A stretch of 64,000 bases of DNA from Secundilactobacillus odoratitofui DSM 19909 = JCM 15043 (lineage in GTDB: Bacteria > Bacillota > Bacilli > Lactobacillales > Lactobacillaceae), in the NCBI RefSeq assembly GCF_001434895.1, contig NZ_AZEE01000029.1, positions 163,267 to 227,266 on the forward strand, given 5' to 3'. The position numbers and the translations under genes were made by a program. This document shows, piece after piece, positions 1 through 64,000 of the stretch. The notes beneath the pieces were generated by a model. The model was not told where the DNA came from. It saw only the letters and a list, made by a program, of their open reading frames with translations, and did no database searches. Numbering within the stretch: position 1 is the stretch's first letter; each line of letters opens with the position of its first letter.

Positions 1-178
1 AATCAGCTACTCAGAGTTCATCTTTGCAGACCTTCTGAATGCTCCCTTTCAGCTACCGGAGTTCTCTGTAATCAGTCATTCTGCGCTCTTCTCTTCAAAG
101 CAATCGATTAACAAATTAAAATTTAATGATAAATATAATCGCTTCTGTCCGGAATGTCAAGCCGGCAGCCAACTCAAA

Positions 179-667
179 TTAAACGCGTTTGGCCAAATCC
201 ATTAGATACCAAGTGTCACAAGCACCATGCCCTGACTGAGGCAGTGGCGCTGCCAAAGACTGAAACCCCACTTTTTGATAAAGTTGATTAGCCGCAGTCA
301 TCGTTGCAAACGTTTCTAGGTAAAGGGACTGATAGTGAGCCTTGGCATAATCAAAACACGGCGGCAGTAACTTGGTCGCCGTACCGTGGTGCCGAAAAGA
401 AGGGTCAACGTAAAGCTTTTGGAGCTCTGCAATCCCATCATCAGGCGCAATCGGCCCAACCCCACAACCACCAACAACTCGTTGCTGATCGGTTACCGCT
501 ACGAAATAACGTGCTGCCGGTGTTTGACCATACCACTCACTCAAATGATCCACAAACGGATCAAAATACGCCGTTCCTGGTAAGTTGAGGTGTAATTGTT
601 CCAGACAAGACCGTAATATTGTCGCCATCTGAGCGTCATCTCGTGATTGAATCTCTCGAATTTCCAT
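179..667 (-). CDS. GNAT family N-acetyltransferase
   Basis: A 162-residue single-domain acetyltransferase of the GNAT fold. The acetyl-CoA binding segment is visible as LYVDPSFRHHGTATKLL (about residues 85-101), followed by LYLETFATMTAANQLYQKVGF, the usual C-terminal strand-helix that ends in a Gly-Phe. The substrate cannot be read from the sequence. The ATG is preceded by GAGGAAG about 12 bases upstream. The gene is monocistronic: tenA lies 65 bp upstream in the same direction. Fold certain, function unknown. Confidence 0.85.
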   Translation of the reverse strand: MEIREIQSRDDAQMATILRSCLEQLHLNLPGTAYFDPFVDHLSEWYGQTPAARYFVAVTDQQRVVGGCGVGPIAPDDGIAELQKLYVDPSFRHHGTATKLLPPCFDYAKAHYQSLYLETFATMTAANQLYQKVGFQSLAAPLPQSGHGACDTWYLMDLAKRV

Positions 668-732
668 ATGTATATCATCTTCCTCTATGTTTGTTTCAGA
701 TTATAACAAACGCAGGAGAAGATGAACATCCT

Positions 733-1404
733 TTACGCCGTTGCCCGCCAATTTTGTTTATCCATCGCCATTTGCCAAAAAGCTAGCTCGTAAGCACTGC
801 TTCGTACAAAGGCTGTTTGCATCTTATCACGACCGGCTGCATCGACCTGAGTGGCTGCCTCATTAGTTAACGCAATCATTTGATCCACACTTTGGGTATA
901 GTCGTCACTATCGTACGTTTCAATCCAGCGCTGATACAGTTGATCAGGCGAGCCTTGAGCAACAAGTTGTTGCCCAATTTGATTATATAACCAGTAACAT
1001 GGTAATAGCCCGGCAATCGCTTGTTGCGGTGTACCACGGTAAAGTTCCGCATACATATGATTCACGTAGTTGTAAGCTGTTGGCGCAATTGGTGTGCTGG
1101 CCAGTTCGTCATCCGTAATCCCAAGTTGCTCAAAGAAGCCTTCGCGCACCGCTATTTCACCATCTTTAAGGCCCTGTGCCCCCGCCAGCAAAAATGCCTT
1201 GTCCTGCGCGTTATCCACCTGCTGGGCGATCAATTCATGGAGCTTGCCAAACTCACTAAGGTAATAGCGGTCTTGGATCAAGTAATAACGAAAAACGTCA
1301 GCTGGTAACGTGCCAGCTTGTAATTCATGAATAAAAGGATGTTCAAAGCTCTTTTGCCATAGCGGTGCTGCACTTTGATGAATTTGATCGGTAAAGGTTG
1401 TCAC
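733..1404 (-). CDS. tenA: Thiaminase II / aminopyrimidine aminohydrolase TenA
   Basis: TenA hydrolyses 4-amino-5-aminomethyl-2-methylpyrimidine (and thiamine) to the HMP pyrimidine, recycling degraded thiamine in the cytoplasm. The 223-residue length is typical. The nucleophile Cys136 lies in GLLPCYWLY and the general acid Glu206 in SAYELAFW, matching the family's Cys135/Glu205. The ATG follows AGGAGGGATTCTTG. It stands alone behind a TPP riboswitch, so expression should fall when thiamine pyrophosphate is plentiful. No other thiamine gene is nearby, which fits salvage rather than synthesis. Confidence 0.93.
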   Translation of the reverse strand: MTTFTDQIHQSAAPLWQKSFEHPFIHELQAGTLPADVFRYYLIQDRYYLSEFGKLHELIAQQVDNAQDKAFLLAGAQGLKDGEIAVREGFFEQLGITDDELASTPIAPTAYNYVNHMYAELYRGTPQQAIAGLLPCYWLYNQIGQQLVAQGSPDQLYQRWIETYDSDDYTQSVDQMIALTNEAATQVDAAGRDKMQTAFVRSSAYELAFWQMAMDKQNWRATA

Positions 1405-1443
1405 AAGAATCCCTCCTGTTAGAGCACATATGACTTGAACTAG

Positions 1444-1476
1444 AAAAAACCGACCGGAGAAATTCCCCAGCCGGCA
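1444..1476 (-). terminator. Riboswitch expression-platform terminator
   Basis: On the minus strand CCGGCTGGGGA pairs with TCTCCGGTCGG (11 bp including G-U pairs) and is followed by six T. It lies between the TPP aptamer and the tenA start, as expected for transcriptional attenuation. Confidence 0.85.
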
Positions 1477-1499
1477 GTTTTAGACGTTATTTAACAACG

Positions 1500-1582
1500 T
1501 TAACTTTCCTACGCGAGGGTTAGCTCACAGGTTCAAAGGGTTCGGTCGGTCACCGTCTCAGCAATATGCGCCCCTAGTTAAT
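1500..1582 (-). promoter_or_regulatory. TPP riboswitch controlling tenA
   Basis: On the minus strand the segment shows the thi-box hallmarks in order: AGGGGCGC, GCTGAGA, then ACCCTTTGAACCTG and a closing GCGTAGGAAAGTT. A terminator follows at 1444-1476, so ligand binding probably stops transcription. An extended -10 (TGGTATACT on the minus strand, hexamer at 1598-1603) lies just upstream. Confidence 0.93.
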
Positions 1583-1798
1583 TGATTTATTTAATCAAGT
1601 ATACCACAGCTCAAATGATTCGTTCGGGAATTGTATTTGCCCTTTAGAGGATTCCGATGGCTTCTCCAGTCAGCGATTATTTCAAACCGTAATTCCTGAA
1701 TTAGGGTAGCTTTTGGCGAAAATAGCTAGTATGATAAATTAAACTTTTCAAATAATTACATTAAATTCGTTTTAATTTTTCACAATAAACTGAAATTC

Positions 1799-1923
1799 GA
1801 ATGAAAGCTGCTTATTAAATCGTATGATTTAATCGCTCACTTCCCATGAAAAAAGCTTTCATTCAGAATAGCTCGTTTATTCTTCCCGTTCAAAGTTCAA
1901 CCGCTATCGCGTTGAACTTTTTT
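1799..1923 (+). ncRNA. Candidate structured RNA ending in a terminator, upstream of tkt
   Basis: The 750-bp gap between tenA and tkt holds two nested perfect stems: an 11-bp outer stem GAATGAAAGCT (1799-1809) with its complement at 1854-1864, and inside it an 8-bp stem ATTAAATC/GATTTAAT (1814-1821, 1826-1833) with a GTAT loop. It is followed by a 10-bp stem AAAGTTCAAC/GTTGAACTTT (1892-1920) running into six T on the plus strand. There is no ORF with a ribosome site. I find no strong promoter; TATGAT at 1730 is the best -10 but lacks a -35. It could be a free small RNA or a long attenuated tkt leader. Confidence 0.4.
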
Positions 1924-2051
1924 CCAAATGAAAACTATTTCAATCACACACTTACAATCCTTTAATTTTCATCCAGCCAATTATTTTTTCAATAAGACGT
2001 TGTAAATAACGTTGCTGGTGTGTTTTCAAGTCCAATTATTGTCATGAAAAT

Positions 2052-2083
2052 AAATTGATATTATCAATTTTATAAGCTATACC
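2052..2083 (+). promoter_or_regulatory. tkt promoter with overlapping palindrome
   Basis: TTGATA (2055-2060), a 17-base spacer and TATACC (2078-2083) form a plausible sigma-A promoter. The -35 is embedded in a palindrome with 9-bp arms around one T (2052-2070, AAATTGATA-T-TATCAATTT), which may be a repressor site. Confidence 0.5.
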
Positions 2084-2153
2084 ATTTAGCAGTACATGTT
2101 TGACATATTGGCGCGATTACCTTATATTTTCAGGACATAGGAGCGTGATTTGA

Positions 2154-4172
2154 ATGCAAAATAGTAACCTAGACCAAAGATCAATTAATGCCTTACGATT
2201 TTTGAGTGTTGATATGATTGAAAAGGCAAACTCGGGTCATCCCGGTTTACCACTTGGCGCCGCACCAATGGCGTACACCCTTTGGACAAAACATCTAAAC
2301 ATTAACCCAACTGATCAAAAATGGGTTAACCGCGACCGCTTCATTTTATCGGCTGGTCATGGTTCCGCTTTACTCTATAGTTTGTTACACCTTTCTGGCT
2401 TCCAGCTCTCCATTGAAGATCTGCAGAATTTCCGTCAATTAGGGAGTAAAACTCCAGGACATCCAGAATACGGTGTCGTTGACGGTGTTGAAGCAACCAC
2501 CGGCCCACTGGGTCAAGGCTTCGGCATGGCTGTCGGGATGGCAATGGCTGAAAACCATTTAGGCGCGCAATATAATCGGCCTGGCTTCGACATTATGGAC
2601 CACTATACTTACGCACTGGCTGGCGATGGTGACCTAATGGAAGGTATCTCTCACGAAGCTGCCAGTCTCGCTGGTCACCTTAAATTAGGTAAACTCATCG
2701 TGCTGTACGATGACAACAGTGTGTCACTTGATGGCCCAACTGATATGGCCTTCACCGAAGACATTACCAAGCGGTTTGAAGCCTATCATTGGCAAGTACT
2801 TCACGTTGCTGATGGTAACGATACCGCTGAAATCAGCGCAGCAATCGAATACGCCAAACAGCATACTGATCAACCAACCCTGATCGATATCAAAACGGTA
2901 ATTGGATTTGGTGCACCAGACGCCGGTACCAACGCTGTCCATGGCAAGCCACTTGGTTCGGCCCACATGTCTTACGCCCGCGAAAAACTCGGCTGGGATT
3001 ATGAACCATTTGAAATTCCTACTGACGTTCGTGAAGGCTTTGACATCAACGTTAAGCAACGCGGAATTGCAGCTGAAGATAAGTGGAACGCACTATTTGA
3101 AGCGTACACGGTTCAATTCCCAGAATTGGCAACCAAGTTCTTACAAGGCTTCCGTCCAGTTCACGCCAAACTTGATTTGCCCGTTAGCCACGTCGGTGAA
3201 TCCGAATCAGGCCGTAATACCAGTCAACGTGTGATTGCCGCGCTTTCGGATCAATTGCCGAGTTTCTGGGGTGGTAGTGCTGATTTATTCGCTTCCAACA
3301 AGACGAACGTCAAAACAGCTGATGCGTATGAAGCTGACCAACCCCTTGGTAAAAACATCTGGTTTGGGGTTCGTGAATTCGCTGAAGCTGCCGCCGTTAA
3401 TGGCATGATCCTCCATGGCGGGATCCACGCCTTTGGCAGTACCTTTTTCGTGTTCTCAGACTACATGCGTGCCGCCATTCGTTTGGCTGCCATTCAAAAA
3501 ATTCCAGCAACCTATATCTTCACCCATGATTCAGTCGCTGTTGGTGAAGATGGGCCAACCCATGAGCCGATTGAGCACTTAATGAGTTTCCGTGCAATGC
3601 CAAACGTTAACGTGATTCGCCCTGCCGATATCAACGAAACAACGGCTGCCTGGAAAGCCGCTTTAGCCTCTGCTAAAACGCCAACCCTGCTCGTTTTGAC
3701 CCGTCAAAACCTGCCAACACTGCCAGACACTGAGACACTCGCTGACGAGGGCGTTCAACGTGGTGGTTACGTCTTATCACCATCTCAAGGAGATACACCG
3801 GAAGGCATTCTTATTGCGACCGGTTCTGAAGTCAAAGTTGCACTGGCTGCACAAGCTCAGCTCCGCAAAACTGGCCAAGACGTCTCCGTGGTCTCACTAC
3901 CGTCATTTGAACTATTTGACGCCCAGTCAGACGAATATCGCGAAGAAGTATTGCCAAGCCACGTTACCAACCGTGTTTCCATTGAAATGGGGGCAACCTT
4001 TGGCTGGGAACGCTATGTCGGCTTGAAGGGCAAGAAAGTGGGTATCACGAACCGCTTTGGTGAATCTGGTAACCCAGATCAAATCATCAAGCAATTTGGC
4101 ATCACGGCTGAAAATGTGACGGCAACGTACCTAGATGCTTTCGTTGGTCAACGTGCTGATATTAAAGCTTAA
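2154..4172 (+). CDS. tkt: Transketolase
   Basis: Transketolase transfers two-carbon units between sugar phosphates in the non-oxidative pentose phosphate pathway, using thiamine diphosphate. The 672-residue length is typical. Visible landmarks: [17 protein letters not shown] near the N-terminus, the cofactor motif [18 protein letters not shown] (about 158-175), and the active-site segment [13 protein letters not shown] in the middle domain. The ATG is preceded by TAGGAGCG. The transaldolase gene follows 34 bp downstream, so the pair supplies the complete carbon-shuffling step. The promoter carries a palindrome at 2052-2070. Confidence 0.96.
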
Positions 4173-4206
4173 TTTGTTTCAAAAATAAATTTAGAGGTGA
4201 CTCAAT

Positions 4207-4926
4207 TTGGCTACACCAACATTTAAAACGAAAATTTACTCTGATGGCGCTGACTTAAACGACATGAAGGCCATCAACCAGAATGCATTTGTCACAGGTT
4301 TTACGACTAACCCAAGTTTACTCAAGAAGGCTGGCGTTACAGATTATTTAGCCTTTGCTAAAAAAGCCGTTGCAACATTCCCAGATGAATCCATTTCATT
4401 TGAGGTTTTCAGTAACGACCCCGCTACCATGCAAAAAGAGGCTGAACTGCTCCATGAATTAGGGCCAAACGTCTACGTTAAGGTGCCAATTCGGACCACG
4501 GCTGGCGAATCTACCGCCACCCTTATCCACGACTTAACCGCTGCCGGTATCCAAGTTAACATCACAGCCATTGCGACAACTGAACAGGTTAAGGAAAGTG
4601 TCGCTGCAATTGTGCCGGGTACACCAAGCATCGTTTCAATCTTCGTTGGTCGTGTTGCAGATACTGGTGCCGATCCAATGCCATTCGTCAAAGAAAGTGT
4701 CGCTTTAACAGCGGATCGCGACGAAATTGAGCTGTTGTGGGCCAGCACCCGGGAAATCTATAACATTACCCAAGCTGAAGCCTTGGGCGTTGACATTGTC
4801 ACCGTGCCACCGACTATTTTGACCAAGTTGGTTTCAAAATACGGACAGACTGGTGATGAAGTCACCATGAACACTGTTAAGGGCTTTGAAGCTGATATTA
4901 AAGCGACTGGCCTTAATATTTTATAA
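4207..4926 (+). CDS. tal: Transaldolase (short, TalC/FSA-like type)
   Basis: This 239-residue protein belongs to the short transaldolase/fructose-6-phosphate aldolase class, moving dihydroxyacetone units between sedoheptulose-7-phosphate and glyceraldehyde-3-phosphate. The Schiff-base lysine is in NVYVKVPIRTT, and GFTTNPSLLKKAG is the substrate-binding loop. It starts at a TTG codon (4207), chosen because AGAGGTGA sits 8 bases upstream and the family N-terminus begins there. It is cotranscribed with tkt and closed by a strong terminator. Confidence 0.92.
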   Translation: MATPTFKTKIYSDGADLNDMKAINQNAFVTGFTTNPSLLKKAGVTDYLAFAKKAVATFPDESISFEVFSNDPATMQKEAELLHELGPNVYVKVPIRTTAGESTATLIHDLTAAGIQVNITAIATTEQVKESVAAIVPGTPSIVSIFVGRVADTGADPMPFVKESVALTADRDEIELLWASTREIYNITQAEALGVDIVTVPPTILTKLVSKYGQTGDEVTMNTVKGFEADIKATGLNIL

Positions 4927-4935
4927 TCTTTTTAT

Positions 4936-4970
4936 GGATTCTGACGTTTTTGCGTCAGGATCCTTTTTTT
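4936..4970 (+). terminator. tkt-tal operon terminator
   Basis: GGATTCTGACG pairs with CGTCAGGATCC (one mismatch) and is followed by seven T, 10 bp after the tal stop. Confidence 0.9.
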
Positions 4971-4996
4971 GCTTGTACTGCACGTTGTAATAGTCT

Positions 4997-5202
4997 GTCA
5001 CTACCACTACGTGCTAGCGGGTTGTTTCAGCTGCTGTGGGACCGGCTTCAGCCACGCAGAACACGTGTCTTCCGCCTCGTTTCTGAGCCCCGCTAAGCCC
5101 GCGAGTCTCAGAAACGTCCAGTGCCACTAAACGCTAAAGCGTTAAGTGGCACTTATCACTGCAGCAGAAACAACCCGCTAACCCTCCGTTCCCGTTACAT
5201 TT
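4997..5202 (+). repeat. Paired structured element, copy A1 (locus 1)
   Basis: About 166 bp of foldable sequence (5015-5180) closed by a 14-bp perfect outer stem TAGCGGGTTGTTTC with its complement at 5167-5180. Inside lie the conserved core TGTGGGACCGG..AGCC, a TTCTGAGCC..GAGTCTCAGAA stem and a palindromic arm CCACTAAACGCTAAAGCGTT. Flanks of about 20 bp are shared with copy A2 at 36087-36292, and both homologous blocks are 206 bp. It faces copy B1. No function is recognised. Confidence 0.8.
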
Positions 5203-5434
5203 AAATGAAGTATCATCAATCAGTTTATTAAATATTCTTGTCAGCATTGAAGTAAACACTCTGTGTAATCCTGGTTGATAAAACTAGCCATTTTATTTCA
5301 CTAGACGATTAACTTCTGGCACTAAACCTGGCTCATTTAACTTGAAGTGGTTTATGTTGTAAGGCACAGAAACACCACATCCTACAAATAGGCGTTCATG
5401 TCCTTTTAGTCACTTATCCTTTCACCACTATTTC

Positions 5435-5622
5435 AGCCGTAGCGCCACCGATGCTTTTTCGCCTGGTGGCAGTGATAAGTGGTAGTTGGCGCTTTAGCGC
5501 TTACTATCCACTGGACGGTTCTGAGACTGGACTTTAGGCTCAGAACCGCGGCGGAAGACGCGGAGCGGCTGCAGCCGGTCCCACAGCCTCCAGGTGAAAA
5601 ACATCGGTGGTCGAAGGCGGCA
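5435..5622 (-). repeat. Paired structured element, copy B1 (locus 1), inverted
   Basis: The reverse-strand relative of copy A1: read on the minus strand it carries GCTGTGGGACCGGCTGCAGCC, GTCTTCCGCC, a TTCTGAGCC..CAGTCTCAGAA stem and CGCTAAAGCG in the same order. Its outer stem (CCACCGATG..CATCGGTGG, 5445-5610) is unrelated in sequence to that of A1 but the span is the same 166 bp. Between A1 and B1 (5203-5434) I see no gene. Confidence 0.8.
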
Positions 5623-5654
5623 TGCTACCTTTAAATAGAGGCTATATAAATAAC

Positions 5655-5692
5655 AAAAATAGGCTGGGACAAGAAACATCCCAACCTATTTT
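5655..5692 (-). terminator. Pyruvate oxidase terminator
   Basis: On the minus strand AATAGGTTGGGAT pairs with GTCCCAGCCTATT across a short loop and continues into a T-rich run, 12 bp past the pox stop. Confidence 0.8.
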
Positions 5693-5704
5693 AATCAATC
5701 ATGA

Positions 5705-7432
5705 TTATTTATTAAAAGCACTAAATGGCTTCAAGTCTTGTGCGTCATACTTCTTAACGAAGGCAGCAATCTTGTCCTTATCTTGCCATGCAGGATCAAG
5801 GAACATATGCTCCGTCGTAAATGGCATGTCGTGTGTAAACTTAACGTCGATGACACTTGGCTTGTCAGACTTCTTAGCAGCTTCAATGGCATCCTTGAAT
5901 TCTGCCTTAGTCCGAACAGTAAAGCCGTTTGCACCGTAGCCTTCACCAACTTTAGCCCAATCAGTATCTGGCAAATCAACACCAGAAAGTGGTTGATGCG
6001 TATCATCGGTTTGTTCTGCTTCAATGTAACCTAACGTTTCGTTTGAGAAGACGATGTTGATGATGTTCAAGCCGTACTTAACTTGCGTCAACAATTCTTC
6101 AGATAACATGGCAAAGCCACCATCACCGCTCAAACTGTAAACGTCGCGATCTGGGTAGTTGACCTTTGCTGACAAAGCAGCTGGTACACCAAAGCCCATC
6201 GTTGCGTAAATCCCTGAAGTAGCCCACTTTTGGTCGTCATGCATCTTGATCAAACGTGAGAAGTTAATGTTAACGTTACCAACGTCAATAGCCCAGACAG
6301 CTTTGTCACTGGCTTCTTGATTCAAAACATCAAAGATAGGTTCTGCACGGACGGGTGTTTCATCGCTATCCTTGAAGCTGTCTTGCCAAGCTTCCCAGTT
6401 TTGTTTGTCTGCTAAAGCAGCCTTGTAGAAGGTCGATTCTTCGCGGGCTTCACCAGCTTCAGTCAATGCAGCTAAGGCTTTCTTAGCATCAGCCAACATT
6501 GCAACGTCAGTGTGGTGACGCTTACCAAACTTTTCTGAGTTAACATCAATTTGGATAACCTTAGCCTTCTTGTTGAACAAGAAGATACTAAATGGCACGT
6601 TGTTGCCGACCCAAATAATCAAATCAGTACTAAAACCAATTTCAGCACCAGGTTTTGGTGCAACCCGGCCAGTTGAACCAAGGTATGCTGGGTAATCGTC
6701 TTCAACGACACCTTTAGCCAATACAGATGAAACAAGTGGCATCTTGAACTTTTCGGAAGCAGCCTTTAATTCGTCAGCTGCGTTCTTGGCACCAATCCCA
6801 AAGTAGATCATTGGTGACTTAGCAGCCTTGATCAACTTAACGGCTTCGTCAACTGATTCAGGCGTTGGTGCTGGATAGTTCACGGTGTGTAAGTCGGCGT
6901 TGGTCTCGAAGTTATCTTCAATTTTAGCCCAACCAAAGTCCTTAGGAATTGTCAAAACGGCAACACCCTTGTGTTCATAGGCTTGACGAATAGCTTCGTC
7001 AGTCAACATTGGCAAGCTTTCTGCAGTCATTGCAGTCCGGTTCCAAACTGACACGTCGTCAAAAATTGGTTCCTCATCCATCGCCTGGAAGAAGTCCATG
7101 TTCATGCGACTTGATGGTACTTGCGCCACGATGGCTAACATTGGAATACCATCTTCCTTAGCATCGTACAACCCGTTTAACAAGTGAACGGCACCAGGAC
7201 CGGCTGAACCGAAACAAACACCGATCTTACCGGTTAATTTGTAGTCAGCTGAAGCGGCAATCGCACCAGCCTCTTCATGACGAACTTGCACGTACTGTAA
7301 TTGATCCTTTTGGTTATGAATCGCGTTCATGGTTGAGTCAAACGAACCACCTGGTAAACCATAGATGTGTTTAACACCCCAATTTTCAATAACTTTCAAA
7401 ACTGCGTCTGAACCACTAATTTCATTAGCCAT
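5705..7432 (-). CDS. pox: Pyruvate oxidase (acetyl-phosphate forming)
   Basis: A thiamine-diphosphate/FAD flavoenzyme that converts pyruvate, phosphate and oxygen to acetyl phosphate, CO2 and H2O2. The N-terminal ThDP-activating Glu is in VRHEEAGAIAASADY (about residue 53), and the cofactor motif GDGGFAMLSEELL lies near residue 445. At 575 residues it is slightly shorter than the well-studied L. plantarum enzyme (about 600), suggesting a paralogue. The start is the ATG at 7432, behind AAGGAGGCG; an upstream in-frame start would include that site. The upstream AT-rich region has a cre-like site, fitting repression by CcpA on glucose. Confidence 0.94.
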   Translation of the reverse strand: MANEISGSDAVLKVIENWGVKHIYGLPGGSFDSTMNAIHNQKDQLQYVQVRHEEAGAIAASADYKLTGKIGVCFGSAGPGAVHLLNGLYDAKEDGIPMLAIVAQVPSSRMNMDFFQAMDEEPIFDDVSVWNRTAMTAESLPMLTDEAIRQAYEHKGVAVLTIPKDFGWAKIEDNFETNADLHTVNYPAPTPESVDEAVKLIKAAKSPMIYFGIGAKNAADELKAASEKFKMPLVSSVLAKGVVEDDYPAYLGSTGRVAPKPGAEIGFSTDLIIWVGNNVPFSIFLFNKKAKVIQIDVNSEKFGKRHHTDVAMLADAKKALAALTEAGEAREESTFYKAALADKQNWEAWQDSFKDSDETPVRAEPIFDVLNQEASDKAVWAIDVGNVNINFSRLIKMHDDQKWATSGIYATMGFGVPAALSAKVNYPDRDVYSLSGDGGFAMLSEELLTQVKYGLNIINIVFSNETLGYIEAEQTDDTHQPLSGVDLPDTDWAKVGEGYGANGFTVRTKAEFKDAIEAAKKSDKPSVIDVKFTHDMPFTTEHMFLDPAWQDKDKIAAFVKKYDAQDLKPFSAFNK

Positions 7433-7506
7433 ATTCAGAAACGCCTCCTTATTTTTTAGCAATCATTTGCCTTTCGGTTGATTAGTATAAGAGCGACTTT
7501 GTGAAA

Positions 7507-7520
7507 TGTAAACGCTTTAT
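7507..7520. promoter_or_regulatory. Possible cre site upstream of pox
   Basis: TGTAAACGCTTTAT matches the cre core TGNAANCG but departs at the 3' end. It lies about 75 bp upstream of the pox start. The remaining intergenic sequence to 7760 is AT-rich without further recognised sites. Confidence 0.4.
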
Positions 7521-7766
7521 TTTGAATTTTATTTCGTGAAATAACAAATGAAAAAATGAACAACCGTGAAACAACTACGGCGCGTAGTGCGTAACATTTT
7601 TATTAAAAAATTTCAAAAAAGTAATAGAAATTTTCAATTTATCAAATTCAAGTATTTATTAATTCTTGAAAAGATGGTTAGTTTTCATGATGATTCTAAA
7701 AATGTCTAAAATGAAAGTTCCCACTGCTTGACCGTTCACAGTGAGGTTCAATCTATGGTATGCTAG

Positions 7767-7791
7767 TTAAACAGTAATAATTATCGTTTAA
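7767..7791. promoter_or_regulatory. Zur/Fur-family operator before the metal-binding lipoprotein gene
   Basis: A 25-bp imperfect palindrome, TTAAACAGTAAT-A-ATTATCGTTTAA, closely resembling the Gram-positive Zur box. A TTCACA/TATGCT promoter (18-base spacing) lies just upstream, so a bound repressor would cover the start of transcription. Confidence 0.65.
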
Positions 7792-7810
7792 TTGGAGGCT
7801 CAGGGATTCT

Positions 7811-8710
7811 ATGAACAAGCAACACGCTAGATATTTCAGTTTAATTGTCATCATCGGGCTACTGTTGCTCACCTTGACCGGCTGCCAAACTCAGTCGGCT
7901 GCAACTAGGCATCCCCACCGAATCAATGTGGTGGCCTCACTAGATTTTTACGGTGAGGCGGCTACGGCCGTTTTGGGTAACAAGGGCACCGTCACTTCAA
8001 TCATTGATAAACCAAGTATGGAGCCTCATGAATTTGAAGCCACAACCAACACTGCCAAAGCCGTTAGCAACGCAAGTGTCATCGTTTATAACGGCCTTGG
8101 TTATGATAGCTGGATGACACGCTTAGCAGCTGATAACACCGGTACGGCTAAAATCAATGTCGCAGGTGACATCTTACATAAGCGAGATGGTGACAATGAA
8201 CACGTCTGGTATGACATGCAGACCATGCCAAAATTAGCGAATGCGCTCGCGAAACAATTTGCCAAGCAGCAACCACAAAACCGGGCCTACTTTGAAGCCA
8301 ACGCAAAGCGTTACATCAAATCACTGGCACCGTTAAAAGCTGAAATTGCTAAGTTAAAAAAGGGTAGTCACCATGAGCGCGTCAACGTCAGTGAACCGGT
8401 TTTTGACTATGCACTCACCGCAATGGGCTACCGTCAAAACAATAACCACTACGCACAAGCCGTTCAAAATGATACGGATCCGTCACCTAAGGACATCAAA
8501 CAAATGCAGGCTGACATTAAGCAGCGAAAAATTACCTTTTTCGTTGTGAACACCCAAGAAATTAGTAAAATGACGACAAACCTATTACAACTTGCCAAAA
8601 AAAGCCACGTACCAGTCGTGCGAGTAACCGAATCACAACCGGCTAACACCACTTACGAACAATGGATGATGCGGCAATTCAAACAAATTGAACGGATTCA
8701 GCAAAAATAA
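7811..8710 (+). CDS. Zinc/manganese ABC transporter substrate-binding lipoprotein (ZnuA/MtsA-like)
   Basis: A 299-residue cluster A-I metal-binding protein. The signal peptide ends in a lipobox LTLTGC (Cys about residue 25). Likely metal ligands are His in SMEPHEFEA, His in NEHVWYD and Glu in VSEPVFDY; the VWYDMQTMPKLANAL segment is characteristic. It should capture a divalent metal outside the membrane. No cognate ATPase or permease is adjacent, so it must share a transporter encoded elsewhere. The upstream Zur-like palindrome favours zinc over manganese. The long His-rich loop typical of many zinc binders is absent. Confidence 0.85.
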   Translation: MNKQHARYFSLIVIIGLLLLTLTGCQTQSAATRHPHRINVVASLDFYGEAATAVLGNKGTVTSIIDKPSMEPHEFEATTNTAKAVSNASVIVYNGLGYDSWMTRLAADNTGTAKINVAGDILHKRDGDNEHVWYDMQTMPKLANALAKQFAKQQPQNRAYFEANAKRYIKSLAPLKAEIAKLKKGSHHERVNVSEPVFDYALTAMGYRQNNNHYAQAVQNDTDPSPKDIKQMQADIKQRKITFFVVNTQEISKMTTNLLQLAKKSHVPVVRVTESQPANTTYEQWMMRQFKQIERIQQK

Positions 8711-8761
8711 TCTCAGTATTTTTTAATATTCTTTCGTTGTTTTGATTACTTACTGATACTT

Positions 8762-8777
8762 GATAATTGTAATTATC
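8762..8777. promoter_or_regulatory. Second Fur/Zur-like palindrome, before the UPF0340 gene
   Basis: GATAATTGTAATTATC has perfect 7-bp arms around GT and resembles half of a Fur-family box. It sits 56 bp upstream of the UPF0340 start, probably in its promoter region. Confidence 0.45.
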
Positions 8778-8832
8778 GTGTAATGACGGTATTATTGAGG
8801 AAAACAGAGCGATACATAAGGAGTATTGAAGA

Positions 8833-9387
8833 ATGATAGATCTCGAAAACATTAAAAAAACATTAACAACCGCAATCAACGAATACTTTGATCAAGTCAC
8901 TTTACCCACTAATGGCCTTTTTGTCTTGGGTTTTAGTTCTAGTGAAGTTATGGGCGACTGGATGGGCCAGAACTCTAATCAAGAAGTCGGTGAAGTCGTC
9001 ATTAACACCCTGCTACCGCTTTTAACACAGCACCACGTTAATTTAGCGGTGCAAGGTTGCCAACATCTCAACCGGGCGTTACTCGTGGAGCGTGAAGTCG
9101 CTGATCGTCGTGGGTATGAAATTGTGTCAGTTGTGCCACAACTTCATGCTGGTGGTGCCGGTCAAGTAGCTGCGTATAAAGCATTCAAGGACCCCGTTGA
9201 AGTCGAGCACATCGTGGCTGAAGGCGGTATGGATATCGGTGATACACAAATCGGTATGCACGTAAAGTTTGTTCAAATTCCAGTCAAAACCAGTGTCAAA
9301 GAAATTGGTGATGCTCACACCACGTTCCTAACCTCTCGACCAAAGCTCATTGGTGGCGAACGGGCCATCTATAGTTGGCCTGAATAA
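8833..9387 (+). CDS. UPF0340 (DUF436, YwlG-like) family protein
   Basis: A 184-residue cytoplasmic protein matching the YwlG family through its opening FVLGFSSSEVMGD, the segment AVQGCQHLNRALLVER and VVPQLHAGGAGQVAAYK. The family is conserved in Firmicutes and its biochemical role is not established. The ATG follows AAGGAG. It lies 122 bp downstream of the metal-binding lipoprotein with its own palindromic operator, so joint regulation by a metal sensor is possible. Confidence 0.85.
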   Translation: MIDLENIKKTLTTAINEYFDQVTLPTNGLFVLGFSSSEVMGDWMGQNSNQEVGEVVINTLLPLLTQHHVNLAVQGCQHLNRALLVEREVADRRGYEIVSVVPQLHAGGAGQVAAYKAFKDPVEVEHIVAEGGMDIGDTQIGMHVKFVQIPVKTSVKEIGDAHTTFLTSRPKLIGGERAIYSWPE

Positions 9388-9402
9388 TGACTTCAAGTGA
9401 TT

Positions 9403-9456
9403 AAAAACGGTACCAGCGTCAACTTCGTGAATGAAGTTGATGTTGGTACCGTTTTT
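9403..9456. terminator. Bidirectional terminator between UPF0340 gene and SOS-type small gene
   Basis: AAAAACGGTACCA..GTCAACTTC pairs with GAAGTTGAT..TGGTACCGTTTTT; T or A runs on both sides allow it to serve the converging genes. Confidence 0.88.
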
Positions 9457-9457
9457 G

Positions 9458-9616
9458 CTATTCAGAAAACATTCCCGTCTTAACGTCGTCCTCGTTATAG
9501 CTAACGTGGTAAGACTCAATGCCGTGAGCTTCAAAGGCCGTTTCTAAAATCTGCGCAATCTCAGTCATATCAACCGATTGAGGTAGCTGAATGCGAACCG
9601 ATTGTTGTTGTGCCAT
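9458..9616 (-). CDS. Small 52-residue protein under a LexA-type promoter
   Basis: A short unrecognised gene. The protein opens MAQQQSVRIQLPQS and ends DDVKTGMFSE; it is acidic, has no membrane segment or Cys, and its sequence suggests a compact soluble fold (beta strand, then helix MTEIAQILETAFEAHGI, then strand SYHVSYNEDD). The ATG at 9616 has GGGAG eight bases upstream; an in-frame ATG at 9622 is too close to that site. It has a consensus promoter with a LexA box in the spacer and a terminator immediately after the stop, so I consider it a real DNA-damage-inducible gene. Confidence 0.75.
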   Translation of the reverse strand: MAQQQSVRIQLPQSVDMTEIAQILETAFEAHGIESYHVSYNEDDVKTGMFSE

Positions 9617-9647
9617 TACCATCACTCCCGTTCATTAATTAACTTTT

Positions 9648-9676
9648 ATTATACGAACATACATTCGATTTGGCAA
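9648..9676 (-). promoter_or_regulatory. SOS promoter with LexA box
   Basis: On the minus strand: -35 TTGCCA (9671-9676), 17-base spacer, -10 TATAAT (9648-9653). The spacer holds CGAATGTATGTTCG (9654-9667), a LexA/DinR box with one mismatch to CGAACNNNNGTTCG. The umuC-like promoter at 33825-33854 is built in the same way. Confidence 0.82.
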
Positions 9677-9824
9677 TCGTTATTTCCAGCTTTCTTCCTA
9701 TTAGTAGAAAATATTGCCTGAATTGATGCGTTTTTACGTGTTTTTCTGTCAAATAAGTGTACAATAATACGTTGCATATGTGTTTTATCGTCAAGAAACT
9801 TAACAATTGAAAGGGGATTTTGCA

Positions 9825-11558
9825 ATGTTAAAAATTGCCAAGGGTCGTGTCTCGTACCTCGCTGTCATCGGCGCCATACTATTCATGATCGTTCAGGTGA
9901 TTGCCAACCTAAACCTCCCAAGCTTAACGTCAGATATCGTTAATAACGGGGTTGCAACTGGGAATATTAGTTACATTTGGAAAGTCGGCATGAAAATGAT
10001 CGGCTTTTCACTGCTTAGTATCTGCGCAGCGATTTGCAACGTTTTCCTCGCTGCAAGAACCTCACAAAAACTAGGTCAAAATCTAAGAAGCGATATTTAT
10101 CGCAAAGTGATGGGCTTTTCAACTGATGAATATAACCAGATTGAAACCTCATCCCTCATTACTCGAACAACCAATGATGTGGTCCAAATTCAAAACGTAG
10201 CCATCATGATGTTGCGGATGATGATTATGGCGCCAATTATGTTAATTGGTGCTAGCTTCTTAGCTTACAGCAAAGATCACACTTTAACGCTTGTGTTCGT
10301 GGTCTCACTGCCACTATTAGCTATTTTTATGGGCATCATGTTAAAGTTTGCCATGCCATTATTCCAAGCGATGCAAACTAAAACCGACCGGATCAACCGG
10401 ATCTTTCGTGAGGGATTAACTGGCGTCCGTGTCATTCGGGCCTTCCGTCAAGATCAGTTTGAACAAGATCGGTTTGAAGACGCTAACGTTGACTACACAA
10501 AAAACGCCATCAACGTTAACACGATCATGGCGCTGGCACTTCCCGTCATGACGCTGGTCATGAGCGGCACAAACGTTGCCATTATCTTTTTTGGTGCTAA
10601 ATTAATTGGCAGCCAAGCCATGCAAGTGGGTAATTTGATTGCCTTTATGACGTACGCCGTTCAGATTTTAATGAGTTTTATGATGCTTTCAATGGTCCTC
10701 ATTTTCATCCCACGTGCACAAGCGTCAGCCAAACGAATTCAGGCCGTCTTCAATCTTAGATCAACGATGACCATCGCTGATAATCCCGAGACATTATCCG
10801 CAGACACGCACCACTCACTCAGTTTCGAGCACGTCACTTATCGTTATCGAAACGCTGAACAACCAGCTCTGACCGACATCGACTTCAGTGCTCAGAGTGG
10901 TCAAACTGTTGCAATTATCGGTGGGACTGGTTCGGGTAAAACGTCCCTGATCAACTTAATTCCACGTTTCTATGATATTGAAAAGGGTCAGATTAAATTG
11001 GATGGTACCGATATCACCAAGCTATCTCTCGCTGGCCTACGTGATGCCATTTCCCTAGTACCACAAAAAGCGACCCTCTTCACGGGAACGTTGCGGGAAA
11101 ATATGAAGTACGGTAAGCCTGATGCGACCGACGATGAAATTTGGCATGCCTTGGAAATCGCACGAGCACGAGACTTTGTCGAAGCCGAACCCGAGGGCTT
11201 AGATCTCCATGTCGAACAAGGTGGGGGTAACTTCTCAGGCGGTCAACGGCAACGACTTGCGATTGCGCGTGCACTGGTTAAGCAATCTGCCGTCTACGTC
11301 TTTGATGATTCATTCTCAGCTCTCGACTTCAAAACTGATGCTGATTTAAGAGCTGCTTTGCGCCAAGATCCACATATTCAACAAAGTATCACCGTCATCG
11401 TAGCCCAGCGAATCGCAACTGTTGCCGATGCCGACCTTATTTTAGTTTTGGATAACGGTCATTTGGTTGGTAAAGGCACTCACGCCGAACTTCAAGCAAA
11501 CAATGAAGTTTATCAACAAATTATTAACTCGCAAATTCGGAAGGGGGATAACGACTAA
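9825..11558 (+). CDS. ABC exporter half-transporter, degenerate NBD subunit (MdlA/LmrC-like)
   Basis: 577 residues: six transmembrane helices (about 1-300) fused to an ATPase domain. Walker A GGTGSGKT (about 365), signature FSGGQRQR (about 469) and Walker B VFDDSFSALD (about 492). The Walker B catalytic Glu is Asp, marking the degenerate partner of a heterodimeric exporter. The ATG at 9825 is chosen because AAGGGG lies 9 bases upstream; a TTG at 9807 would overlap that site. The stop overlaps the ATG of the next gene by one base (TAATG), so the subunits are translationally coupled. Substrate unknown; drug or lipid export is typical. Confidence 0.92.
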   Translation: MLKIAKGRVSYLAVIGAILFMIVQVIANLNLPSLTSDIVNNGVATGNISYIWKVGMKMIGFSLLSICAAICNVFLAARTSQKLGQNLRSDIYRKVMGFSTDEYNQIETSSLITRTTNDVVQIQNVAIMMLRMMIMAPIMLIGASFLAYSKDHTLTLVFVVSLPLLAIFMGIMLKFAMPLFQAMQTKTDRINRIFREGLTGVRVIRAFRQDQFEQDRFEDANVDYTKNAINVNTIMALALPVMTLVMSGTNVAIIFFGAKLIGSQAMQVGNLIAFMTYAVQILMSFMMLSMVLIFIPRAQASAKRIQAVFNLRSTMTIADNPETLSADTHHSLSFEHVTYRYRNAEQPALTDIDFSAQSGQTVAIIGGTGSGKTSLINLIPRFYDIEKGQIKLDGTDITKLSLAGLRDAISLVPQKATLFTGTLRENMKYGKPDATDDEIWHALEIARARDFVEAEPEGLDLHVEQGGGNFSGGQRQRLAIARALVKQSAVYVFDDSFSALDFKTDADLRAALRQDPHIQQSITVIVAQRIATVADADLILVLDNGHLVGKGTHAELQANNEVYQQIINSQIRKGDND

Positions 11559-13441
11559 TGGCTGAAAAAGAACGTAATTCTCGTCCTGCTGGTGGCCCCG
11601 GTCGTGGCGGTCACGGCGGTTTTCAGGGTGTCGTTGAAAAGCCCAAAAACTTCTGGCAAACCACTAAGCGGTTAATGAGCTATATGTCCGATCGGGTCGT
11701 TGGCCTGATTTTCGTGATGATTTTTGCGATTGCTAGTGTTGTCTTTCAAATCAGAACCCCAAAGATTTTAGGTCAAGCAACGACTGAAATCTTTAAGGGT
11801 GTGATGAAAGGTCAGTCTCAACAAAAGGCTGGGTTCAATATTGCGCACCTCCCCATCAATTATGACAAAATCGTCCACATTATTATTATTGTGGGTGTGA
11901 TGTACCTTGCTTCAGGCGTTTTCAGTTTCTTACAGCAATGGATCATGACGCTGATTTCACAAAACACCGTCTACCGTTTACGTAAAAAAATGAAGCAAAA
12001 AATGCGTGTCGTCCCAATTAAGTACTACGACACCCATAGTAATGGTGACATTATGAGTCGTGCCATTAATGATATGGATAACATTGCCAATACGCTTCAG
12101 CAAAGCTTAACCCAAGCCGTTACGAGTACCGTCACCTTCATTGGGACACTTTGGATGATGCTGACAATCAGTTGGAAATTGACTTTGATTGCACTGGTCA
12201 CGATCCCACTTAGTTTAATTATTGTGGGCATCGTTGCCCCCCGCTCCCAAAAATTCTTCGCAGCACAACAAAAGAGTCTGGGGTTAATGAACGATCAAGT
12301 CGAAGAAAACTATACCGGCCAACAAGTGTTAAAGAGTTTCAATAAAGAAGCCGATACGATTGAAGACTTCGAAGAACAAAACAAGAACTACTATCAAGCT
12401 GCCTGGAAAGCCCAATTCATTTCTGGTGTTATCATGCCATTAATGATGTTTTTAAATAACATCGGTTACGTGTTCGTTGCCATTATCGGTGGTATTTCGG
12501 TGGCCAATGGGACCGTTACCCTTGGGAACGTTCAGGCCTTCTTACAATATACCAACCAGTTCTCACAACCCATCTCACAACTGGCCAACTTGATGAACAC
12601 CATCCAGTCCACGATTGCCTCCGCTGAACGGGTTTTTGAAGTGCTTGACGAAACTGACATGCCCGACACCAAGCAGGATCGACCAGCAGTCAAGACCGAC
12701 AACTTGTTGGAGTTATCCCACGTAAAATTTGGCTATAACGATAATGACCTCTTAATGACCGACTATAACCTTGCCGTTAAATCAGGCCAACAAGTCGCCA
12801 TTGTCGGGCCAACTGGTGCTGGGAAAACGACCATTATTAATCTGTTGGAACGCTTTTACGATGTTAAGGGCGGTGCAATCTTACTAAATGGTCAAGACAC
12901 CCGTGATTTGGATCGCGAAACGCTGCGGTCGCACTTCGCGATGGTGCTACAAGACACCTGGTTATTTACAGGCACCATCTTTGATAACATTAAGTATGGT
13001 CGTGAAGATGCCTCCCATGACGAAATTATTGCTGCCGCTCAAGCTGCTCACGTTGATGAATTCGTTCGCAAGTTGCCTGATGGTTACGACACGATTTTGA
13101 ACGAAGATGCTTCTAATATTTCTCAAGGACAACGACAATTGGTCACCATTGCGCGGGCCTTTGTTGCTAACCCTGAAATTTTGATTTTAGATGAAGCAAC
13201 CAGTTCGGTTGATACTCGGACCGAAGTTCAGATCCAACACGCCATGAGCGAGTTGTTGAAAAACCGAACCAGTTTCGTGGTGGCTCACCGACTATCGACC
13301 ATTCAAAATGCTGATAACATCATCGTGATGAATCACGGTTCAATTGTTGAAACGGGTACACATAATGAATTGCTGGACAAGGGTGGCTTTTATGCCGATC
13401 TTTACAACAGTCAATTCGCTGACGGCGTATCATTTGGCTAG
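11558..13441 (+). CDS. ABC exporter half-transporter, catalytic NBD subunit (MdlB/LmrD-like)
   Basis: 627 residues with a Gly/Arg-rich N-terminal tail (PAGGPGRGGHGG), six membrane helices and a C-terminal ATPase: Walker A GPTGAGKT (about 416), Walker B ILILDEATSSVD (about 541) with the catalytic Glu intact. Its own signature motif is changed to ISQGQRQ (about 518), where the partner has a normal one. This reciprocal arrangement is typical of heterodimers with one consensus and one degenerate ATP site. The gene overlaps its partner by one base and is followed 9 bp later by a lipoprotein gene. Confidence 0.92.
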   Translation: MAEKERNSRPAGGPGRGGHGGFQGVVEKPKNFWQTTKRLMSYMSDRVVGLIFVMIFAIASVVFQIRTPKILGQATTEIFKGVMKGQSQQKAGFNIAHLPINYDKIVHIIIIVGVMYLASGVFSFLQQWIMTLISQNTVYRLRKKMKQKMRVVPIKYYDTHSNGDIMSRAINDMDNIANTLQQSLTQAVTSTVTFIGTLWMMLTISWKLTLIALVTIPLSLIIVGIVAPRSQKFFAAQQKSLGLMNDQVEENYTGQQVLKSFNKEADTIEDFEEQNKNYYQAAWKAQFISGVIMPLMMFLNNIGYVFVAIIGGISVANGTVTLGNVQAFLQYTNQFSQPISQLANLMNTIQSTIASAERVFEVLDETDMPDTKQDRPAVKTDNLLELSHVKFGYNDNDLLMTDYNLAVKSGQQVAIVGPTGAGKTTIINLLERFYDVKGGAILLNGQDTRDLDRETLRSHFAMVLQDTWLFTGTIFDNIKYGREDASHDEIIAAAQAAHVDEFVRKLPDGYDTILNEDASNISQGQRQLVTIARAFVANPEILILDEATSSVDTRTEVQIQHAMSELLKNRTSFVVAHRLSTIQNADNIIVMNHGSIVETGTHNELLDKGGFYADLYNSQFADGVSFG

Positions 13442-13450
13442 GAGGACGCT

Positions 13451-14410
13451 ATGCATAAGAAAATCAGTTTAATCGTATCGGCCACCCTACTTAGCCTCGT
13501 GTTAGTAGGCTGTGGCAAAGCCAGTCTCACGGTAGCGCATAAAACCTATTCTCCAAGTGGTATGACCGCTATCGTTAAAGGCCACAGCAACCAAAAAAAG
13601 GTGACCTATCAAGTAAACGGCGCAAAAGCTAAAACTCAGACTGTTAACGGTGGTGGCTATGCCATTACCTTACCCGCAAAGCCTTATCAACAACGTGTCA
13701 AAATTAGTGCTGGTAGTCAACACGTGACGACAGTTGTTAAAAAGAGTCCAGCTATTAAGTCGTACACCGATTTTAAAACTGCGTATAATCAAGTTTTAAT
13801 GGTCACGGCACTTTCCAAAAAAAATCAAACTGCTGTGACCCAATTACAGGCTCAAGCAGCTAAGCTCAAGCAACAGCAAGCTCAAATTACGACGGCAATG
13901 AAATCAGCAGAAGCTAAGTTGAAGGCTGGTGACACGTCAGCAACGGCGACGATTACCGCTGAAACACAAAAAGCCACCCAGCTCAAGGCAAGCGCTGCTA
14001 AATTACAGCAGGCTCAAGCTAAATTGGCACCTGCCCTAAAAAAGGCAAAGGCTCAAGTGGCTGACCAAACGATCACTGCAACCGGTAAAACGGGAATTTA
14101 TAATTTAAAAAAGACGTCAACTGCAACGGTTCGCGGTAACATCGACCATGGCAACGTAATTGGACTCACGTTGATGGTACCAACATCTGCGTTGAAATCA
14201 ACGAAAGCAGCCAAGTCGTTCATGACTGAATTAGCCGTCTTAACCAACAGTGTTGGGGCTAACACCAAAACCGTTTTAAACGGCTTTAAAAATAAAGCCA
14301 ACAAGAAGAACAGTAACCAAACCACAACCAGCACGATTCGTTCAAATCACATTGATTTTGATCTGGGTTACTCAACTTCAACACTTTATATTTACATCAC
14401 GCACCATTAA
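13451..14410 (+). CDS. Lipoprotein with coiled-coil domain, third gene of the ABC exporter operon
   Basis: 319 residues. A signal peptide ends in LVLVGC (Cys about residue 21). After a small beta-rich region (about 30-95) comes an Ala/Gln/Lys-rich coiled coil (about 115-210) with heptad-like repeats, then a C-terminal domain starting about 215. The ATG follows AGGAGG, 9 bp behind the transporter. No family is recognised; the context suggests an envelope accessory of the exporter or a cell-surface protein, but this is inference. Confidence 0.75.
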   Translation: MHKKISLIVSATLLSLVLVGCGKASLTVAHKTYSPSGMTAIVKGHSNQKKVTYQVNGAKAKTQTVNGGGYAITLPAKPYQQRVKISAGSQHVTTVVKKSPAIKSYTDFKTAYNQVLMVTALSKKNQTAVTQLQAQAAKLKQQQAQITTAMKSAEAKLKAGDTSATATITAETQKATQLKASAAKLQQAQAKLAPALKKAKAQVADQTITATGKTGIYNLKKTSTATVRGNIDHGNVIGLTLMVPTSALKSTKAAKSFMTELAVLTNSVGANTKTVLNGFKNKANKKNSNQTTTSTIRSNHIDFDLGYSTSTLYIYITHH

Positions 14411-14535
14411 GGAACCCTTTGAACGTCAGGCAAAAATCTAGGTTGGTAAATATCGAACTCATTTCGTAATACCAAACGAGTTAAAATTCACAATTAACTT
14501 TTAAACTATTATCTAGTCTAAACCTGTGATAAAAC

Positions 14536-14621
14536 TTAGGTTCCGGCCATATAAGCAGATGCCCCCGCAAATTCCAGAATCAGGAATTTACGGGGGCATT
14601 TGCTTATTTTCTGGGACCTAA
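14536..14621. repeat. Long near-perfect hairpin in the 3' region after the lipoprotein gene
   Basis: Arms of about 40 bases with a 7-base loop: ATAAGCA-ATGCCCCCG-AAATTCC pairs with GGAATTT-CGGGGGCAT-TGCTTAT, with symmetric single mismatches, and TTAGGTTCC with GGGACCTAA outside. It lacks a following T run, so it is not a plain terminator. Confidence 0.7.
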
Positions 14622-14645
14622 CCGAGTTTTTAGCTCACTTTTTGT

Positions 14646-14690
14646 AAAAAGCCATTACCCCAGCGTTCACTCTGGTGTAATGGCTTTATT
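14646..14690. terminator. Bidirectional terminator between lipoprotein gene and rlmA
   Basis: GCCATTACCCCAG pairs with CTGGTGTAATGGC; five A on one side and TTTATT on the other allow use by both converging genes. Confidence 0.85.
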
Positions 14691-14712
14691 CATACCTCTT
14701 AATAATAACGTC

Positions 14713-15570
14713 TTAAAAGTTCACAACGCCAACTTCAAAGTCAGCGGTAATCTCAGTTAGTCCCTCTTCAAGGATGGCCGCTTTACGGTCGGCGGCCTGC
14801 CAAGTTAACGGCGTCATTTCAAACAAAGCGCGAAACAGCGCTGGCGTTAAGTGGAACGATTGACGTACTGAAGTGAAGGCTACTTCGCCATAATGTTCAA
14901 TAAAGTGCTGTTTAACTGGTGAATTATCGTAGGTAGCATGTTGTCCTTCTGGATAAACTAAAGCCCGTAATTCTTTTAAATAGTCACTATTTGGAATGAC
15001 TTTGATCAAACGACCACCAGGCTGAATAACACGGTCAAATTCTTGGTAATTAGCTGGTGAGAGGATGTTTACGATTGACGTGACCTGTTGATCACCAAAC
15101 GGCAATTTAGCCAAATCACCCACCATAAACAGCGGTTGGGGGTCGTTCAGCAAACCAGAACCAGCAATATTAATTGCGGGCTTCGAGATATCTAATCCGA
15201 CATAGTGGTCATTACGATTTTGACTGGCAAGCCACTTCGTAGTAGTGCCCTCACCGCAGCCTGCATCAAGAACAAGGCCACCGTGCTTAATGTGACGGTA
15301 AACTTCCGTCAACATTGGCTCGAAAAAGCCGGCCGTCAAGACCTGTTGACGATACTTAAGCATCTCATCAGTGTACTCGGTTTTAACCGGCGCATTAATC
15401 AAAAAGAGGGTCCCCTTCTTGGCAATATCAAAGGTGTGCCCCTGATCACAATAAATGGTTTGATCAACAACTGACACCATCTCAGCGCCACACACCGGAC
15501 ATTGGAACTGGTTTAAATGCTGGGCGATAAACTGACTTGCGATTTCTGATTTCTTCAAAATACCCTCCAT
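14713..15570 (-). CDS. rlmA: 23S rRNA (guanine-N1)-methyltransferase RlmA
   Basis: A 285-residue SAM-dependent methyltransferase. The N-terminal zinc site is visible as C24-x2-C27 (CPVC), C41 and H45; the SAM motif LDAGCGEGTT is at about 101-110. The family methylates N1 of a guanine in 23S helix 35 (G745 or G748), which can influence macrolide binding. The ATG shares bases with the stop of the upstream MFS gene (TAATG), so they are translationally coupled. An efflux pump coupled to a ribosome methylase suggests antibiotic tolerance, by inference only. Confidence 0.88.
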   Translation of the reverse strand: MEGILKKSEIASQFIAQHLNQFQCPVCGAEMVSVVDQTIYCDQGHTFDIAKKGTLFLINAPVKTEYTDEMLKYRQQVLTAGFFEPMLTEVYRHIKHGGLVLDAGCGEGTTTKWLASQNRNDHYVGLDISKPAINIAGSGLLNDPQPLFMVGDLAKLPFGDQQVTSIVNILSPANYQEFDRVIQPGGRLIKVIPNSDYLKELRALVYPEGQHATYDNSPVKQHFIEHYGEVAFTSVRQSFHLTPALFRALFEMTPLTWQAADRKAAILEEGLTEITADFEVGVVNF

Positions 15571-16760
15571 TACGCGATGTGGTGTGCCTTAATTTTAACA
15601 GCAAAGGTCAACAAATACGAGGCTGCTAAGAAAACCGACACAACAACGTATGGGTAGTGCGTATTCATATCAAGCAAGGCACCTGACATCAGCGGCCCAA
15701 TCACGTTCCCAACGCTGGTCAGTGACATGTTTAACCCATTGATCAAGCCTTGGTTCTTTGCACTTAACTTGGTTAGCAGCGTTGTGATTGCTGGCCGAAG
15801 TAGGTCAAACGCAGTGAAAACAAACAGTGTCGCAATAATGACTTCAATCTTAGAATGAGCAAAGATGATCCAAATGGTTCCCGCGAAGGCGAGAAAGAAA
15901 CAGTACCGTATTAACTTGGTCTCGTGTAAGCGAACGACTAATCGATCGAATAGCATCACTTGGAAGAACAGCGAAATTAAACCATTTAAGGTCAAAACTA
16001 ACGCAATGTTGCCAATACTAAAGTGGAAAACTTCGTTCACAAACAAACTGTAGATACTTTCAAATCCTTGGAGGCCAAAGGATGAAACTAAAATCAGCAC
16101 AAATAGTAAAATCACGGGTTTGATCAACAAATCGTGCCAATCACCCTTCATCGTACTAATGTCATGTTGCATCTGAGCCACATCGTGATTCGGTTGCTCA
16201 ATATCATCATCCTTGGGTAGCATCGTTAAGAGTGCAATCGTACTTAATAAGCCTAACGCACCAGCAATCCAGAATGGTGCTTTATAGTTAATCCCTGCTA
16301 AAATACCACCGATACCGGGGCCTAAAATCAACCCACCACTAAACGCTGCTGACAACCAGCCAATCACTTTAGCTCGTTGCCGTTTGGTTGTGATATCAGC
16401 CGCTAACGCCATCCCTGTGGGTGTTACCATTGCGGCTGAAATACCGCCAATAACCCGGGAAATATCAAACATGGCTAAGTAATTTGTTAGCGCAAATAAC
16501 ACTTCTGAAACCGCGTAGAGTGCCAAGCCAATCGCCAAAATCGGCTTACGACCAACTCGGTCTGAGATACGACCAATAATTGGCGAGGTGATAAACTGCG
16601 CAAAGGCAAATAGTGATGTCATAATTCCCATATCAAAAGCTGATAGATGGAGTTCGGTTTTTAAAAACGGCATAACGGGTATGACTAACCCAATCCCGAG
16701 ACAAACCAAAAACTCACTGAGAATTAAAATGAAGATGGCGCGTTTCACTTTAGTTGACAT
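15570..16760 (-). CDS. MFS multidrug efflux transporter (DHA1 / TetA-like)
   Basis: 396 residues with 12 predicted membrane helices. Motif A is GRISDRVGRKPIL (loop 2-3), and the TM5 antiporter motif appears as SGGLILGPGIGGIL. It opens MSTKVKRAIFILILSEFLVCLGIGLVIPVMPF, as in drug:H+ antiporters. It precedes and overlaps rlmA. The start follows GGAGGTATGAATAT. The upstream region to 17530 holds a pair of structured repeats rather than a gene. Confidence 0.9.
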   Translation of the reverse strand: MSTKVKRAIFILILSEFLVCLGIGLVIPVMPFLKTELHLSAFDMGIMTSLFAFAQFITSPIIGRISDRVGRKPILAIGLALYAVSEVLFALTNYLAMFDISRVIGGISAAMVTPTGMALAADITTKRQRAKVIGWLSAAFSGGLILGPGIGGILAGINYKAPFWIAGALGLLSTIALLTMLPKDDDIEQPNHDVAQMQHDISTMKGDWHDLLIKPVILLFVLILVSSFGLQGFESIYSLFVNEVFHFSIGNIALVLTLNGLISLFFQVMLFDRLVVRLHETKLIRYCFFLAFAGTIWIIFAHSKIEVIIATLFVFTAFDLLRPAITTLLTKLSAKNQGLINGLNMSLTSVGNVIGPLMSGALLDMNTHYPYVVVSVFLAASYLLTFAVKIKAHHIA

Positions 16761-16863
16761 ATATTCATACCTCCACGTAATTTTTTAATCGACAAATAAC
16801 AAGTATATCAGGTCTGAAATAAGTTTGCACCTACTGTGACTTTAAGGTCAACCTTGTTTCAGA

Positions 16864-17114
16864 ATTATGGCCGGCTTATTTGTCGATTTTGCCACTTAAA
16901 AAACGTTTCACTGCTTGCCTCCGGCCAGCGGTGGTTTGCACCTGAAGTGGGGACCGGGACGAGCCAAAGAGCGGTCTCGTCCCTCGCATTTGAGCCTCAC
17001 CGAGAACCATTGTGAGTCTCAAATGTCGTCCCGTGATATCAGGAATACCACCTGATATCACCGCCACCACAGGTGCAAAACCACCGCTGGCGCTCGGCTT
17101 CAAATCGACCATAA
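16864..17114 (+). repeat. Paired structured element, copy A3 (locus 3)
   Basis: Core 16924-17091 (168 bp), closed by GCCAGCGGTGG..CCACCGCTGGC plus TTTGCACCT/AGGTGCAAA. Inside are the family core GTGGGGACCGG, GAGCC, GGTCTCG, an ATTTGAGCC..GAGTCTCAAAT stem, CGTCC and an arm GTGATATCAGG/CCTGATATCAC in the position where copies A1/A2 have a different palindrome. Partial matches (ATTATGG, GTCGATTT) extend the inverted symmetry outward. Confidence 0.75.
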
Positions 17115-17262
17115 TTTTTAACTTGTGCTAATTAGTTAAATTGAATTAAAGTCGGCGCCAAACCTAATCAACGATAATAGACTGATTGCAAAAAATTCAA
17201 TTTGTCATACGTATCACTGACTTAATAACCACATTTAATTTCTTAATCACGCGTAGTCGGAA

Positions 17263-17426
17263 GTTACCAGAAATCGGGGGCTTGCCGTGAAATGACTGGT
17301 GGGTTATACCAGTCAGGGTCGAATTGAAGACTCGCACGATTTTTAGCGAGGCTTGAATTCGAGGTTCGAGACCGCACTCTGGCTCGGACCGACCCCACGG
17401 CAACGCCGCCCCCGATTTCTGGTAAC
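17263..17426 (-). repeat. Paired structured element, copy B3 (locus 3), inverted
   Basis: 164 bp closed by a long outer stem (GTTACCAGAAATCGGGGGC with its complement at the far end). Read on the minus strand it shows GTGGGGTCGG, GAGCC, GGTCTCG, CAAGCCTCG, GAGTCTT and an ACTGGT/ACCAGT arm in the family order. It faces copy A3. The 171-bp spacer 17092-17262 is AT-rich with no gene seen. Confidence 0.72.
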
Positions 17427-17489
17427 TGGAGACGGCAATGTCAGCATCTAAATTCAATCATCAAGCAAAGCGTTAATCCTCAATCCAAC

Positions 17490-17516
17490 AAAAAAACCGG
17501 CACAATGGCCGGTTTC
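17490..17516 (-). terminator. Terminator of the hydroxyacid dehydrogenase gene
   Basis: On the minus strand AAACCGGCC-ATTGT-GCCGGTTT is followed by a T run, 15 bp after the stop. Confidence 0.9.
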
Positions 17517-17530
17517 GTAATTAATTGATG

Positions 17531-18454
17531 TTATTCCTGACTTTCAGCAAACTTAGTCTTGATGTAGTCAGCTGAAATCTGAAGCTTCTTGAGTTCCTCT
17601 TCAGTTAAATCAAGCTGCAACTGTTCCTGAACCCCGTCACGACCAACGATGGCTGGATATGAGAGGTAAGTCCCATATTCTTCACGGTAGTTTGAAACTG
17701 GTAATTCAGTTTCTGAACCACTTAAAATAACGTTCGCTAAACGGACAGCTGCGGTAGCAACACCGTAGTTCGTGTACTTCTTACCATGGAACACTGTGTG
17801 ACCACCAACACGGGCAACATGGTCAAGATCATCCAAATCGAGGCCTTTCTTTTCGGCAATTTCAGTAATTGGTTTGCCTAAAACTCGAACAGTCGACCAT
17901 GCGGTAAATTGTGAGTTACCGTGTTCGCCTAAGTTATAACCAAGAACCGAACGTGAATCAATATTTAATTCATCCGCTACGGCACGCTTCATACGAGCTG
18001 AATCAAGTAACGTCCCCGTACCCACAACGTGGTTCTTAGGTAAGCCAGTGACTTGTTGATAGATAGAAGTAATCACATCAACTGGGTTGGTAATAACCAC
18101 CATCTTACCGTGGAAGCCAGAAGCTTTAATCTGTTGGCCCACTTCACGAGCGGCCTTACTTGTAAATGGTAATTCAGCAAAACGGTCATCGTTAGCATTA
18201 TCCTGTAACTTAATGTTACCAACGGCTGAAATAATGACATCGGCATCAGCTAAAGCTGAGTAGTCGTTCACCGTAATGTTTGTATGTACTGGTAGGTTAG
18301 GCATTGCATCTTGGAAATCAAGTGCGTCCGCTTTGACTTTGTCTTCGCGAATATCAATTAAAACTAAGTCATCGGCAAAGCCATTTGCCACAATATAATG
18401 GGCTGCGGTTGCGCCAACATTACCCATTCCAATAACACCAATTTTTCGAGTCAT
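17531..18454 (-). CDS. L-2-hydroxyisocaproate / L-lactate dehydrogenase family enzyme
   Basis: A 307-residue NAD-dependent L-2-hydroxyacid dehydrogenase of the LDH/MDH fold. [17 protein letters not shown] is the nucleotide-binding site, VVITNPVDV carries the substrate Asn, and GEHGNSQF the catalytic His (about residue 178). The mobile loop around [13 protein letters not shown] lacks the canonical LDH loop sequence, which favours larger 2-keto acids as with HicDH. Promoter and terminator make it monocistronic. Distinguishing HicDH from LDH needs kinetics. Confidence 0.87.
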
Positions 18455-18590
18455 GAAAAAAACACCTCATTTTTTAATATTTGCTTCATCAAGCTGTTAT
18501 TATCTTAACATTTTTTAATCAAATAAAAAAGCAAATCGGAAATTATTGAAATAGTTTAAACTATTCTAATAATTACTGACTTGCTATCGT

Positions 18591-18980
18591 TTAATTCTGT
18601 CTAGGTTCTTGGTAATACGTGATAATGCCCCAAATACCTGGGATCAAGTACAAAAAGCCGCCGAGAAATGTCAAAACAATCAATAACACCGGCCAAGTTA
18701 AATTAGTTCGATCATCCAGATGTCGAATTGCAATATACGCCACGATTTGGATGACAACTCGCCAGAGTAACCAAAAGCCTCCAGCTAACATGCCTAAGCC
18801 AAACAGCCATGAGCTGCCAGACATCATCGAACCACCAAACCACTGATGGCCCATCATGCCGCCCATGCCACTCATCATGGCAGAGCCAAACCAAGTTAAG
18901 CCCATACCGCCTACCATTAAAACGGTTTCGACCCACCAAATAATCCAACCCACTAATTTAATCGGATCTTGCTTATTCAT
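18591..18980 (-). CDS. Small integral membrane protein with Met/Gly-rich loop
   Basis: 129 residues from the ATG at 18980, selected because GGGGGTG lies 7 bases upstream; an ATG 15 bp earlier has no ribosome site. Three or four membrane helices (about 8-30, 55-85 and 95-120) surround a loop rich in Met, Gly and Trp (MMSGMGGMMGHQWFGGSMM). The C-terminal part, VLLIVLTFLGGFLYLIPGIWGII, resembles small DUF4064/DUF4870-like membrane proteins. No function assigned. Confidence 0.7.
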   Translation of the reverse strand: MNKQDPIKLVGWIIWWVETVLMVGGMGLTWFGSAMMSGMGGMMGHQWFGGSMMSGSSWLFGLGMLAGGFWLLWRVVIQIVAYIAIRHLDDRTNLTWPVLLIVLTFLGGFLYLIPGIWGIITYYQEPRQN

Positions 18981-19128
18981 TTTGAACACCCCCATTGTTG
19001 TACTTTTATTCTACCCGTTTAGGCCGAAAATACAATTCGCTGAACCACGTTTTTTTAATCAGTACTCAGTACCCAGCTAACCTTTCAAGAGCGTTCCTAA
19101 GCATTCAATTTGAACGCCAATAGCGTCT

Positions 19129-19174
19129 AAAAAAATCGCATCAAGAACGTTGTTTAGCGTTCTTGATGCGATTT
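19129..19174 (-). terminator. lemA-htpX operon terminator
   Basis: An 18-bp stem AAAATCGCATCAAGAACG with its complement, followed on the minus strand by seven T, 19 bp after the htpX stop. Confidence 0.92.
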
Positions 19175-19192
19175 TAAGTTTAACTGCTCAAA

Positions 19193-20092
19193 CTACATTT
19201 TTTCCAATCGTGCGATGCGCTCATCCATCGGCGGGTGCGTATCAAATAAATGCGTTAACGACCGTTTCTTTTTAAAGGGATCTGAGATATACAGTGACGC
19301 ACTGCTTGGATCAGCCGCCTTCATTGGGTCAGCGGTTGAAATCTTCTCCAATGCTGAAATCAGCCCTTGTGGATTACGGGTCAATTCAACACTCCCAGCA
19401 TCCGCTAAATACTCCCGGTTACGAGACAGTGCCATTTGAGCAATCGTGGCCGCAATCGGCCCTAAAATGACCAAGACAATGGATACCACCATCATGATAA
19501 TCTGTAGCGGACCGCTCCCATCGTTGTCATTACTGCGTCGACGACCACCGCCCCACCAAAAATAATTGGAGGCCAAGTTTACTAACCCGGTAACCGCAGC
19601 AGCTAAAGCTAACGCAATGGTTTGTAGCCGAATATCGTAATTACGCACGTGGGTCATCTCGTGACCCATGACGCCTTCGAGTTCTTCTCGGTTAAGCCGT
19701 TCCAAAATACCAGTTGTGGCTGCCACTGCCGCATGCTCTGGGTTATTGCCAGTCGCAAAAGCATTTGGGCTAGGATCATCAATAATGAACACCCGTGGCA
19801 TTGGGACTCTAGCAACAAGTGCCATATCTTCAACAATGTGCCATAATTCAGGCGCCTGTTCCGCAGCCGTAATTTCACGACCATGGTTCATTGACATCAC
19901 AATATTGGTTGAATTGCCAATCATAATCATGGCGTACACACCTGCAAAAACCACCGCTAATGCAAGGCCTGCCCAATAACTATTCCAAAAAACATAGCCA
20001 ATTGCGGCACCAACTGCCAGCACCAACAGGACAAAACCAGTTAAAACGTAGACGGTTCGTCGTTTATTTTGTGCAATCTGCTCATATAACAT
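19193..20092 (-). CDS. htpX: Membrane zinc metalloprotease HtpX
   Basis: A 299-residue M48 peptidase that degrades damaged membrane proteins. Two N-terminal membrane helices (about 14-55), the zinc motif HEMTH in [14 protein letters not shown] (about 143-147), a second helix pair, the third ligand Glu in [16 protein letters not shown], and the conserved C-terminal [11 protein letters not shown]. The gene lies 16 bp behind lemA, the usual pairing in Lactobacillales. Confidence 0.95.
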
Positions 20093-20108
20093 CCACCGTC
20101 ACCTGCAC

Positions 20109-20672
20109 TTATTTATCAAACGAAACTTTTGGCGCCGCTTTTTCTTCCTCAGGCACTTGCAGATATTCGCTTAACTTGAAGTGGTGAATCGAGGCCACGA
20201 TGTTACTTGGAAACGACTGAATTTTCAAATTAAAGCTGGCTACACTAGAGTTATAAAGTTGACGGGAGTACGCCAATTTATTCTCAGTGTTAGTTAACTC
20301 TTCCATTAACTTCGTGTATTCTTGATCGGCCTTTAGGTCCGGATAAGCTTCCGCTACGGCAAAGATACTCTTTAATGAATTACTCAGCTGATCTGAAACG
20401 GCCATCGTTGCTTGATGGTCACTCTCCGAACCGTTCACCAACTGGTTACGGAGACCAACGACCTTTTCAAGGGTACTTTGTTCATAGTGGCTGTACCCCT
20501 TCACCGTTTCAATCAAATTAGGGATCAAATCATTACGACGCTTCAATTGGACGTCAATTTGGCTCCATGATTCTTGAACGTAGGTCCGGCCCTTGATCAA
20601 ACCGTTATACGCGCTGATATAAGCAATAATCAAGATAACAACGACTACTGCAACGATAATTCCTGCAATCAT
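20109..20672 (-). CDS. lemA: LemA family protein
   Basis: 187 residues: one N-terminal membrane helix (about 3-22, [20 protein letters not shown]) and an alpha-helical LemA domain recognised by [30 protein letters not shown] and [19 protein letters not shown] behind TTGGAGGAG. It forms an operon with htpX; the family's biochemical role is unresolved, but the pairing suggests membrane quality control. Confidence 0.93.
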
Positions 20673-20806
20673 ATTTACTCTCCTCCAATTAACTGTCTAG
20701 ACTACCCTCATTCTAACAGAACTAGTCCGGCCCGCCTACCTGTTGCACGTAACTTAATGGCTCCCTAAAACATTAAAAGTTTTATCATTATTTTCTCATT
20801 TATCAC

Positions 20807-20835
20807 TTGAAACAATTGCCACACGGTCGTATACT
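20807..20835 (+). promoter_or_regulatory. Promoter of the 27-codon peptide gene
   Basis: TTGAAA (20807-20812), 17-base spacer, TATACT (20830-20835), 33 bases before the TTG start at 20869. Confidence 0.7.
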
Positions 20836-20868
20836 ACGAGTAATACATATAGATCAGGGGATGTTAAT

Positions 20869-20952
20869 TTGAGTTTTAACTTTTATCGTAAACTTCGGTT
20901 AACCGCTATGGTAACGGGTGCCGTAGTCGCAGGCCTTAGCATTGTTTTTTAA
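20869..20952 (+). CDS. 27-residue basic-hydrophobic peptide
   Basis: A tiny gene starting at TTG, with AGGGGA at a 7-base spacing, a near-consensus promoter and a 14-bp terminator after it. The peptide has a basic head (MSFNFYRKLRL) and a single hydrophobic stretch (TAMVTGAVVAGLSIVF) that ends at the last residue, so it could insert in the membrane or be exported. No family is recognised. Type I toxin-like or signalling peptide roles are possibilities only. Confidence 0.6.
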   Translation: MSFNFYRKLRLTAMVTGAVVAGLSIVF

Positions 20953-20996
20953 CTGAATAACCCGCGTGGGACAGTTAAAGTCCCGTTAAATGATTA

Positions 20997-21034
20997 AATC
21001 GTGGCTTCCATTTTCTGGAAGCCACGATTTTTTG
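20997..21034 (+). terminator. Terminator of the small peptide gene
   Basis: AATCGTGGCTTCCA pairs perfectly with TGGAAGCCACGATT (14 bp, 5-base loop) and continues into T6. A smaller GGGAC/GTCCC hairpin lies at 20968-20984. Confidence 0.92.
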
Positions 21035-21070
21035 CGTCACGCTGTATTCATCTCAAAAACGACCAACACC

Positions 21071-21116
21071 AAAACCAGCGTACCAGTCAGCCGGGAAAAA
21101 CTGATCAGTACGCTGG
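21071..21116 (-). terminator. Terminator of the peptide-binding/amidohydrolase operon
   Basis: On the minus strand CCAGCGTACTGATCAG pairs with CTGACTGGTACGCTGG (one central mismatch) followed by TTTT. Confidence 0.75.
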
Positions 21117-21184
21117 TGTATTTTTACAGGAGTGTGTGTGAAAATTAGGATTACTGCATGATTAAGCTTGGTTCAATTCATTGT

Positions 21185-22453
21185 CTAGCGACCAACCGCC
21201 TCCATTTCCGTTTCAGTTTGTGCACTAGCTTCAACTTGGGTCACTGCTCGGTGCACGTTAACGCCATTTTGATAAACGTCTTTTTCACGTTGAATGACTG
21301 AGATATCATCCATTGGATTTTCAGTCATGGCAATGAAGTCGGCGTACTTGCCTACCGCAATTTCGCCGTATTCTTGATCAACGTGCATGGCACGGGCGCA
21401 GTTAATGGTAGCTGTGTCGATTGCCTGTGCAGGTGTCATGCCGGCCTTATCAACGTATAGTTGGATCTCGTATGCACTTTCGCTTTGGAATCCATTGTAA
21501 GGTGTCCCAGCATCCGTCCCCATTGCGATTGGAATCCCCGCAGCAGCGGCTTTCGTGATGCTAGCAAAGTGTTTTTCAATGTTAACGATTACCTTTCGGC
21601 GTGCCCATTCTGGAACTGTTTTTTCACCGTATTTATAAATGGCGTACATGGCATTCATCGTTGGTACAACTGTTGTGCCGTGTTCTCTGAAAATTTTGAT
21701 GGTCTCGTCATCAATGTTAAAGGCGTGTTCTACAGTGTCGACACCGGCACGAGCGGCCTCCTTAACACCTTCTGCCCCTTGAACGTGGGCTGCAACAGTT
21801 TTGCCCTTGTGGTGTGCCTCAACAACGGCGGCACGGACTTCATCTTCATTGAATTGAATATCATCCGGTGTTTCACCGTTTTTAAGGACACCACCAGTCA
21901 CCATGAGTTTAATATTGTCGACGCCTTTCTTCATGGCGGTCCGTACGCCTTTGACAATTTCGTCGACGCCGTCTACTTCATGTCCACTGCCAGAACCATG
22001 CCCCCCAGTCATGGTAAAGGCACGCCCTGAAGTCATCACTTTCGGGCCTTTGATCATACCCTTTTCTTGCATTTTTTTAATTTCAATGTCAATGTCATAC
22101 GCTGCACCAACGTTACGAATATATGTAATCCCGTTATCAATGGCATCTTTCATGTTTTGGATCGCGTACATCGTGTTAAATTCACGCGAATCTGAATGAC
22201 GATCTTCTTCACCATCGTGCCACCAGTACGTTGGAATGCTCGTAATATGTGTATGGGCGTTCATGATGCCTGGCATCACATACTTGCCTTTCATATCGAC
22301 AGTTTCGTCAACTTGAACGGCGTTGCTAACGTTTCCTTCACCAGTTTCAATGACCTTACCTGTTTGCGTATCGACGACAACATAGTGGTTAGCTTCAAAG
22401 TCTTGGGCGTCATGGTTGTAGATTGCTGCGTTGGTATAGTTGATTTTTGTCAT
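21185..22453 (-). CDS. Metal-dependent amidohydrolase (Xaa-Pro/imidazolonepropionase-like)
   Basis: A 422-residue TIM-barrel amidohydrolase. The metal ligands are visible as HTHI (about 66-68), His in AAHVQGA, EHAF and the Asp in MGTDAGTPY; the N- and C-terminal segments form the small beta sandwich. Members of this branch hydrolyse dipeptides or cyclic amides. ATG behind GAAGGAGA. It follows the OppA-like gene behind the same T-box, so a role in using imported peptides is likely; substrate unproven. Confidence 0.85.
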   Translation of the reverse strand: MTKINYTNAAIYNHDAQDFEANHYVVVDTQTGKVIETGEGNVSNAVQVDETVDMKGKYVMPGIMNAHTHITSIPTYWWHDGEEDRHSDSREFNTMYAIQNMKDAIDNGITYIRNVGAAYDIDIEIKKMQEKGMIKGPKVMTSGRAFTMTGGHGSGSGHEVDGVDEIVKGVRTAMKKGVDNIKLMVTGGVLKNGETPDDIQFNEDEVRAAVVEAHHKGKTVAAHVQGAEGVKEAARAGVDTVEHAFNIDDETIKIFREHGTTVVPTMNAMYAIYKYGEKTVPEWARRKVIVNIEKHFASITKAAAAGIPIAMGTDAGTPYNGFQSESAYEIQLYVDKAGMTPAQAIDTATINCARAMHVDQEYGEIAVGKYADFIAMTENPMDDISVIQREKDVYQNGVNVHRAVTQVEASAQTETEMEAVGR

Positions 22454-22532
22454 AATAATTTCTCCTTCTATTATAAAGCGTTAATAACTGTAACGGACCA
22501 TCATCTGCTGTGCTGACTAACTGATATGACAT
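22410..22532 (-). CDS. Possible 40-codon ORF bridging the oppA-like and amidohydrolase genes
   Basis: An ATG at 22532 has GGTGGTGAGG just upstream and opens MSYQLVSTADDGPLQLL; the frame runs through the amidohydrolase ribosome site and stops 44 bp inside that gene. It may couple translation of the two genes or be fortuitous. No similarity is recognised. Confidence 0.25.
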   Translation of the reverse strand: MSYQLVSTADDGPLQLLTLYNRRRNYYDKNQLYQRSNLQP

Positions 22533-22569
22533 GATCCTCACCACCTTTCCTGAATGTGCTGGCTATTTT

Positions 22570-24204
22570 TTATTTCCAATAAGCGTATTGTAGTTGACCT
22601 GATGCCCCTGACAGGGTATCCCACTTCAGACCGCCAACTTTGCTGTTGACCAAGTGGGCTTGTGCAGTTTGGAACGTTGGTGCAACTGCGGTAATTGACA
22701 TCAACCGCTTGTCGGCCTGCTTTTCAAATTCGTAACGTTGCGCTGCGGTGTACTTGGTTGTTTCGTTGACCTTTGCCATCAAGGCATCGTACTGAGCGTC
22801 CTTGGTTTTAGCAAAGTTGATGGAGTTACTGCTCTGCATACCGTCCAAGAAGTTTTGAGCATCTGGATAATCTGGACCCCAACCAACAGTTGTGATATCA
22901 AAATCAGTGGTGAAGTCGCGTGAAACGTGAGTAGCGTGTGGCACTGACACGATGTTGACGGTGACACCCTTCAGGTTCTTCTCAACTGTTCCTTGAACGT
23001 ATTCAGCAACCTTCTTTTCGGTGTCAACATCATCTACCAAGAAATCAATTGATACTTTTTGTTTACCGATTTCTTTTTGTGCCTTAGCCCAGTATGCTTT
23101 GGCCTTTGTGACATCAGTTGGCGCAAGATCACCAACTTCGTCAACAAAATCCTTACCGTTAGTTGGGTTCTTGGCATAATCTTTTGGCACAATGTTCGTT
23201 GATGCCGTTGAGCCATCTTGCAACACATTGTTGGCAAGTGTCTTACGATCGATTACCATGCTGACGGCCTTGCGGAAGTTTTCGTTGGCAGTCGTCGTAT
23301 GTTTTGAATTGAAGTAGATATAGTTATTTCGACCGTTCTTAGAAACAACTTCTTCCTTATTATTGGCATTGGCCTTAACGTACTGACCACTGATACTTGT
23401 CAGTTGAACGGTTCCGCTCTTAAACAAGTTTTGCGCGGTGTTATCATCCTTAACGACTTGAACATCAATGTTTGAAATCTTAACGTTCTTGGCATCCCAA
23501 TAGTATGGGTTTTTGACGTAGTGCCATGAATCGTTGGAACCAGTCCAGCCTTTCATGACGTAAGCACCATTTGCAACCGTTGTCGCTGAACTTGAACCGT
23601 ACTTGCTACCATATTTTTTAACGGCTGCTGTATTCAGTGGCCGGTATCTGACGAATTCATAGTTCATGTAAGGTACTGGTCGAGACAACTTGATGTAGAA
23701 GGTTCGGTCGTTAACGGCATGAACCCCAAGCTTACTCTTGTCCATCTTGCCACTATTAACGGCATCAAAATTTTCAATGTACTGGGTATCGGTTGTTGCT
23801 TGTGACTTAGTTGCTGGATCTGCGTTGCGTTGCATCGACGTTACAAAATCCTGTGAGGTGATAGCTTTACCATTTTGCCACTTGGCATTCTTTTTGATTG
23901 TAAACGTGTACTTTGTGCCGTTTTCTGTTGGCTTAACGATTTTCTCTACAACCCCCGGCACAATTTTATTATCTGCGTTGCGACGGTAAATCCCTTCGCT
24001 AATCTGATCAATCACTGCGGCCCCATTAGTTTCAATTGACTTGTTCGGGTCAACGGTCATCGGCTCGCCGGGAATAGTTACGCTGAGCGTTTTACTGGCA
24101 TTGCCGGCTCCACCGACAACGGTCGACGCGCAGCCACCTAATAAGGCACTCATCATCCCCATTGCGATACTTACGATGACGATCATTCCTTTATGTGTGC
24201 TCAT
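22570..24204 (-). CDS. Oligopeptide ABC transporter substrate-binding lipoprotein (OppA family)
   Basis: 544 residues from the ATG at 24204, chosen because AGGAGG lies 7 bases upstream; an earlier in-frame start at 24267 has none. The signal peptide ends in ALLGGC (lipobox Cys about residue 25). SBP_bac_5 landmarks: TVDPNKSIETNGAAVIDQI, then KNAKWQNGKAITSQDFV. It binds peptides outside the cell; no permease or ATPase is adjacent. The 420-nt leader contains a T-box riboswitch, linking expression to an uncharged tRNA. Confidence 0.92.
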   Translation of the reverse strand: MSTHKGMIVIVSIAMGMMSALLGGCASTVVGGAGNASKTLSVTIPGEPMTVDPNKSIETNGAAVIDQISEGIYRRNADNKIVPGVVEKIVKPTENGTKYTFTIKKNAKWQNGKAITSQDFVTSMQRNADPATKSQATTDTQYIENFDAVNSGKMDKSKLGVHAVNDRTFYIKLSRPVPYMNYEFVRYRPLNTAAVKKYGSKYGSSSATTVANGAYVMKGWTGSNDSWHYVKNPYYWDAKNVKISNIDVQVVKDDNTAQNLFKSGTVQLTSISGQYVKANANNKEEVVSKNGRNNYIYFNSKHTTTANENFRKAVSMVIDRKTLANNVLQDGSTASTNIVPKDYAKNPTNGKDFVDEVGDLAPTDVTKAKAYWAKAQKEIGKQKVSIDFLVDDVDTEKKVAEYVQGTVEKNLKGVTVNIVSVPHATHVSRDFTTDFDITTVGWGPDYPDAQNFLDGMQSSNSINFAKTKDAQYDALMAKVNETTKYTAAQRYEFEKQADKRLMSITAVAPTFQTAQAHLVNSKVGGLKWDTLSGASGQLQYAYWK

Positions 24205-24340
24205 TGCTATTCCTCCTAGTAGCGCGTGTGGCGAAAAATGTTTAACGATTAATTGAAGTCGTCGCACCCAATCGCCATAACGCTTAAAATTTTTATTTCA
24301 TATCGATGAGAGGCCCGCTACCGCTTTTTTCTCGGCCAAG

Positions 24341-24604
24341 AAAAAAGCGTCCTTTTAGAAAGTTTTCACTTTCTAAAAGGACGCTTAAGCGCGGTACCAC
24401 CTTTTTTGTTGTGCAACTGCACAACCACTCACGTACGGCCGGTCGACTCGGCATAACGTTGGCGCTATATTGGGCGCACCCTAATCACTCTTTACAAGTG
24501 ATCTTGCTCGGACTTAACTTTTGAAAAATAAGACGTTACGTCATCGCAGTCCCTGACGCTCTCTGAAAACCTCTTATTTCCGACTCCTTAAATCGTCTCA
24601 GCAA
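24341..24604 (-). promoter_or_regulatory. T-box riboswitch leader of the OppA-like gene
   Basis: On the minus strand AAGGTGGTACCGCGC (T-box) is followed by a 19-bp terminator (GCGTCCTTTTAGAAAGT with complement) and T6. Upstream is Stem I with AGAGAG and a GACG/CGTC distal arm. I could not place the specifier codon with confidence: the candidate 3' loop reads TTCAAAAG. A further hairpin (24322-24349) pairs the terminator's T tract with a downstream A tract. Confidence 0.92.
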
Positions 24605-24630
24605 TTTCTCATCGATATTTAATGATGCTA

Positions 24631-24659
24631 ACTATAATCACTTTTTCAACTTCTGTCAA
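24631..24659 (-). promoter_or_regulatory. Promoter of the T-box/OppA operon
   Basis: On the minus strand TTGACA (24654-24659), a 17-base spacer and TATAGT (24631-24636). Confidence 0.8.
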
Positions 24660-24796
24660 CAGTTTCTAAAAAGTTTTTTCCAATTCACCAACATCATGAA
24701 AATTAACTTCTATAAGACATGACTAAAATTGTTTGACCATTTTTTCTGTTATAAAATTACGCTATAATTAAGCAAATATCAAAAGGGGGAGCGATC

Positions 24797-25909
24797 TTGC
24801 AAGGCGATTATCTGTTTTACCTACAAATCGGCTGGTTAATGGCCGGCATCTTTTTTATTATTTTTAATTTGAGCTACTGGTATGACCGAACGTGGTTACG
24901 TAACGGCATTTGGTTTAGCCTGTTCTTCTATACCTTCTGGGCGGACGTTGGGTTGACCATCATCGCCTCCGGCAACAATGCTATTATTTTCCCAGTCGGC
25001 TTTTTGTTTTTATTTTTACTCTTCTGTATTGCTGCGATTTTTTCGCTTCAGGCGATCTTACTGCTTTGGAATGCCGCCATTGTTTGGCGCCGAGAAAGTC
25101 ATTCGCTTGCTAATTCTCTGACACTTTACTTAGGTATTTTGATTGTCATCATGCCGTTTGTCGTCAGTTTGATCAATCAACATTTACCAACTTTTTGGGC
25201 GGCGTTATTGATCACTTTTCCAGGCCTATGTGTGTTGTATGCCATCTTTTGGTTTTATAACTACCTCACTGTGTTAGTGTTGTATCAAGCTTACTGGCCC
25301 CGACACAACAAGGACTTCATCATTGTGCTGGGCGCTGGACTGATGAATGGTGATCAGGTCACACCATTACTGGCGCAACGAATTGATAAAGGCATCCAGT
25401 TTTATCAGAAACAACGGCAAAAAAACGGCAAAACACCAACTATTATTTTATCCGGTGGTCAAGGTGGCGACGAAACTGTCCCCGAGGGTGAAGCTATGCG
25501 TCGTTACGCCGTTTCACATGGCGTTGCTGAATCAGACGCAGTGGCTGAATCGGCCTCACGGAACACACTGGAAAACATGGCTTTTTCCAAGAAAATCATT
25601 GATGCATCAGGCGTTAACAAACCAAAAACTATCTTTGTCACCAATAACTACCACACCTTCCGAGCCGCAATGTTTGCGAAGGCCGCTCACCTCAAAGCCT
25701 CTGGCATTGGTTCTAGAACGGCCCGGTTCTTCTTGCCGAACGCCATCATGCGTGAATACATTGCAATCGTTATGCGTCAGCGTAAATTACACCTGATCAT
25801 GGTCGTTTTAATGTTTATCTTCGCCCTATTCTGGGCAATTTTAACGGCCCATTCAGATTGGGTTGCCGGCTGGTTAAGAGCTTTTCAAAATTTCTTAAAT
25901 AACCTGTAG
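24797..25909 (+). CDS. DUF218 (YdcF/SanA-like) membrane protein
   Basis: 370 residues: five or six membrane helices (about 1-170), then a cytoplasmic or external DUF218 domain with IIVLGAGLMNGDQVTPLLAQRID, IILSGGQGGDE and ASRNTLENM, and a final helix near 330-350. The family is linked to envelope maintenance without a defined reaction. It starts at TTG with GGGGGAG six bases upstream. Monocistronic. Confidence 0.85.
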   Translation: MQGDYLFYLQIGWLMAGIFFIIFNLSYWYDRTWLRNGIWFSLFFYTFWADVGLTIIASGNNAIIFPVGFLFLFLLFCIAAIFSLQAILLLWNAAIVWRRESHSLANSLTLYLGILIVIMPFVVSLINQHLPTFWAALLITFPGLCVLYAIFWFYNYLTVLVLYQAYWPRHNKDFIIVLGAGLMNGDQVTPLLAQRIDKGIQFYQKQRQKNGKTPTIILSGGQGGDETVPEGEAMRRYAVSHGVAESDAVAESASRNTLENMAFSKKIIDASGVNKPKTIFVTNNYHTFRAAMFAKAAHLKASGIGSRTARFFLPNAIMREYIAIVMRQRKLHLIMVVLMFIFALFWAILTAHSDWVAGWLRAFQNFLNNL

Positions 25910-25916
25910 CAAACAT

Positions 25917-25967
25917 CAAAAAGCAGTTACTGTTGAGTTAAATTAACTCAGTAGTAACTGCTTTTTT
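25917..25967. terminator. Terminator between DUF218 and CoA-disulfide reductase genes
   Basis: AAAAAGCAGTTACT pairs with AGTAACTGCTTTTT, with an inner TTGAGTTAA/TTAACTCA; T run on the plus strand and A run before it make it bidirectional. Confidence 0.88.
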
Positions 25968-25983
25968 GGCCCATTAAGTAACC

Positions 25984-27600
25984 TTATTTTTCTGTCACAA
26001 TCTTAACACTGAAGCCATTACCCGCCAGAATTCGAGTGGCATTGTATGGCCCAAGCCCCTTTCGATACAAAATATAGATTGTTCGGTCTTTCGGTAGTTC
26101 ATCAAGCAGATCCCGCAGCGTTGTCAGCGGAATCACCACGTCTGGTTTTAAGGATCCCGAAGCCTGCCGCCCAGATTCGCGAATATCAAGAAAGACACCG
26201 TTTTCCCTGTCAGAATCGGTTAAGTCACCATAACTCACTGTCGTTTCGGCCTGGTTACGTTGATTGATGCCAACATACCCTGCCATGTTAAGTGGGTCTC
26301 TCGGCGCAGAATATGGTGGCGAATATGGTAATTCAATGCCAGGCAAATCGTTAATGGTCAAGCCACCTGCAATCGCAGCCGAAAGTTCACCAGCTCGTTT
26401 ATCCACACCATTCTCACCGACAAATTGGCCACCAAGAATTTTACCGGTGCTTGGGACATAAATGAGTTTAATGTTTAACCGTTTAGCATTGGGGTAAAAA
26501 TAAGCATGGTCAAACGGGGTAATGAATAGCGACTCATAGTCGGTAATTCCAGCTGCTTGTAACGACTGTTCCGTATACCCTACCATGCTAGCGGTTAAGT
26601 CATAAACTTTCACTGCGCTTACGCCGGTAAAACCAGGATACTTCAGTGACTCACCGTTCAAAATATCGGCTAAGAGGTGTCCCTGTCGGTTAGCAGCACT
26701 TGATAACATACTTGGAATTGGTAAGCCCGTGATTCTGCTCGTCGTTTCAATCACATCACCGATGGCATAGATGTTTGGGACATTAGTTGCGAGCTGATCA
26801 TCCACAATGATATGACCATCATCAGCAAGTGCAATGCCCGCGCTGGCAGCCAGTTCATTATTAGGTTGGACGCCCGTTACGACAATCAACATATCCGTGT
26901 TGACCTCACTACCATCATCGAGCTTAACCACTTGACCCTGCTGTGTCACTTCTGTCACGTTAGTTTCAAGCAACACCTTAATCCCATGCTTAGTCAATTC
27001 AGTCGTTAAAAATGGTGCTAATTCATGATCATAGGGGGCTAATACCTGTTTTTCACGATCAATCAACGTCACTTGCATCCCGCCACCCTGCAAGTTTTCA
27101 GCGAGTTCAACACCGGCAGCGCCAGCACCTAAAATGGTGACGGTCTTGGGCTGATTTTCTAACATATAATCTTTGATATAATCGCCATCTGACATACTCC
27201 GCAACACAAATTTATTGGTGGCATCCGCCAGTCCGGCAATATCCGGCCAAACCGGCCGAGCCCCCGTTGACAGCACTAGCCGATCATAGCTTTCCTCATA
27301 CGCTTCACCAGAAACTGCGTTGGTCACTTGTAAAATTTGGCGTTGCGGGTCGATTGCCGTAACTTCATTTCGCACCCGGACGTCAATATTATTTTTACGT
27401 TTTAAAGTTGCTGGCGTTCGCTCGATCAGTGATTCCCGATCCGTGATGACATCCCCCAAATAATACGGTAATGCACAACTAGCAAAGGAAATATGTGCCC
27501 CGCGTTCAAACAAGATAATCTCATTTTGCTCATTTAACCGTCGAAAACGCGTTGCAAACGACGGTCCGCCTGCCACGCCACCAACTACAACAACTTTCAT
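25984..27600 (-). CDS. CoA-disulfide reductase-like FAD/NADH oxidoreductase with C-terminal rhodanese-like domain
   Basis: 538 residues from the ATG at 27600, behind GGAGG. The FAD motif GGVAGGPSFATRFRR opens the protein; the active Cys is in SFASCALPYYLG (about residue 42), the single-Cys type used by CoA-disulfide reductases and NADH oxidases. GAGAAGVELAENL is the NADH site. The last ~90 residues form a rhodanese-like domain, but the expected active-site Cys loop reads ILYRKGLGP, with Tyr where Cys is usual, so it is probably non-catalytic. A cre site precedes the ribosome site. Confidence 0.86.
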   Translation of the reverse strand: MKVVVVGGVAGGPSFATRFRRLNEQNEIILFERGAHISFASCALPYYLGDVITDRESLIERTPATLKRKNNIDVRVRNEVTAIDPQRQILQVTNAVSGEAYEESYDRLVLSTGARPVWPDIAGLADATNKFVLRSMSDGDYIKDYMLENQPKTVTILGAGAAGVELAENLQGGGMQVTLIDREKQVLAPYDHELAPFLTTELTKHGIKVLLETNVTEVTQQGQVVKLDDGSEVNTDMLIVVTGVQPNNELAASAGIALADDGHIIVDDQLATNVPNIYAIGDVIETTSRITGLPIPSMLSSAANRQGHLLADILNGESLKYPGFTGVSAVKVYDLTASMVGYTEQSLQAAGITDYESLFITPFDHAYFYPNAKRLNIKLIYVPSTGKILGGQFVGENGVDKRAGELSAAIAGGLTINDLPGIELPYSPPYSAPRDPLNMAGYVGINQRNQAETTVSYGDLTDSDRENGVFLDIRESGRQASGSLKPDVVIPLTTLRDLLDELPKDRTIYILYRKGLGPYNATRILAGNGFSVKIVTEK

Positions 27601-27617
27601 GCTAGTTCCTCCTTCAA

Positions 27618-27631
27618 TGTAAGCGCTCACT
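27618..27631. promoter_or_regulatory. cre site before the CoA-disulfide reductase-like gene
   Basis: TGTAAGCGCTCACT matches the cre consensus TGNAANCGNWNNCA at all fixed positions but the last. It lies directly upstream of the ribosome site, where CcpA could block elongation. Confidence 0.7.
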
Positions 27632-27881
27632 TATTTATTTTAGAGTACAGATTCATGCTCGCAGACGCAAGTATTTTACCCTACACATTGTTATATTTGA
27701 CACTTTGTTAGTCCCACTACTACTCCGACTAGGGGCGTTTTCGTTACAAAATGGTGACTAATTACAAAGCAATTTTCCCAAGTTAAGCAAACTACAACGT
27801 ATAGAGGGACCGATGATAAACTGACAACGGTCACATAAATCACCAACGGTAAAACCGCATTTACCAACTTCCCACCATCAC

Positions 27882-27925
27882 AAAAAAGCGCCAGCCTCCG
27901 AGAATATCGGAAACTGACGCTTTTC
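27882..27925 (-). terminator. clpL terminator
   Basis: On the minus strand AAAAGCGTCAG pairs with CTGGCGCTTTT around an inner CCGA/TCGG, followed by further T. Confidence 0.85.
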
Positions 27926-27931
27926 AAATCA

Positions 27932-30058
27932 TTAAGCTGTTTGCGTAACCCGTTCGCTAATTTGAATCTGATCATCTACCAAAGTAGCCTGAAGTTCAGT
28001 CACGTCCAAGTGATCGAGGTAAAAATCAGTGACCTTGTCACGAATTTGCTGCTCAATAACCCGGCGGAGTGGTCGAGCACCCATTGCTTCATCGTAACCT
28101 TCTTCCATCAACCAGTTCTTAGCGTCATCGGAGACCGTTAAAGTAATCCCTTTCTTAGCTAAGGTCGTGTTGACGTCGCTTAACAATAGGTCAACGATTT
28201 GGCTTAAATCATCCTTATCGAGGTGACTGAATTCGACAATACCATTAAACCGGTTTAAGAATTCTGGTCTGAAGTATGGTGCCAAACGCTCTGACAACTT
28301 CTTATCAGCCGCCTGATCACCAGTCAACGCTTCGTTACCAAAGCCGGCGTTAGAGGTTGCAATGATAATCGTGTTCTTAAAGTTAACCACATTACCTTGA
28401 CCGTCCGTTAATCGGCCATCGTCCATCACCTGTAACAATAACGTCAAGACTTGTGGATTGGCCTTTTCAATTTCATCGAGTAACACAATTGAGTATGGGT
28501 TACGACGAACTTGTTCAGTCAACGTGTTACCGTTATCTTCGTAACCAACGTAACCAGCACTGGTTCCAATTAACTTAGAAACGGCAGTTCGATCACTATA
28601 TTCACTCATATCTAAGCGGATAATCGCGTCTTTGTTGCCAAACATGTCTTTCGCTAATTGTTTAGCCAATTCCGTTTTACCGACCCCGGTTGGACCGACA
28701 AATAAGAAACTGCCAATTGGCCGATTACCTTCATCAAAACCGGCACGGTTACGACGGATTGCCCGTGCAACCATATCAACGGCTTCGTCTTGTCCAATCA
28801 CCTTTGACTTTAACCGATCGGCAATACCCTTGAGTCGTTCAATGTCGTTACTGCCCATTTTAGCAACGGGAATGCCAGTCAAACGTTCAACGGATTCTGC
28901 AACGTCGTTTGGTGTTGCAACGACTTCAGTTGCGGTCTGGTCATTGGTTTGCTTCAACTTCTCTTCCAGCTGTTCAACCTGCTTTTTAGCCTGAGCCGCT
29001 TTTTCAAAGTTTTCGGCTTTCGCAGCCGTCTCCTTTTCCTGCTTAGCAGCCTTCAGTTGCTCCTTCAGACTAGTTTCATCCGTGCCTGAGTGACTGGCAG
29101 CTAAGTGTGCTGCCGTCATATCCAACAGGTCAATTGCCTTATCTGGCAAGGTTCGTTGAGGCATGTATTGAACCGAATAATCGACAGCTGCCTTTAAAAC
29201 ATCATCCGGTAACGTAACGTGGTGGTGCTTTTCGTATAACGCTTTGATACCTTTCAAAATGGCCAAAGTGGTCTCAGGTGTTGGTTCGTTAATGACAACA
29301 TCGTTAAATCGACGTGCCAGCGCCGTATCTTTCAAAATCGTGTTACGGTACTCGTCTTGTGTCGTCGCACCAATCACAGTAATATCACCACGCGAAAGCG
29401 CTGGCTTAATAATATCAGCTAAGCCCTTACCGCCGTCTTCGCCACCGGTTGATCCGATACCTAAAATCTGGTGAATTTCATCAAAGAACAAGATGACGTT
29501 ACCAGCTGCTTTAACTTCCTTCACTAAGTTCTTAATATTATCTTCGAAGGAACCACGCAACTGCGTTCCGGCTTCAAGTGAGGATAAATCAATGGAATAA
29601 ATTTCCTTACCCTGCACCGTTTCAGGCACCTTACCATCAACGATGGCTTGCGCTAAGCCTTCAACAACCGCCGTTTTACCAACGCCGGCATCACCAACCA
29701 AAATTGGGTTATTTTTAATCCGTCGACTCAAAATTTCGGCGGTTTCTTGAATTTCTTTGTCACGGCCAATAACTGGATCAAGCAGACCATCTCTGGCTTC
29801 TTGGGTTAAGTTACGACCTAATTTTTCTAGAATACCGCCCTTTTTAACAGCGTGGTCGCCAGCATCATTCACTTCGATTTCATGCTCACGATCGGGTAAC
29901 TTACCAGTTGCACGGTATTGTGCGAATTCATCTGGCGTTAATTCGTGTCCGTTAACTTCATAACGGGCCGTTTCGCCATTCCCCATCTGACGAAAAACTT
30001 GATTAAATAAATCATCCATATTGTTGTTGAAAAATGGATCGTTAAAATGATTTGCCAT
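27932..30058 (-). CDS. clpL: ATP-dependent chaperone ClpL
   Basis: A 708-residue two-AAA+ Clp ATPase. It lacks the long ClpB-type N-domain and opens [18 protein letters not shown], typical of ClpL of lactobacilli and streptococci. Walker A motifs GDAGVGKT (about 118) and GPTGVGKT (about 440), with a coiled-coil middle segment rich in Lys/Glu/Ala (about 335-380). No ClpP-binding tripeptide is evident, so it acts as a chaperone. I chose the ATG at 30058 (GGGAG nine bases upstream); one at 30064 is too close. A CIRCE element overlaps the promoter, and the 5' leader is about 160 nt long. Confidence 0.93.
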
Positions 30059-30228
30059 AGACATGCACTCCCATCCTATTTTTATGCCAATGCAACGCAA
30101 AGGCACCGTCTAGTCGACGATGCCCCGCTGATTGCTATTGAGTTAGTTGTTTTAGTCAGTCAAGGCGGATAGGCTAGCTATATAAAACATACGTCTTATA
30201 AAGTCTTACTATCCTCGTCAACAATTAT

Positions 30229-30271
30229 ATAATACCACCTTTTTAGCACTCGTGCAAGTAGAGTGCTAAAA
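30229..30271 (-). promoter_or_regulatory. CIRCE operator over the clpL promoter
   Basis: A perfect TTAGCACTC-N9-GAGTGCTAA (30243-30269) embedded between -35 TTGCAC (30252-30257, minus strand) and -10 TATTAT (30229-30234, 17-base spacer). This predicts direct HrcA repression. No CtsR heptad repeat is seen. Confidence 0.93.
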
Positions 30272-30349
30272 TATTTTGAGGTTTCTTTTCAACGGGTAAT
30301 CCGGGTATAATAGGGGTGTTAAATCAAACGCTTACAAGGAGGAATCGTC

Positions 30350-31330
30350 ATGTCGAATACAGTTCAAATTGGCAAATCAGAAGTTAACGCAGTCCCACTT
30401 GGTCTTGGCACGAACGCCGTGGGTGGCTACAACCTCTTCCCTGATCTCAGTGATCAAGATGGGTTGCAGCTTGTCAAAGCCGGTCTTGAAAGTGGTATTA
30501 CGTTACTTGATACCGCCTATGTTTACGGGCTGGGTCACTCTGAAGAACTAGTGGGTCAAGCCATTAAAGACTTCAACCGCCACGATTTAGTGATTGCAAC
30601 TAAGGGCGCCCAAGACTTTACTACTGGTGAACAAGTCATTCGCAACGATCCCGATTTTATTACCCAACAGGTTGAGGCTAGTTTAAAACGCCTCAATACT
30701 GACTACATTGATATTTACTATCTGCACTTTCCAGACCACGACACACCTAAAGCAGAAGCGGTTGGTGCCTTACAGCGTCTAAGAGAACAAGGTAAGATTC
30801 GCGCCATCGGTGTTTCAAACTTTAGCCTGGACCAAATCAAAGAAGCCAACGCAGACGGTTACTTGGATGTGGTTGAAGACGAATTCAGCCTACTTCATCA
30901 AGATCACGGTGCGGACATGTTACCCTACCTAAAGGAAAACAACATTAGTTTTGTTCCATACTTCCCACTTGCCAGTGGCTTGCTCACAGGTAAGTACACT
31001 CAAGACGTTACTTTTCCAGCTGACGATATTCGCAGTCAAATTGCAGATTTTCAAGAACCACGTTATAGTGCAATTTTAAAAGCCGTAGATCACGTTCGAC
31101 CAATTGCAGACGCTCATCATGCAACGGTTGCACAAACGGTGTTGGCATGGTACTTGCATAATCCACTGATTTCAGTTGTGATTCCTGGTGCCAAGAAACC
31201 CGAACAGGTTAGCGCCAATGCGAAGGCTCTGACCGTCACACTAGATGAACTTGAATATCAGGCCATTGATGATGCTTTCGAGGCCTTTAAACACACCACC
31301 AGTGGCAAGTCGCTCGCAGATCCTGAATAA
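30350..31330 (+). CDS. Aldo/keto reductase
   Basis: A 326-residue NADPH-dependent oxidoreductase with the AKR barrel. The catalytic tetrad is visible: Asp in TLLDTAYVYG, Tyr three residues on, Lys in VIATKG and His in IYYLHFPD. The cofactor site includes VIPGAKKPEQV near the C-terminus. ATG behind AAGGAGGAA. It reads away from clpL from a shared 240-bp region. Substrate not predictable. Confidence 0.92.
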   Translation: MSNTVQIGKSEVNAVPLGLGTNAVGGYNLFPDLSDQDGLQLVKAGLESGITLLDTAYVYGLGHSEELVGQAIKDFNRHDLVIATKGAQDFTTGEQVIRNDPDFITQQVEASLKRLNTDYIDIYYLHFPDHDTPKAEAVGALQRLREQGKIRAIGVSNFSLDQIKEANADGYLDVVEDEFSLLHQDHGADMLPYLKENNISFVPYFPLASGLLTGKYTQDVTFPADDIRSQIADFQEPRYSAILKAVDHVRPIADAHHATVAQTVLAWYLHNPLISVVIPGAKKPEQVSANAKALTVTLDELEYQAIDDAFEAFKHTTSGKSLADPE

Positions 31331-31404
31331 TGGTCGAGGTTCTGAAATTTTTCAGTACTGTTCAGCACTGATAGTCAAGGTGACCGATTAGTAATTCATA
31401 ATCA

Positions 31405-31450
31405 AAAATAACGAAGGATCTCCAGTGCTTGGAGTTACCTTCGCTATTTT
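31405..31450 (+). terminator. Aldo/keto reductase terminator
   Basis: AGCGAAGGTAACTCCAA-type stem: AACGAAGGATCTCCA pairs with TGGAGTTACCTTCGCT and is followed by ATTTT. Confidence 0.8.
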
Positions 31451-31608
31451 ACCCAAATCGTTTCAGCTTTTAGTCGTAGCGCACCACTTCAGAAATGAAA
31501 ATTGTCTACTAATCGCGGCTAAGGCGGCTGTGACGGCAACGTTGGCTTACTTGTTTCAATAGTGATTTATAAAATAATGGTTTATTTTTATACTAAATTT
31601 AAATACCG

Positions 31609-31656
31609 TTGATTTAGTTTTAGAATAGTTTATAATAAAGTTCGTAAACGTTTTCA
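31609..31656 (+). promoter_or_regulatory. Promoter with overlapping cre site, no ORF assigned downstream
   Basis: TTGATT (31609-31614), 16-base spacer, TATAAT (31631-31636), then CGTAAACGTTTTCA (31643-31656), which fits the cre consensus except its first base and covers the predicted transcription start. Confidence 0.6.
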
Positions 31657-31793
31657 CTCACTGTTTCAAATCGAACAACTATGCCCGATAACGGTAATCA
31701 CCGTTTAGTCACCCACTTTCTGGTGTTGCAAGAACGGGCCAACTAAAAACAGCGCTTTAAGTCATCTACTCGATAACTTAAAGCGCTGTTTTT
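31643..31793 (+). ncRNA. Candidate CcpA-repressed small RNA (about 150 nt)
   Basis: A transcript from the promoter above would end at the strong terminator 31745-31793 after about 150 nt. The only plus-strand ORF, ATG at 31681, has 21 codons and no ribosome site. A CGGTAATCACCG hairpin sits in the middle. I regard a non-coding RNA as more likely than a peptide. The rest of the gap 31451-31608 shows nothing recognisable. Confidence 0.4.
31745..31793. terminator. Bidirectional terminator overlapping the end of the YolD-like gene
   Basis: An 18-bp perfect stem AAAAACAGCGCTTTAAGT with its complement and a 13-base loop; T5 on both strands. The last codons and stop of the YolD-like gene lie inside the stem. 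Confidence 0.9.
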
Positions 31794-32185
31794 GATTGAT
31801 GTCCGTTACCGTCTATGAAGGCAACGTGGCGAATGTTTTCCATGACAACTTCATGCTGATCTAAGTAGATCAGCTCGTCTTGATACCCTCTCACTTTACC
31901 GACTAAATCAGGCTGATATTGGCCATTTACATCCCGCGTTCCCATTTGAATGCTCACGGTAAGGTGATTAGCGAAGGCCTGATTCAACCGCCGTGAAATT
32001 TCAGCGAGGGATTGATGAGGCTTAGCCGGGTATCGTTGGGCCTCCTGCTTAGCCTGCTTTTTTAGTGCTGCAGTGTGATCAGATAAATAGAACCCTTGCC
32101 ACTTAACGATGCCTCGGTCACGATAATCATGATCAAAAAAGCGTTGCACCACTTGGTCGTCATCAATCTGGTGTAGTCTACTCAT
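31778..32185 (-). CDS. YolD-like family protein
   Basis: 135 residues. The YolD signature is RDRGIVKWQGFYLSDHTAAL (about residues 21-40); the rest carries a beta-rich YolD-like fold. YolD-like proteins are commonly encoded beside Y-family polymerases, and some act as their partner or inhibitor. The ATG overlaps the stop of the preceding gene (ATGAGTAG), so it is coupled to the umuC-like operon and should be SOS-induced. Confidence 0.8.
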   Translation of the reverse strand: MSRLHQIDDDQVVQRFFDHDYRDRGIVKWQGFYLSDHTAALKKQAKQEAQRYPAKPHQSLAEISRRLNQAFANHLTVSIQMGTRDVNGQYQPDLVGKVRGYQDELIYLDQHEVVMENIRHVAFIDGNGHQSKTAL

Positions 32186-32498
32186 CACCTAATCGCCGCC
32201 TTTGAATGAATTGTTGGTTGCTGGGCCACCGTTGACCAGTGAACCCAACAAATAAAAACGTGAGCTGGGTATGCTTACGTAGTTGTTCTAACAGGGCCTC
32301 CAAATACGCTAATCGATACGTTGTCACTGAATGTAGCGGCAATGACTTTTGCCATTGGTTACGCCGTTGCGAATTTAAAAAGAAGTTGAACGTTTGATCA
32401 TATGGATCATTGGTCACCATTATCTGATACCGCGTCTGCATCCGTCGAGTGAACCCGGCATCCAGTCGCTCTTCAATGTAGCGTAAATCCTCATTCAT
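32178..32498 (-). CDS. Hypothetical protein, middle gene of the umuC-like operon
   Basis: 106 residues from the ATG at 32498 (GGGGG eight bases upstream), overlapping the umuC stop by 8 bp. It opens MNEDLRYIEERLDAGFTRRM and is basic and soluble, with a hydrophobic strand LTFLFVGFTGQRW near the C-terminus. No family is recognised. Overlaps on both sides tie it to damage-tolerance polymerase function. Confidence 0.65.
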   Translation of the reverse strand: MNEDLRYIEERLDAGFTRRMQTRYQIMVTNDPYDQTFNFFLNSQRRNQWQKSLPLHSVTTYRLAYLEALLEQLRKHTQLTFLFVGFTGQRWPSNQQFIQRRRLGDE

Positions 32499-33792
32499 AC
32501 GCGTTACCCCCATTATGACCACCAACCAATGACGCCCGATTAATGGCCGTGCCACCCCTCATCAAACTATTCGCATAGACGAGCTGGGTGAACCCAAACC
32601 GATCCCGAATCCCGTCCACCACGTGATCAGTTGCTGCTCGCCTAACCTGTTGGCCTGTCGGTTCAAAAAAGTTCAGTTGTTGACTGGTAGCTGGACTCAG
32701 ACGCGACGTATAGACGGCAACGTTCCGAATTGCCTGCCCGGCCCAATTTTGGTTAAATAATTTCAAGATTGCTGCGACAATTTCACTGTTTTGGTCCGTT
32801 GGGCTGATCCGCATTTCTTGGTGAAAGCCACTGCGGCCATCAACAGATGTGGCAGCGTACGCAAACCCGATACTGAGCGAAACACACGCAGCCAAGCGGT
32901 GGTGATGCCGCAACCTGGAGGCCACTTGTTCACCCACTTCTTTGATGACCACTTCAATCTCGTTTTGATTAACGTAATCGCGCGGTAGCACCTGGGAGTT
33001 ACCTAGGCTAGCGTTCTTGGGCCCACGCCGCTGACGCAACTGGGACCGATCGATGCCCCAAGCAAGAGCGTACAGTTGCTGTCCAATTAAGCCCATTTCG
33101 GCCTTTAACTCATACGGATCAACGTGGGCTAACTCACCCATATTATGGATACCCAAACGTTGCAGATGGGCCTCAGTTCGATGACCGATGCCCCAGATAT
33201 CAGTTAAATGCTCAATTGGCCAAATTTTTTCAGGGACTGTCTCGTAATGGATCTCACTAATTAAATCCGGATCGTGCTTAGCGTATAAGTCTAATGCTAA
33301 CTTAGCCTGAACCGGATTATCACCAATTCCAACGGTTGTGTAGAGTCCCAACTCCCGCCGAACGGTATGTTGAATCCGCATGGCAACCTCTTTTGGTGTA
33401 TTGCCAAATAAGCGCCATGAATGGGTTAAGTCAAGGATCGACTCATCGATTGAATATGGCATTAAATCTTCGTCAGCCACGAAGCGCCGAAAAATATCAT
33501 TGATCTGCAAATTTCGTTTAATATATAGATTCATCCGTGGTGGCACCACCGATAACTGTGGATCATGGGGCACATCGCGAGCTCTTGAAACGTTGGCTTG
33601 AAGATGGTACCGCTTCTTAGCATCAGGTGAAGTTGCCAGAACTAAACCACCATTGGTATTATCAGCTTCACTCATCACAACGATTCGGGCCTTAAGTGGG
33701 TTCATTCCCCTCGCAACGGCCTCGACACTCGCATAAAACGACTTATTGTCAATTAAGAAAAAGACGCCATGTGGTTCATGTTCATAGTTCAT
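32491..33792 (-). CDS. Y-family DNA polymerase (UmuC-like)
   Basis: 433 residues. Translesion polymerase landmarks: FFLIDNKSFYASVEAVARG (first catalytic Asp and steric gate region), the acidic pair in PYSIDESILDL (about 104-115), a helix-hairpin-helix thumb near GIGHRTEAHLQRLGI, and a little-finger domain after about 240. It is the UmuC/ImpB type of Firmicutes rather than short DinB. The ATG at 33792 has GAGG eight bases upstream; a GTG nine bases earlier would overlap it. First gene of a three-gene LexA-controlled operon. Confidence 0.92.
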   Translation of the reverse strand: MNYEHEPHGVFFLIDNKSFYASVEAVARGMNPLKARIVVMSEADNTNGGLVLATSPDAKKRYHLQANVSRARDVPHDPQLSVVPPRMNLYIKRNLQINDIFRRFVADEDLMPYSIDESILDLTHSWRLFGNTPKEVAMRIQHTVRRELGLYTTVGIGDNPVQAKLALDLYAKHDPDLISEIHYETVPEKIWPIEHLTDIWGIGHRTEAHLQRLGIHNMGELAHVDPYELKAEMGLIGQQLYALAWGIDRSQLRQRRGPKNASLGNSQVLPRDYVNQNEIEVVIKEVGEQVASRLRHHHRLAACVSLSIGFAYAATSVDGRSGFHQEMRISPTDQNSEIVAAILKLFNQNWAGQAIRNVAVYTSRLSPATSQQLNFFEPTGQQVRRAATDHVVDGIRDRFGFTQLVYANSLMRGGTAINRASLVGGHNGGNAYE

Positions 33793-33824
33793 CTTACTCA
33801 CCTCGATGCTACTTTCTTTTTTAA

Positions 33825-33854
33825 ATTATACAAACATACGTTCCCTTTTGGCAA
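33825..33854 (-). promoter_or_regulatory. LexA-controlled promoter of the umuC-like operon
   Basis: On the minus strand TTGCCA (33849-33854), 18-base spacer and TATAAT (33825-33830). The spacer contains GGGAACGTATGTTTG (33831-33845), a LexA box GAACGTATGTTT. Confidence 0.85.
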
Positions 33855-34001
33855 GTGATTTATTTGAAATCTTGTTACGTTATTTTTAATACCGTTTTTT
33901 GCGAATGTGAATTTACGGCTAATCGCGACTTTGCCCAGCACTCCCATTCGCGTTATACTAGTAGAAACACTATTAAGTTAGCGATTGTGGAGGATGAGCC
34001 A

Positions 34002-34631
34002 ATGTCACGTGATGAACCTTATGTAAAAGACGCCTATATCAATTTTCCAACTGGAACATTATCGTTTACTCAAATTCAACAGATTTTTAGCACCATGCCA
34101 TTTGAAATTGATTTAATTGATGCAACGGATCACTTTGCTTGGTTTTCTAATAACCCAAAACGTGAACATGAACGTCACGTCGACCAGCTTGGTCAAACCT
34201 TGGCGCAATTTCATCCAGCTAAAGTTCTGCCGATTGTCCAAGGCATTATTCAAAGTTTTAGAGACGGAACACGTGACGTTGTCTCAGCACCAATGGTTAA
34301 GAACGGCCATCCCGTTTTCACACAGTACTATGCTGTTCGAGACACTGACGGCACGTACCTCGGCACGATGGAATTCACCGGCAACGTGGAACAGATTATT
34401 CGCTTCTTTGAAAATGGTGCGTTTGATGCCATGAGCAGCGCGTCTCAATCTGGGGCGGACGCCACGACCAGTGCTTCAACCACAGCAACGCCTACTAAAG
34501 CGCAAGCCCCTTCAACTCAGGATGCCACGACTGGCGCTTCTGAAACCGAAGCAGCCCCTGCCACACCTAAGGCTGAACCACAATCAAATGACACTTCTGC
34601 GGACGCAACAACTGGTGCTTCTGAAGCTTAA
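34002..34631 (+). CDS. PAS-domain protein (PAS_10/DUF438-like) with repetitive Thr/Ala tail
   Basis: 209 residues from the ATG at 34002 (GGAGGATGAGCC directly before). Residues about 20-145 resemble a PAS sensor domain of the DUF438 branch: FEIDLIDATDHFAWFSNNPKR and VFTQYYAVRDTDGTYLGTMEF. The last ~60 residues are low complexity, with three imperfect DATTGASE-type repeats separated by Pro/Ala/Lys. It is likely a ligand or redox sensor; partner unknown. Confidence 0.75.
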   Translation: MSRDEPYVKDAYINFPTGTLSFTQIQQIFSTMPFEIDLIDATDHFAWFSNNPKREHERHVDQLGQTLAQFHPAKVLPIVQGIIQSFRDGTRDVVSAPMVKNGHPVFTQYYAVRDTDGTYLGTMEFTGNVEQIIRFFENGAFDAMSSASQSGADATTSASTTATPTKAQAPSTQDATTGASETEAAPATPKAEPQSNDTSADATTGASEA

Positions 34632-34662
34632 ACGCCGACCATTTTAAATTTAATCGCAACAG

Positions 34663-34704
34663 TGCACACTGAGGATTTCAATACAGGCCTTTAGTGTGCA
34701 TTTT
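34663..34704 (+). terminator. PAS gene terminator
   Basis: TGCACACT pairs with AGTGTGCA, followed by TTTT; the loop is long, so strength is moderate. Confidence 0.6.
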
Positions 34705-34843
34705 GGGTTCGGCTCATTTTTAATCGTTAAACAGACTGTGAATTTACGCCGATTATCTACCATCGCTAACACCCGAACAGGACAATCGCGCAAAAGAAGC
34801 CTATACTAGAGGTAATGTCAAAATTAGAAAGCGGAGGTCACCC

Positions 34844-35989
34844 ATGGATAAACAGACTAAAATTGATATCCTAACGCACTTAGTACAAATTGACTCGGCA
34901 AATGATCATGAACAGCGAGTTGCAGATTACCTACAACAATTGTTATCGGATCACGGCATTACAGCAAAACAGATTGAAACTGCCACCGGCCGAACGAACT
35001 TAGTTGCGGAAATTGGTGACTCAAAATCCACAAAAGTTTTTGCCTTGGCTGGACACCTCGACACCGTTAGCTTCGGTAATTTATCTGACTGGGCTCACGA
35101 TCCGTTGTCTGCTGAAATCCACGGTGACCGTCTTTACGGACGTGGTAGTGCGGACATGAAGGGCAGCGTTGCCGCGATGATCATCACCCTGGTTGAGCTA
35201 AAGGAAAGTGGCCAATCCCTACCTGGTCGAATTCGGTTCATTGGGACCGTTGGTGAAGAATACGGCGCCATGGGCTCCAGACAACTAACTGAACAAGGTG
35301 TTATTGACGACGTTGATGGTATGATCATTGGTGAACCAACTAGTGGCGACGTCGTTTATGCCCATAATGGCTCACTGAACTACACCGTCAGTTCCGAAGG
35401 CAAACCGATTCACAGCTCCATGCCCGAAAATGGTGTGAATGCGCTGACCAACATGGTTAAGTTTATTAACGCCGAAGCTGATCTTTTTAACGACGTTAAG
35501 CCAAGTAAAGAAGTTGGCCCATTAGTTCATAGTATTACCGTTTTCAATAGTGGTGACCAAGTTAATACGATTCCTGGACACGCAACTTTGCAAGGTAATA
35601 TCCGTGCGACACCAGAATTTGGTAACGGCGCTGTTATCAAACGTTTGAACATGATTGTTCGTGGTTTAAGTTCTGCCCCTGGGGTTGACCTTTCCTTTAA
35701 CGTTGATCATGCCTTTGACCCGGTTGTAACGGACGCTGAAGATCCGTTGGTGACCCTAGCACAGTCGGTTTCTTCTTCTGTGCTCAAACGTGACGTTGAT
35801 TTAAAGGTTATTCACGGTGCCACGGATGCTTCTGAATATCGAAAAGCTGAGCACCAATTTCCAATCGTCGTTCTCGGCGCTGGTGACTGGGAGAACGCCC
35901 ATAAAATGAATGAATACGTTGAACTCAGTCAATTTTTGGTCATGAGTGATATTTACCAAAAGATTGCCTTAGATTATCTTCGAAAATAA
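34844..35989 (+). CDS. ArgE/DapE family deacylase (succinyl-diaminopimelate desuccinylase-like)
   Basis: 381 residues of the M20 metallopeptidase family. Metal-binding residues are visible in FALAGHLDTV (His, Asp), GRGSADMKG (Asp), GTVGEEYGAMGS (catalytic Glu-Glu) and, in the C-terminal half, the dimerisation domain and KMNEYV. In lysine/peptidoglycan synthesis DapE releases succinate from N-succinyl-LL-diaminopimelate; other substrates are possible in this broad family. ATG behind GGAGG. Own terminator. Confidence 0.85.
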   Translation: MDKQTKIDILTHLVQIDSANDHEQRVADYLQQLLSDHGITAKQIETATGRTNLVAEIGDSKSTKVFALAGHLDTVSFGNLSDWAHDPLSAEIHGDRLYGRGSADMKGSVAAMIITLVELKESGQSLPGRIRFIGTVGEEYGAMGSRQLTEQGVIDDVDGMIIGEPTSGDVVYAHNGSLNYTVSSEGKPIHSSMPENGVNALTNMVKFINAEADLFNDVKPSKEVGPLVHSITVFNSGDQVNTIPGHATLQGNIRATPEFGNGAVIKRLNMIVRGLSSAPGVDLSFNVDHAFDPVVTDAEDPLVTLAQSVSSSVLKRDVDLKVIHGATDASEYRKAEHQFPIVVLGAGDWENAHKMNEYVELSQFLVMSDIYQKIALDYLRK

Positions 35990-36007
35990 GTATTTCTGTA
36001 TCACTTC

Positions 36008-36040
36008 AAAAAGCCCTGGCATTTTTTGTCAGGGCTTTTT
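36008..36040 (+). terminator. ArgE/DapE gene terminator
   Basis: AAAAAGCCCTG pairs perfectly with CAGGGCTTTTT; followed by GATT. Confidence 0.9.
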
Positions 36041-36086
36041 GATTACTTGTTATAGGTTTGATGATGCCCGTCAATAGCTAAGCAAG

Positions 36087-36292
36087 GTCACTACCACTAC
36101 GTGCTAGCGGGCTTTTTCGGTTGCTGTGGGATCAGCTTCAGCCACGAAAGATTCGTGTCTTACGCTTCGCTTCTGAGCCTCACCAAACCCGTGAGTCTCA
36201 GAAACGTCCAGTACCACTAAACGCTAAAGCGTTAAATGATACTTGTCACTGCAACCGAAAAAGCCCGCTAGCCCTCCGTTCTCGTTACATTT
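36087..36292 (+). repeat. Paired structured element, copy A2 (locus 2)
   Basis: The closest relative of copy A1: same 206-bp homologous block, same 166-bp foldable unit (36105-36270). Its outer stem TAGCGGGCTTTTTCGG pairs perfectly with CCGAAAAAGCCCGCTA although the sequence differs from A1 (TTGTTTC there), so changes in one arm are matched in the other. The core TGTGGGATCAG..AGCC, TTCTGAGCC..GAGTCTCAGAA and AAACGCTAAAGCGTT is kept. Confidence 0.8.
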
Positions 36293-36530
36293 GTGTAATC
36301 TGCAACAATGAGACTGTGAAAAACTGCAACGACATTGAGTACTCTCGTTGATATCCCTAATATGCGTTAGATTTAGAATTCACCATTAGGTCATACTGAA
36401 CATTTAGCCACTAGATAGAAGATAATTAACCCGGTTTGCACAATTCGAACTAGCTTATAAAGAAATCGTATATGATTTCTAATCAAACAGAAACCGGACA
36501 ACCTTTTCTTATTGAAGCTCATCTCCCACC

Positions 36531-36727
36531 ATATCAGCCGTAGTGTCGCTCAGTCTTTTTCGCCTGGTGGTAGTGACAAGTGGCAGTTGGCGCTTTAGCG
36601 CTTACTGCCCACTGGACGGTTATGAGACTGGTCTTTAGGCTCATAACCGAGGCGGAAGACGCGTAGCGGCTGCAGCCGGTCCCACAGCCACTAGGCGAAA
36701 AGGACTGAGCGGCCGAAGGCGGCATCG
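36531..36727 (-). repeat. Paired structured element, copy B2 (locus 2), inverted
   Basis: The closest relative of B1. Foldable unit 36547-36711 closed by CGCTCAG..CTGAGCG where B1 has CACCGATG..CATCGGTG. The internal stem TTATGAG/CTCATAA replaces TTCTGAG/CTCAGAA of B1, a matched double change. The spacer to A2 (36293-36530) has no gene and does not resemble the locus 1 spacer. Confidence 0.8.
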
Positions 36728-36754
36728 AGCAAAAATCTGAATCCTTATCTATTT

Positions 36755-36790
36755 AAAAGACACCTCACAATAGTTACTTGTGAGGTGTCT
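36755..36790 (-). terminator. Terminator of the Met T-box operon
   Basis: AGACACCTCACAA pairs perfectly with its complement across a 7-base loop and runs into TTTT on the minus strand. Confidence 0.9.
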
Positions 36791-36795
36791 CATTG

Positions 36796-37212
36796 TTATA
36801 GATCTAAGTCTAAATAAGTAATGTCTGGTCGAACTTTAAAGCCGACATGCTCCCAAAATGCACGACCGTCAGGGTTATCGTTAGTTGTAAATAACCCAAT
36901 TTTAACAATGTTTTGGTCCTTGAAGCCCTTTAAAACGGCTTGAACCAACTGACTACCAATATGTTGACCACGATGAGCTTCAGCAATGGCCATGTGATAA
37001 AAATAACCTTTACGGCCGTCAGTGCCGCCTAGCAGAGTTCCAACCAACTGACCTGCATCCTCTGCAACAAAACAAGTTGTTGGGTTATGATCAATAATCG
37101 CTTTGATGCCGTCGTAGCTGTTATTAAGCGACTTTAGGTTCATCCCTGGTGTCTGCGACCACAGCGCATACGCGGCCTCATAGTCGTCTGGTTTCATCAA
37201 CCGAATTTCCAA
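36796..37212 (-). CDS. GNAT family N-acetyltransferase, last gene of the Met T-box operon
   Basis: 138 residues. The acetyl-CoA site is AEAHRGQHIGSQLVQAVL and the fold ends in GRAFWEHVGFKVR. I place the start at the TTG of 37212, eight bases after AAAGGAG; a GTG nine bases earlier overlaps that site. It follows the MetY-like gene by 18 bp. Acetylation of an amino acid or sulfur compound is suggested only by context. Confidence 0.82.
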   Translation of the reverse strand: MEIRLMKPDDYEAAYALWSQTPGMNLKSLNNSYDGIKAIIDHNPTTCFVAEDAGQLVGTLLGGTDGRKGYFYHMAIAEAHRGQHIGSQLVQAVLKGFKDQNIVKIGLFTTNDNPDGRAFWEHVGFKVRPDITYLDLDL

Positions 37213-37230
37213 CTGTCTCACTCCTTTATT

Positions 37231-38526
37231 CTAATGAAATGCCTGATTAATCGCTTGTTCCAAATCATGAATTAAATCTGTCGCACTCTCCAAGCCAAGC
37301 GACAGCCGGATGACGCGGTCATTTAACGCGTGTTTAGCTCGAATAGCCGCTGGAATTTCACGGTGCGTGGTTTTAGTTGGGTTCACAATGAGCGACTTGG
37401 CGTCCCCAACGTTGGGTAGGTAACTGAATACCTTAACGTGATCCAACAACGTCGCAACCTGTTCAGCGGTGCCATCTAGTTCAAAGGCCAAGATAGCGCC
37501 AATGCCCTTTGGTAAGTACTTCGTCACCAACGGATTGGCTGACTCAATGCCTGAATAATAAACCCGTTTCACGTGTGGGTTTTGACTTAAATACTTCGCC
37601 ACCGCAGTCGCATTGGCAACTTCCTTGGTTAACCGCTCCGAAATCGTTTCTAAGCCCAGTAACACAAGGTAGGCGTCAAAGGGGCTCAGTAGCCCACCAA
37701 ACAAGCGCACGTACTTAACTTGAATTCGAGCTGCAAACGCACTCGCACCAAATTTTTCAACAAAGCTGGCCTGTTGACCAGTGGCTTCATCACCCAGCGT
37801 AAACTCTGGCTCCGTAAATTGCGGAAACTTACCATTTGTCCAATCGAATTGACCATGATCGACAACTAGCCCAGAAATAACGTTGCCATGACCATTGATG
37901 CCTTTGGTTGAAGAGTACACCACAATGTCCGCGCCAAATTCAAATGGCCGTAATAGGTATGGTGTTGGGAAGGTATTGTCAACAATGAGGGGGATCTGGT
38001 GAGCATGGGCAATTTCAGCAAGTGCCTCAATGTCGGTCACTTCAGTGCTGGGATTGGCCACACTTTCAACGTAAATTGCCTTGGTATCTGGTTTAATAGC
38101 CGCCTTAACGGTCTCCAAATCATTCACGTCATCGTAAAAATCAAAGTTGATATTGAACTTTGGAAATAACGTTCGAAATTCATCCAGACTAGCACCATAG
38201 ATATTAGTCGGTGCTAGTATCCGGCCACCGCCCTCAGCGACGTTTAATATCGTATAAGTAATGGCAGCCATCCCAGAACCGACCGCCACGGCGTCGACCC
38301 CGCCTTCCAGGGCCGCAATCCTGTCCTCCAATACCTTAGTCGTCGGATTACCGTTTCGTGTATAACTATACCCTGATATGGTGCCGCCAATGATGCCCTC
38401 TGCTCGTGCCTCCGTGCCAAAACCGAAAGCTGCTGATTCATAAATTGGCACCGATGACGCATATTGGTGGTCTTCTGGCCGATAACCCGCATGTAATCGT
38501 TTTGTATCAAAATCTTCTTCAGTCAC
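37231..38526 (-). CDS. metY: O-acetylhomoserine sulfhydrylase-like PLP enzyme (MetY)
   Basis: 431 residues of the Cys/Met metabolism PLP family, at the long end typical of MetY. It opens FDTKRLHAGYRPEDHQYASSVPIYESAAF; the PLP lysine is in YSSTKGINGHGN (about residue 212), and the Tyr/Arg phosphate-binding pair in YSYTRNGNPTT. MetY makes homocysteine from O-acetylhomoserine and sulfide, or methionine from methanethiol. It starts at GTG 38526 with only a weak ribosome site, 16 bp behind the previous gene, so coupling is likely. Confidence 0.9.
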   Translation of the reverse strand: MTEEDFDTKRLHAGYRPEDHQYASSVPIYESAAFGFGTEARAEGIIGGTISGYSYTRNGNPTTKVLEDRIAALEGGVDAVAVGSGMAAITYTILNVAEGGGRILAPTNIYGASLDEFRTLFPKFNINFDFYDDVNDLETVKAAIKPDTKAIYVESVANPSTEVTDIEALAEIAHAHQIPLIVDNTFPTPYLLRPFEFGADIVVYSSTKGINGHGNVISGLVVDHGQFDWTNGKFPQFTEPEFTLGDEATGQQASFVEKFGASAFAARIQVKYVRLFGGLLSPFDAYLVLLGLETISERLTKEVANATAVAKYLSQNPHVKRVYYSGIESANPLVTKYLPKGIGAILAFELDGTAEQVATLLDHVKVFSYLPNVGDAKSLIVNPTKTTHREIPAAIRAKHALNDRVIRLSLGLESATDLIHDLEQAINQAFH

Positions 38527-38542
38527 TCATCTCACGCTTTCT

Positions 38543-39616
38543 TTAAACTAAATCCATCTTAATGTTTAAGCTATCCGTAACCCGTTTTAGCATCGCCACG
38601 GTAGCTGGTTCTAACACAATACCGCGTTGGCGATTAACGTCAACAGCTGCCCATTCATGATCACCGGCGACGCTAACCTGTGAGACGCCGTTTACGGGTA
38701 ATTGTCGTAACCGCAGTAACAGTTCTGATACCCGCTGTTTAATGGCCGTGGCATCCCCAAACCAGGCTGGATCAATTGCCATAAAGAAATGACTGATCCC
38801 AACGACTTGCCCGCGACCAAGGTCTGCAGAAAACGGTCCCTGTGCTAACCCCGCAGTCAGTAGCTCAACAATCAACGCTAGACCATACCCCTTATAGCCA
38901 GCATCCGTTTCACCAACACCCCCAATTGGCAAAACGCCGCCATCTCGCTGCGGTTGGTTCATATTCTGTAAAAGCCGGCCCGCATCATGAGTCACTTCAC
39001 CGTGCTCATCTAACGCCCAGGTACCTGGTATCGGTCGGTCTAACTGCTTTAGCATCTCAAATTTACCTAACGAAACCGTCGACATGGCAGCATCAAAGAT
39101 AAAATCATGCGGTGTTGCCGGCACAGCCACCGCAATTGGGTTACTACCTAGAAATGCATCGTGACCATGAGTTGGCACCGTAAGCGGATTTGTATTGGTC
39201 ATGGCAACACCAATCATACCAACCGCACTTGCAAGTCGCGCGTAATAGCCAGCTGCACCAAAGTGGTTTGATTGTCGAACGCTAACGATGCCAACACCAG
39301 TAGCCTGCGCTTTTTCAATCGCCAATTTCATGGCAGTTATGGCGACGTGTTGGCCGACGCCAAAGTGTCCGTCAATGACGGCAACTGCCCCCTCATTGCG
39401 CACAACTTCCAGTGATTGGTCGGGTTTGATTTGTCCTGACCGTAACTTTTTCACGTACATCCCAGTTCGCTGAACACCGTGAGACCTGATACCACGTAAG
39501 TCGGCGTCAATTAAACTGGTCGTGAGTTGTTGACTCTCATCGGGTGCGACACCTAGTCGCTCAAAAATTTGGGTCAGTAGTTGCGTTAGTACTGATACCT
39601 GGTAACGTTTTGACAC
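38543..39616 (-). CDS. Malate/L-lactate dehydrogenase family (Ldh_2) oxidoreductase
   Basis: 357 residues of the NAD(P)-dependent Ldh_2 fold, unrelated to classical LDH. The characteristic DADLRGIRSHGVQRTGMY and the cofactor/substrate segment VRQSNHFGAAGYYA with its catalytic His are clear. Members act on L-2-hydroxyacids, ureidoglycolate or sulfolactate. It starts at GTG 39616 behind AAGGAAG. Inside a Met-responsive operon, an L-2-hydroxy-4-methylthiobutanoate substrate is attractive, by inference. Confidence 0.87.
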   Translation of the reverse strand: MSKRYQVSVLTQLLTQIFERLGVAPDESQQLTTSLIDADLRGIRSHGVQRTGMYVKKLRSGQIKPDQSLEVVRNEGAVAVIDGHFGVGQHVAITAMKLAIEKAQATGVGIVSVRQSNHFGAAGYYARLASAVGMIGVAMTNTNPLTVPTHGHDAFLGSNPIAVAVPATPHDFIFDAAMSTVSLGKFEMLKQLDRPIPGTWALDEHGEVTHDAGRLLQNMNQPQRDGGVLPIGGVGETDAGYKGYGLALIVELLTAGLAQGPFSADLGRGQVVGISHFFMAIDPAWFGDATAIKQRVSELLLRLRQLPVNGVSQVSVAGDHEWAAVDVNRQRGIVLEPATVAMLKRVTDSLNIKMDLV

Positions 39617-39652
39617 GATGTCACTTCCTTACGTTTATAAAACCCAATCAGT

Positions 39653-40678
39653 TTATTTGTAGTAAGCCTGTTGCACTAATTGTTTGACGTTAGTATCCTT
39701 CTTCAAATAACCCGCTTGTTTCAATTCCTTGGCATAGTAAGCCACGTCAGCCTTACCGGAACTCTTCTTTAACCCAAAGTGATACTGCTTGATCAAAGAA
39801 GTAACGGTCGTTTCGTTGACAAATTTTGACTTAGCAACGTACTTTTTACTGAGTAAAATATGTGCCGTTTCCTTCGGGTGTTCATTGATCCATTTCGCAG
39901 CTTCAGCGTAGGATTTAACAATGGCATCGGCCTTAGATTTATTCTGCTTCGTTAACTTGTTTGAGAGGTATAAGTAGCAGCAAGAGCCACTCTTTTTCAT
40001 GCCCATATCGGCCATTTTTTGACTGTTGTTGCTGTTATTGTTGTCCACAATGGTTCTGAAGTGGTCTTCTTTAACCGCTTGATAGGCATACGGATCAACC
40101 GTTCCAATTGCGTCCACTTGCCCCTTCTGTGCGGCCTTGGTTAACAAATCAAAATCGTACGTCTTCCACGTCACACCGGTTTTAGGGTTAATGCCCGCGT
40201 GCTGTAACGCGATACTTGCAACGTACTGTGGTGTTGAGCCTTCCCCCGGCGTTGCAATGGTTTTACCCTTTAGATCCTTCACAGATTTAATCGGTGAATT
40301 TTTGGGAACCAAAACACTGATACAGCCTTGGTGAATCCCGCCAGCCGCTTGAATTTGAGCACCGTTTTGAATGGCTGGCAAATACTGAAAATCACCGTTT
40401 AAGGCATCGTACTTACCACTGGTAAAACCAGCTTCCAGATCAGTAATGTTCGTTGGTTTAGCAACTAGTTTGGCCTTGAGACCGTTTTTCTTGAAGAAAC
40501 CTTTTTCATATGCGATGTAATTCGGGGCCCCACAGATCGTCCCGTTTTTAGCTGGAATGGTAATCGAGCCATACTTATAAGTCTTCGTAGCAGCCTGCTT
40601 ACCGTTACCACACCCAGCCAGACCAACTGTCACTAATAGTGTTGCTAAGAGTCCCAATGTTAATTGCCAACGTTTCAT
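39653..40678 (-). CDS. SsuA/NMT1-like ABC transporter substrate-binding lipoprotein
   Basis: 341 residues. A signal peptide ends in VTVGLAGC (Cys about residue 23). The mature protein is an NMT1/SsuA-type periplasmic-binding fold (GAPNYIAYEKGFFKKNGLKAKLVAKPTN). It contains three further Cys (ICGAP, HQGCISV, GSCCYLY), unusual in an extracellular lactobacillar protein. No permease of the SsuC type is present here; the ligand may be a sulfonate or a sulfur-containing amino acid derivative. Confidence 0.87.
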   Translation of the reverse strand: MKRWQLTLGLLATLLVTVGLAGCGNGKQAATKTYKYGSITIPAKNGTICGAPNYIAYEKGFFKKNGLKAKLVAKPTNITDLEAGFTSGKYDALNGDFQYLPAIQNGAQIQAAGGIHQGCISVLVPKNSPIKSVKDLKGKTIATPGEGSTPQYVASIALQHAGINPKTGVTWKTYDFDLLTKAAQKGQVDAIGTVDPYAYQAVKEDHFRTIVDNNNSNNSQKMADMGMKKSGSCCYLYLSNKLTKQNKSKADAIVKSYAEAAKWINEHPKETAHILLSKKYVAKSKFVNETTVTSLIKQYHFGLKKSSGKADVAYYAKELKQAGYLKKDTNVKQLVQQAYYK

Positions 40679-40725
40679 TCACAACATCTCCCTTAAAATA
40701 ATTCCCATAAAATTTGTTAAAGTGA

Positions 40726-41877
40726 TTACTTAGCAGCGAAAGTACTTAACCCGTGTGCTGCATCAACGAAGTACTGAATGCCAACGGGTAAAGTTTCATC
40801 TAACCCGATAAAATGCGGGTCGTGCCAATCTGCAGCGTCAGGCGCACCATTTGACCCAATAAAGGCGAATACACCTGGAATTTGCTGTTGGAAAGTCGCA
40901 AAATCTTCACCGGCCATCGAAACGGTCGGCGTCACGACCGTTGCGTTAGCTGACACTAACGGTCGAATTGCTTCAACCAATTGGGCATCATTTTGAATTG
41001 GATAGGCACCGATTGCCCATTCAAAATCAGCGGTTTGATCAAAAGCGGCCGCAATTTGTTTAACCAGTTTAGTCATTCGTTGCTTCACCAAGACGGTTGC
41101 CTCATCCGTAAAGGTCCGCACCGTACCGCCCAAAGTAACCGTTTCTGGTAGAACATTCCACGTTTCGCCACCATGCACCTGCGTAACACTCACCACTGCA
41201 GCATCCAGTGGTGATACATTACGACTCACCACCGTTTGAAGCTGCGACACAATGGCCGCCTGAGCTACAATGGGGTCGCGACCCTTTTCTGGCGCAGCAC
41301 CATGTGACCCAGCACCGTGTAAGGTAATATCAAAATGATAACAGCCAGCCATCAAACTACCGGCCTTTAAACCGATCGTACCAACTGGTAAGTTAGGGTT
41401 GTTATGAAATCCTGCCATCGCAACTGTATTGTCCAATACATGGGCGTCTAGCACTTGTTCAGCACCATGATCTTGCTCTTCAGCGGGCTGGAATAAAAGT
41501 TGAATCGTGCCGCTCAAGTTGGCTCGATCCTGTTGTAGCAGGAAGGCTGCTCCTAAGAGACTGCAAAAGTGAATGTCGTGCCCGCAAGCGTGCATGACGC
41601 CAGTGTTTTGAGAAGCCCATGGGAGTCCCGTTGCTTCTGTAACCGGTAATGCGTCAATATCAGCTCGTAGCGTAATTTCTTTACCCGGATGGCCACCTTG
41701 AATTTCGGCAACCACACCAGTGTTAAGGGCCGTTTGTTTAACGGTGATCCCCCAATCCTGCAAAATTTTGGTGATTCGCGCCGTGGTCTTGACTTCATGA
41801 TTTGATAATTCTGGTTGCTGATGAAATTGGTGGCGTAACGCCGTAATTTCTTCAATTAATGATGCGGAAATGACCAT
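40726..41877 (-). CDS. N-acyl-L-amino acid amidohydrolase (M20D)
   Basis: 383 residues from the ATG at 41877, behind AGGAGG; an earlier frame start at 41925 has no such site. M20D metal ligands: Cys-His in HACGHDIHF, Glu-Glu in FQPAEEQDHGAE, His in GFHNNP and the late His in DWHDPHF. It removes N-acyl groups from amino acids or hippurate-like conjugates. Placement behind a Met T-box suggests N-acyl methionine. Confidence 0.88.
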   Translation of the reverse strand: MVISASLIEEITALRHQFHQQPELSNHEVKTTARITKILQDWGITVKQTALNTGVVAEIQGGHPGKEITLRADIDALPVTEATGLPWASQNTGVMHACGHDIHFCSLLGAAFLLQQDRANLSGTIQLLFQPAEEQDHGAEQVLDAHVLDNTVAMAGFHNNPNLPVGTIGLKAGSLMAGCYHFDITLHGAGSHGAAPEKGRDPIVAQAAIVSQLQTVVSRNVSPLDAAVVSVTQVHGGETWNVLPETVTLGGTVRTFTDEATVLVKQRMTKLVKQIAAAFDQTADFEWAIGAYPIQNDAQLVEAIRPLVSANATVVTPTVSMAGEDFATFQQQIPGVFAFIGSNGAPDAADWHDPHFIGLDETLPVGIQYFVDAAHGLSTFAAK

Positions 41878-42000
41878 TTTAATGCCTCCTAACCCGAATT
41901 TTTGGTAAACGAAAAGCGGTCGCATCCCGGGGACGACAACCGCTCTGGGTAACTGAACTAAATCTCAATTTAAACTTTCAATACTGTTGACCAATCTCGA

Positions 42001-42855
42001 TTATTGATTGGCTTGGATTCCGGTCGCAACTGACTGCCGATTACTGATCACTTTGAAACGGTGCTGGTTAGTTGGCGTATGCCCTTCAACCACGTTAGCC
42101 GTCTCAGGTTGACCGCGATTTTCCAAGGAGTTCACGAAGTCGGCAATTCGACCAGAGCCAGTTGACGATAAAATTTCGTTTGCTGGTCCTTGGGCGAGGA
42201 TCTCGCCATCTTCAACGAAAATCGCTTGGTCGGCAATTTGACGTGCAAATTCAATTTCATGGGTCACAATCACCATCGTAATGTGCTGTTTTGCAAGCTT
42301 AGCAATCGCGTTGAGCACACCTGAAACCATTTCCGGGTCAAGGGCTGATGTTGGTTCATCAAACAATACAACCTTGGGCTTTGAAACGATTGCCCGAGCG
42401 ATTGAAACCCGCTGTTGCTGGCCACCAGACAAAGTAACTGGGTACTGGTCAGCAATTTTTTCAAGGTCAAAGTCGCGCAACACTTTCAATGCTTGTGCCT
42501 TCGCCTCATCGAAAGTGGCCACTTTGTTGTAAATTAAGGGTGACATGACGTTTTCGAGCGCAGTTAAGTTTTTAAACAGGTTAAACTGTTGAAAAACCAT
42601 GGTTGATTGGGCTCTGATCTGACGGGTGACTGCCTTATTTAACTTATTGGCTTCCACCTGGACCCCAGCAACTTCAACGGAACCTTCGGAAGGTGTCTGA
42701 AGCAAGTTTAACGTTCGTAACAACGTGGTCTTCCCAGAACCACTCGGGCCAACGATTGCGGTCACACTACCTTCTTCAACGGTCAGATTGATGTTTTTTA
42801 AAACTTTTCGTTTGCTAAACTGCACTGCTAGATTGTTCACTTGAATTAATGGCAT
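42001..42855 (-). CDS. Polar amino acid ABC transporter ATP-binding protein
   Basis: 284 residues. Walker A GPSGSGKTTLL (about 36-46), Q-loop MVFQQFNLF, signature LSGGQQQRVSIAR (about 143), Walker B VVLFDEPTSALDPE and the switch His in VTHEIEFAR. The ATG at 42855 (GGAGGG nine bases upstream) lies inside the permease gene, a 41-bp overlap. The last ~40 residues extend beyond the usual GlnQ length and are unassigned. Confidence 0.92.
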   Translation of the reverse strand: MPLIQVNNLAVQFSKRKVLKNINLTVEEGSVTAIVGPSGSGKTTLLRTLNLLQTPSEGSVEVAGVQVEANKLNKAVTRQIRAQSTMVFQQFNLFKNLTALENVMSPLIYNKVATFDEAKAQALKVLRDFDLEKIADQYPVTLSGGQQQRVSIARAIVSKPKVVLFDEPTSALDPEMVSGVLNAIAKLAKQHITMVIVTHEIEFARQIADQAIFVEDGEILAQGPANEILSSTGSGRIADFVNSLENRGQPETANVVEGHTPTNQHRFKVISNRQSVATGIQANQ

Positions 42856-43534
42856 CAGCAACTACCCTCCTATAAGGTCGACTCAATCGTTCTTCAACAC
42901 GTTTTTGTAGCCAAGTATAGATGATGATCATGACCCAATAAATTAGGCCAACTGCAACGTAAACCTCAAAGAATCTTAACGAGGCACTGGCCAGTAATTT
43001 ACCATCCGCAAAGATTTCAGTAACTCCCAACGCGAAGGCCAGTGACGTTTCCTTTAATAGGGAAACAAACGTATTACCAGTTGCGGGTAAGGCATTCAAA
43101 GCAGCCTGTGGTAGCACGATACTGGTGAAAATCCGAACGAAACTAAAGTTTAAAGCTTCACCCGCCTCAATTTGCCCCTGATCGACCGACGCAATCCCAG
43201 CTCTGAAAATTTCAATCAGATAAGCTGATTCTTTAACGCCAAGTCCTGCAATCGCTGCTGTAAGTGCAGAAACACCCTTAAACACCGGTGAAATTTCCGG
43301 TAATCCATAGTAGACAATAAACAGTAAGACCAACGTTGGAATGCCTCTGAAAAATGACACGTATAACTTGACCAACAGTTGGAAGGGACGCGCTGCGTAT
43401 AGTTGAACCAGTGTCAGCAAGCCACCAAGGACCACTGAGATCAGCATCGCCACGACCGCCATGATCAGTGTTAACGGAATGTATTTAATCAATTGTGGAA
43501 ATAAGCCAATGAAGTAGGACCAACTAAACGTCAT
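42815..43534 (-). CDS. Polar amino acid ABC transporter permease
   Basis: 239 residues with four or five membrane helices and the HisMQ-type EAA loop (EAGEALNFSFVRIFTSIVLPQA, about 142-163) that contacts the ATPase. It opens SWSYFIGLFPQLIKYIPLTLIMA as in the glutamine/cystine family. Gap to the binding-protein gene is 14 bp and the ATPase gene overlaps its end. The single permease should homodimerise. Met or a derivative is the likely cargo from the T-box. Confidence 0.92.
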   Translation of the reverse strand: MTFSWSYFIGLFPQLIKYIPLTLIMAVVAMLISVVLGGLLTLVQLYAARPFQLLVKLYVSFFRGIPTLVLLFIVYYGLPEISPVFKGVSALTAAIAGLGVKESAYLIEIFRAGIASVDQGQIEAGEALNFSFVRIFTSIVLPQAALNALPATGNTFVSLLKETSLAFALGVTEIFADGKLLASASLRFFEVYVAVGLIYWVMIIIYTWLQKRVEERLSRPYRRVVADAINSSEQSSSAV

Positions 43535-43548
43535 CGCTCCAAACCTCC

Positions 43549-44349
43549 TTATTTAATCTCGTTTGTGATGTCGTAACCGAAGTACTTGTTTGAAATCTTG
43601 TTTAACGTACCGTTCTTCTTGATCTTAGCTAAGCCTTTGTTAAACACCTTACGAAGCTTCTTGCCATTGGCATCATTCTTGAATGGGTAAGCAACAAGCG
43701 CCTGACCGGCATTACCGTTAACCACGTGCCAGTTTAAGTTTTGCTTCTTGATGATGGCACTCAACGTCGAACGTGAATAAAGTAAGCCATCAACACGACC
43801 GGTAATCAGCGCTTGAGTGGCTTGATCACGCGTTTCGTAAACTTTGATCTTGATCTTTGAATCATACTTTTGAAGTGAAGTGATGAAGTTGTTACCGGCA
43901 CCACTGGTGGCCACCGTCTTGCCTTCAAAGTCCTTCAAGTTCTTGTAACTGGTTCCCTTCTTAGCTGCAATGTTGGTTGTTTCATTGTTGTATGGCGTTG
44001 AGAAGATGTATTTTTGCTTCCGTTCTGGTGTTGCGCCGATATCGTTGGCAACTGTGTCTACCCGCCCAGAATCAACTTGACCAAAGATACCGTCAAAATC
44101 AGTTACGGTAAACTTAGTCTTGTAACCTTCAGCCTTGGCAACCGCCTTAGCGACATCAACGTCATAACCGGTTAACTTGTGATTTTGCTGGAAGGCATTG
44201 GGGAAAATCGTTCCCGCCGTCGCAATTTTGATGGTTGGCTTAGTTGTTGATTTAGCCGATTTTTTACTGCTAGTAAACCAAAATGCCCCACCAATCACTA
44301 AAATAACGATAATAATAACTGCCCATAATCCATAACGATGTTTTTTCAT
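43549..44349 (-). CDS. Amino acid ABC transporter substrate-binding protein
   Basis: 266 residues of the SBP_bac_3 family. An N-terminal membrane segment (about 8-26) has no lipobox Cys, so the protein is anchored by an uncleaved helix or released by signal peptidase I. Binding landmarks: GYDVDVAKAVAK, FDGIFGQVDSGRVDTVANDIG and PYNNETTN. It precedes its permease by 14 bp. Confidence 0.9.
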   Translation of the reverse strand: MKKHRYGLWAVIIIVILVIGGAFWFTSSKKSAKSTTKPTIKIATAGTIFPNAFQQNHKLTGYDVDVAKAVAKAEGYKTKFTVTDFDGIFGQVDSGRVDTVANDIGATPERKQKYIFSTPYNNETTNIAAKKGTSYKNLKDFEGKTVATSGAGNNFITSLQKYDSKIKIKVYETRDQATQALITGRVDGLLYSRSTLSAIIKKQNLNWHVVNGNAGQALVAYPFKNDANGKKLRKVFNKGLAKIKKNGTLNKISNKYFGYDITNEIK

Positions 44350-44373
44350 ATCAATTCTCTCCCTAATTTTTCT

Positions 44374-45372
44374 CTACAGTTTAAATTCATGGTCACTGTG
44401 ACCACCCGTAATAATGGCTAAGGTATCATCTAAAGACTGCATGACCATGTTTTTAACAGCATGATCAGTAAAGAATGCGATGTGCGGTGTTAACAATACG
44501 TTTGTAAACTGTTTGAGCTGGTTGTAATGATCCACCGGCGTTTGGCCCTCAAACCGTTGATTGAAAATTTTGGTTTCATCCTCAACCACATCAAGCGCGG
44601 CCCCGGCCAGCTGTTTAGCATTCAAAGCATCAATCAACGCTTGCGTATCAACCACCGGCCCACGTGAATCATTAATGAAGAAGGCGGTTGGCTTTAATTG
44701 TGCAAATTCAGCTTGCCCAATCAAATGTCGGTTCTCAGTACTACCCCAAACGTGAACGGAAACAACGTCAGCTCGTTTGAGCAACTCTTCCTTGCTAACG
44801 TAGGTCAAGACGCCCCTTAGATCTTCACGTGGTCCGCGTAAATCATTGCCGATCACTGTGGCCCCTAACGCATGGAAGATTCGAGCAAGTGTTCCGCCAA
44901 TCCGACCAACACCGATAATCCCAACTGTCAGTTCCGTTAATTCTCTTGATCGTAGTCCTAAGACCACGTAATCATTTCGACTCAACCGGTCGTTGAATTG
45001 AGGAATGTGACGAATTAGCTGCAATGCTTGTGTTAACGCCAGTTCGGCAACCGCTTCAGGTGAATATGACGGCACGTTCGTGACCCGCAGGCCATTATCC
45101 TTAGCCCATTGCAGGTTGACCGTATCGATACCAGCTGAACGCGCGGAAAGCTGTGTGATGCCATAATCATGCAGCCGTTTATAGAAGTTCGGCGTCTGCG
45201 TAATGATAGTCCGTTGCTTAAAATCAACGCCGTCATATCCTTTGGCCAAGTCAACTGTGTCATCGTGCAACTCTTGACTGACGCTGTCGACTTGAACACC
45301 ATGTTCCTTTGACCACTGTTCGACGAACGGTTGTTCATCTTCACGTACGTTGTAAGCAATAATTTTTGTCAT
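44374..45372 (-). CDS. D-2-hydroxyacid dehydrogenase
   Basis: 332 residues of the D-lactate/D-2-hydroxyisocaproate branch. NAD motif VGIIGVGRIGGTLARIF (about 147-163), substrate Arg in DSRGPVVDTQAL, Glu in DVVEDETKIF and catalytic His in LLTPHIAFFTD. The ATG at 45372 follows AGGGGAG; an ATG 21 bases earlier lacks a site. First gene behind a T-box with a Met specifier, so it may oxidise D-2-hydroxy-4-methylthiobutanoate or reduce the 2-keto acid; inference. Confidence 0.9.
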   Translation of the reverse strand: MTKIIAYNVREDEQPFVEQWSKEHGVQVDSVSQELHDDTVDLAKGYDGVDFKQRTIITQTPNFYKRLHDYGITQLSARSAGIDTVNLQWAKDNGLRVTNVPSYSPEAVAELALTQALQLIRHIPQFNDRLSRNDYVVLGLRSRELTELTVGIIGVGRIGGTLARIFHALGATVIGNDLRGPREDLRGVLTYVSKEELLKRADVVSVHVWGSTENRHLIGQAEFAQLKPTAFFINDSRGPVVDTQALIDALNAKQLAGAALDVVEDETKIFNQRFEGQTPVDHYNQLKQFTNVLLTPHIAFFTDHAVKNMVMQSLDDTLAIITGGHSDHEFKL

Positions 45373-45436
45373 GTCTAACTGCTCCCCTACCAAAATTTAT
45401 TCAACGGTTCTGCGTTACCAACTTAATCTGTGGTAA

Positions 45437-45712
45437 ACAAAAACGTCCTTTCTCATTCAATCACTTGAACGAAAAAGGACGTTTGCACGCGGTACCACCT
45501 TTATTCCATGTCAACTGCCTAAAAACAATTGCCATGACACTTCAGCTACAGCACAAGTGCTATAACCTACCACTGTAACGGGCGGACCCGATATCACCTA
45601 ACCCCTAGGCTCAGCGATACGACTTGATTGAGACCATCTTCAACTGTTATCTTCGATCGCTTTTCACCAAGCAGCGACTCTCTGAGCGAAAACTGCAGTT
45701 TACTCATCTCAA
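45437..45712 (-). promoter_or_regulatory. Met-specific T-box riboswitch
   Basis: On the minus strand: TTGAGA/TCTCAA closing stem, AGTA on the 5' side and GAAG-ATG-G on the 3' side of the specifier loop (ATG at 45635-45637), AGAGAGT and a GGTGAAAAGCG distal arm, T-box GGTGGTACCGCG (45488-45499) and an 18-bp terminator AAACGTCCTTT with T5. The AGTA/GAA loop E pattern fixes the register, giving Met. Confidence 0.85.
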
Positions 45713-45740
45713 CGTTTAGTTGTTCGATTAAGTTGTCATA

Positions 45741-45769
45741 ATTATTAAGCAGAAATGAGTGAGTGTCAA
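45741..45769 (-). promoter_or_regulatory. Promoter of the Met T-box operon
   Basis: On the minus strand TTGACA (45764-45769), 17-base spacer and AATAAT (45741-45746). Confidence 0.75.
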
Positions 45770-45897
45770 TACTAAATTAAAAAATAATTTGTATTTTATT
45801 AAAACTTACTCATGTTTTTGAAGAATGCACAATTCGCATTAACGTTGATATGAAACGGGTGGCTTTAATCATCAGACCGGTTGAGCGCTGGTTCTGA

Positions 45898-46491
45898 TTA
45901 TTCCCGATTCGTCCTCAGTTTGATCGGCTCACGTTGCTTTTCGAGTTGATCAGGCTGATTGATTGGCAAGGTCATCACCTTAGTCGGGTGATGAATCATC
46001 CGAGCTGGATTACCCACTGCCGTATCACCCGCCGAAACATCCTGTAATACAACAGCCCCGGCCCCAACCTTGGCGCCCTCACCAATGGTCACCGTGCCGA
46101 GAATTTGGGCATTCGCCCCAATAAAAGCGCCCCGTTTCACGATAGGATGGCGACGGCCAGTTTTCGTAACGTTATGACGTGCACCCAGTGTCACGCCGTG
46201 CAATAACGTGACATCATCTTCAATAACTGCTGTGGCACCAATCACGACACCAATGCCATGATCGATAAAAACCCGTTGTCCGATTTGTGCTGCTGGCGCG
46301 ATGCTGATTCCGGTCACTTTAGCAGCATGCTGACTAATTAAACCAGCCACTAAATAGTGGTGCCGCTGGTCTAACGCGTGTGCAAGTCGATGCCAAAACA
46401 GCGCGCGGAATCCTGGATAGGTCAAAACGACCGCCAGCAAACTATGGGCAGCAGGATCACGCTTGAGGATGGCCCGTGCTGTCTGTAACAT
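45898..46491 (-). CDS. cysE: Serine O-acetyltransferase CysE
   Basis: 197 residues. The left-handed beta-helix of hexapeptide repeats is evident from about 65 (ISIAPAAQIGQRVFIDHGIGVVIGATAVIEDDV..LLHGVTLG), with catalytic His in IDHGIG and LHGVTLG. It makes O-acetylserine for CysK. The ATG lies inside the preceding lyase gene (35-bp overlap). It lacks much of the N-terminal helical domain of long CysE proteins, as usual in Firmicutes. Confidence 0.92.
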   Translation of the reverse strand: MLQTARAILKRDPAAHSLLAVVLTYPGFRALFWHRLAHALDQRHHYLVAGLISQHAAKVTGISIAPAAQIGQRVFIDHGIGVVIGATAVIEDDVTLLHGVTLGARHNVTKTGRRHPIVKRGAFIGANAQILGTVTIGEGAKVGAGAVVLQDVSAGDTAVGNPARMIHHPTKVMTLPINQPDQLEKQREPIKLRTNRE

Positions 46492-47644
46492 GTTTGTCGC
46501 TCCCTTGAACGGCCATAAAGCCGCGATCTAAGTCGGCCAATAAGTCCTTGCTGTCTTCAACCCCAACTGACAGGCGGATCAACTCGTCCTTGATGCCATT
46601 TTTCAAGCGAATATCGCGTGGAATTGCGCCGTGCGTCATCAGTGCCGGAATTTCAATCAATGATTCCAGTGCGCCGAGACTTTCAGCCAAGGTGATCATC
46701 TGCAGATTTTCAACAAACGCCTTTGGATCTAACCCCGGTTGTAATTCAAACGAAATCATTGCACCAAAGCCGTGATGCATCTGCTTTTTAGCGACTTCAT
46801 AATCTGGATTATTTGGATCACCTGGATAATAAATTTTGGCGACAGATGGTTGATCAGAAAGGTAGTTGAAGACCGTCTGTGCATTGGCCAAATGTGCTTG
46901 CATCCGCACGGCAAGCGTCTTCATACCACGTTGCAATAGCCAGCTTTCTTGAGGGGCCAAAATGCCACCAATTGCGTTTTGGAGGTAGCCAATCTTTTCG
47001 CCCAACTTATCATCCTTGGTAACGATCACACCACCAATCACATCGGAGTGGCCACCCAAGTATTTAGATGCCGAATGTAAGACAATATCAACGCCTTGTT
47101 CGAGTGGTCGCTGAACGTATGGCGAACTGAACGTGTTGTCGATGATACTGAGTAAGTTATGATCACGGGCAACGTTAGCGACGGCCTCAATATCCGTCAC
47201 ACGTAACAACGGATTCGTTGGCGTTTCGAGGTAAATGGCTTTGGTAGCTGGGGTAATTGCTGCCTCGACCGCTTTTAAATCACGGGTATCCACGACACTA
47301 AACGTCATGCCAAACCGCTTCAACACTGTATCGATCAACCGGAACGTCCCACCGTAGACATCGTCACCAACAATGAAGTGGTCACCAGCGCTGAACATTG
47401 AGAAGACCGTATCAATGGCTGCCGAACCTGACGCAAACGCGAAGCCGCGAGTGCCACCCTCTAAGTCAGCGATTAAGGCTTCAACTGCCTCTCGAGTGGG
47501 GTTACCTGAGCGAGAATATTCATACTTTGATTCACCAATTTTCTTTTGGTGGAAAGTTGAGGCCATGTAGATTGGCATTGACGTTGCGCCTGTGTATGGA
47601 TCTTCACTGATACCACCGTGGATCAATTTCGTTTCAAATTTCAT
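46457..47644 (-). CDS. Cystathionine gamma-lyase/synthase-type PLP enzyme
   Basis: 395 residues. PLP lysine in LHSASKYLGGHSD (about residue 195), phosphate contacts in YEYSRSGNPTREAVE, and GFAFASGSAAIDTVF. With CysK and CysE it forms the LAB cluster that converts homocysteine through cystathionine to cysteine. Beta-lyase, gamma-lyase or gamma-synthase activity cannot be separated by eye. The C-terminus overlaps cysE. Confidence 0.88.
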   Translation of the reverse strand: MKFETKLIHGGISEDPYTGATSMPIYMASTFHQKKIGESKYEYSRSGNPTREAVEALIADLEGGTRGFAFASGSAAIDTVFSMFSAGDHFIVGDDVYGGTFRLIDTVLKRFGMTFSVVDTRDLKAVEAAITPATKAIYLETPTNPLLRVTDIEAVANVARDHNLLSIIDNTFSSPYVQRPLEQGVDIVLHSASKYLGGHSDVIGGVIVTKDDKLGEKIGYLQNAIGGILAPQESWLLQRGMKTLAVRMQAHLANAQTVFNYLSDQPSVAKIYYPGDPNNPDYEVAKKQMHHGFGAMISFELQPGLDPKAFVENLQMITLAESLGALESLIEIPALMTHGAIPRDIRLKNGIKDELIRLSVGVEDSKDLLADLDRGFMAVQGSDKHVTDSTGHPQA

Positions 47645-47705
47645 GAGCGTTACCTGCCTTTATATTTAAATTTTTTGATTGGGAAATTTGTCATTTTATT
47701 TTGCC

Positions 47706-47910
47706 GAATTGGGCTTCTCCACGCAGATAGCTGCATGTAAGGCCTGACCGGCACAAATCCAAAACCGGGATTTATGCGTTCGTTACTTTTACCGTGTCGA
47801 ATTGGGCTTCTCCACGCAGATAGCTGCATGTAAGGCCAGACCGGCACAAATCCAAAACCGGGATTTATGCCGGTCTGGCCTTACACTCCGCTATCTAACC
47901 GCGTGGTTCC
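47706..47910. repeat. 72-bp direct repeat ending in a long hairpin, inside the cys operon
   Basis: A 72-bp unit starting GAATTGGGCTTCTCCACGC occurs at 47706-47777 and 47799-47870 (period 93) with one visible substitution. The second copy continues into its inverted complement: AAGGCCAGACCGGC pairs with GCCGGTCTGGCCTT, AAATCC with GGGATTT, and outside GATAGC with GCTATC and CCACGC with GCGTGG. The first copy is a half-element without the 3' arm. Located between the cysK stop and the lyase start. Confidence 0.85.
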
Positions 47911-47915
47911 GCACC

Positions 47916-48824
47916 TTAGTCATAAATATTCTCACTCATATATCGCTCTGAGCTGTCCGGGAATACCGTTACGATGGTGCTATTGGCTGGTAATTGTTCA
48001 GCCACTTTTAGACTTGCTGCTAAGGCTGCACCCGATGAGCTACCGATGAAGAGGCCCTGTTGTGCCGCCATTAATTTCACTTGTTCGAAGGCGTCCTTAT
48101 CTGCAATCGTGAGGGTTTGATCAATCTGCACATCCTCGAAAAACGGTGGGATGAATTCGACGCCGATGCCCTCCGTCTTGTGGGCGTGTGCCGGGCCACC
48201 ATTTAAAATGGAGCCTTCTGGTTCGACCACGATTGCTTGCGTTTGTGGCCGTTGTTCTTTCAAATACTTAGCGATTCCCGCAAAGGTGCCACCCGAACCG
48301 GCACCGGCAACAAAAGCATCAATTGGTTGCTGCAAATCAGCCGTCAGCTCAGGTGCTAACGTATGGTAATACGTCGCCGGATTCGCCGGGTTTTCAAATT
48401 GCATTGGTACATAACTATTAGTGATTTGTTGTTCAAGTTCTCGCGCCTTTTTGATGGCACCCTTGATACCATCCGCTGATGGCGTGTTAATTAAAGTTGC
48501 CCCCAACGCTTTCATCAATGTCTGCTTCTCATAACTGAACTTCTCCGGCACCACCAAAATAGTCGGTAAATGATGTTGCTGCGCTGCTAACGCAACACCG
48601 ATACCCGTATTGCCGGCAGTTGGTTCAATGATGGTTGTTGTTTCATTGATTTTGCCGCGCTCAATACCATCTTGAATTAAATATTGTCCCAAACGATCCT
48701 TGATGCTACCGCCTGGATTAAACATTTCCAACTTAGCATAGATATGCGACTGATTTGGAACTTCGATTTGTAAGTCGATCAACGGGGTGTGACCGATAAG
48801 TTCCTGAACTGACTTAATAATCAT
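47916..48824 (-). CDS. cysK: Cysteine synthase / cystathionine beta-synthase-type enzyme
   Basis: 302 residues of the OASS fold. PLP Lys42 in GGSIKDRLG, the substrate loop [14 protein letters not shown] (T-G-N-T) and the phosphate-binding [10 protein letters not shown]. The family condenses O-acetylserine with sulfide, or serine/O-acetylserine with homocysteine. Following genes for a cystathionine lyase and CysE favour the reverse transsulfuration use. First structural gene behind a Cys-rich leader peptide and attenuator. Confidence 0.92.
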
Positions 48825-48986
48825 CTTGATTTTCCTTTCCTCGCTGCTGTTAGCTTTGGTTGGTCGGGATAATTGTTGGGGGTCGCTGTGAAATGAGCTA
48901 AGTCACTTGGTCTGCATACTTTTCACCAGACTTACTCAACTCATCTGGTATACGCAAAACGTAGTCTTCAACTCATTTTTTCTAAC

Positions 48987-49052
48987 AAAAAAGGGGCACG
49001 GAATTCTTCACAGAATTCGCGTGCCCCACTCTCCGTTCCACCTGGAACAGAG
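48987..49052 (-). terminator. Attenuator terminator and preceding hairpin of the cys operon
   Basis: On the minus strand CTCTGTTCC-AGGT-GGAACGGAG (49031-49052) precedes GGGGCAC(GC)GAATTC-TGTGAA-GAATTCCGTGCCCC followed by six T (48987-49027). It lies between the leader peptide stop and cysK, about 165 bases ahead of the structural gene. Confidence 0.88.
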
Positions 49053-49089
49053 ACTTTAAGGTCAACAATTACCCTTCAAAAGTCAATGC

Positions 49090-49170
49090 TTAACAGGCCG
49101 AACATCGTAGTACACGCGATGTCCGACAACAAGTGTTTTGTAACTTGGCATTGATTGAATGGGTTGTCAT
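49090..49170 (-). CDS. 26-residue Cys-rich leader peptide of the cysK operon
   Basis: The ATG at 49170 follows a perfect GAGGAGG, seven bases away, about 25 nt after the predicted transcription start. The peptide begins MTTHSINAKLQNT, continues CCRTSRVLRC and ends SAC: four TGT codons in 26, two adjacent at 49126-49131. The adjacent pair immediately precedes a hairpin CGGACATCG/CGATGTTCG (49099-49125). A stalled ribosome at the Cys codons would open that hairpin and could prevent the downstream terminator. This is the arrangement of classical amino acid attenuation. Confidence 0.82.
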   Translation of the reverse strand: MTTHSINAKLQNTCCRTSRVLRCSAC

Positions 49171-49200
49171 GTTGTTGCCTCCTCTTGTTTGGTTGTGGCT

Positions 49201-49229
49201 AATATACCTTCTACGAAATTACTTGTCAA
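49201..49229 (-). promoter_or_regulatory. Promoter of the cysK operon
   Basis: On the minus strand TTGACA (49224-49229), 17-base spacer, TATATT (49201-49206). The start of transcription falls near 49194, too close to the leader ATG for a T-box Stem I. Confidence 0.88.
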
Positions 49230-49507
49230 ATCATTTTTATCACTGCGGTATTCAAAGTAGTCCAATGAAAGCTGGCTACGACTGGCTTTGCTTGTGATTA
49301 ATTTATTTTTTAATTGGGTCACTTGATGCGTTGCTGATTTGAATCAGTGGACCTTCACTAGTTTGATCTTCGATGCCATGGGCAAAATCAACTATACCAA
49401 TTCCAATTTATTTTCAAAATCAAACTATACTTACAATGCTAAAACAGCTCACTTTTTGAATAATGTGCTAAAATGAGCATTAAATAAAGTCATGAGGGGG
49501 ATATTTT

Positions 49508-50242
49508 ATGACAATCAAAAACAAAGTCGTCGTCATTACCGGTGCTTCCAGCGGTATTGGTCAGGCAACCGCCCACAAATTAGCCAGTGAGGGTGCTAAA
49601 TTAGCGTTAGGCGCTCGTCGTTCAGATCGACTTAAGGCAATTGCAGATGCCTTTCCGGCTGGACAAGTTGTGTACCAGACCACTGATGTGAAGGATAAGC
49701 AAAGCGTTGCCAGCCTTGTTAACCTGGCAAATGACACCTTTGGACGTGTTGACGTTTTATACAATAACGCTGGTGTCATGCCAATTTCAGAGCTTGCTGA
49801 ATTAAAGGTCGACGAATGGGAAAATATGATCGATACTAACGTTAAGGGTGTTCTCTACGGTATCGCTGCTGCCCTGCCAATCATGATCAAACAACAACAG
49901 GGCCACATTATTACGACTGATTCAGTCGCTGGACACCTAGTTCACCCTGGGACTGCCGTTTATGCCAGCACGAAGTACGCGGTACAAGCCATCATGGATG
50001 GCCTTCGTCAGGAACAAGTGGACAACCACATCAAGACGACCATGATTTCACCAGGTGTGGTTAATACTGAGCTATACACCAGCATTAGTGGCGCTGAACA
50101 ACGGGCTAAAACCGAAAAAGCGGAAAAGGGTATCGGTATCGCACCAGAGGATATCGCTAATGCCGTAGCCTATGCAATCGACCAACCCGAAAGCGTCGGC
50201 ATTAACGAAATTTTACTACGCCCGATTTCACAACAGCTTTAA
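49508..50242 (+). CDS. Short-chain dehydrogenase/reductase
   Basis: 244 residues of the classical SDR family: cofactor motif TGASSGIG (about 12-19), NNAG, catalytic Ser in TTDSVAGH and YASTK (Tyr-x3-Lys, about 154-158). ATG behind GAGGGGG. It resembles the YdfG-like serine/3-hydroxy acid dehydrogenase group. It reads away from the cys leader. Substrate not predictable. Confidence 0.9.
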   Translation: MTIKNKVVVITGASSGIGQATAHKLASEGAKLALGARRSDRLKAIADAFPAGQVVYQTTDVKDKQSVASLVNLANDTFGRVDVLYNNAGVMPISELAELKVDEWENMIDTNVKGVLYGIAAALPIMIKQQQGHIITTDSVAGHLVHPGTAVYASTKYAVQAIMDGLRQEQVDNHIKTTMISPGVVNTELYTSISGAEQRAKTEKAEKGIGIAPEDIANAVAYAIDQPESVGINEILLRPISQQL

Positions 50243-50273
50243 TTGATCACCAAATTTAATGACCGGATTTAAA

Positions 50274-50330
50274 AAATCACAGTAAAACTTCCTATACCAA
50301 TTTGGAAGTTTTACTGTGATTTACTTTTTT
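50274..50330. terminator. Bidirectional terminator overlapping the end of the GNAT gene
   Basis: A 19-bp perfect stem AAATCACAGTAAAACTTCC with its complement; T6 follows on the plus strand. The final codons and stop of the GNAT gene fall in the 3' arm. Confidence 0.92.
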
Positions 50331-50808
50331 CATACGTCATTGTAGTTAGAACACCATCAGGAATGGCTTGTTGATAACGGTGCTTGCTCCGCTTGAATCC
50401 CAATTGTTCATAAAAGTGCTGGGCGTCCACGTTTGTCTCCAACACCGCCAAATAATAATGTTCATATTGCGTGGCCAGGTCCTTCATTGCAGCTTTCATC
50501 AATCGTTCACCAATTCGTTGCCGTTGATATTGTGGCAATAGGTAAATCGAATACACTTCACCCCAACCAGTGTAATCTGAATTTCTTGCAGCCCCATAAC
50601 TGCAGACACCAACAATCTCGCCGTTAGCAGTAACTGCTAACCAAGTCGTTTGCCAGCGTGTTTCGGGATGCCACTGCTGCCGATTTAATTGGGCTAAATA
50701 CGTTGCCGGCAGCTGATCTGCATAAGTCGCCTGCCAACTTTGGTAGTAAACTTCTCGAATGGCGTCAAAATCAGTTGTTGGTGTTGCTCTGATTAATTTG
50801 ATTGTCAC
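50311..50808 (-). CDS. GNAT family N-acetyltransferase
   Basis: 165 residues. The acetyl-CoA site is YLLPQYQRQRIGERLMKAAM and the C-terminal segment NVDAQHFYEQLGFKRSK is diagnostic. Starts at GTG 50808 with GAGAGGG eight bases upstream. Converges on the SDR gene, sharing its terminator. Substrate unknown. Confidence 0.85.
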   Translation of the reverse strand: MTIKLIRATPTTDFDAIREVYYQSWQATYADQLPATYLAQLNRQQWHPETRWQTTWLAVTANGEIVGVCSYGAARNSDYTGWGEVYSIYLLPQYQRQRIGERLMKAAMKDLATQYEHYYLAVLETNVDAQHFYEQLGFKRSKHRYQQAIPDGVLTTMTYEKSKSQ

Positions 50809-51047
50809 GTTTATCGCCCTCTCTGTTTAGTTTTTATCACTATCTCACAAATTGGCCAGAAACATAAGCCATGCTGGATTTTGAACATGAAACCATCGCT
50901 TTGTGGTTAATCATAATGCAGGTACTTACGTAATGAAACCCGTCGAACGCTTACAAAATATTCAGACTTATTTGATTTATCTTTCAAGACTACAATAATC
51001 ATTAAGAGCACTTATCAGTCAGCCTTGCAAAGTTAGGAGGAAATTAC

Positions 51048-51767
51048 ATGATTCAATTAACTAATAAAGTCGCTATCGTCACAGGTGGTTCCTCTGGTAT
51101 TGGTTTAGCAACCGCACAGGGAATCATCGCGCGTGGCGGCGTCGCTATTTCCGCTGATGTTAACGCACCAACTGATTCCAACGTTGACTTCGTTGAAACG
51201 GACGTCACTGATCCAATTTCGCTAAAACATCTGGTCGATGTCGTCACCGATAAATATAGTCACATTGACATTCTGGTCGCCAACGCGGGTGTCGCCGAAA
51301 AGAAGGCCGCCGTTTCAGAGCTAGATGAGGATAATTGGACCAAAGTAATCAGCATTGATTTAACTGGTGTCGTCCTCACCAACAAGTATGTTGTTCAACA
51401 GATGGAAAAACAGCCATCTGGTGGTAGTGTGATTAACATGAGCTCAATTTTAGGCATCGTTGGTGGGCCAAAGTCACAGGCTTACTCAGCTGCCAAAGCG
51501 GGTGTTTCAAACTACACCAAGTCACAAGCCATCACCTACGCCTCCAAGGGCATCCGTTTAAATGCGGTCGCTCCAGGTTACGTTAATACGCCACTACTTA
51601 AAACCTTGCCTAAAGAAACCACAGATGCCATGATCAGCAAGATGCCAATTGGTCGACTGGGTGAGCCCGAAGAAATTGCCAACGTCATTGCCTTTTTAGC
51701 AAGCGACGAAGCATCATTCATGACGGGCGCAGTAGTCAGTGTTGATGGTGGTTATACAGCAATTTAA
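51048..51767 (+). CDS. Short-chain dehydrogenase/reductase (FabG/acetoin reductase-like)
   Basis: 239 residues: TGGSSGIGLATAQ cofactor motif, NAGV, catalytic Ser in NMSSILG, YSAAKAG (Tyr-x3-Lys) and the usual C-terminal GAVVSVDGGYTAI. It resembles 3-oxoacyl-ACP reductase and diacetyl/acetoin reductases. ATG behind AGGAGG. Monocistronic. Confidence 0.9.
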   Translation: MIQLTNKVAIVTGGSSGIGLATAQGIIARGGVAISADVNAPTDSNVDFVETDVTDPISLKHLVDVVTDKYSHIDILVANAGVAEKKAAVSELDEDNWTKVISIDLTGVVLTNKYVVQQMEKQPSGGSVINMSSILGIVGGPKSQAYSAAKAGVSNYTKSQAITYASKGIRLNAVAPGYVNTPLLKTLPKETTDAMISKMPIGRLGEPEEIANVIAFLASDEASFMTGAVVSVDGGYTAI

Positions 51768-51785
51768 TGAATCTATCTTAGCTTA

Positions 51786-51824
51786 AATGGCCAGTACTAT
51801 CAGCATCGTACTGGTCATTTTTTA
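51786..51824 (+). terminator. SDR gene terminator
   Basis: AATGGCCAGTAC pairs with GTACTGGTCATT, followed by T6. Confidence 0.88.
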
Positions 51825-51826
51825 GA

Positions 51827-52459
51827 CTAATCGGCCATTGTCACACGGTTTAACCGATAATTAACCAGCAGCTCAAAGGGGCCAAAGCGATGCGCCTGTA
51901 GTGTAAGAACAACACTGGTTTGCCGTCGATTTTGTAAATATAACGTACTCAAGAAACTCACCTGACTACTTTTAGCCGCTAAACGATCAACCACTTCAAC
52001 GTCGCGACCACGCTTTAACTCAGACAGACATTTTGAATCACCGCGTGTGATTTCGCGCAATTGCTTATCATCTTGTCCTCGAAGGAGCGTGTCTAATTGA
52101 TGCATGCCTGAATTTTGTGATCGAACCTCATTGTTATAGAAATTAAACCCACTGATGCCTAGAACGATGATTGTCAGTATGAGCGGCCATCTAAGTTGTT
52201 GAAGTCGTGGCAATGCCATTGCGGGTCGATGCAACAGCGACCTCACAATCAGTAAAAATGTCCAGGCCAGTGTTGTCACCAACCACGCAATTACAGCCAG
52301 TCCGATCACTTCAACAGGATCGATATTAAATAGACCATTGGCAAACTCATTGCTTTGAAAGATCCCTGGTAAACTCAAGTATGTGATGCCAATTAATAGG
52401 ACAATGATGTAAATTACACTGAATCGGTTCTTTAGCACACTTCGCCATATTTTTACCAT
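51827..52459 (-). CDS. Unknown membrane protein
   Basis: 210 residues with three membrane helices (about 12-32, 47-75 and 92-108) followed by a ~100-residue soluble tail that contains a basic, Arg/Asp-rich segment (LRGQDDKQLREITRGDSKCL) and beta-rich end. The ribosome site is weak (GGAA), so expression may be low. I recognise no family. Confidence 0.65.
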   Translation of the reverse strand: MVKIWRSVLKNRFSVIYIIVLLIGITYLSLPGIFQSNEFANGLFNIDPVEVIGLAVIAWLVTTLAWTFLLIVRSLLHRPAMALPRLQQLRWPLILTIIVLGISGFNFYNNEVRSQNSGMHQLDTLLRGQDDKQLREITRGDSKCLSELKRGRDVEVVDRLAAKSSQVSFLSTLYLQNRRQTSVVLTLQAHRFGPFELLVNYRLNRVTMAD

Positions 52460-52575
52460 TGTTGCATTCCAACGTTGGTATGTTGTTCGTAGATCGTTTT
52501 TCTTTCTACGTTCAGCATAGCGTTCTTAGAAAGCCTGTCAAAAGTTCATTGATATTGTAAGTTTTTACATATCCG

Positions 52576-52618
52576 ACAAAAGACGGTGTCCTCACATTTT
52601 AGGGACACCGTCTTTTGC
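52576..52618 (-). terminator. AEC permease terminator
   Basis: CAAAAGACGGTGTCC pairs perfectly with GGACACCGTCTTTTG. It lies between the AEC permease stop and the next minus-strand gene. Confidence 0.82.
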
Positions 52619-52684
52619 CTTTAATTTGTCTAAAAAAGTACCAGTCATTCTTCATTACTGACAAATTGTTTATATTTTTCAAGG

Positions 52685-53653
52685 CTAAACTAACATCATA
52701 ATGACAATAACCGCAAACGGAAATATTAGGATACTTTCGGTCAAAATTCGAGTTGGAAAAACGACATCGAGATGTGCTTGCTCGGCCAGTACTGGTAGCG
52801 CCGTTAACATTGGTGTTGCTGCCTGAACAATCAATGTTTTAACGAACATCGAGTTCATCGATACAATATTATAATGTTGTGCCACCACAATAACTAAAAA
52901 CATTACCAGTGGCGAAACCACAAATTTACCAACTTGAGCCACTACATCAATCTTTGTTAGTTTCAAATCTGTAAGTTTTGTTCTGGCAAGTTGCAACCCC
53001 AAAAAGATTAACGCAAGTGGCGTCACTAGATTCGAAAGATAAACGAAGGATTGTTGCAAAAAGCCTCGTACCTGAAGATTAATAACAAAGAATATCAAAC
53101 CGACTACAAATCCCCACATTGGTGGTGTAAGTAAATTCAAAAAACGTTTTATCTTCGATGCAGTTGGTTCAGGTTTCAAATTTTCAGGTGTATCTCGATA
53201 AATGAATTTCACGCCAATTCCCCATGTTGCAATGGTATTTGCGATGAAATAACATAAGAAATATGGCAGACTCTGGTTACCAAAGAGTGCCAAGTTTAGC
53301 GGAAGTCCCACAAACAGTGTGTTTGAATTAACGAAACCATTAACAAAAATACTTCGCGTACTCTGTGGTAAATGAAGCATTCGACTAAGCATAATTGACA
53401 CTCCAAAACAAATTAATATGGCAATCATTATTAGCAAAGTCCCAATTGCTAATAGCACAAAATTATTTCGATTAATATACCGTTGGGTAGACAAGAGTAT
53501 TGAGACAGGAAGTGCAACATCAATTAGTAAATTTGAAACATCACTCGAGAAAGCATCACTGACTAGTTGGGTTTTTTTTAATAAAAACCCAACTAAAATA
53601 ATTGTCAGAATAATCAGAACACTATTTAATGATACTAAAAACACTGTGAGCAT
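52685..53653 (-). CDS. AEC (auxin efflux carrier) family permease
   Basis: 322 residues with ten predicted membrane helices in two inverted halves. The first half ends with the typical N-rich loop GFVNSNTLFVGLPL, and the second contains TPLALIFLGLQLA. LAB homologues transport malate or other organic acids. ATG behind GGGGGG. Cargo cannot be read from the sequence. Confidence 0.87.
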   Translation of the reverse strand: MLTVFLVSLNSVLIILTIILVGFLLKKTQLVSDAFSSDVSNLLIDVALPVSILLSTQRYINRNNFVLLAIGTLLIMIAILICFGVSIMLSRMLHLPQSTRSIFVNGFVNSNTLFVGLPLNLALFGNQSLPYFLCYFIANTIATWGIGVKFIYRDTPENLKPEPTASKIKRFLNLLTPPMWGFVVGLIFFVINLQVRGFLQQSFVYLSNLVTPLALIFLGLQLARTKLTDLKLTKIDVVAQVGKFVVSPLVMFLVIVVAQHYNIVSMNSMFVKTLIVQAATPMLTALPVLAEQAHLDVVFPTRILTESILIFPFAVIVIMMLV

Positions 53654-53718
53654 AGTTAAGCCCCCCTTTTTAAACAGAGGTAACAGTAAAAGAAGGGTAT
53701 AAACCTACCCAAATAAGC

Positions 53719-53756
53719 AAACAATCCCGATGCGGTTTAAGCATTCGGGATTGTTT
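53719..53756 (-). terminator. Terminator of the 53817 dehydrogenase gene
   Basis: AAACAATCCCGAATGC pairs with GCATCGGGATTGTTT around a 7-base loop on the minus strand; the following T run is short. Confidence 0.7.
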
Positions 53757-53816
53757 ACACTTTTCAATATCATTAAATTTATCCGTGCCTACTTTTACTG
53801 TTACAAACAAATCTAT

Positions 53817-54839
53817 TTATAATTCAAATGTTGGATCGACCTTAATTGGCTTGCCAAGTTTGATTGATTGATCTACAGCGATTGCAGCCCGTTGAGCCAT
53901 AATTGCATCGACCCCATTTGCAACAACCGGTTTATCCTCAATCACAGCTCCAACGAAACTATGGATTTCATTTAGGTATGCTTCATGATAACGAGACATG
54001 AAGATTGGTAACGGGTTCTTCTTTTCTTCTTGTTTATCCGTATAAAGCTCCACCGTCGAATTTGAAACGTTTTCCGCCTTCAACATTCCTTCGGAGCCGA
54101 AAACTTCAACTCGTTCATCATAACCATAAACGGCTTGCCGTGAGTTATCAATCAGCCCGAAACTACCATTTTCGAACTCAAGAACAAGTGCAATCGTATC
54201 GACGTCATCAATCTCTTTAAGTGTTGGATCAATTAACGTCCCGCCTTTAGCGTAAATTTCAGTAATATTCGATCCCATCATGTACCGAACCATATCAAGA
54301 TCATGAATGGTGAAATCAAACGGTAAAGTCCCGACACGTTTAATTAGCTCTTTATCCAGTACGAACGGATCTCGTGAGGTTGTTTTAACAATTTGAGGTG
54401 ACCCAATTACGCCCTTACGTACCCGTTCATAAATATCACGAAATTGGGGATCCATTCGTCGATTAAAGCCCATTTGTAATTTGAGGTGATTAGCATCAAC
54501 AATTTTTAAAATTTCGCGAACCTCTGATTCAGGTGTCGTCAAGCTAAATGGTTTTTCGCAGAAAATATGTTTATGAGCCTTTGCAGCATCGAGAACTATT
54601 CCAGCGTGTGTATCAGTTGATGTAACAATTAAAACGGCTTCGATTTCTGGATCATCTAATACTTCATGATAGTCTTTCACCACATGGGGCACATTTGCAT
54701 ATTCTTTTTTCCATTCATCATCAACCTTTAAATCGCAAATATACTGTAAATCTACATCAGGCATGGTTAATAAATTCTCATAATGGTTGTGTCCTTGACG
54801 ACCAACACCGATTAACCCTACTTTTAATTTACGTGTCAT
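53817..54839 (-). CDS. Gfo/Idh/MocA dehydrogenase (inositol 2-dehydrogenase-like), copy 1
   Basis: 340 residues from the ATG at 54839 (AGGAGATG upstream). NAD motif VGLIGVGRQGHNHYENLL, the EKP segment HIFCEKPFSLTT with the conserved Lys (about 95), and the catalytic Asp/His pair in TIHDLDMVRYMMG. It is a paralogue of the gene at 62845-63873, sharing the unusual GHNHYENLL/GNVHYKNLL start and DEW spacing. It has its own promoter and operator-like repeat. Members oxidise myo-inositol, sugars or glycosides. Confidence 0.9.
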   Translation of the reverse strand: MTRKLKVGLIGVGRQGHNHYENLLTMPDVDLQYICDLKVDDEWKKEYANVPHVVKDYHEVLDDPEIEAVLIVTSTDTHAGIVLDAAKAHKHIFCEKPFSLTTPESEVREILKIVDANHLKLQMGFNRRMDPQFRDIYERVRKGVIGSPQIVKTTSRDPFVLDKELIKRVGTLPFDFTIHDLDMVRYMMGSNITEIYAKGGTLIDPTLKEIDDVDTIALVLEFENGSFGLIDNSRQAVYGYDERVEVFGSEGMLKAENVSNSTVELYTDKQEEKKNPLPIFMSRYHEAYLNEIHSFVGAVIEDKPVVANGVDAIMAQRAAIAVDQSIKLGKPIKVDPTFEL

Positions 54840-54907
54840 GACTGCATCTCCTATAATAAAATAGATATTTTTAGATAAAAATTTATCGTTCTGTACAAAT
54901 ATAATTA

Positions 54908-54950
54908 TTTCACAAGCATATGTGAAAGTCAATGTTAGTTTAAGCGCTTA
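54908..54950 (-). promoter_or_regulatory. Promoter region with inverted repeat and cre-like site
   Basis: TTTCACA-N6-TGTGAAA (54908-54927) sits within the promoter (-35 TTGACT on the minus strand overlaps its outer edge). TAAGCGCTTA (54941-54950) just upstream resembles a cre core. Remaining gap to 55077 shows nothing else. Confidence 0.5.
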
Positions 54951-55077
54951 CTTGTATATAAATACTGTAGTAGACAAGCTTATTAACTATCTTAATTTCC
55001 GAGAAATTAATTCACAACGACATGATTATAATTAACTAGATTTCTTTTTTTACTATTATGCATACTTCTTATCTTTT

Positions 55078-55111
55078 AAAAAAGGTACCAGTCTTTTCCA
55101 CGACCAGTACC
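55078..55111 (-). terminator. Terminator of the three-gene Gfo/Idh-TIM operon
   Basis: On the minus strand GGTACTGGTC pairs with GACTGGTACC (two G-U) and is followed by six T. Confidence 0.85.
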
Positions 55112-55158
55112 TAAAAGGTTTTTGCTTGGCAAATGCCAACTAATTATTATTTTGCATT

Positions 55159-56013
55159 TTAAGCTTTCTGAACTTGTTCGATGCTATCCTCGAATGCCTG
55201 TTTAACTTGATTGATATCCCAATTCTTTAAATCATCCGAAAATGGTTCAAAAGCATAAAGTCCTTGATATCCCGCATTTTCAAATTTTTTTGCTAATGTC
55301 GCAGATTCCATAATATCATCTGAACTTAACATATAGCGATCTTGGTCGTCCAAGTTTTCTAGTGGCGTTGTTGTAGTCGTTACCGCACTCAAATGTACTA
55401 AACCAACATAGTTAACATCAACTTTATGGATAAATTGCTCATCGGTCACACCAGCCAAATAATAATGGAATGTATCGGCAACCAACTTGAAATTATCGAC
55501 ACCCGCTGCATCGATTACAGCTTGGCCCTCCCATGGTGTCCGCAAAGTACTATCAGCAAAACCTAGTGGTTCAATTAAACCGTTCACACCATATTTTTTT
55601 AGTACACTGGAATAATCTCGAACGTTTGCTATCGCATCCGTTTTACGTTGTTCAATACTACGATGATCATCTGTTGAGCGCACTGGACAGAAGATAATAT
55701 TTTTTAAATCAAAATCTTTTGTCATTTCTAGCATACTAGTCAAGCTCTTCAAATTCTCGCGAATCATATCCCGATTATCCATATTTCCAATCGCATTAAT
55801 AGTTTCAACATTTACCTGGTTTTCATTTAGCAAGTTTGCCACTTTCTGGCCACTGAGGTGATCCAAAATAGTTGTATTATCTGGTGCACCATATAGATCA
55901 TTTCTAACTTCAATATTAGGAACACCAAGTTCCGAAACAAGTTGAATCGTTTCCGTTAGTGGAATTGCTGGTGCTGCCTTTCGATTTAGGCAAAAACGTT
56001 CTTTAGCAATCAT
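55159..56013 (-). CDS. TIM-barrel sugar isomerase (IolI/2-keto-myo-inositol isomerase-like)
   Basis: 284 residues of the AP_endonuc_2 barrel. Metal-binding positions fit the family: Glu in GLIEPLG, Asp-x2-His in VADTFHYY, His in VHLSAV and a late Glu in YAFEPFS. IolI interconverts 2-keto-myo-inositol and 1-keto-D-chiro-inositol. It follows the other TIM gene by 24 bp in one operon with a dehydrogenase. An epimerase of another keto-sugar is equally possible. Confidence 0.8.
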   Translation of the reverse strand: MIAKERFCLNRKAAPAIPLTETIQLVSELGVPNIEVRNDLYGAPDNTTILDHLSGQKVANLLNENQVNVETINAIGNMDNRDMIRENLKSLTSMLEMTKDFDLKNIIFCPVRSTDDHRSIEQRKTDAIANVRDYSSVLKKYGVNGLIEPLGFADSTLRTPWEGQAVIDAAGVDNFKLVADTFHYYLAGVTDEQFIHKVDVNYVGLVHLSAVTTTTTPLENLDDQDRYMLSSDDIMESATLAKKFENAGYQGLYAFEPFSDDLKNWDINQVKQAFEDSIEQVQKA

Positions 56014-56037
56014 AAATTTACCTCCTTATCAATTGGT

Positions 56038-56904
56038 CTAATCTAGGTGCAATCCTTGCTTGATAGAAGGGAGCGTCTGTTCATTTGACCAATCAACTCG
56101 ATCAGGCCATGCAAAGACATTATTAGTCACGATACCATCAAAGCCAATTTCATTTAATGTCTTATACATAGCGTCAAAATCAACTTCACCTTCTCCTGGA
56201 TTCAAATGTTGATGAATCGTTACTGGTGCTTCTGGTGGATTAATGATGTACCGTAAGCCAAAATTACTCTTATAGTTCAATGTGTCAGCAATTAATATGT
56301 GCGTTAGCACATCTTGGCTCTCACGTAATTGTTTTGTAACATCTCCAATACCACCATCAGAGTAAAAAGCATGTGCTGAACACCAAACTTGGGAAACCCA
56401 GTCAAGATCCAGTGAACGGATTAATTTTGCGGCTTCAGAACTGGATTCAATAAAGTCATTTGGGTGTGCTTGAATTTCCAACTTAATGTTGTTTTTTTCA
56501 AACTCTGGGATCAATTCTTCCATCGACTTGTACCATTGACCCTCTGAAGCTACCGGATTAAATTTATCACCACTGAATTCAGTATTTAACGTATCAACCC
56601 CTAATTCAGAGGTAATTTCAATCGTTCGTTTCATGTTTCGAACAGCAGCCTGACGTTCTTGTTCATCTGGAGAAGACCATTGTTGAACTGGTAAAACTGA
56701 TGAAAGTTCAACACCAGCATCGCGTAACCAAATTTTCACATTTTTAATCATGGCACTGTTTACCTTCGGATACTGATAAAACCAGATAAAATCTTGTCGA
56801 GGCGATAATTCGATGTATTTATAACCTAATCGTGCCGTTTTTTCAATCATTTCGTGAAATGACATATTATCACGAAACATCGATGGATCATACGCTAATT
56901 TCAT
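56038..56904 (-). CDS. TIM-barrel sugar phosphate isomerase/epimerase family protein
   Basis: 288 residues from the ATG at 56904 (AAGGAA upstream). Barrel landmarks: YKYIELSPRQDF, the Glu in IKLEIQAHPNDF, a Trp-Cys-Ser-Ala-His segment (VSQVWCSAHAFY) in the place of the usual DxxH, HILIADT and GEGEVDFDAMYK. It resembles IolE/IolH-type proteins. Located between dehydrogenase and IolI-like genes, so it likely acts on the same keto intermediate. Confidence 0.8.
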   Translation of the reverse strand: MKLAYDPSMFRDNMSFHEMIEKTARLGYKYIELSPRQDFIWFYQYPKVNSAMIKNVKIWLRDAGVELSSVLPVQQWSSPDEQERQAAVRNMKRTIEITSELGVDTLNTEFSGDKFNPVASEGQWYKSMEELIPEFEKNNIKLEIQAHPNDFIESSSEAAKLIRSLDLDWVSQVWCSAHAFYSDGGIGDVTKQLRESQDVLTHILIADTLNYKSNFGLRYIINPPEAPVTIHQHLNPGEGEVDFDAMYKTLNEIGFDGIVTNNVFAWPDRVDWSNEQTLPSIKQGLHLD

Positions 56905-56928
56905 TGTAATTTCCTTCAATCTGTAATT

Positions 56929-57945
56929 TTATTCATAAAGTGCTGGTTTTGAGTCAGGTAATACAATTGGAATTCGCTTAGCGTCATTATCTCGTGATTT
57001 TGCTAAAGCATCACAGGTAACCATTGCAACTAAGCCATCCCATGAAGTTGGACCAGTAATTTTATCGGCGAGAACACCATTAACCCAAGCTTGTAATTCA
57101 AGATCATACGCAGTCTTGAACCGTTCAGTACAATCTGCAGGAATGTAGGTCGAATCATGTAAGCCCTTCTTAACTGAAGTAACAAAAGGTGAACGTAGGT
57201 TGATGATACCGTTTTCACAAACAACGCTACAATTGATATCATAGCCGATTTGATCATTAACAAAGACTTCTAAATCAATATGAACACCAGACTTGGTATC
57301 TAGAGTGATTATCTGTGGATCATGCAGTTTGCTATGAGTAAATTTAGTTTGTTTCTTCGGTAAGAACGTAGTGCCAGACTCATAGTCTTCACCGAGCAGC
57401 CAGTGCAAAACATCTGCTTCGTGGATTGCGGTTTCGATAATCGACATTGAAGTATCATAAGTTTCATCAACCGTTGCATTCCGATGAGTAGCGTGAATAA
57501 GTAATGGTTCGCCGTAAGTATGGTTATCAATAGCCTCTTTAATTTCGACGTAACCTGGATCATAACGACGCATGAAACCAACTTGAACAAGCCGTTTACC
57601 GTGTTTCACCTCAGCATCTACAATTTTTTTGCAACCGGCCGCTGTCAATGTCAAAGGCTTTTCGCAGAATACATACTTGCCAACTTCAATTGCGTGTAAA
57701 ACAAATTGTTCATGCGTTTCGTGTGGACGTGTCACTACCATCACTGCATCGATGTCTGGTGAATCTATTAGGTCAATTCCATTTTCATAGACCTTGGCAC
57801 CATATTTCTTTGCGTATTTTTCAGCTAAATCCTTTTTAAGGTCACAAACTCCAGCCAATTTTGCACCATTGATTCGTGTCGCAACTCGCTTAACGTGATC
57901 AGAACCCATAAAACCTAGACCAATAATTCCAATATTCAAAACCAT
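56929..57945 (-). CDS. Gfo/Idh/MocA dehydrogenase, copy 2
   Basis: 338 residues. NAD motif IGIIGLGFMGSDHVKRV, VFCEKPLTLTAAG with the conserved Lys (about 96), and the active-site segment ETAIHEADVLHWLLGED. It is closer to the gene at 60823-61860 (IGFIGSDHLHRL, ETAIHEIDLDHWLV) than to copy 1. First gene of a three-gene operon; ATG behind AAGGAGG. Divergent from the AraC gene across a 299-bp region. Confidence 0.9.
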   Translation of the reverse strand: MVLNIGIIGLGFMGSDHVKRVATRINGAKLAGVCDLKKDLAEKYAKKYGAKVYENGIDLIDSPDIDAVMVVTRPHETHEQFVLHAIEVGKYVFCEKPLTLTAAGCKKIVDAEVKHGKRLVQVGFMRRYDPGYVEIKEAIDNHTYGEPLLIHATHRNATVDETYDTSMSIIETAIHEADVLHWLLGEDYESGTTFLPKKQTKFTHSKLHDPQIITLDTKSGVHIDLEVFVNDQIGYDINCSVVCENGIINLRSPFVTSVKKGLHDSTYIPADCTERFKTAYDLELQAWVNGVLADKITGPTSWDGLVAMVTCDALAKSRDNDAKRIPIVLPDSKPALYE

Positions 57946-57977
57946 AATGATACCTCCTTACGAGTACTTAATTTATA

Positions 57978-58016
57978 TTTCACAAATAAGATATCATCAT
58001 ATTGAAAGCGCTTCAA
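57978..58016 (-). promoter_or_regulatory. cre site and TTTCACA motif in the divergent region
   Basis: TGAAAGCGCTTCAA (58003-58016) is a near-palindromic cre. TTTCACA at 57978-57984 matches a motif also found at 58169-58175 on the AraC side. The other parts of the 57946-58244 gap show no gene. Confidence 0.6.
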
Positions 58017-58244
58017 TGTACAAACGACTCTCTTTTTTGTAAAAATGGATACGTTTCTATTTTATCTTCAAAGTTGATATTTTTCCTTCGAAAGGTATAT
58101 TATAATGGATATGAAATGTTTTTTATTACCAGATAACTAAAAAATTGTAAAATTAGAACAATTATATGTTTCACATATTTATTGACGTCGATACTCATAA
58201 AGATTCTCATTTGTATATTAATTAACTTATAGGATGGTGATTTC

Positions 58245-59126
58245 ATGGAAGACTATTCAGAGTATATCCCCGATAACGAAAAGGGCATTCAACCACTCCA
58301 AGGTATTTATTTTAATAACCCTTCTAATATCGCAAAAGAGCTATACTACTATCCCATGTGGGGAGCAGAATACCAAGTCACATACCCATACGTTGTTGAT
58401 CGGCAGTACATGAATGCTTTTATCCTATTTTGGGTTGAAGAGGGAGAATTAAGTTTTACATTCAATGATCGTCAAGATTTTGTTGCAAAAAAAGATTCGT
58501 TAATTATTCTTGATTGCAAAAAAAGAAATCATTATTACACCAACTCCTCAAGTAAATTTATGTTTTTCCACTTTAATGGACCTCAAATTCAATTATTGTA
58601 TGATTACATCACTAAAAATAACCAAAACTCATTTGAAATGTCAGCTTCAAATAAGACACTATTTATTCAACTTTTAAACACTCTGCAAACTAAAAATTAC
58701 GCTAATCGGGATATCGTCAATTCAGAATTACTTTACAAGATTCTTATTAATTTAACTAGCAATATTCCCAGCAATCAATTCGACCGTTCAGGATTACATC
58801 AATCTCCTCAGCTAGTAAAGGACGCGCTCAATTATTTAGATACCCACTACGCTGAAACCGTTACTATTCAAACACTTTGTCACCATTTAGGTGTTAGCTC
58901 TGCTCTCCTGTCTAGAACTTTTCGAGCAAATACCAACAACAGTATCCACCACTATCTCACATCAACACGTCTTTCTCACGCACAGCAACTGCTCACTAGA
59001 TATCCTGATATCAGCATCGCCGAAGTTGCTTTAAAATGTGGTTTTCACGATGCTTCTCACCTCAATAAAATTTTCAGAGCTGATATCGGTATGAGTCCAA
59101 GTGAATTCCGGCGTATGTGTTTTTAA
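58245..59126 (+). CDS. AraC family transcriptional regulator
   Basis: 293 residues: an N-terminal cupin sensor domain (about 40-150, with HYYTNSSSKFMFFHFNG) and two C-terminal helix-turn-helix units (about 195-290): TIQTLCHHLGVSSALLSRTF and ISIAEVALKCGFHDASHLNKIFR, ending in GMSPSEFRRM. It sits between the two halves of the inositol-like cluster and is their probable activator, responding to the substrate. ATG behind AGGATGG. Confidence 0.92.
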   Translation: MEDYSEYIPDNEKGIQPLQGIYFNNPSNIAKELYYYPMWGAEYQVTYPYVVDRQYMNAFILFWVEEGELSFTFNDRQDFVAKKDSLIILDCKKRNHYYTNSSSKFMFFHFNGPQIQLLYDYITKNNQNSFEMSASNKTLFIQLLNTLQTKNYANRDIVNSELLYKILINLTSNIPSNQFDRSGLHQSPQLVKDALNYLDTHYAETVTIQTLCHHLGVSSALLSRTFRANTNNSIHHYLTSTRLSHAQQLLTRYPDISIAEVALKCGFHDASHLNKIFRADIGMSPSEFRRMCF

Positions 59127-59142
59127 TGAGTAACGCCACAAA

Positions 59143-59181
59143 AAAAATCGCTACGACAATTATTTGTCAGTAGCGATTTTT
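59143..59181 (+). terminator. AraC gene terminator
   Basis: AAAATCGCTAC pairs with GTAGCGATTTT, with GACAA/TTGTC inside, followed by a T run; the A run on the other side also allows use from the minus strand. Confidence 0.88.
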
Positions 59182-59243
59182 AAAATCTTTTTTCCGTTCA
59201 AATTAGCGAAAGCGCTTTATAACATGTTTGTGAAGTATGTCTA

Positions 59244-60680
59244 TTAAATTTTTGATTCGCCTTTGTAGCTCTTGTCATAACGGGCACGGAAGAATGATTC
59301 GATATCTTCAAGGTTAACACCCTTGGTTTCTGGTACACGCACGGCAACGAACCATGCGCCCAAGATGCAGCACCCAGCAAAGATATAAAAGACTGTAGCC
59401 AATCCTAAGGCTGCCATCAATGCAGGGAATAATAAACCAACTAAGAAATTAGCAAACCATAAAGTGAAAATTGTAATCCCAGTACCTAATCCACGATAAC
59501 GGTTAGGGAAAATTTCAGAATTTAATAACCACGTTACAGGTCCAATAGTCCCCTGGTCGATAACAATGTAGACTAAAATGATAATCATGATTGCGAATGG
59601 AGTCCAAGATGCACTTCCGGCATAAGTCTTAATAAGACCAACAACAACTAAAGCAACAGCACAGAAGATCAATCCTGTTAATTCAAGCTTTTTACGGCCC
59701 AATTTATCAATTGTATACATCCCAACTATGGCACCGATACATGAGAACACACCATTAGCAACATTAGCAATTAACGCTGCATTAGCCGCAAAACCAGCAT
59801 CTCTCAAAACTTGAGAGCCGTAGTACATAATCGCATTAATTCCAGCAAATTGTTGAATAATGCCTAGCATACCACCAGTAATACAAATTTGGATAATCCA
59901 GTTCTTCTTAAAGTCCTTCCAAGAAGCGGCTTCAGCTTGTTCAGCTTTTTCTTTCTCAGAATTTACTTTAATTTCTTGAAGCTCGGCTTCAGCTTGTGCT
60001 TTACTACGAATTCTATAAAGTACTTTTAGGGCATCTGCAAAGCGATTTTTAGATGTTAACCAACGTGGACTTTCCGGCATAGCATACATACCAATCCACA
60101 ATGCAATACCTGGAACACTTGCCAAGGCAATCATTACACGCCAGATACCCGCGTTATCACCAAAGACATTACCAAGGAATGCGTTAACACCAAAGACTAG
60201 AAATTGACCGAAAACAATGAGAAACTGGTTCATTGACACCATCTTACCACGTTTAGCAGCTGGAGCAATTTCAGCTAAGTAAACTGGAACAGTTCCTGAT
60301 GCTGCACCAACAGCAAGCCCTAAAATAAACCGGCAAATGATGACAACCGTTGTGTTTGGTGCAAGACCACAGGCAAGACCAAATACCGTGAAAATCACAC
60401 CTAACCAGGTTAATAATTTTTTACGACCAATCTTATCACTTAACGGACCGCCAAATACGGCACCAAAAGCAGCACCTAAAGTTAAGCCACTTGAAACCAC
60501 CCCTTGTGCCCAAGCAGATAAGCCTAATTGACTCGGCTTAGCCATAAAGTCCAGTGCACCATTAACAACAGATGTATTATACCCAAAGAGCAAGGCACCC
60601 ATACCTGTTATCCAAGAAACTAGCGTTAGATAACCATTGTGTTCATCCTTATCGTTTGTAGTTACGTCCGGATTTTGCAT
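59244..60680 (-). CDS. MFS sugar porter, probable inositol or polyol transporter (IolT-like)
   Basis: 478 residues, twelve membrane helices, of the sugar porter family: GYNTSVVNGAL in TM1, GPLSDKIGRKK, PESPRWL after TM6, QQFAGINAIMYYG in TM7 and VPETKGVNLEDIE at the C-terminus. These match myo-inositol:H+ symporters. The ATG at 60680 is used because the GTG nine bases earlier overlaps GGAGGTG. Last gene of the 63.9-59.2 kb operon. Confidence 0.92.
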   Translation of the reverse strand: MQNPDVTTNDKDEHNGYLTLVSWITGMGALLFGYNTSVVNGALDFMAKPSQLGLSAWAQGVVSSGLTLGAAFGAVFGGPLSDKIGRKKLLTWLGVIFTVFGLACGLAPNTTVVIICRFILGLAVGAASGTVPVYLAEIAPAAKRGKMVSMNQFLIVFGQFLVFGVNAFLGNVFGDNAGIWRVMIALASVPGIALWIGMYAMPESPRWLTSKNRFADALKVLYRIRSKAQAEAELQEIKVNSEKEKAEQAEAASWKDFKKNWIIQICITGGMLGIIQQFAGINAIMYYGSQVLRDAGFAANAALIANVANGVFSCIGAIVGMYTIDKLGRKKLELTGLIFCAVALVVVGLIKTYAGSASWTPFAIMIIILVYIVIDQGTIGPVTWLLNSEIFPNRYRGLGTGITIFTLWFANFLVGLLFPALMAALGLATVFYIFAGCCILGAWFVAVRVPETKGVNLEDIESFFRARYDKSYKGESKI

Positions 60681-60822
60681 AAGTTTCACCTCCGTATATT
60701 TGGTGATATAATGAGTAGAAATATAATTTCCTAACCGAAATAATTGCTACCTACAGGCTTTGTCGTCTAGTACACGACAGAGCCTGTTTTAATTCACTAC
60801 ATCACTGAGAAATTCCTAAAAT

Positions 60823-61860
60823 TTATTTTGCAGCATAGAATGCTGGTGCTTCAGGAAAATCAAGATCTTGTTTCTCACCATCTTCATCCAATGACTTCAA
60901 CGCAGCATCGGCAGTAACAGCTGCAATATAGCCATCCCAAGCTGAAGGACCAACTGGTGATTCTTCTTGGGAAACATGACCAATAAAGTCACGGAATTCA
61001 ATGTCATATGCACTTTCGAAACGAGCTTTCCAGTCAGTTAAAATAGCTGTGCTATATTGAGCATTCAATCGCGTAGCAACTTGTGGGACGGTTGGCAATT
61101 CCAGAACCCCTTCTTCACCAATCACATCACACTTGATGTCATAACCATATTGGCAACGAACAAAGACTTCAATTACGATGTTGATACCCGTTTTAGTTTC
61201 CATCATTACAATTTGAGGGTCTTTAATTTGCGCATTTTGAGCATGACGGGTCTGCTTTGGTGCAAACACACGAATACTTGCATAATCGTCATTAACCAAC
61301 CAGTGATCCAAATCAATTTCGTGAATCGCCGTTTCGATAATTGAACGAGAAGTATCATATTCTTCGGGTTGAGTTTGGTTGTAGTGACGTTCATCAACCA
61401 TCAATGGGTTGCCAATTACACCATCATCAATCATTTGTTTCATTTGGACATACTCCGGTGCATAGTGACGCATAAAACCAACTTGCAACATCCGACGACC
61501 AAGTTTCTTCTCTTCATTAATGATGTCCATGCATTGTTGTGCATCAAGTGCTAATGGCTTTTCACAGAAAGTGAACTTGCCAGCCTTAAGAGCGGCCATA
61601 ACAATTTCATAGTGAGCTTCATTACTTGCCGTACATACAACAACTTCAACATTAGGATCATTAATTAAATCATGATAATCCGAATAATCCTTAGCTTTAA
61701 GCCCCTGTTCGTCCAATACTTTTTGTGCTTTATTAGGAACAATATCACAAACCGCCGTTACTTCAACGTTTGCAATAGTCTTTGTCAAACGGTGTAAATG
61801 ATCAGAACCAATAAAACCAATACCAACGATACCTACTTTAGTAACATGTGCTCCAGCCAT
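60823..61860 (-). CDS. Gfo/Idh/MocA dehydrogenase, copy 3
   Basis: 345 residues: VGIVGIGFIGSDHLHRL, FTFCEKPLALDAQQC, ETAIHEIDLDHWLVND. Paralogue of the 56929-57945 gene throughout its length. ATG behind AGAGG. It lies 55 bp behind the IolE-like gene and 142 bp ahead of the porter gene, with a hairpin (60752-60788) that may process or partly terminate the message. Confidence 0.9.
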   Translation of the reverse strand: MAGAHVTKVGIVGIGFIGSDHLHRLTKTIANVEVTAVCDIVPNKAQKVLDEQGLKAKDYSDYHDLINDPNVEVVVCTASNEAHYEIVMAALKAGKFTFCEKPLALDAQQCMDIINEEKKLGRRMLQVGFMRHYAPEYVQMKQMIDDGVIGNPLMVDERHYNQTQPEEYDTSRSIIETAIHEIDLDHWLVNDDYASIRVFAPKQTRHAQNAQIKDPQIVMMETKTGINIVIEVFVRCQYGYDIKCDVIGEEGVLELPTVPQVATRLNAQYSTAILTDWKARFESAYDIEFRDFIGHVSQEESPVGPSAWDGYIAAVTADAALKSLDEDGEKQDLDFPEAPAFYAAK

Positions 61861-61890
61861 AATGCAAAAACCTCTTTCTATATTGGATTA

Positions 61891-61930
61891 AATAATTAGT
61901 TGTTGCCAAAAATAATTAGTTGTTGCCGAT
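61891..61930. repeat. 20-bp tandem duplication over the end of the IolE-like gene
   Basis: AATAATTAGTTGTTGCC occurs at 61891 and again at 61911; the second copy encodes the last residues and stop of the IolE-like gene. It looks like a recent replication slippage that left the frame intact. Confidence 0.85.
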
Positions 61931-62821
61931 TAGTTCTTGTTCGATATACTTGTGGGCTTTTTGTGCCATTTCAAGTGGATTAGCCTTTTCAGGATCTTGT
62001 TCAGCTTCAACAACAATCCACCCTTTATAGTTGTTTTCAATCAACTTCTTGTAAACTGGTTTGAAATCAAGATCACCATCGCCAGGAACCGTAAACATCC
62101 CATTTAAAAATGACCCTTGGAAAGTTAAGCCCTTTTCACGACTATCTTTTTCTTTATCACGACGAACATCTTTAAAGTGAACGTGAACAATTCGATCGAT
62201 GTGGTCATTCAAGAGACTCATGTAATCACCATCTGAAACAGCAATGTGACCCGTATCATAAAGTAAGCCGACTAATTTCGGATCAGTGCTTGCCATCAAA
62301 CGATCAGTCTCTTCTTTAGTTTGGATACCAGTACCCATGTGGTGGTGATATGCAACCTTAATACCATATTTAGCAGCAATTTCACCATAATGGTTTAATC
62401 CTGCCGTTACTTGATCCCACTCGGCATCAGTAAAATGGTGCTTATCAGTAAAGATATTAGCAGTATCCGATTGTTGAATCGTATAAGTCTGTTCAGAAAC
62501 AACAGCAATAGGTGCATGAACTGCGTGTAAAAATTGACAGTGCTTTTCAAAAGCTTCACTAGCCTTTTCAATTCCATCACGAATGATAAAGCTACTAAAC
62601 CATTGACCTGCAATTTCCAAGTTACGTAACTTCAATTCGTAGTTCAACTTTTCAGGACCTGGGAAAAAGCCGCCAACTTCAGTACCTTGGAAACCGGCAA
62701 CAACGATGTCACTTAATAATTGCTGTAAATTGTTATCTTTTCCGATTGATGGAATATCATCGTTTCGCCAGCCAATTGGTGCAATTCCCCATTTAATATC
62801 TTTCTTAGCATCGTACGTCAT
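61916..62821 (-). CDS. IolE-like TIM-barrel protein (inosose dehydratase family)
   Basis: 301 residues. It opens [19 protein letters not shown], as in IolE, with metal-binding Glu in [40 protein letters not shown] (Asp, His) and VHFKDVR. IolE dehydrates 2-keto-myo-inositol. The next enzyme of that pathway (IolD) is not found here. ATG behind GGGAGGTAA, 23 bp after the dehydrogenase gene. Confidence 0.88.
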
Positions 62822-62844
62822 GATCTGTTACCTCCCTATTAACT

Positions 62845-63873
62845 TTAAATATCTTGAACTTTAACTTGTTGACCAGTTTCTAACGATTTCTTAGCCGCCT
62901 GTGCAAGTCGAATTGCACGAATACCATCTTCAAACGTACATTCAATCTCATGTTGCCCTTGAACAGCTTCGAAAAATGATGTTAATTCTGTAAAGTATGC
63001 GTCCATATAGCGCTGTAAGAAGAACAACATTGGTTTATCACTTGAAACTGAATCAGCACCTGAGTAGCTCGTCGTGCTATCCAAAACGTTATCTGCGTGA
63101 GCCATTCCCTTTGATCCAAACAATTCAATTCGCTGATCGTATCCATAAACTGCTTTACGACTATTATCGATTGAACCAATCATTCCGTTTTTGAAGAATA
63201 AGGTTGTCAAGGCAGTATCGATATCCCCTGCTTCACCGATTTTTGGATCAATCATAACGCCACCGGCAACAAAGACTGAATCGACTTCTTCGCCGGTTAT
63301 AAACCTGGCAATATCAAAATCGTGAATGGTCATATCCATGAAGATGCCACCAGACCGGCGAACGTAATCCATCGACGGTGGTTCAGGATCCCGAGACGTT
63401 ATCTTTAAAATCTGTTCTTCGCCAACGTTGCCTTGATTCCGATAATCAACAATTCGCCGAAAATTCTTGTCAAACCGGCGATTAAAACCAACTTGGAATT
63501 TAACACCCGCTTCTTTGACAGTCTTAAGCGCTTTCAAAATTTCCGCATCGTCAAACCCAACTGGCTTTTCACAGAAGATATCTTTACCAGCTTTAGCAGC
63601 ATCCATAGTCATTTGCGGATGCAAATCTGTCGGCACACAGAGTAACACTGCCTGTACCCGATCATCATTCAATACAATATGATAATCAGTTACTATTTTT
63701 TCAGCCTGAGAATATTTGGCAGGCCATTCATCATTTGCAATAATATCGCAAATATATGCAATTTCGACATTTGGCATTCGTAACAAATTTTTATAATGAA
63801 CATTTCCAATTCGGCCCATGCCAATGATACCAATTGTGATTTTTTCGTTTGTGATTAATGAGCTATTTGCCAT
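62845..63873 (-). CDS. Gfo/Idh/MocA dehydrogenase (inositol 2-dehydrogenase-like, IolG), copy 4
   Basis: 342 residues from the ATG at 63873 (AAGGGGTG upstream; the earlier ATG lacks a site). ITIGIIGMGRIGNVHYKNLL, DIFCEKPVGFDDAE, catalytic DMTIHDFDIARFITG. Closest in this window to the 53817 gene. First gene of the operon with IolE-like, copy 3 and the porter. A TGTGAAA motif at 63918 lies in its promoter region. Confidence 0.9.
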   Translation of the reverse strand: MANSSLITNEKITIGIIGMGRIGNVHYKNLLRMPNVEIAYICDIIANDEWPAKYSQAEKIVTDYHIVLNDDRVQAVLLCVPTDLHPQMTMDAAKAGKDIFCEKPVGFDDAEILKALKTVKEAGVKFQVGFNRRFDKNFRRIVDYRNQGNVGEEQILKITSRDPEPPSMDYVRRSGGIFMDMTIHDFDIARFITGEEVDSVFVAGGVMIDPKIGEAGDIDTALTTLFFKNGMIGSIDNSRKAVYGYDQRIELFGSKGMAHADNVLDSTTSYSGADSVSSDKPMLFFLQRYMDAYFTELTSFFEAVQGQHEIECTFEDGIRAIRLAQAAKKSLETGQQVKVQDI

Positions 63874-64000
63874 CTTATCACCCCTTTCTATCAACGTTTT
63901 CGAACTGAGCAAGTACTTGTGAAAAAGTGCGTCATCTGCACTTTATTATGTTTCCTGCCACAAGTTCTTTCTTGCTTTGTTCACCACTAGATTAGCACTA

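Follow-up and report, generated by a model that had tools for sequence, protein, structure and literature searches.

The window, a stretch of 64,000 nucleotides from Secundilactobacillus odoratitofui DSM 19909 = JCM 15043, carries the genes cysK, ctl and cysE on its minus strand, preceded by a leader region with a promoter, a short open reading frame (ORF) and an intrinsic terminator. The features are given below in the direction of transcription, with positions of the window.

49224..49229, minus strand: promoter −35 hexamer TTGACA, 17-nt spacer to the −10 hexamer
49201..49206, minus strand: promoter −10 hexamer TATATT
49178..49184, minus strand: ribosome site (SD) GAGGAGG of the leader ORF
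49148..49181, minus strand: SD end and early codons, predicted to pair with 49089-49058 in the full-length fold
49090..49170, minus strand: leader ORF MTTHSINAKLQNTCCRTSRVLRCSAC*, 26 codons with four Cys, kept in relatives
49126..49131, minus strand: tandem Cys codons TGT TGT, putative stall site
49104-49102 and 49095-49093, minus strand: further leader Cys codons
49097..49127, minus strand: hairpin 1 (protector), 11 pairs, −14.1 kcal/mol
49094..49119, minus strand: predicted antiterminator 5′ side (hairpin 1 loop and 3′ arm), core UCGCGUGU at 49119-49112
49058..49089, minus strand: segment after the stop codon, predicted partner of the SD end and early codons
49030..49053, minus strand: hairpin 2, UCUCUGUUCC/GGAACGGAGA, −14.6 kcal/mol, exclusive with the extended antiterminator
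49017..49044, minus strand: predicted antiterminator 3′ side, core GCACGCGA at 49024-49017
48987..49027, minus strand: intrinsic terminator, stem 49027-48993 (−25.2 kcal/mol), T6 at 48992-48987
47916..48824, minus strand: cysK, PLP-dependent cysteine synthase family
46457..47644, minus strand: ctl, Cys/Met metabolism PLP enzyme of the cystathionine lyase type
45898..46491, minus strand: cysE, serine O-acetyltransferase

A first-pass annotation had taken this region for a cysteine leader-peptide attenuator, and all of the parts it named were recovered. The promoter, described there as consensus, is near-consensus with 11 of 12 matches (TTGACA-17-TATATT, 49229-49201), and transcription probably starts near 49194, about 24 nt before the leader ORF; by count alone the promoter is not significant, with 1 found against 2.3 expected in shuffles. 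The ribosome site, the 26-codon ORF with its four Cys codons, two of them adjacent, and the terminator with T6 are all present on the minus strand, where the 3′ end of the ORF reads ...TCCRTSRVLRCSAC. A terminator scan did not list the window terminator, the stem of which contains a bulge. The hairpin that had been placed directly after the Cys pair exists, with 11 pairs instead of 9 (arms 49127-49117 and 49107-49097) and with its 5′ start lying within the second of the two Cys codons. Hairpin 2 is also present and is more than a spacer: in the stalled-state fold the extended antiterminator replaces it. This antiterminator has a 3′ side made of the loop and 3′ arm of hairpin 2 plus the terminator 5′ arm; competing with hairpin 1 and the terminator, it was absent from the first description.

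For the leader of 225 nt the folding energy is −88.4 kcal/mol, compared with −54.3 ± 4.5 in 200 shuffles (z −7.5). Such a strong fold in a terminator-linked 5′ UTR could also belong to a riboswitch or T-box with direct binding of a metabolite or of uncharged tRNA, the ORF being incidental, and S-box or T-box like control was considered by the authors of a study on Lacticaseibacillus paracasei (PMC6004538). We regard this as very unlikely, given that Rfam has no match at gathering score in the window leader or in L111, L115 and L091, with three weak matches to unrelated families in the former up to E 10, that the probable start lies only about 24 nt from the ORF, and that ORF, SD and Cys run persist across families of differing RNA. 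The earlier exclusion of a T-box agrees with the absence of any RF00230 match in 48840-49300 up to E 10, and SAM and other Rfam riboswitches likewise had no match in the leader. The T-box of the window is elsewhere, at 45472-45719 on the minus strand (RF00230, 99.7 bits), before a gene for a D-2-hydroxyacid dehydrogenase (lactate type) that lies right behind cysE, and its specifier, read by eye, may be AUG or GAU. A TPP riboswitch lies at 1489-1585 (minus strand).

A possible intergenic repeat element between ctl and cysK, at 47694-47896, consists of an 84-nt sequence present twice in direct orientation (94%) together with an inverted repeat of 36 nt. In L003 and L004 (S. yichangensis and S. 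angelensis) other palindromes are located between terminator and cysK. CysK, Ctl and CysE of the window (45898-48824, minus strand) contain zero cysteine in 897 letters, three stops included, which would suit enzymes produced during cysteine shortage.

Conservation of the leader ahead of cysK

Among named cysK loci the nearest to that of the window is Secundilactobacillus folii (89%). The first sample consisted of the best 80 of 248 such loci, 73 of them Lactobacillales in the GTDB sense with Listeria grayi counted in; one locus with only 127 nt upstream (L074) was left out as too short to judge. Within these best 80, a short ORF with adjacent Cys codons was found upstream of cysK in 72 of 72 testable Lactobacillales loci, some of them near kin (71 by script, and Oenococcus kitaharae, L082, by eye), and a Cys-run leader in 0 of the 7 loci outside the order (L099, L100, L104, L107-L110). 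More distant cysK paralogs of the same order (L023-L030, 41-45% identity) had such an upstream ORF in 0 of 8 cases. The first-pass view that this control would be unusual for the group is thus wrong as a statement of frequency, while the check which it had set beforehand, conservation of the ORF and its Cys codons, turned out in its favour, both being kept in relatives.

An SD followed by a short ORF with adjacent Cys occurred in 51 of 1600 random windows of 560 nt taken elsewhere in 80 related loci (3.2%, strict criteria), in 198 (12.4%) with relaxed criteria, and in 23 (1.4%) when three Cys close together were demanded. A chance origin of the leader is rejected by conservation and these random windows, and the decisive evidence is the conservation, not the single site.

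A set of 81 distinct leaders with adjacent Cys codons, SD and terminator was built from 91 of 116 loci, adjacent Cys being the search criterion and the terminator a condition for keeping that cost none of the 71 leaders near cysK. The 25 loci left out were L001, L005, L007, L009, L014, L016 and L019, which all do have a leader, the 8 paralogs, L021 and 9 misses of the 80 named loci. The terminator recorded for L087 is probably a neighbouring hairpin.

Of the 295 genomes of the order in the second sample, which partly overlaps the first, 54 had this cysK at E up to 1e-100; these 54 include the window and 8 further members of its family. A Cys-run leader was found with relaxed criteria in 49 of the 52 examined, 40 of the 49 in other families, and the three genomes of genus g37 (L021, L196, L234) all have this cysK without a detected Cys leader. 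This cysK is absent from most genomes of the order, so the leader rule concerns the gene and not every genome; with that scope, a Cys-run leader looks like the rule for this cysK in Lactobacillales.

Within the runs, 170 Cys codons are TGT and 44 are TGC, a mixture from which it follows that the amino acid is kept and not one base string. The leaders hold 2 to 6 Cys each, and about 15% of the residues of the 81 peptides are Cys. The peptides fall into groups: CC(C)RTxRxxRCSAC in Secundi-, Lenti- and Lactiplantibacillus and Weissella, CCSTTRFRCCTAC in Leuconostoc, CCCESRLMRLTFWYTHF in Limosilactobacillus, and CCCGSRLMRPTSWCA in Pauci-, Loigo- and Companilactobacillus, with CCCTCCTVYSSC, CCCLCCIDHSC and CCCMVQ in other families of the order. 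Between families they have little in common but the Cys run. Such Cys-rich peptides, one of which in Enterococcus faecalis (L115 1274-1411, plus strand) is annotated as a hypothetical protein (WP_002355203.1), might be functional microproteins that bind metal or thiols and stand before the operon by chance. This reading has next to no probability in our judgement: outside the Cys run the peptides of different families hardly resemble each other, the residues conserved within groups are explicable by two overlapping RNA pairings, and the two peptides tried, those of the window and of E. faecalis, have no match in Pfam or NCBIfam.

When the Cys-run requirement was dropped, covariance models also found Cys-X-Cys leaders before ctl and transporter genes. 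Cys-Phe-Cys replaces the adjacent Cys before ctl in the Weissella-like genus g19 (L135, L141, L147, L148, L151) with the rest of the motif largely retained, a natural variant of the putative stall site. Four of seven transporter leaders, all from genus g47 (L223, L227, L228, L230), have Cys-Leu-Cys or Cys-Pro-Cys.

Covariation and the predicted RNA states

The segment right after the Cys run is complementary to the terminator 5′ arm. UCGCGUGU pairs with GCACGCGA in the window, and the same helix is built from other bases in L017 (GUGUCAAUU with AAUUGACAC), L072 (GCGUCUUAUGC with GUAUAAGACGC) and L064 (CACGUUUUCGA with UCGAAAGCGUG). A swap test, pairing the post-Cys-run segment with the terminator 5′ arm of its own leader or of another species, gave −16.4 kcal/mol for own against −12.4 kcal/mol for permuted pairs in the 81 leaders, and 0 of 20,000 permutations were as good. 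With 25 representatives chosen by us, a single one for each genus or leader group, z was −9.1 in the window −3..21 and −9.4 in the window 3..27, counted in nt from the end of the Cys run (0 of 20,000), the signal being confined to these and overlapping windows; apart from the use of representatives the permutations are tree-blind. In a map of 715 window pairs the strongest coupling was that of hairpin 1, at z −10.6; the antiterminator came next at z −9.6, its extension having −5 to −7, and then the coupling between SD/early-codon region and post-stop segment, for which z was −5 to −6.

In an alignment of 31 leaders, 88.8% of antiterminator cells were paired against 27-63% when slid, a control that leans in favour of these structures since they were read from members of the set; double-changed cells numbered 16 against 6.6 in shuffles, and the 4 pairs with change on both sides were reached by 63 of 500 shuffles. 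The corresponding values in an alignment of 19 leaders were 95.8% against 29-56% under the same lenient control, 11 cells against 2.3, and 4 pairs reached by 23 of 500 shuffles. Hairpin 1 had its 8 homologous pairs 99.2% paired in the 31 leaders and 82.5% paired in the 19, where one pair is mostly unpaired. Its both-side-changed cells exceeded all shuffles in both alignments, and its changed-pair and pair-type counts were not above shuffles (468 and 496 of 500 with 31 leaders, 492 and 499 of 500 with 19).

At the level of the order, 40 leaders, 37 of them outside the first set and some of these close kin of it, gave −13.7 for own against −10.9 for permuted pairs (0 of 20,000), with z −6.1 for 22 representatives; the ORF used for L204 differs from the Cys-rich leader listed for that locus. 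In 11 of 16 Enterococcus-type (CCCMV-like) leaders (L022, L201, L202, L207, L209, L232, L233, L236, L238, L239, L248) the own pairing lay between −6.4 and −8.9 and thus fell short of the mean of permuted pairs, −10.9; in these the switch may use other segments. E. faecalis itself had −15.4. The parts of the leader, their conservation and the covariation of hairpin 1 and antiterminator can be read directly from the sequences. The predicted antiterminator, overlapping the terminator and the protector hairpin, is backed by covariation.

The front edge of a stalled ribosome is taken as 9 nt past the Cys run. When the RNA was folded from there to the terminator 5′ arm, 79 of 81 leaders were predicted to make an antiterminator with 6 or more expected pairs; L022 and L091 did not reach this number, and Listeria grayi had no antiterminator in this analysis. 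The stalled fold of the window, computed from 6 nt after the run, is predicted to be one long rod of −46.9 kcal/mol with the pairs UCGCGUGU:GCACGCGA, CUAC:GUGG, UGUUC:GAACG, GCCUG:CAGGU and further ones, which takes up the 3′ arm of hairpin 1 and dissolves hairpin 2. In the free state the leader of the window is predicted to fold instead into hairpins 1 and 2 plus the early-codon pairing, and the expected antiterminator pairs are 10.5 in the stalled against 0.4 in the free state. The pairing of SD end and early codons is predicted in 76 of 81 leaders, the pre-terminator fold of the window keeping only its early-codon part. Across the set, 38 of 81 leaders still have the antiterminator in the free pre-terminator state, and only 45 of 81 have hairpin 1 with at least 6 pairs; once the full terminator is made, all 81 form it, whether stalled or free. 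The switch must therefore be kinetic, like that of classical attenuators. Equilibrium folding, which fails to separate the two states in about half of the set, was rejected as proof of the switch. The choice would be made during transcription, with hairpin 1 formed first.

We read the leader, with a probability of about 0.9, as a ribosome-mediated transcription attenuator that senses the supply of cysteinyl-tRNA. The sequence features by which such an attenuator is recognized were found together: promoter, SD and short ORF, a conserved Cys run, a terminator before the first gene and a covarying antiterminator. The mechanism put forward in the first-pass annotation is supported as the best reading by the conserved Cys codons and the covarying antiterminator, and from the same parts we infer translation of the ORF, stall, termination and read-through. 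RNA polymerase would start about 24 nt upstream of the ORF with a ribosome following. When cysteine is ample, the ribosome would pass the tandem Cys codons and depart at the stop codon, hairpin 1 would form behind it, the SD end and early codons would pair with the post-stop segment, and the terminator would form and stop transcription before cysK. When cysteine is short, the ribosome would stall with a Cys codon in its A site and cover the 5′ arm of hairpin 1, freeing the loop and 3′ arm to pair with the 3′ side of hairpin 2 and the terminator 5′ arm; this long antiterminator would be made before the terminator 3′ arm, and the polymerase would read into cysK-ctl-cysE. A ribosome that has departed, or none at all, would lead to termination, and the SD/early-codon pairing may block re-initiation on the leader.

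The predicted pairings involve the leader SD region, and translation attenuation is stated for cysteine genes of Mycobacterium smegmatis (PMC13236596), so that the stall might act on cysK translation or mRNA decay and not on transcription termination, an action proposed for mycobacterial polycysteine attenuators. That is unlikely to a high degree here, since the pairing SD is the leader's own and not that of cysK, all 71 script-found leaders of the best 80 of 248 loci have an intrinsic terminator ahead of cysK and behind the ORF, and the excess of 5′-UTR reads in L. paracasei fits termination (PMC6004538).

Genes behind the leaders and the plasmid operon of L. paracasei

Two covariance models, R1 and R2, were run on 301 genomes of the family and gave 44 matches in 41 genomes and 52 in 46, respectively, the two overlapping; the remaining genomes had no match to either at E up to 0.01. 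In the genome of the window R1 found a single copy, the one described here, at E up to 1. The genes behind the 44 R1 matches were 36 cysK, 7 ctl (with no cysK within the available stretch) and 1 OppA-like. Fifty R2 matches stood before 26 cysK, 15 ctl, 7 cystine-type ABC transporters, 1 metA-like gene with cysK and 1 unrelated gene, and the other two (L159, L122) both before cysK. The unrelated case, L229 with phage-like genes, was taken as chance; the genes behind the other matches fit cysteine supply, this one chance match apart. The metA-like gene with cysK fits the statement that the product of a metA-like gene is a serine acetyltransferase in L. paracasei (PMC6004538).

For the transporters, the best NCBIfam models were cystine permease and cystine ATPase in L179 and, in the incomplete L228, cystine-binding protein, all below curated cut-offs; in L180 a ctl-like start precedes the transporter. 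The leader before the OppA-like peptide-binding protein gene (L150) starts with GTG and contains four consecutive Cys codons; its place before this gene suggests that peptides serve to supply cysteine.

In L. paracasei FAM18149, cysK2-ctl1-cysE2 lie on plasmid pFAM18149.25, preceded by the leader MSQSMFNAINCCCRTTRFWRCSAC and the terminator AAGGGCGCGAAA-N16-TTTCGCGCCCTT. Expression of this operon was reported in 2018 to be about 8-fold higher in cysteine- than in methionine-deficient medium, with log2 changes of −2.9 to −3.2 for methionine- versus cysteine-deficient medium (PMC6004538). The authors noted high 5′-UTR coverage and suspected premature termination; they found no T-box, described a palindrome within a Rho-independent terminator and called the induction mechanism 'yet to be discovered' (PMC6004538). 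The available text of that article mentions no leader peptide and does not contain 'attenuat'. An antisense RNA at the 3′ end of the operon (PMC6004538) is a possible further control.

The palindrome, quoted in the same article as upstream of cystathionine genes in lactobacilli and presented there, with credit to Liu et al. 2012, as a possible regulatory motif (PMC6004538), could be a DNA operator for a repressor or activator, with the short ORF unrelated. This is highly improbable: the palindrome of FAM18149 is the terminator stem, followed by T5, and an operator would have no need of the covariation found in the family between the terminator 5′ arm and the part of the ORF that follows the Cys run.

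The cysK gene is named cystathionine beta-synthase in L. paracasei, where the cluster converts methionine to cysteine and has been associated with the sulfur flavours of cheese (PMC6004538); high mobility has been ascribed to the cysK-ctl-cysE cluster (PMC6200037). Of 45 plasmid records that matched cysK at E up to 1e-60, 32 came from Lacticaseibacillus.

Relation to known attenuators and meaning for Lactobacillales

The operons of the trp, his, leu and ilv type have ribosome-mediated transcription attenuators. The cysteine leader resembles them in its SD and short ORF with a codon run for the regulated amino acid, in the biosynthetic operon downstream, and in a protector, antiterminator and intrinsic terminator with common segments. 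It differs in the amino acid and in its spread across Lactobacillales, in having the protector hairpin inside the coding sequence just past the Cys run, and in the extra predicted pairing over the leader's own SD end and early codons.

Mycobacterial polycysteine attenuators, reportedly the subject of work by Canestrari in 2020, share the Cys-run ORF ahead of cysteine genes. Polycysteine leader ORFs before cysteine genes are described for Actinobacteria including mycobacteria, where the available text reports no conserved terminator hairpin and calls the mycobacterial ORFs leaderless (PMC1262725), whereas the leader described here has an SD (GAGGAGG), a terminator and a covarying antiterminator. 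Similar by its description, with no comparison of sequences, is uORFC-8-2 before cysS in Rhodobacterales, a tandem-Cys uORF with terminator and proposed read-through on Cys-tRNA shortage, found in Alphaproteobacteria and before a tRNA synthetase gene (PMC8632094). In the same phylum, Firmicutes, leader-peptide attenuators of this kind are reported for amino acids other than cysteine: a His leader before hisZ and before a hisS paralog in bacilli (PMC2965389), and branched-chain leaders in Staphylococcus aureus (PMC5794164) and Listeria monocytogenes (PMC5864092). A cysteine T-box lies before glnP2 in L. paracasei (PMC6004538); it has in common with the present leader that cysteinyl-tRNA is sensed and antitermination results, but a T-box senses the tRNA directly, without translation, and none was found here.

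No description of a Lactobacillales cysteine leader peptide was found in the open-access literature, subscription papers being mostly outside the search. On the evidence of sequence comparison, the leader would represent a known kind of mechanism of wide occurrence, undescribed in that literature as far as searched. We consider it probable that Lactobacillales have an order-wide cysteine regulon controlled by ribosome stalling, shut-off through the leader SD and early codons included, which largely replaces CymR and T-boxes. Its genes would be cysK-ctl-cysE, ctl, the cystine-type transporter, metA-cysK and oppA-like genes, and it would be plasmid-borne too, travelling with the mobile methionine-to-cysteine cluster.

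For L. paracasei, the attenuator would offer a concrete mechanism by which the mobile cysK-ctl-cysE operon is switched on without cysteine, the question raised in the available text of PMC6004538, and would explain the palindrome noted there as a terminator stem. The Cys leader may serve as a signature for spotting cysteine-related transporters. Where this cysK is present in Gram-positive food and gut bacteria, translation-coupled attenuation is suggested as its usual control.
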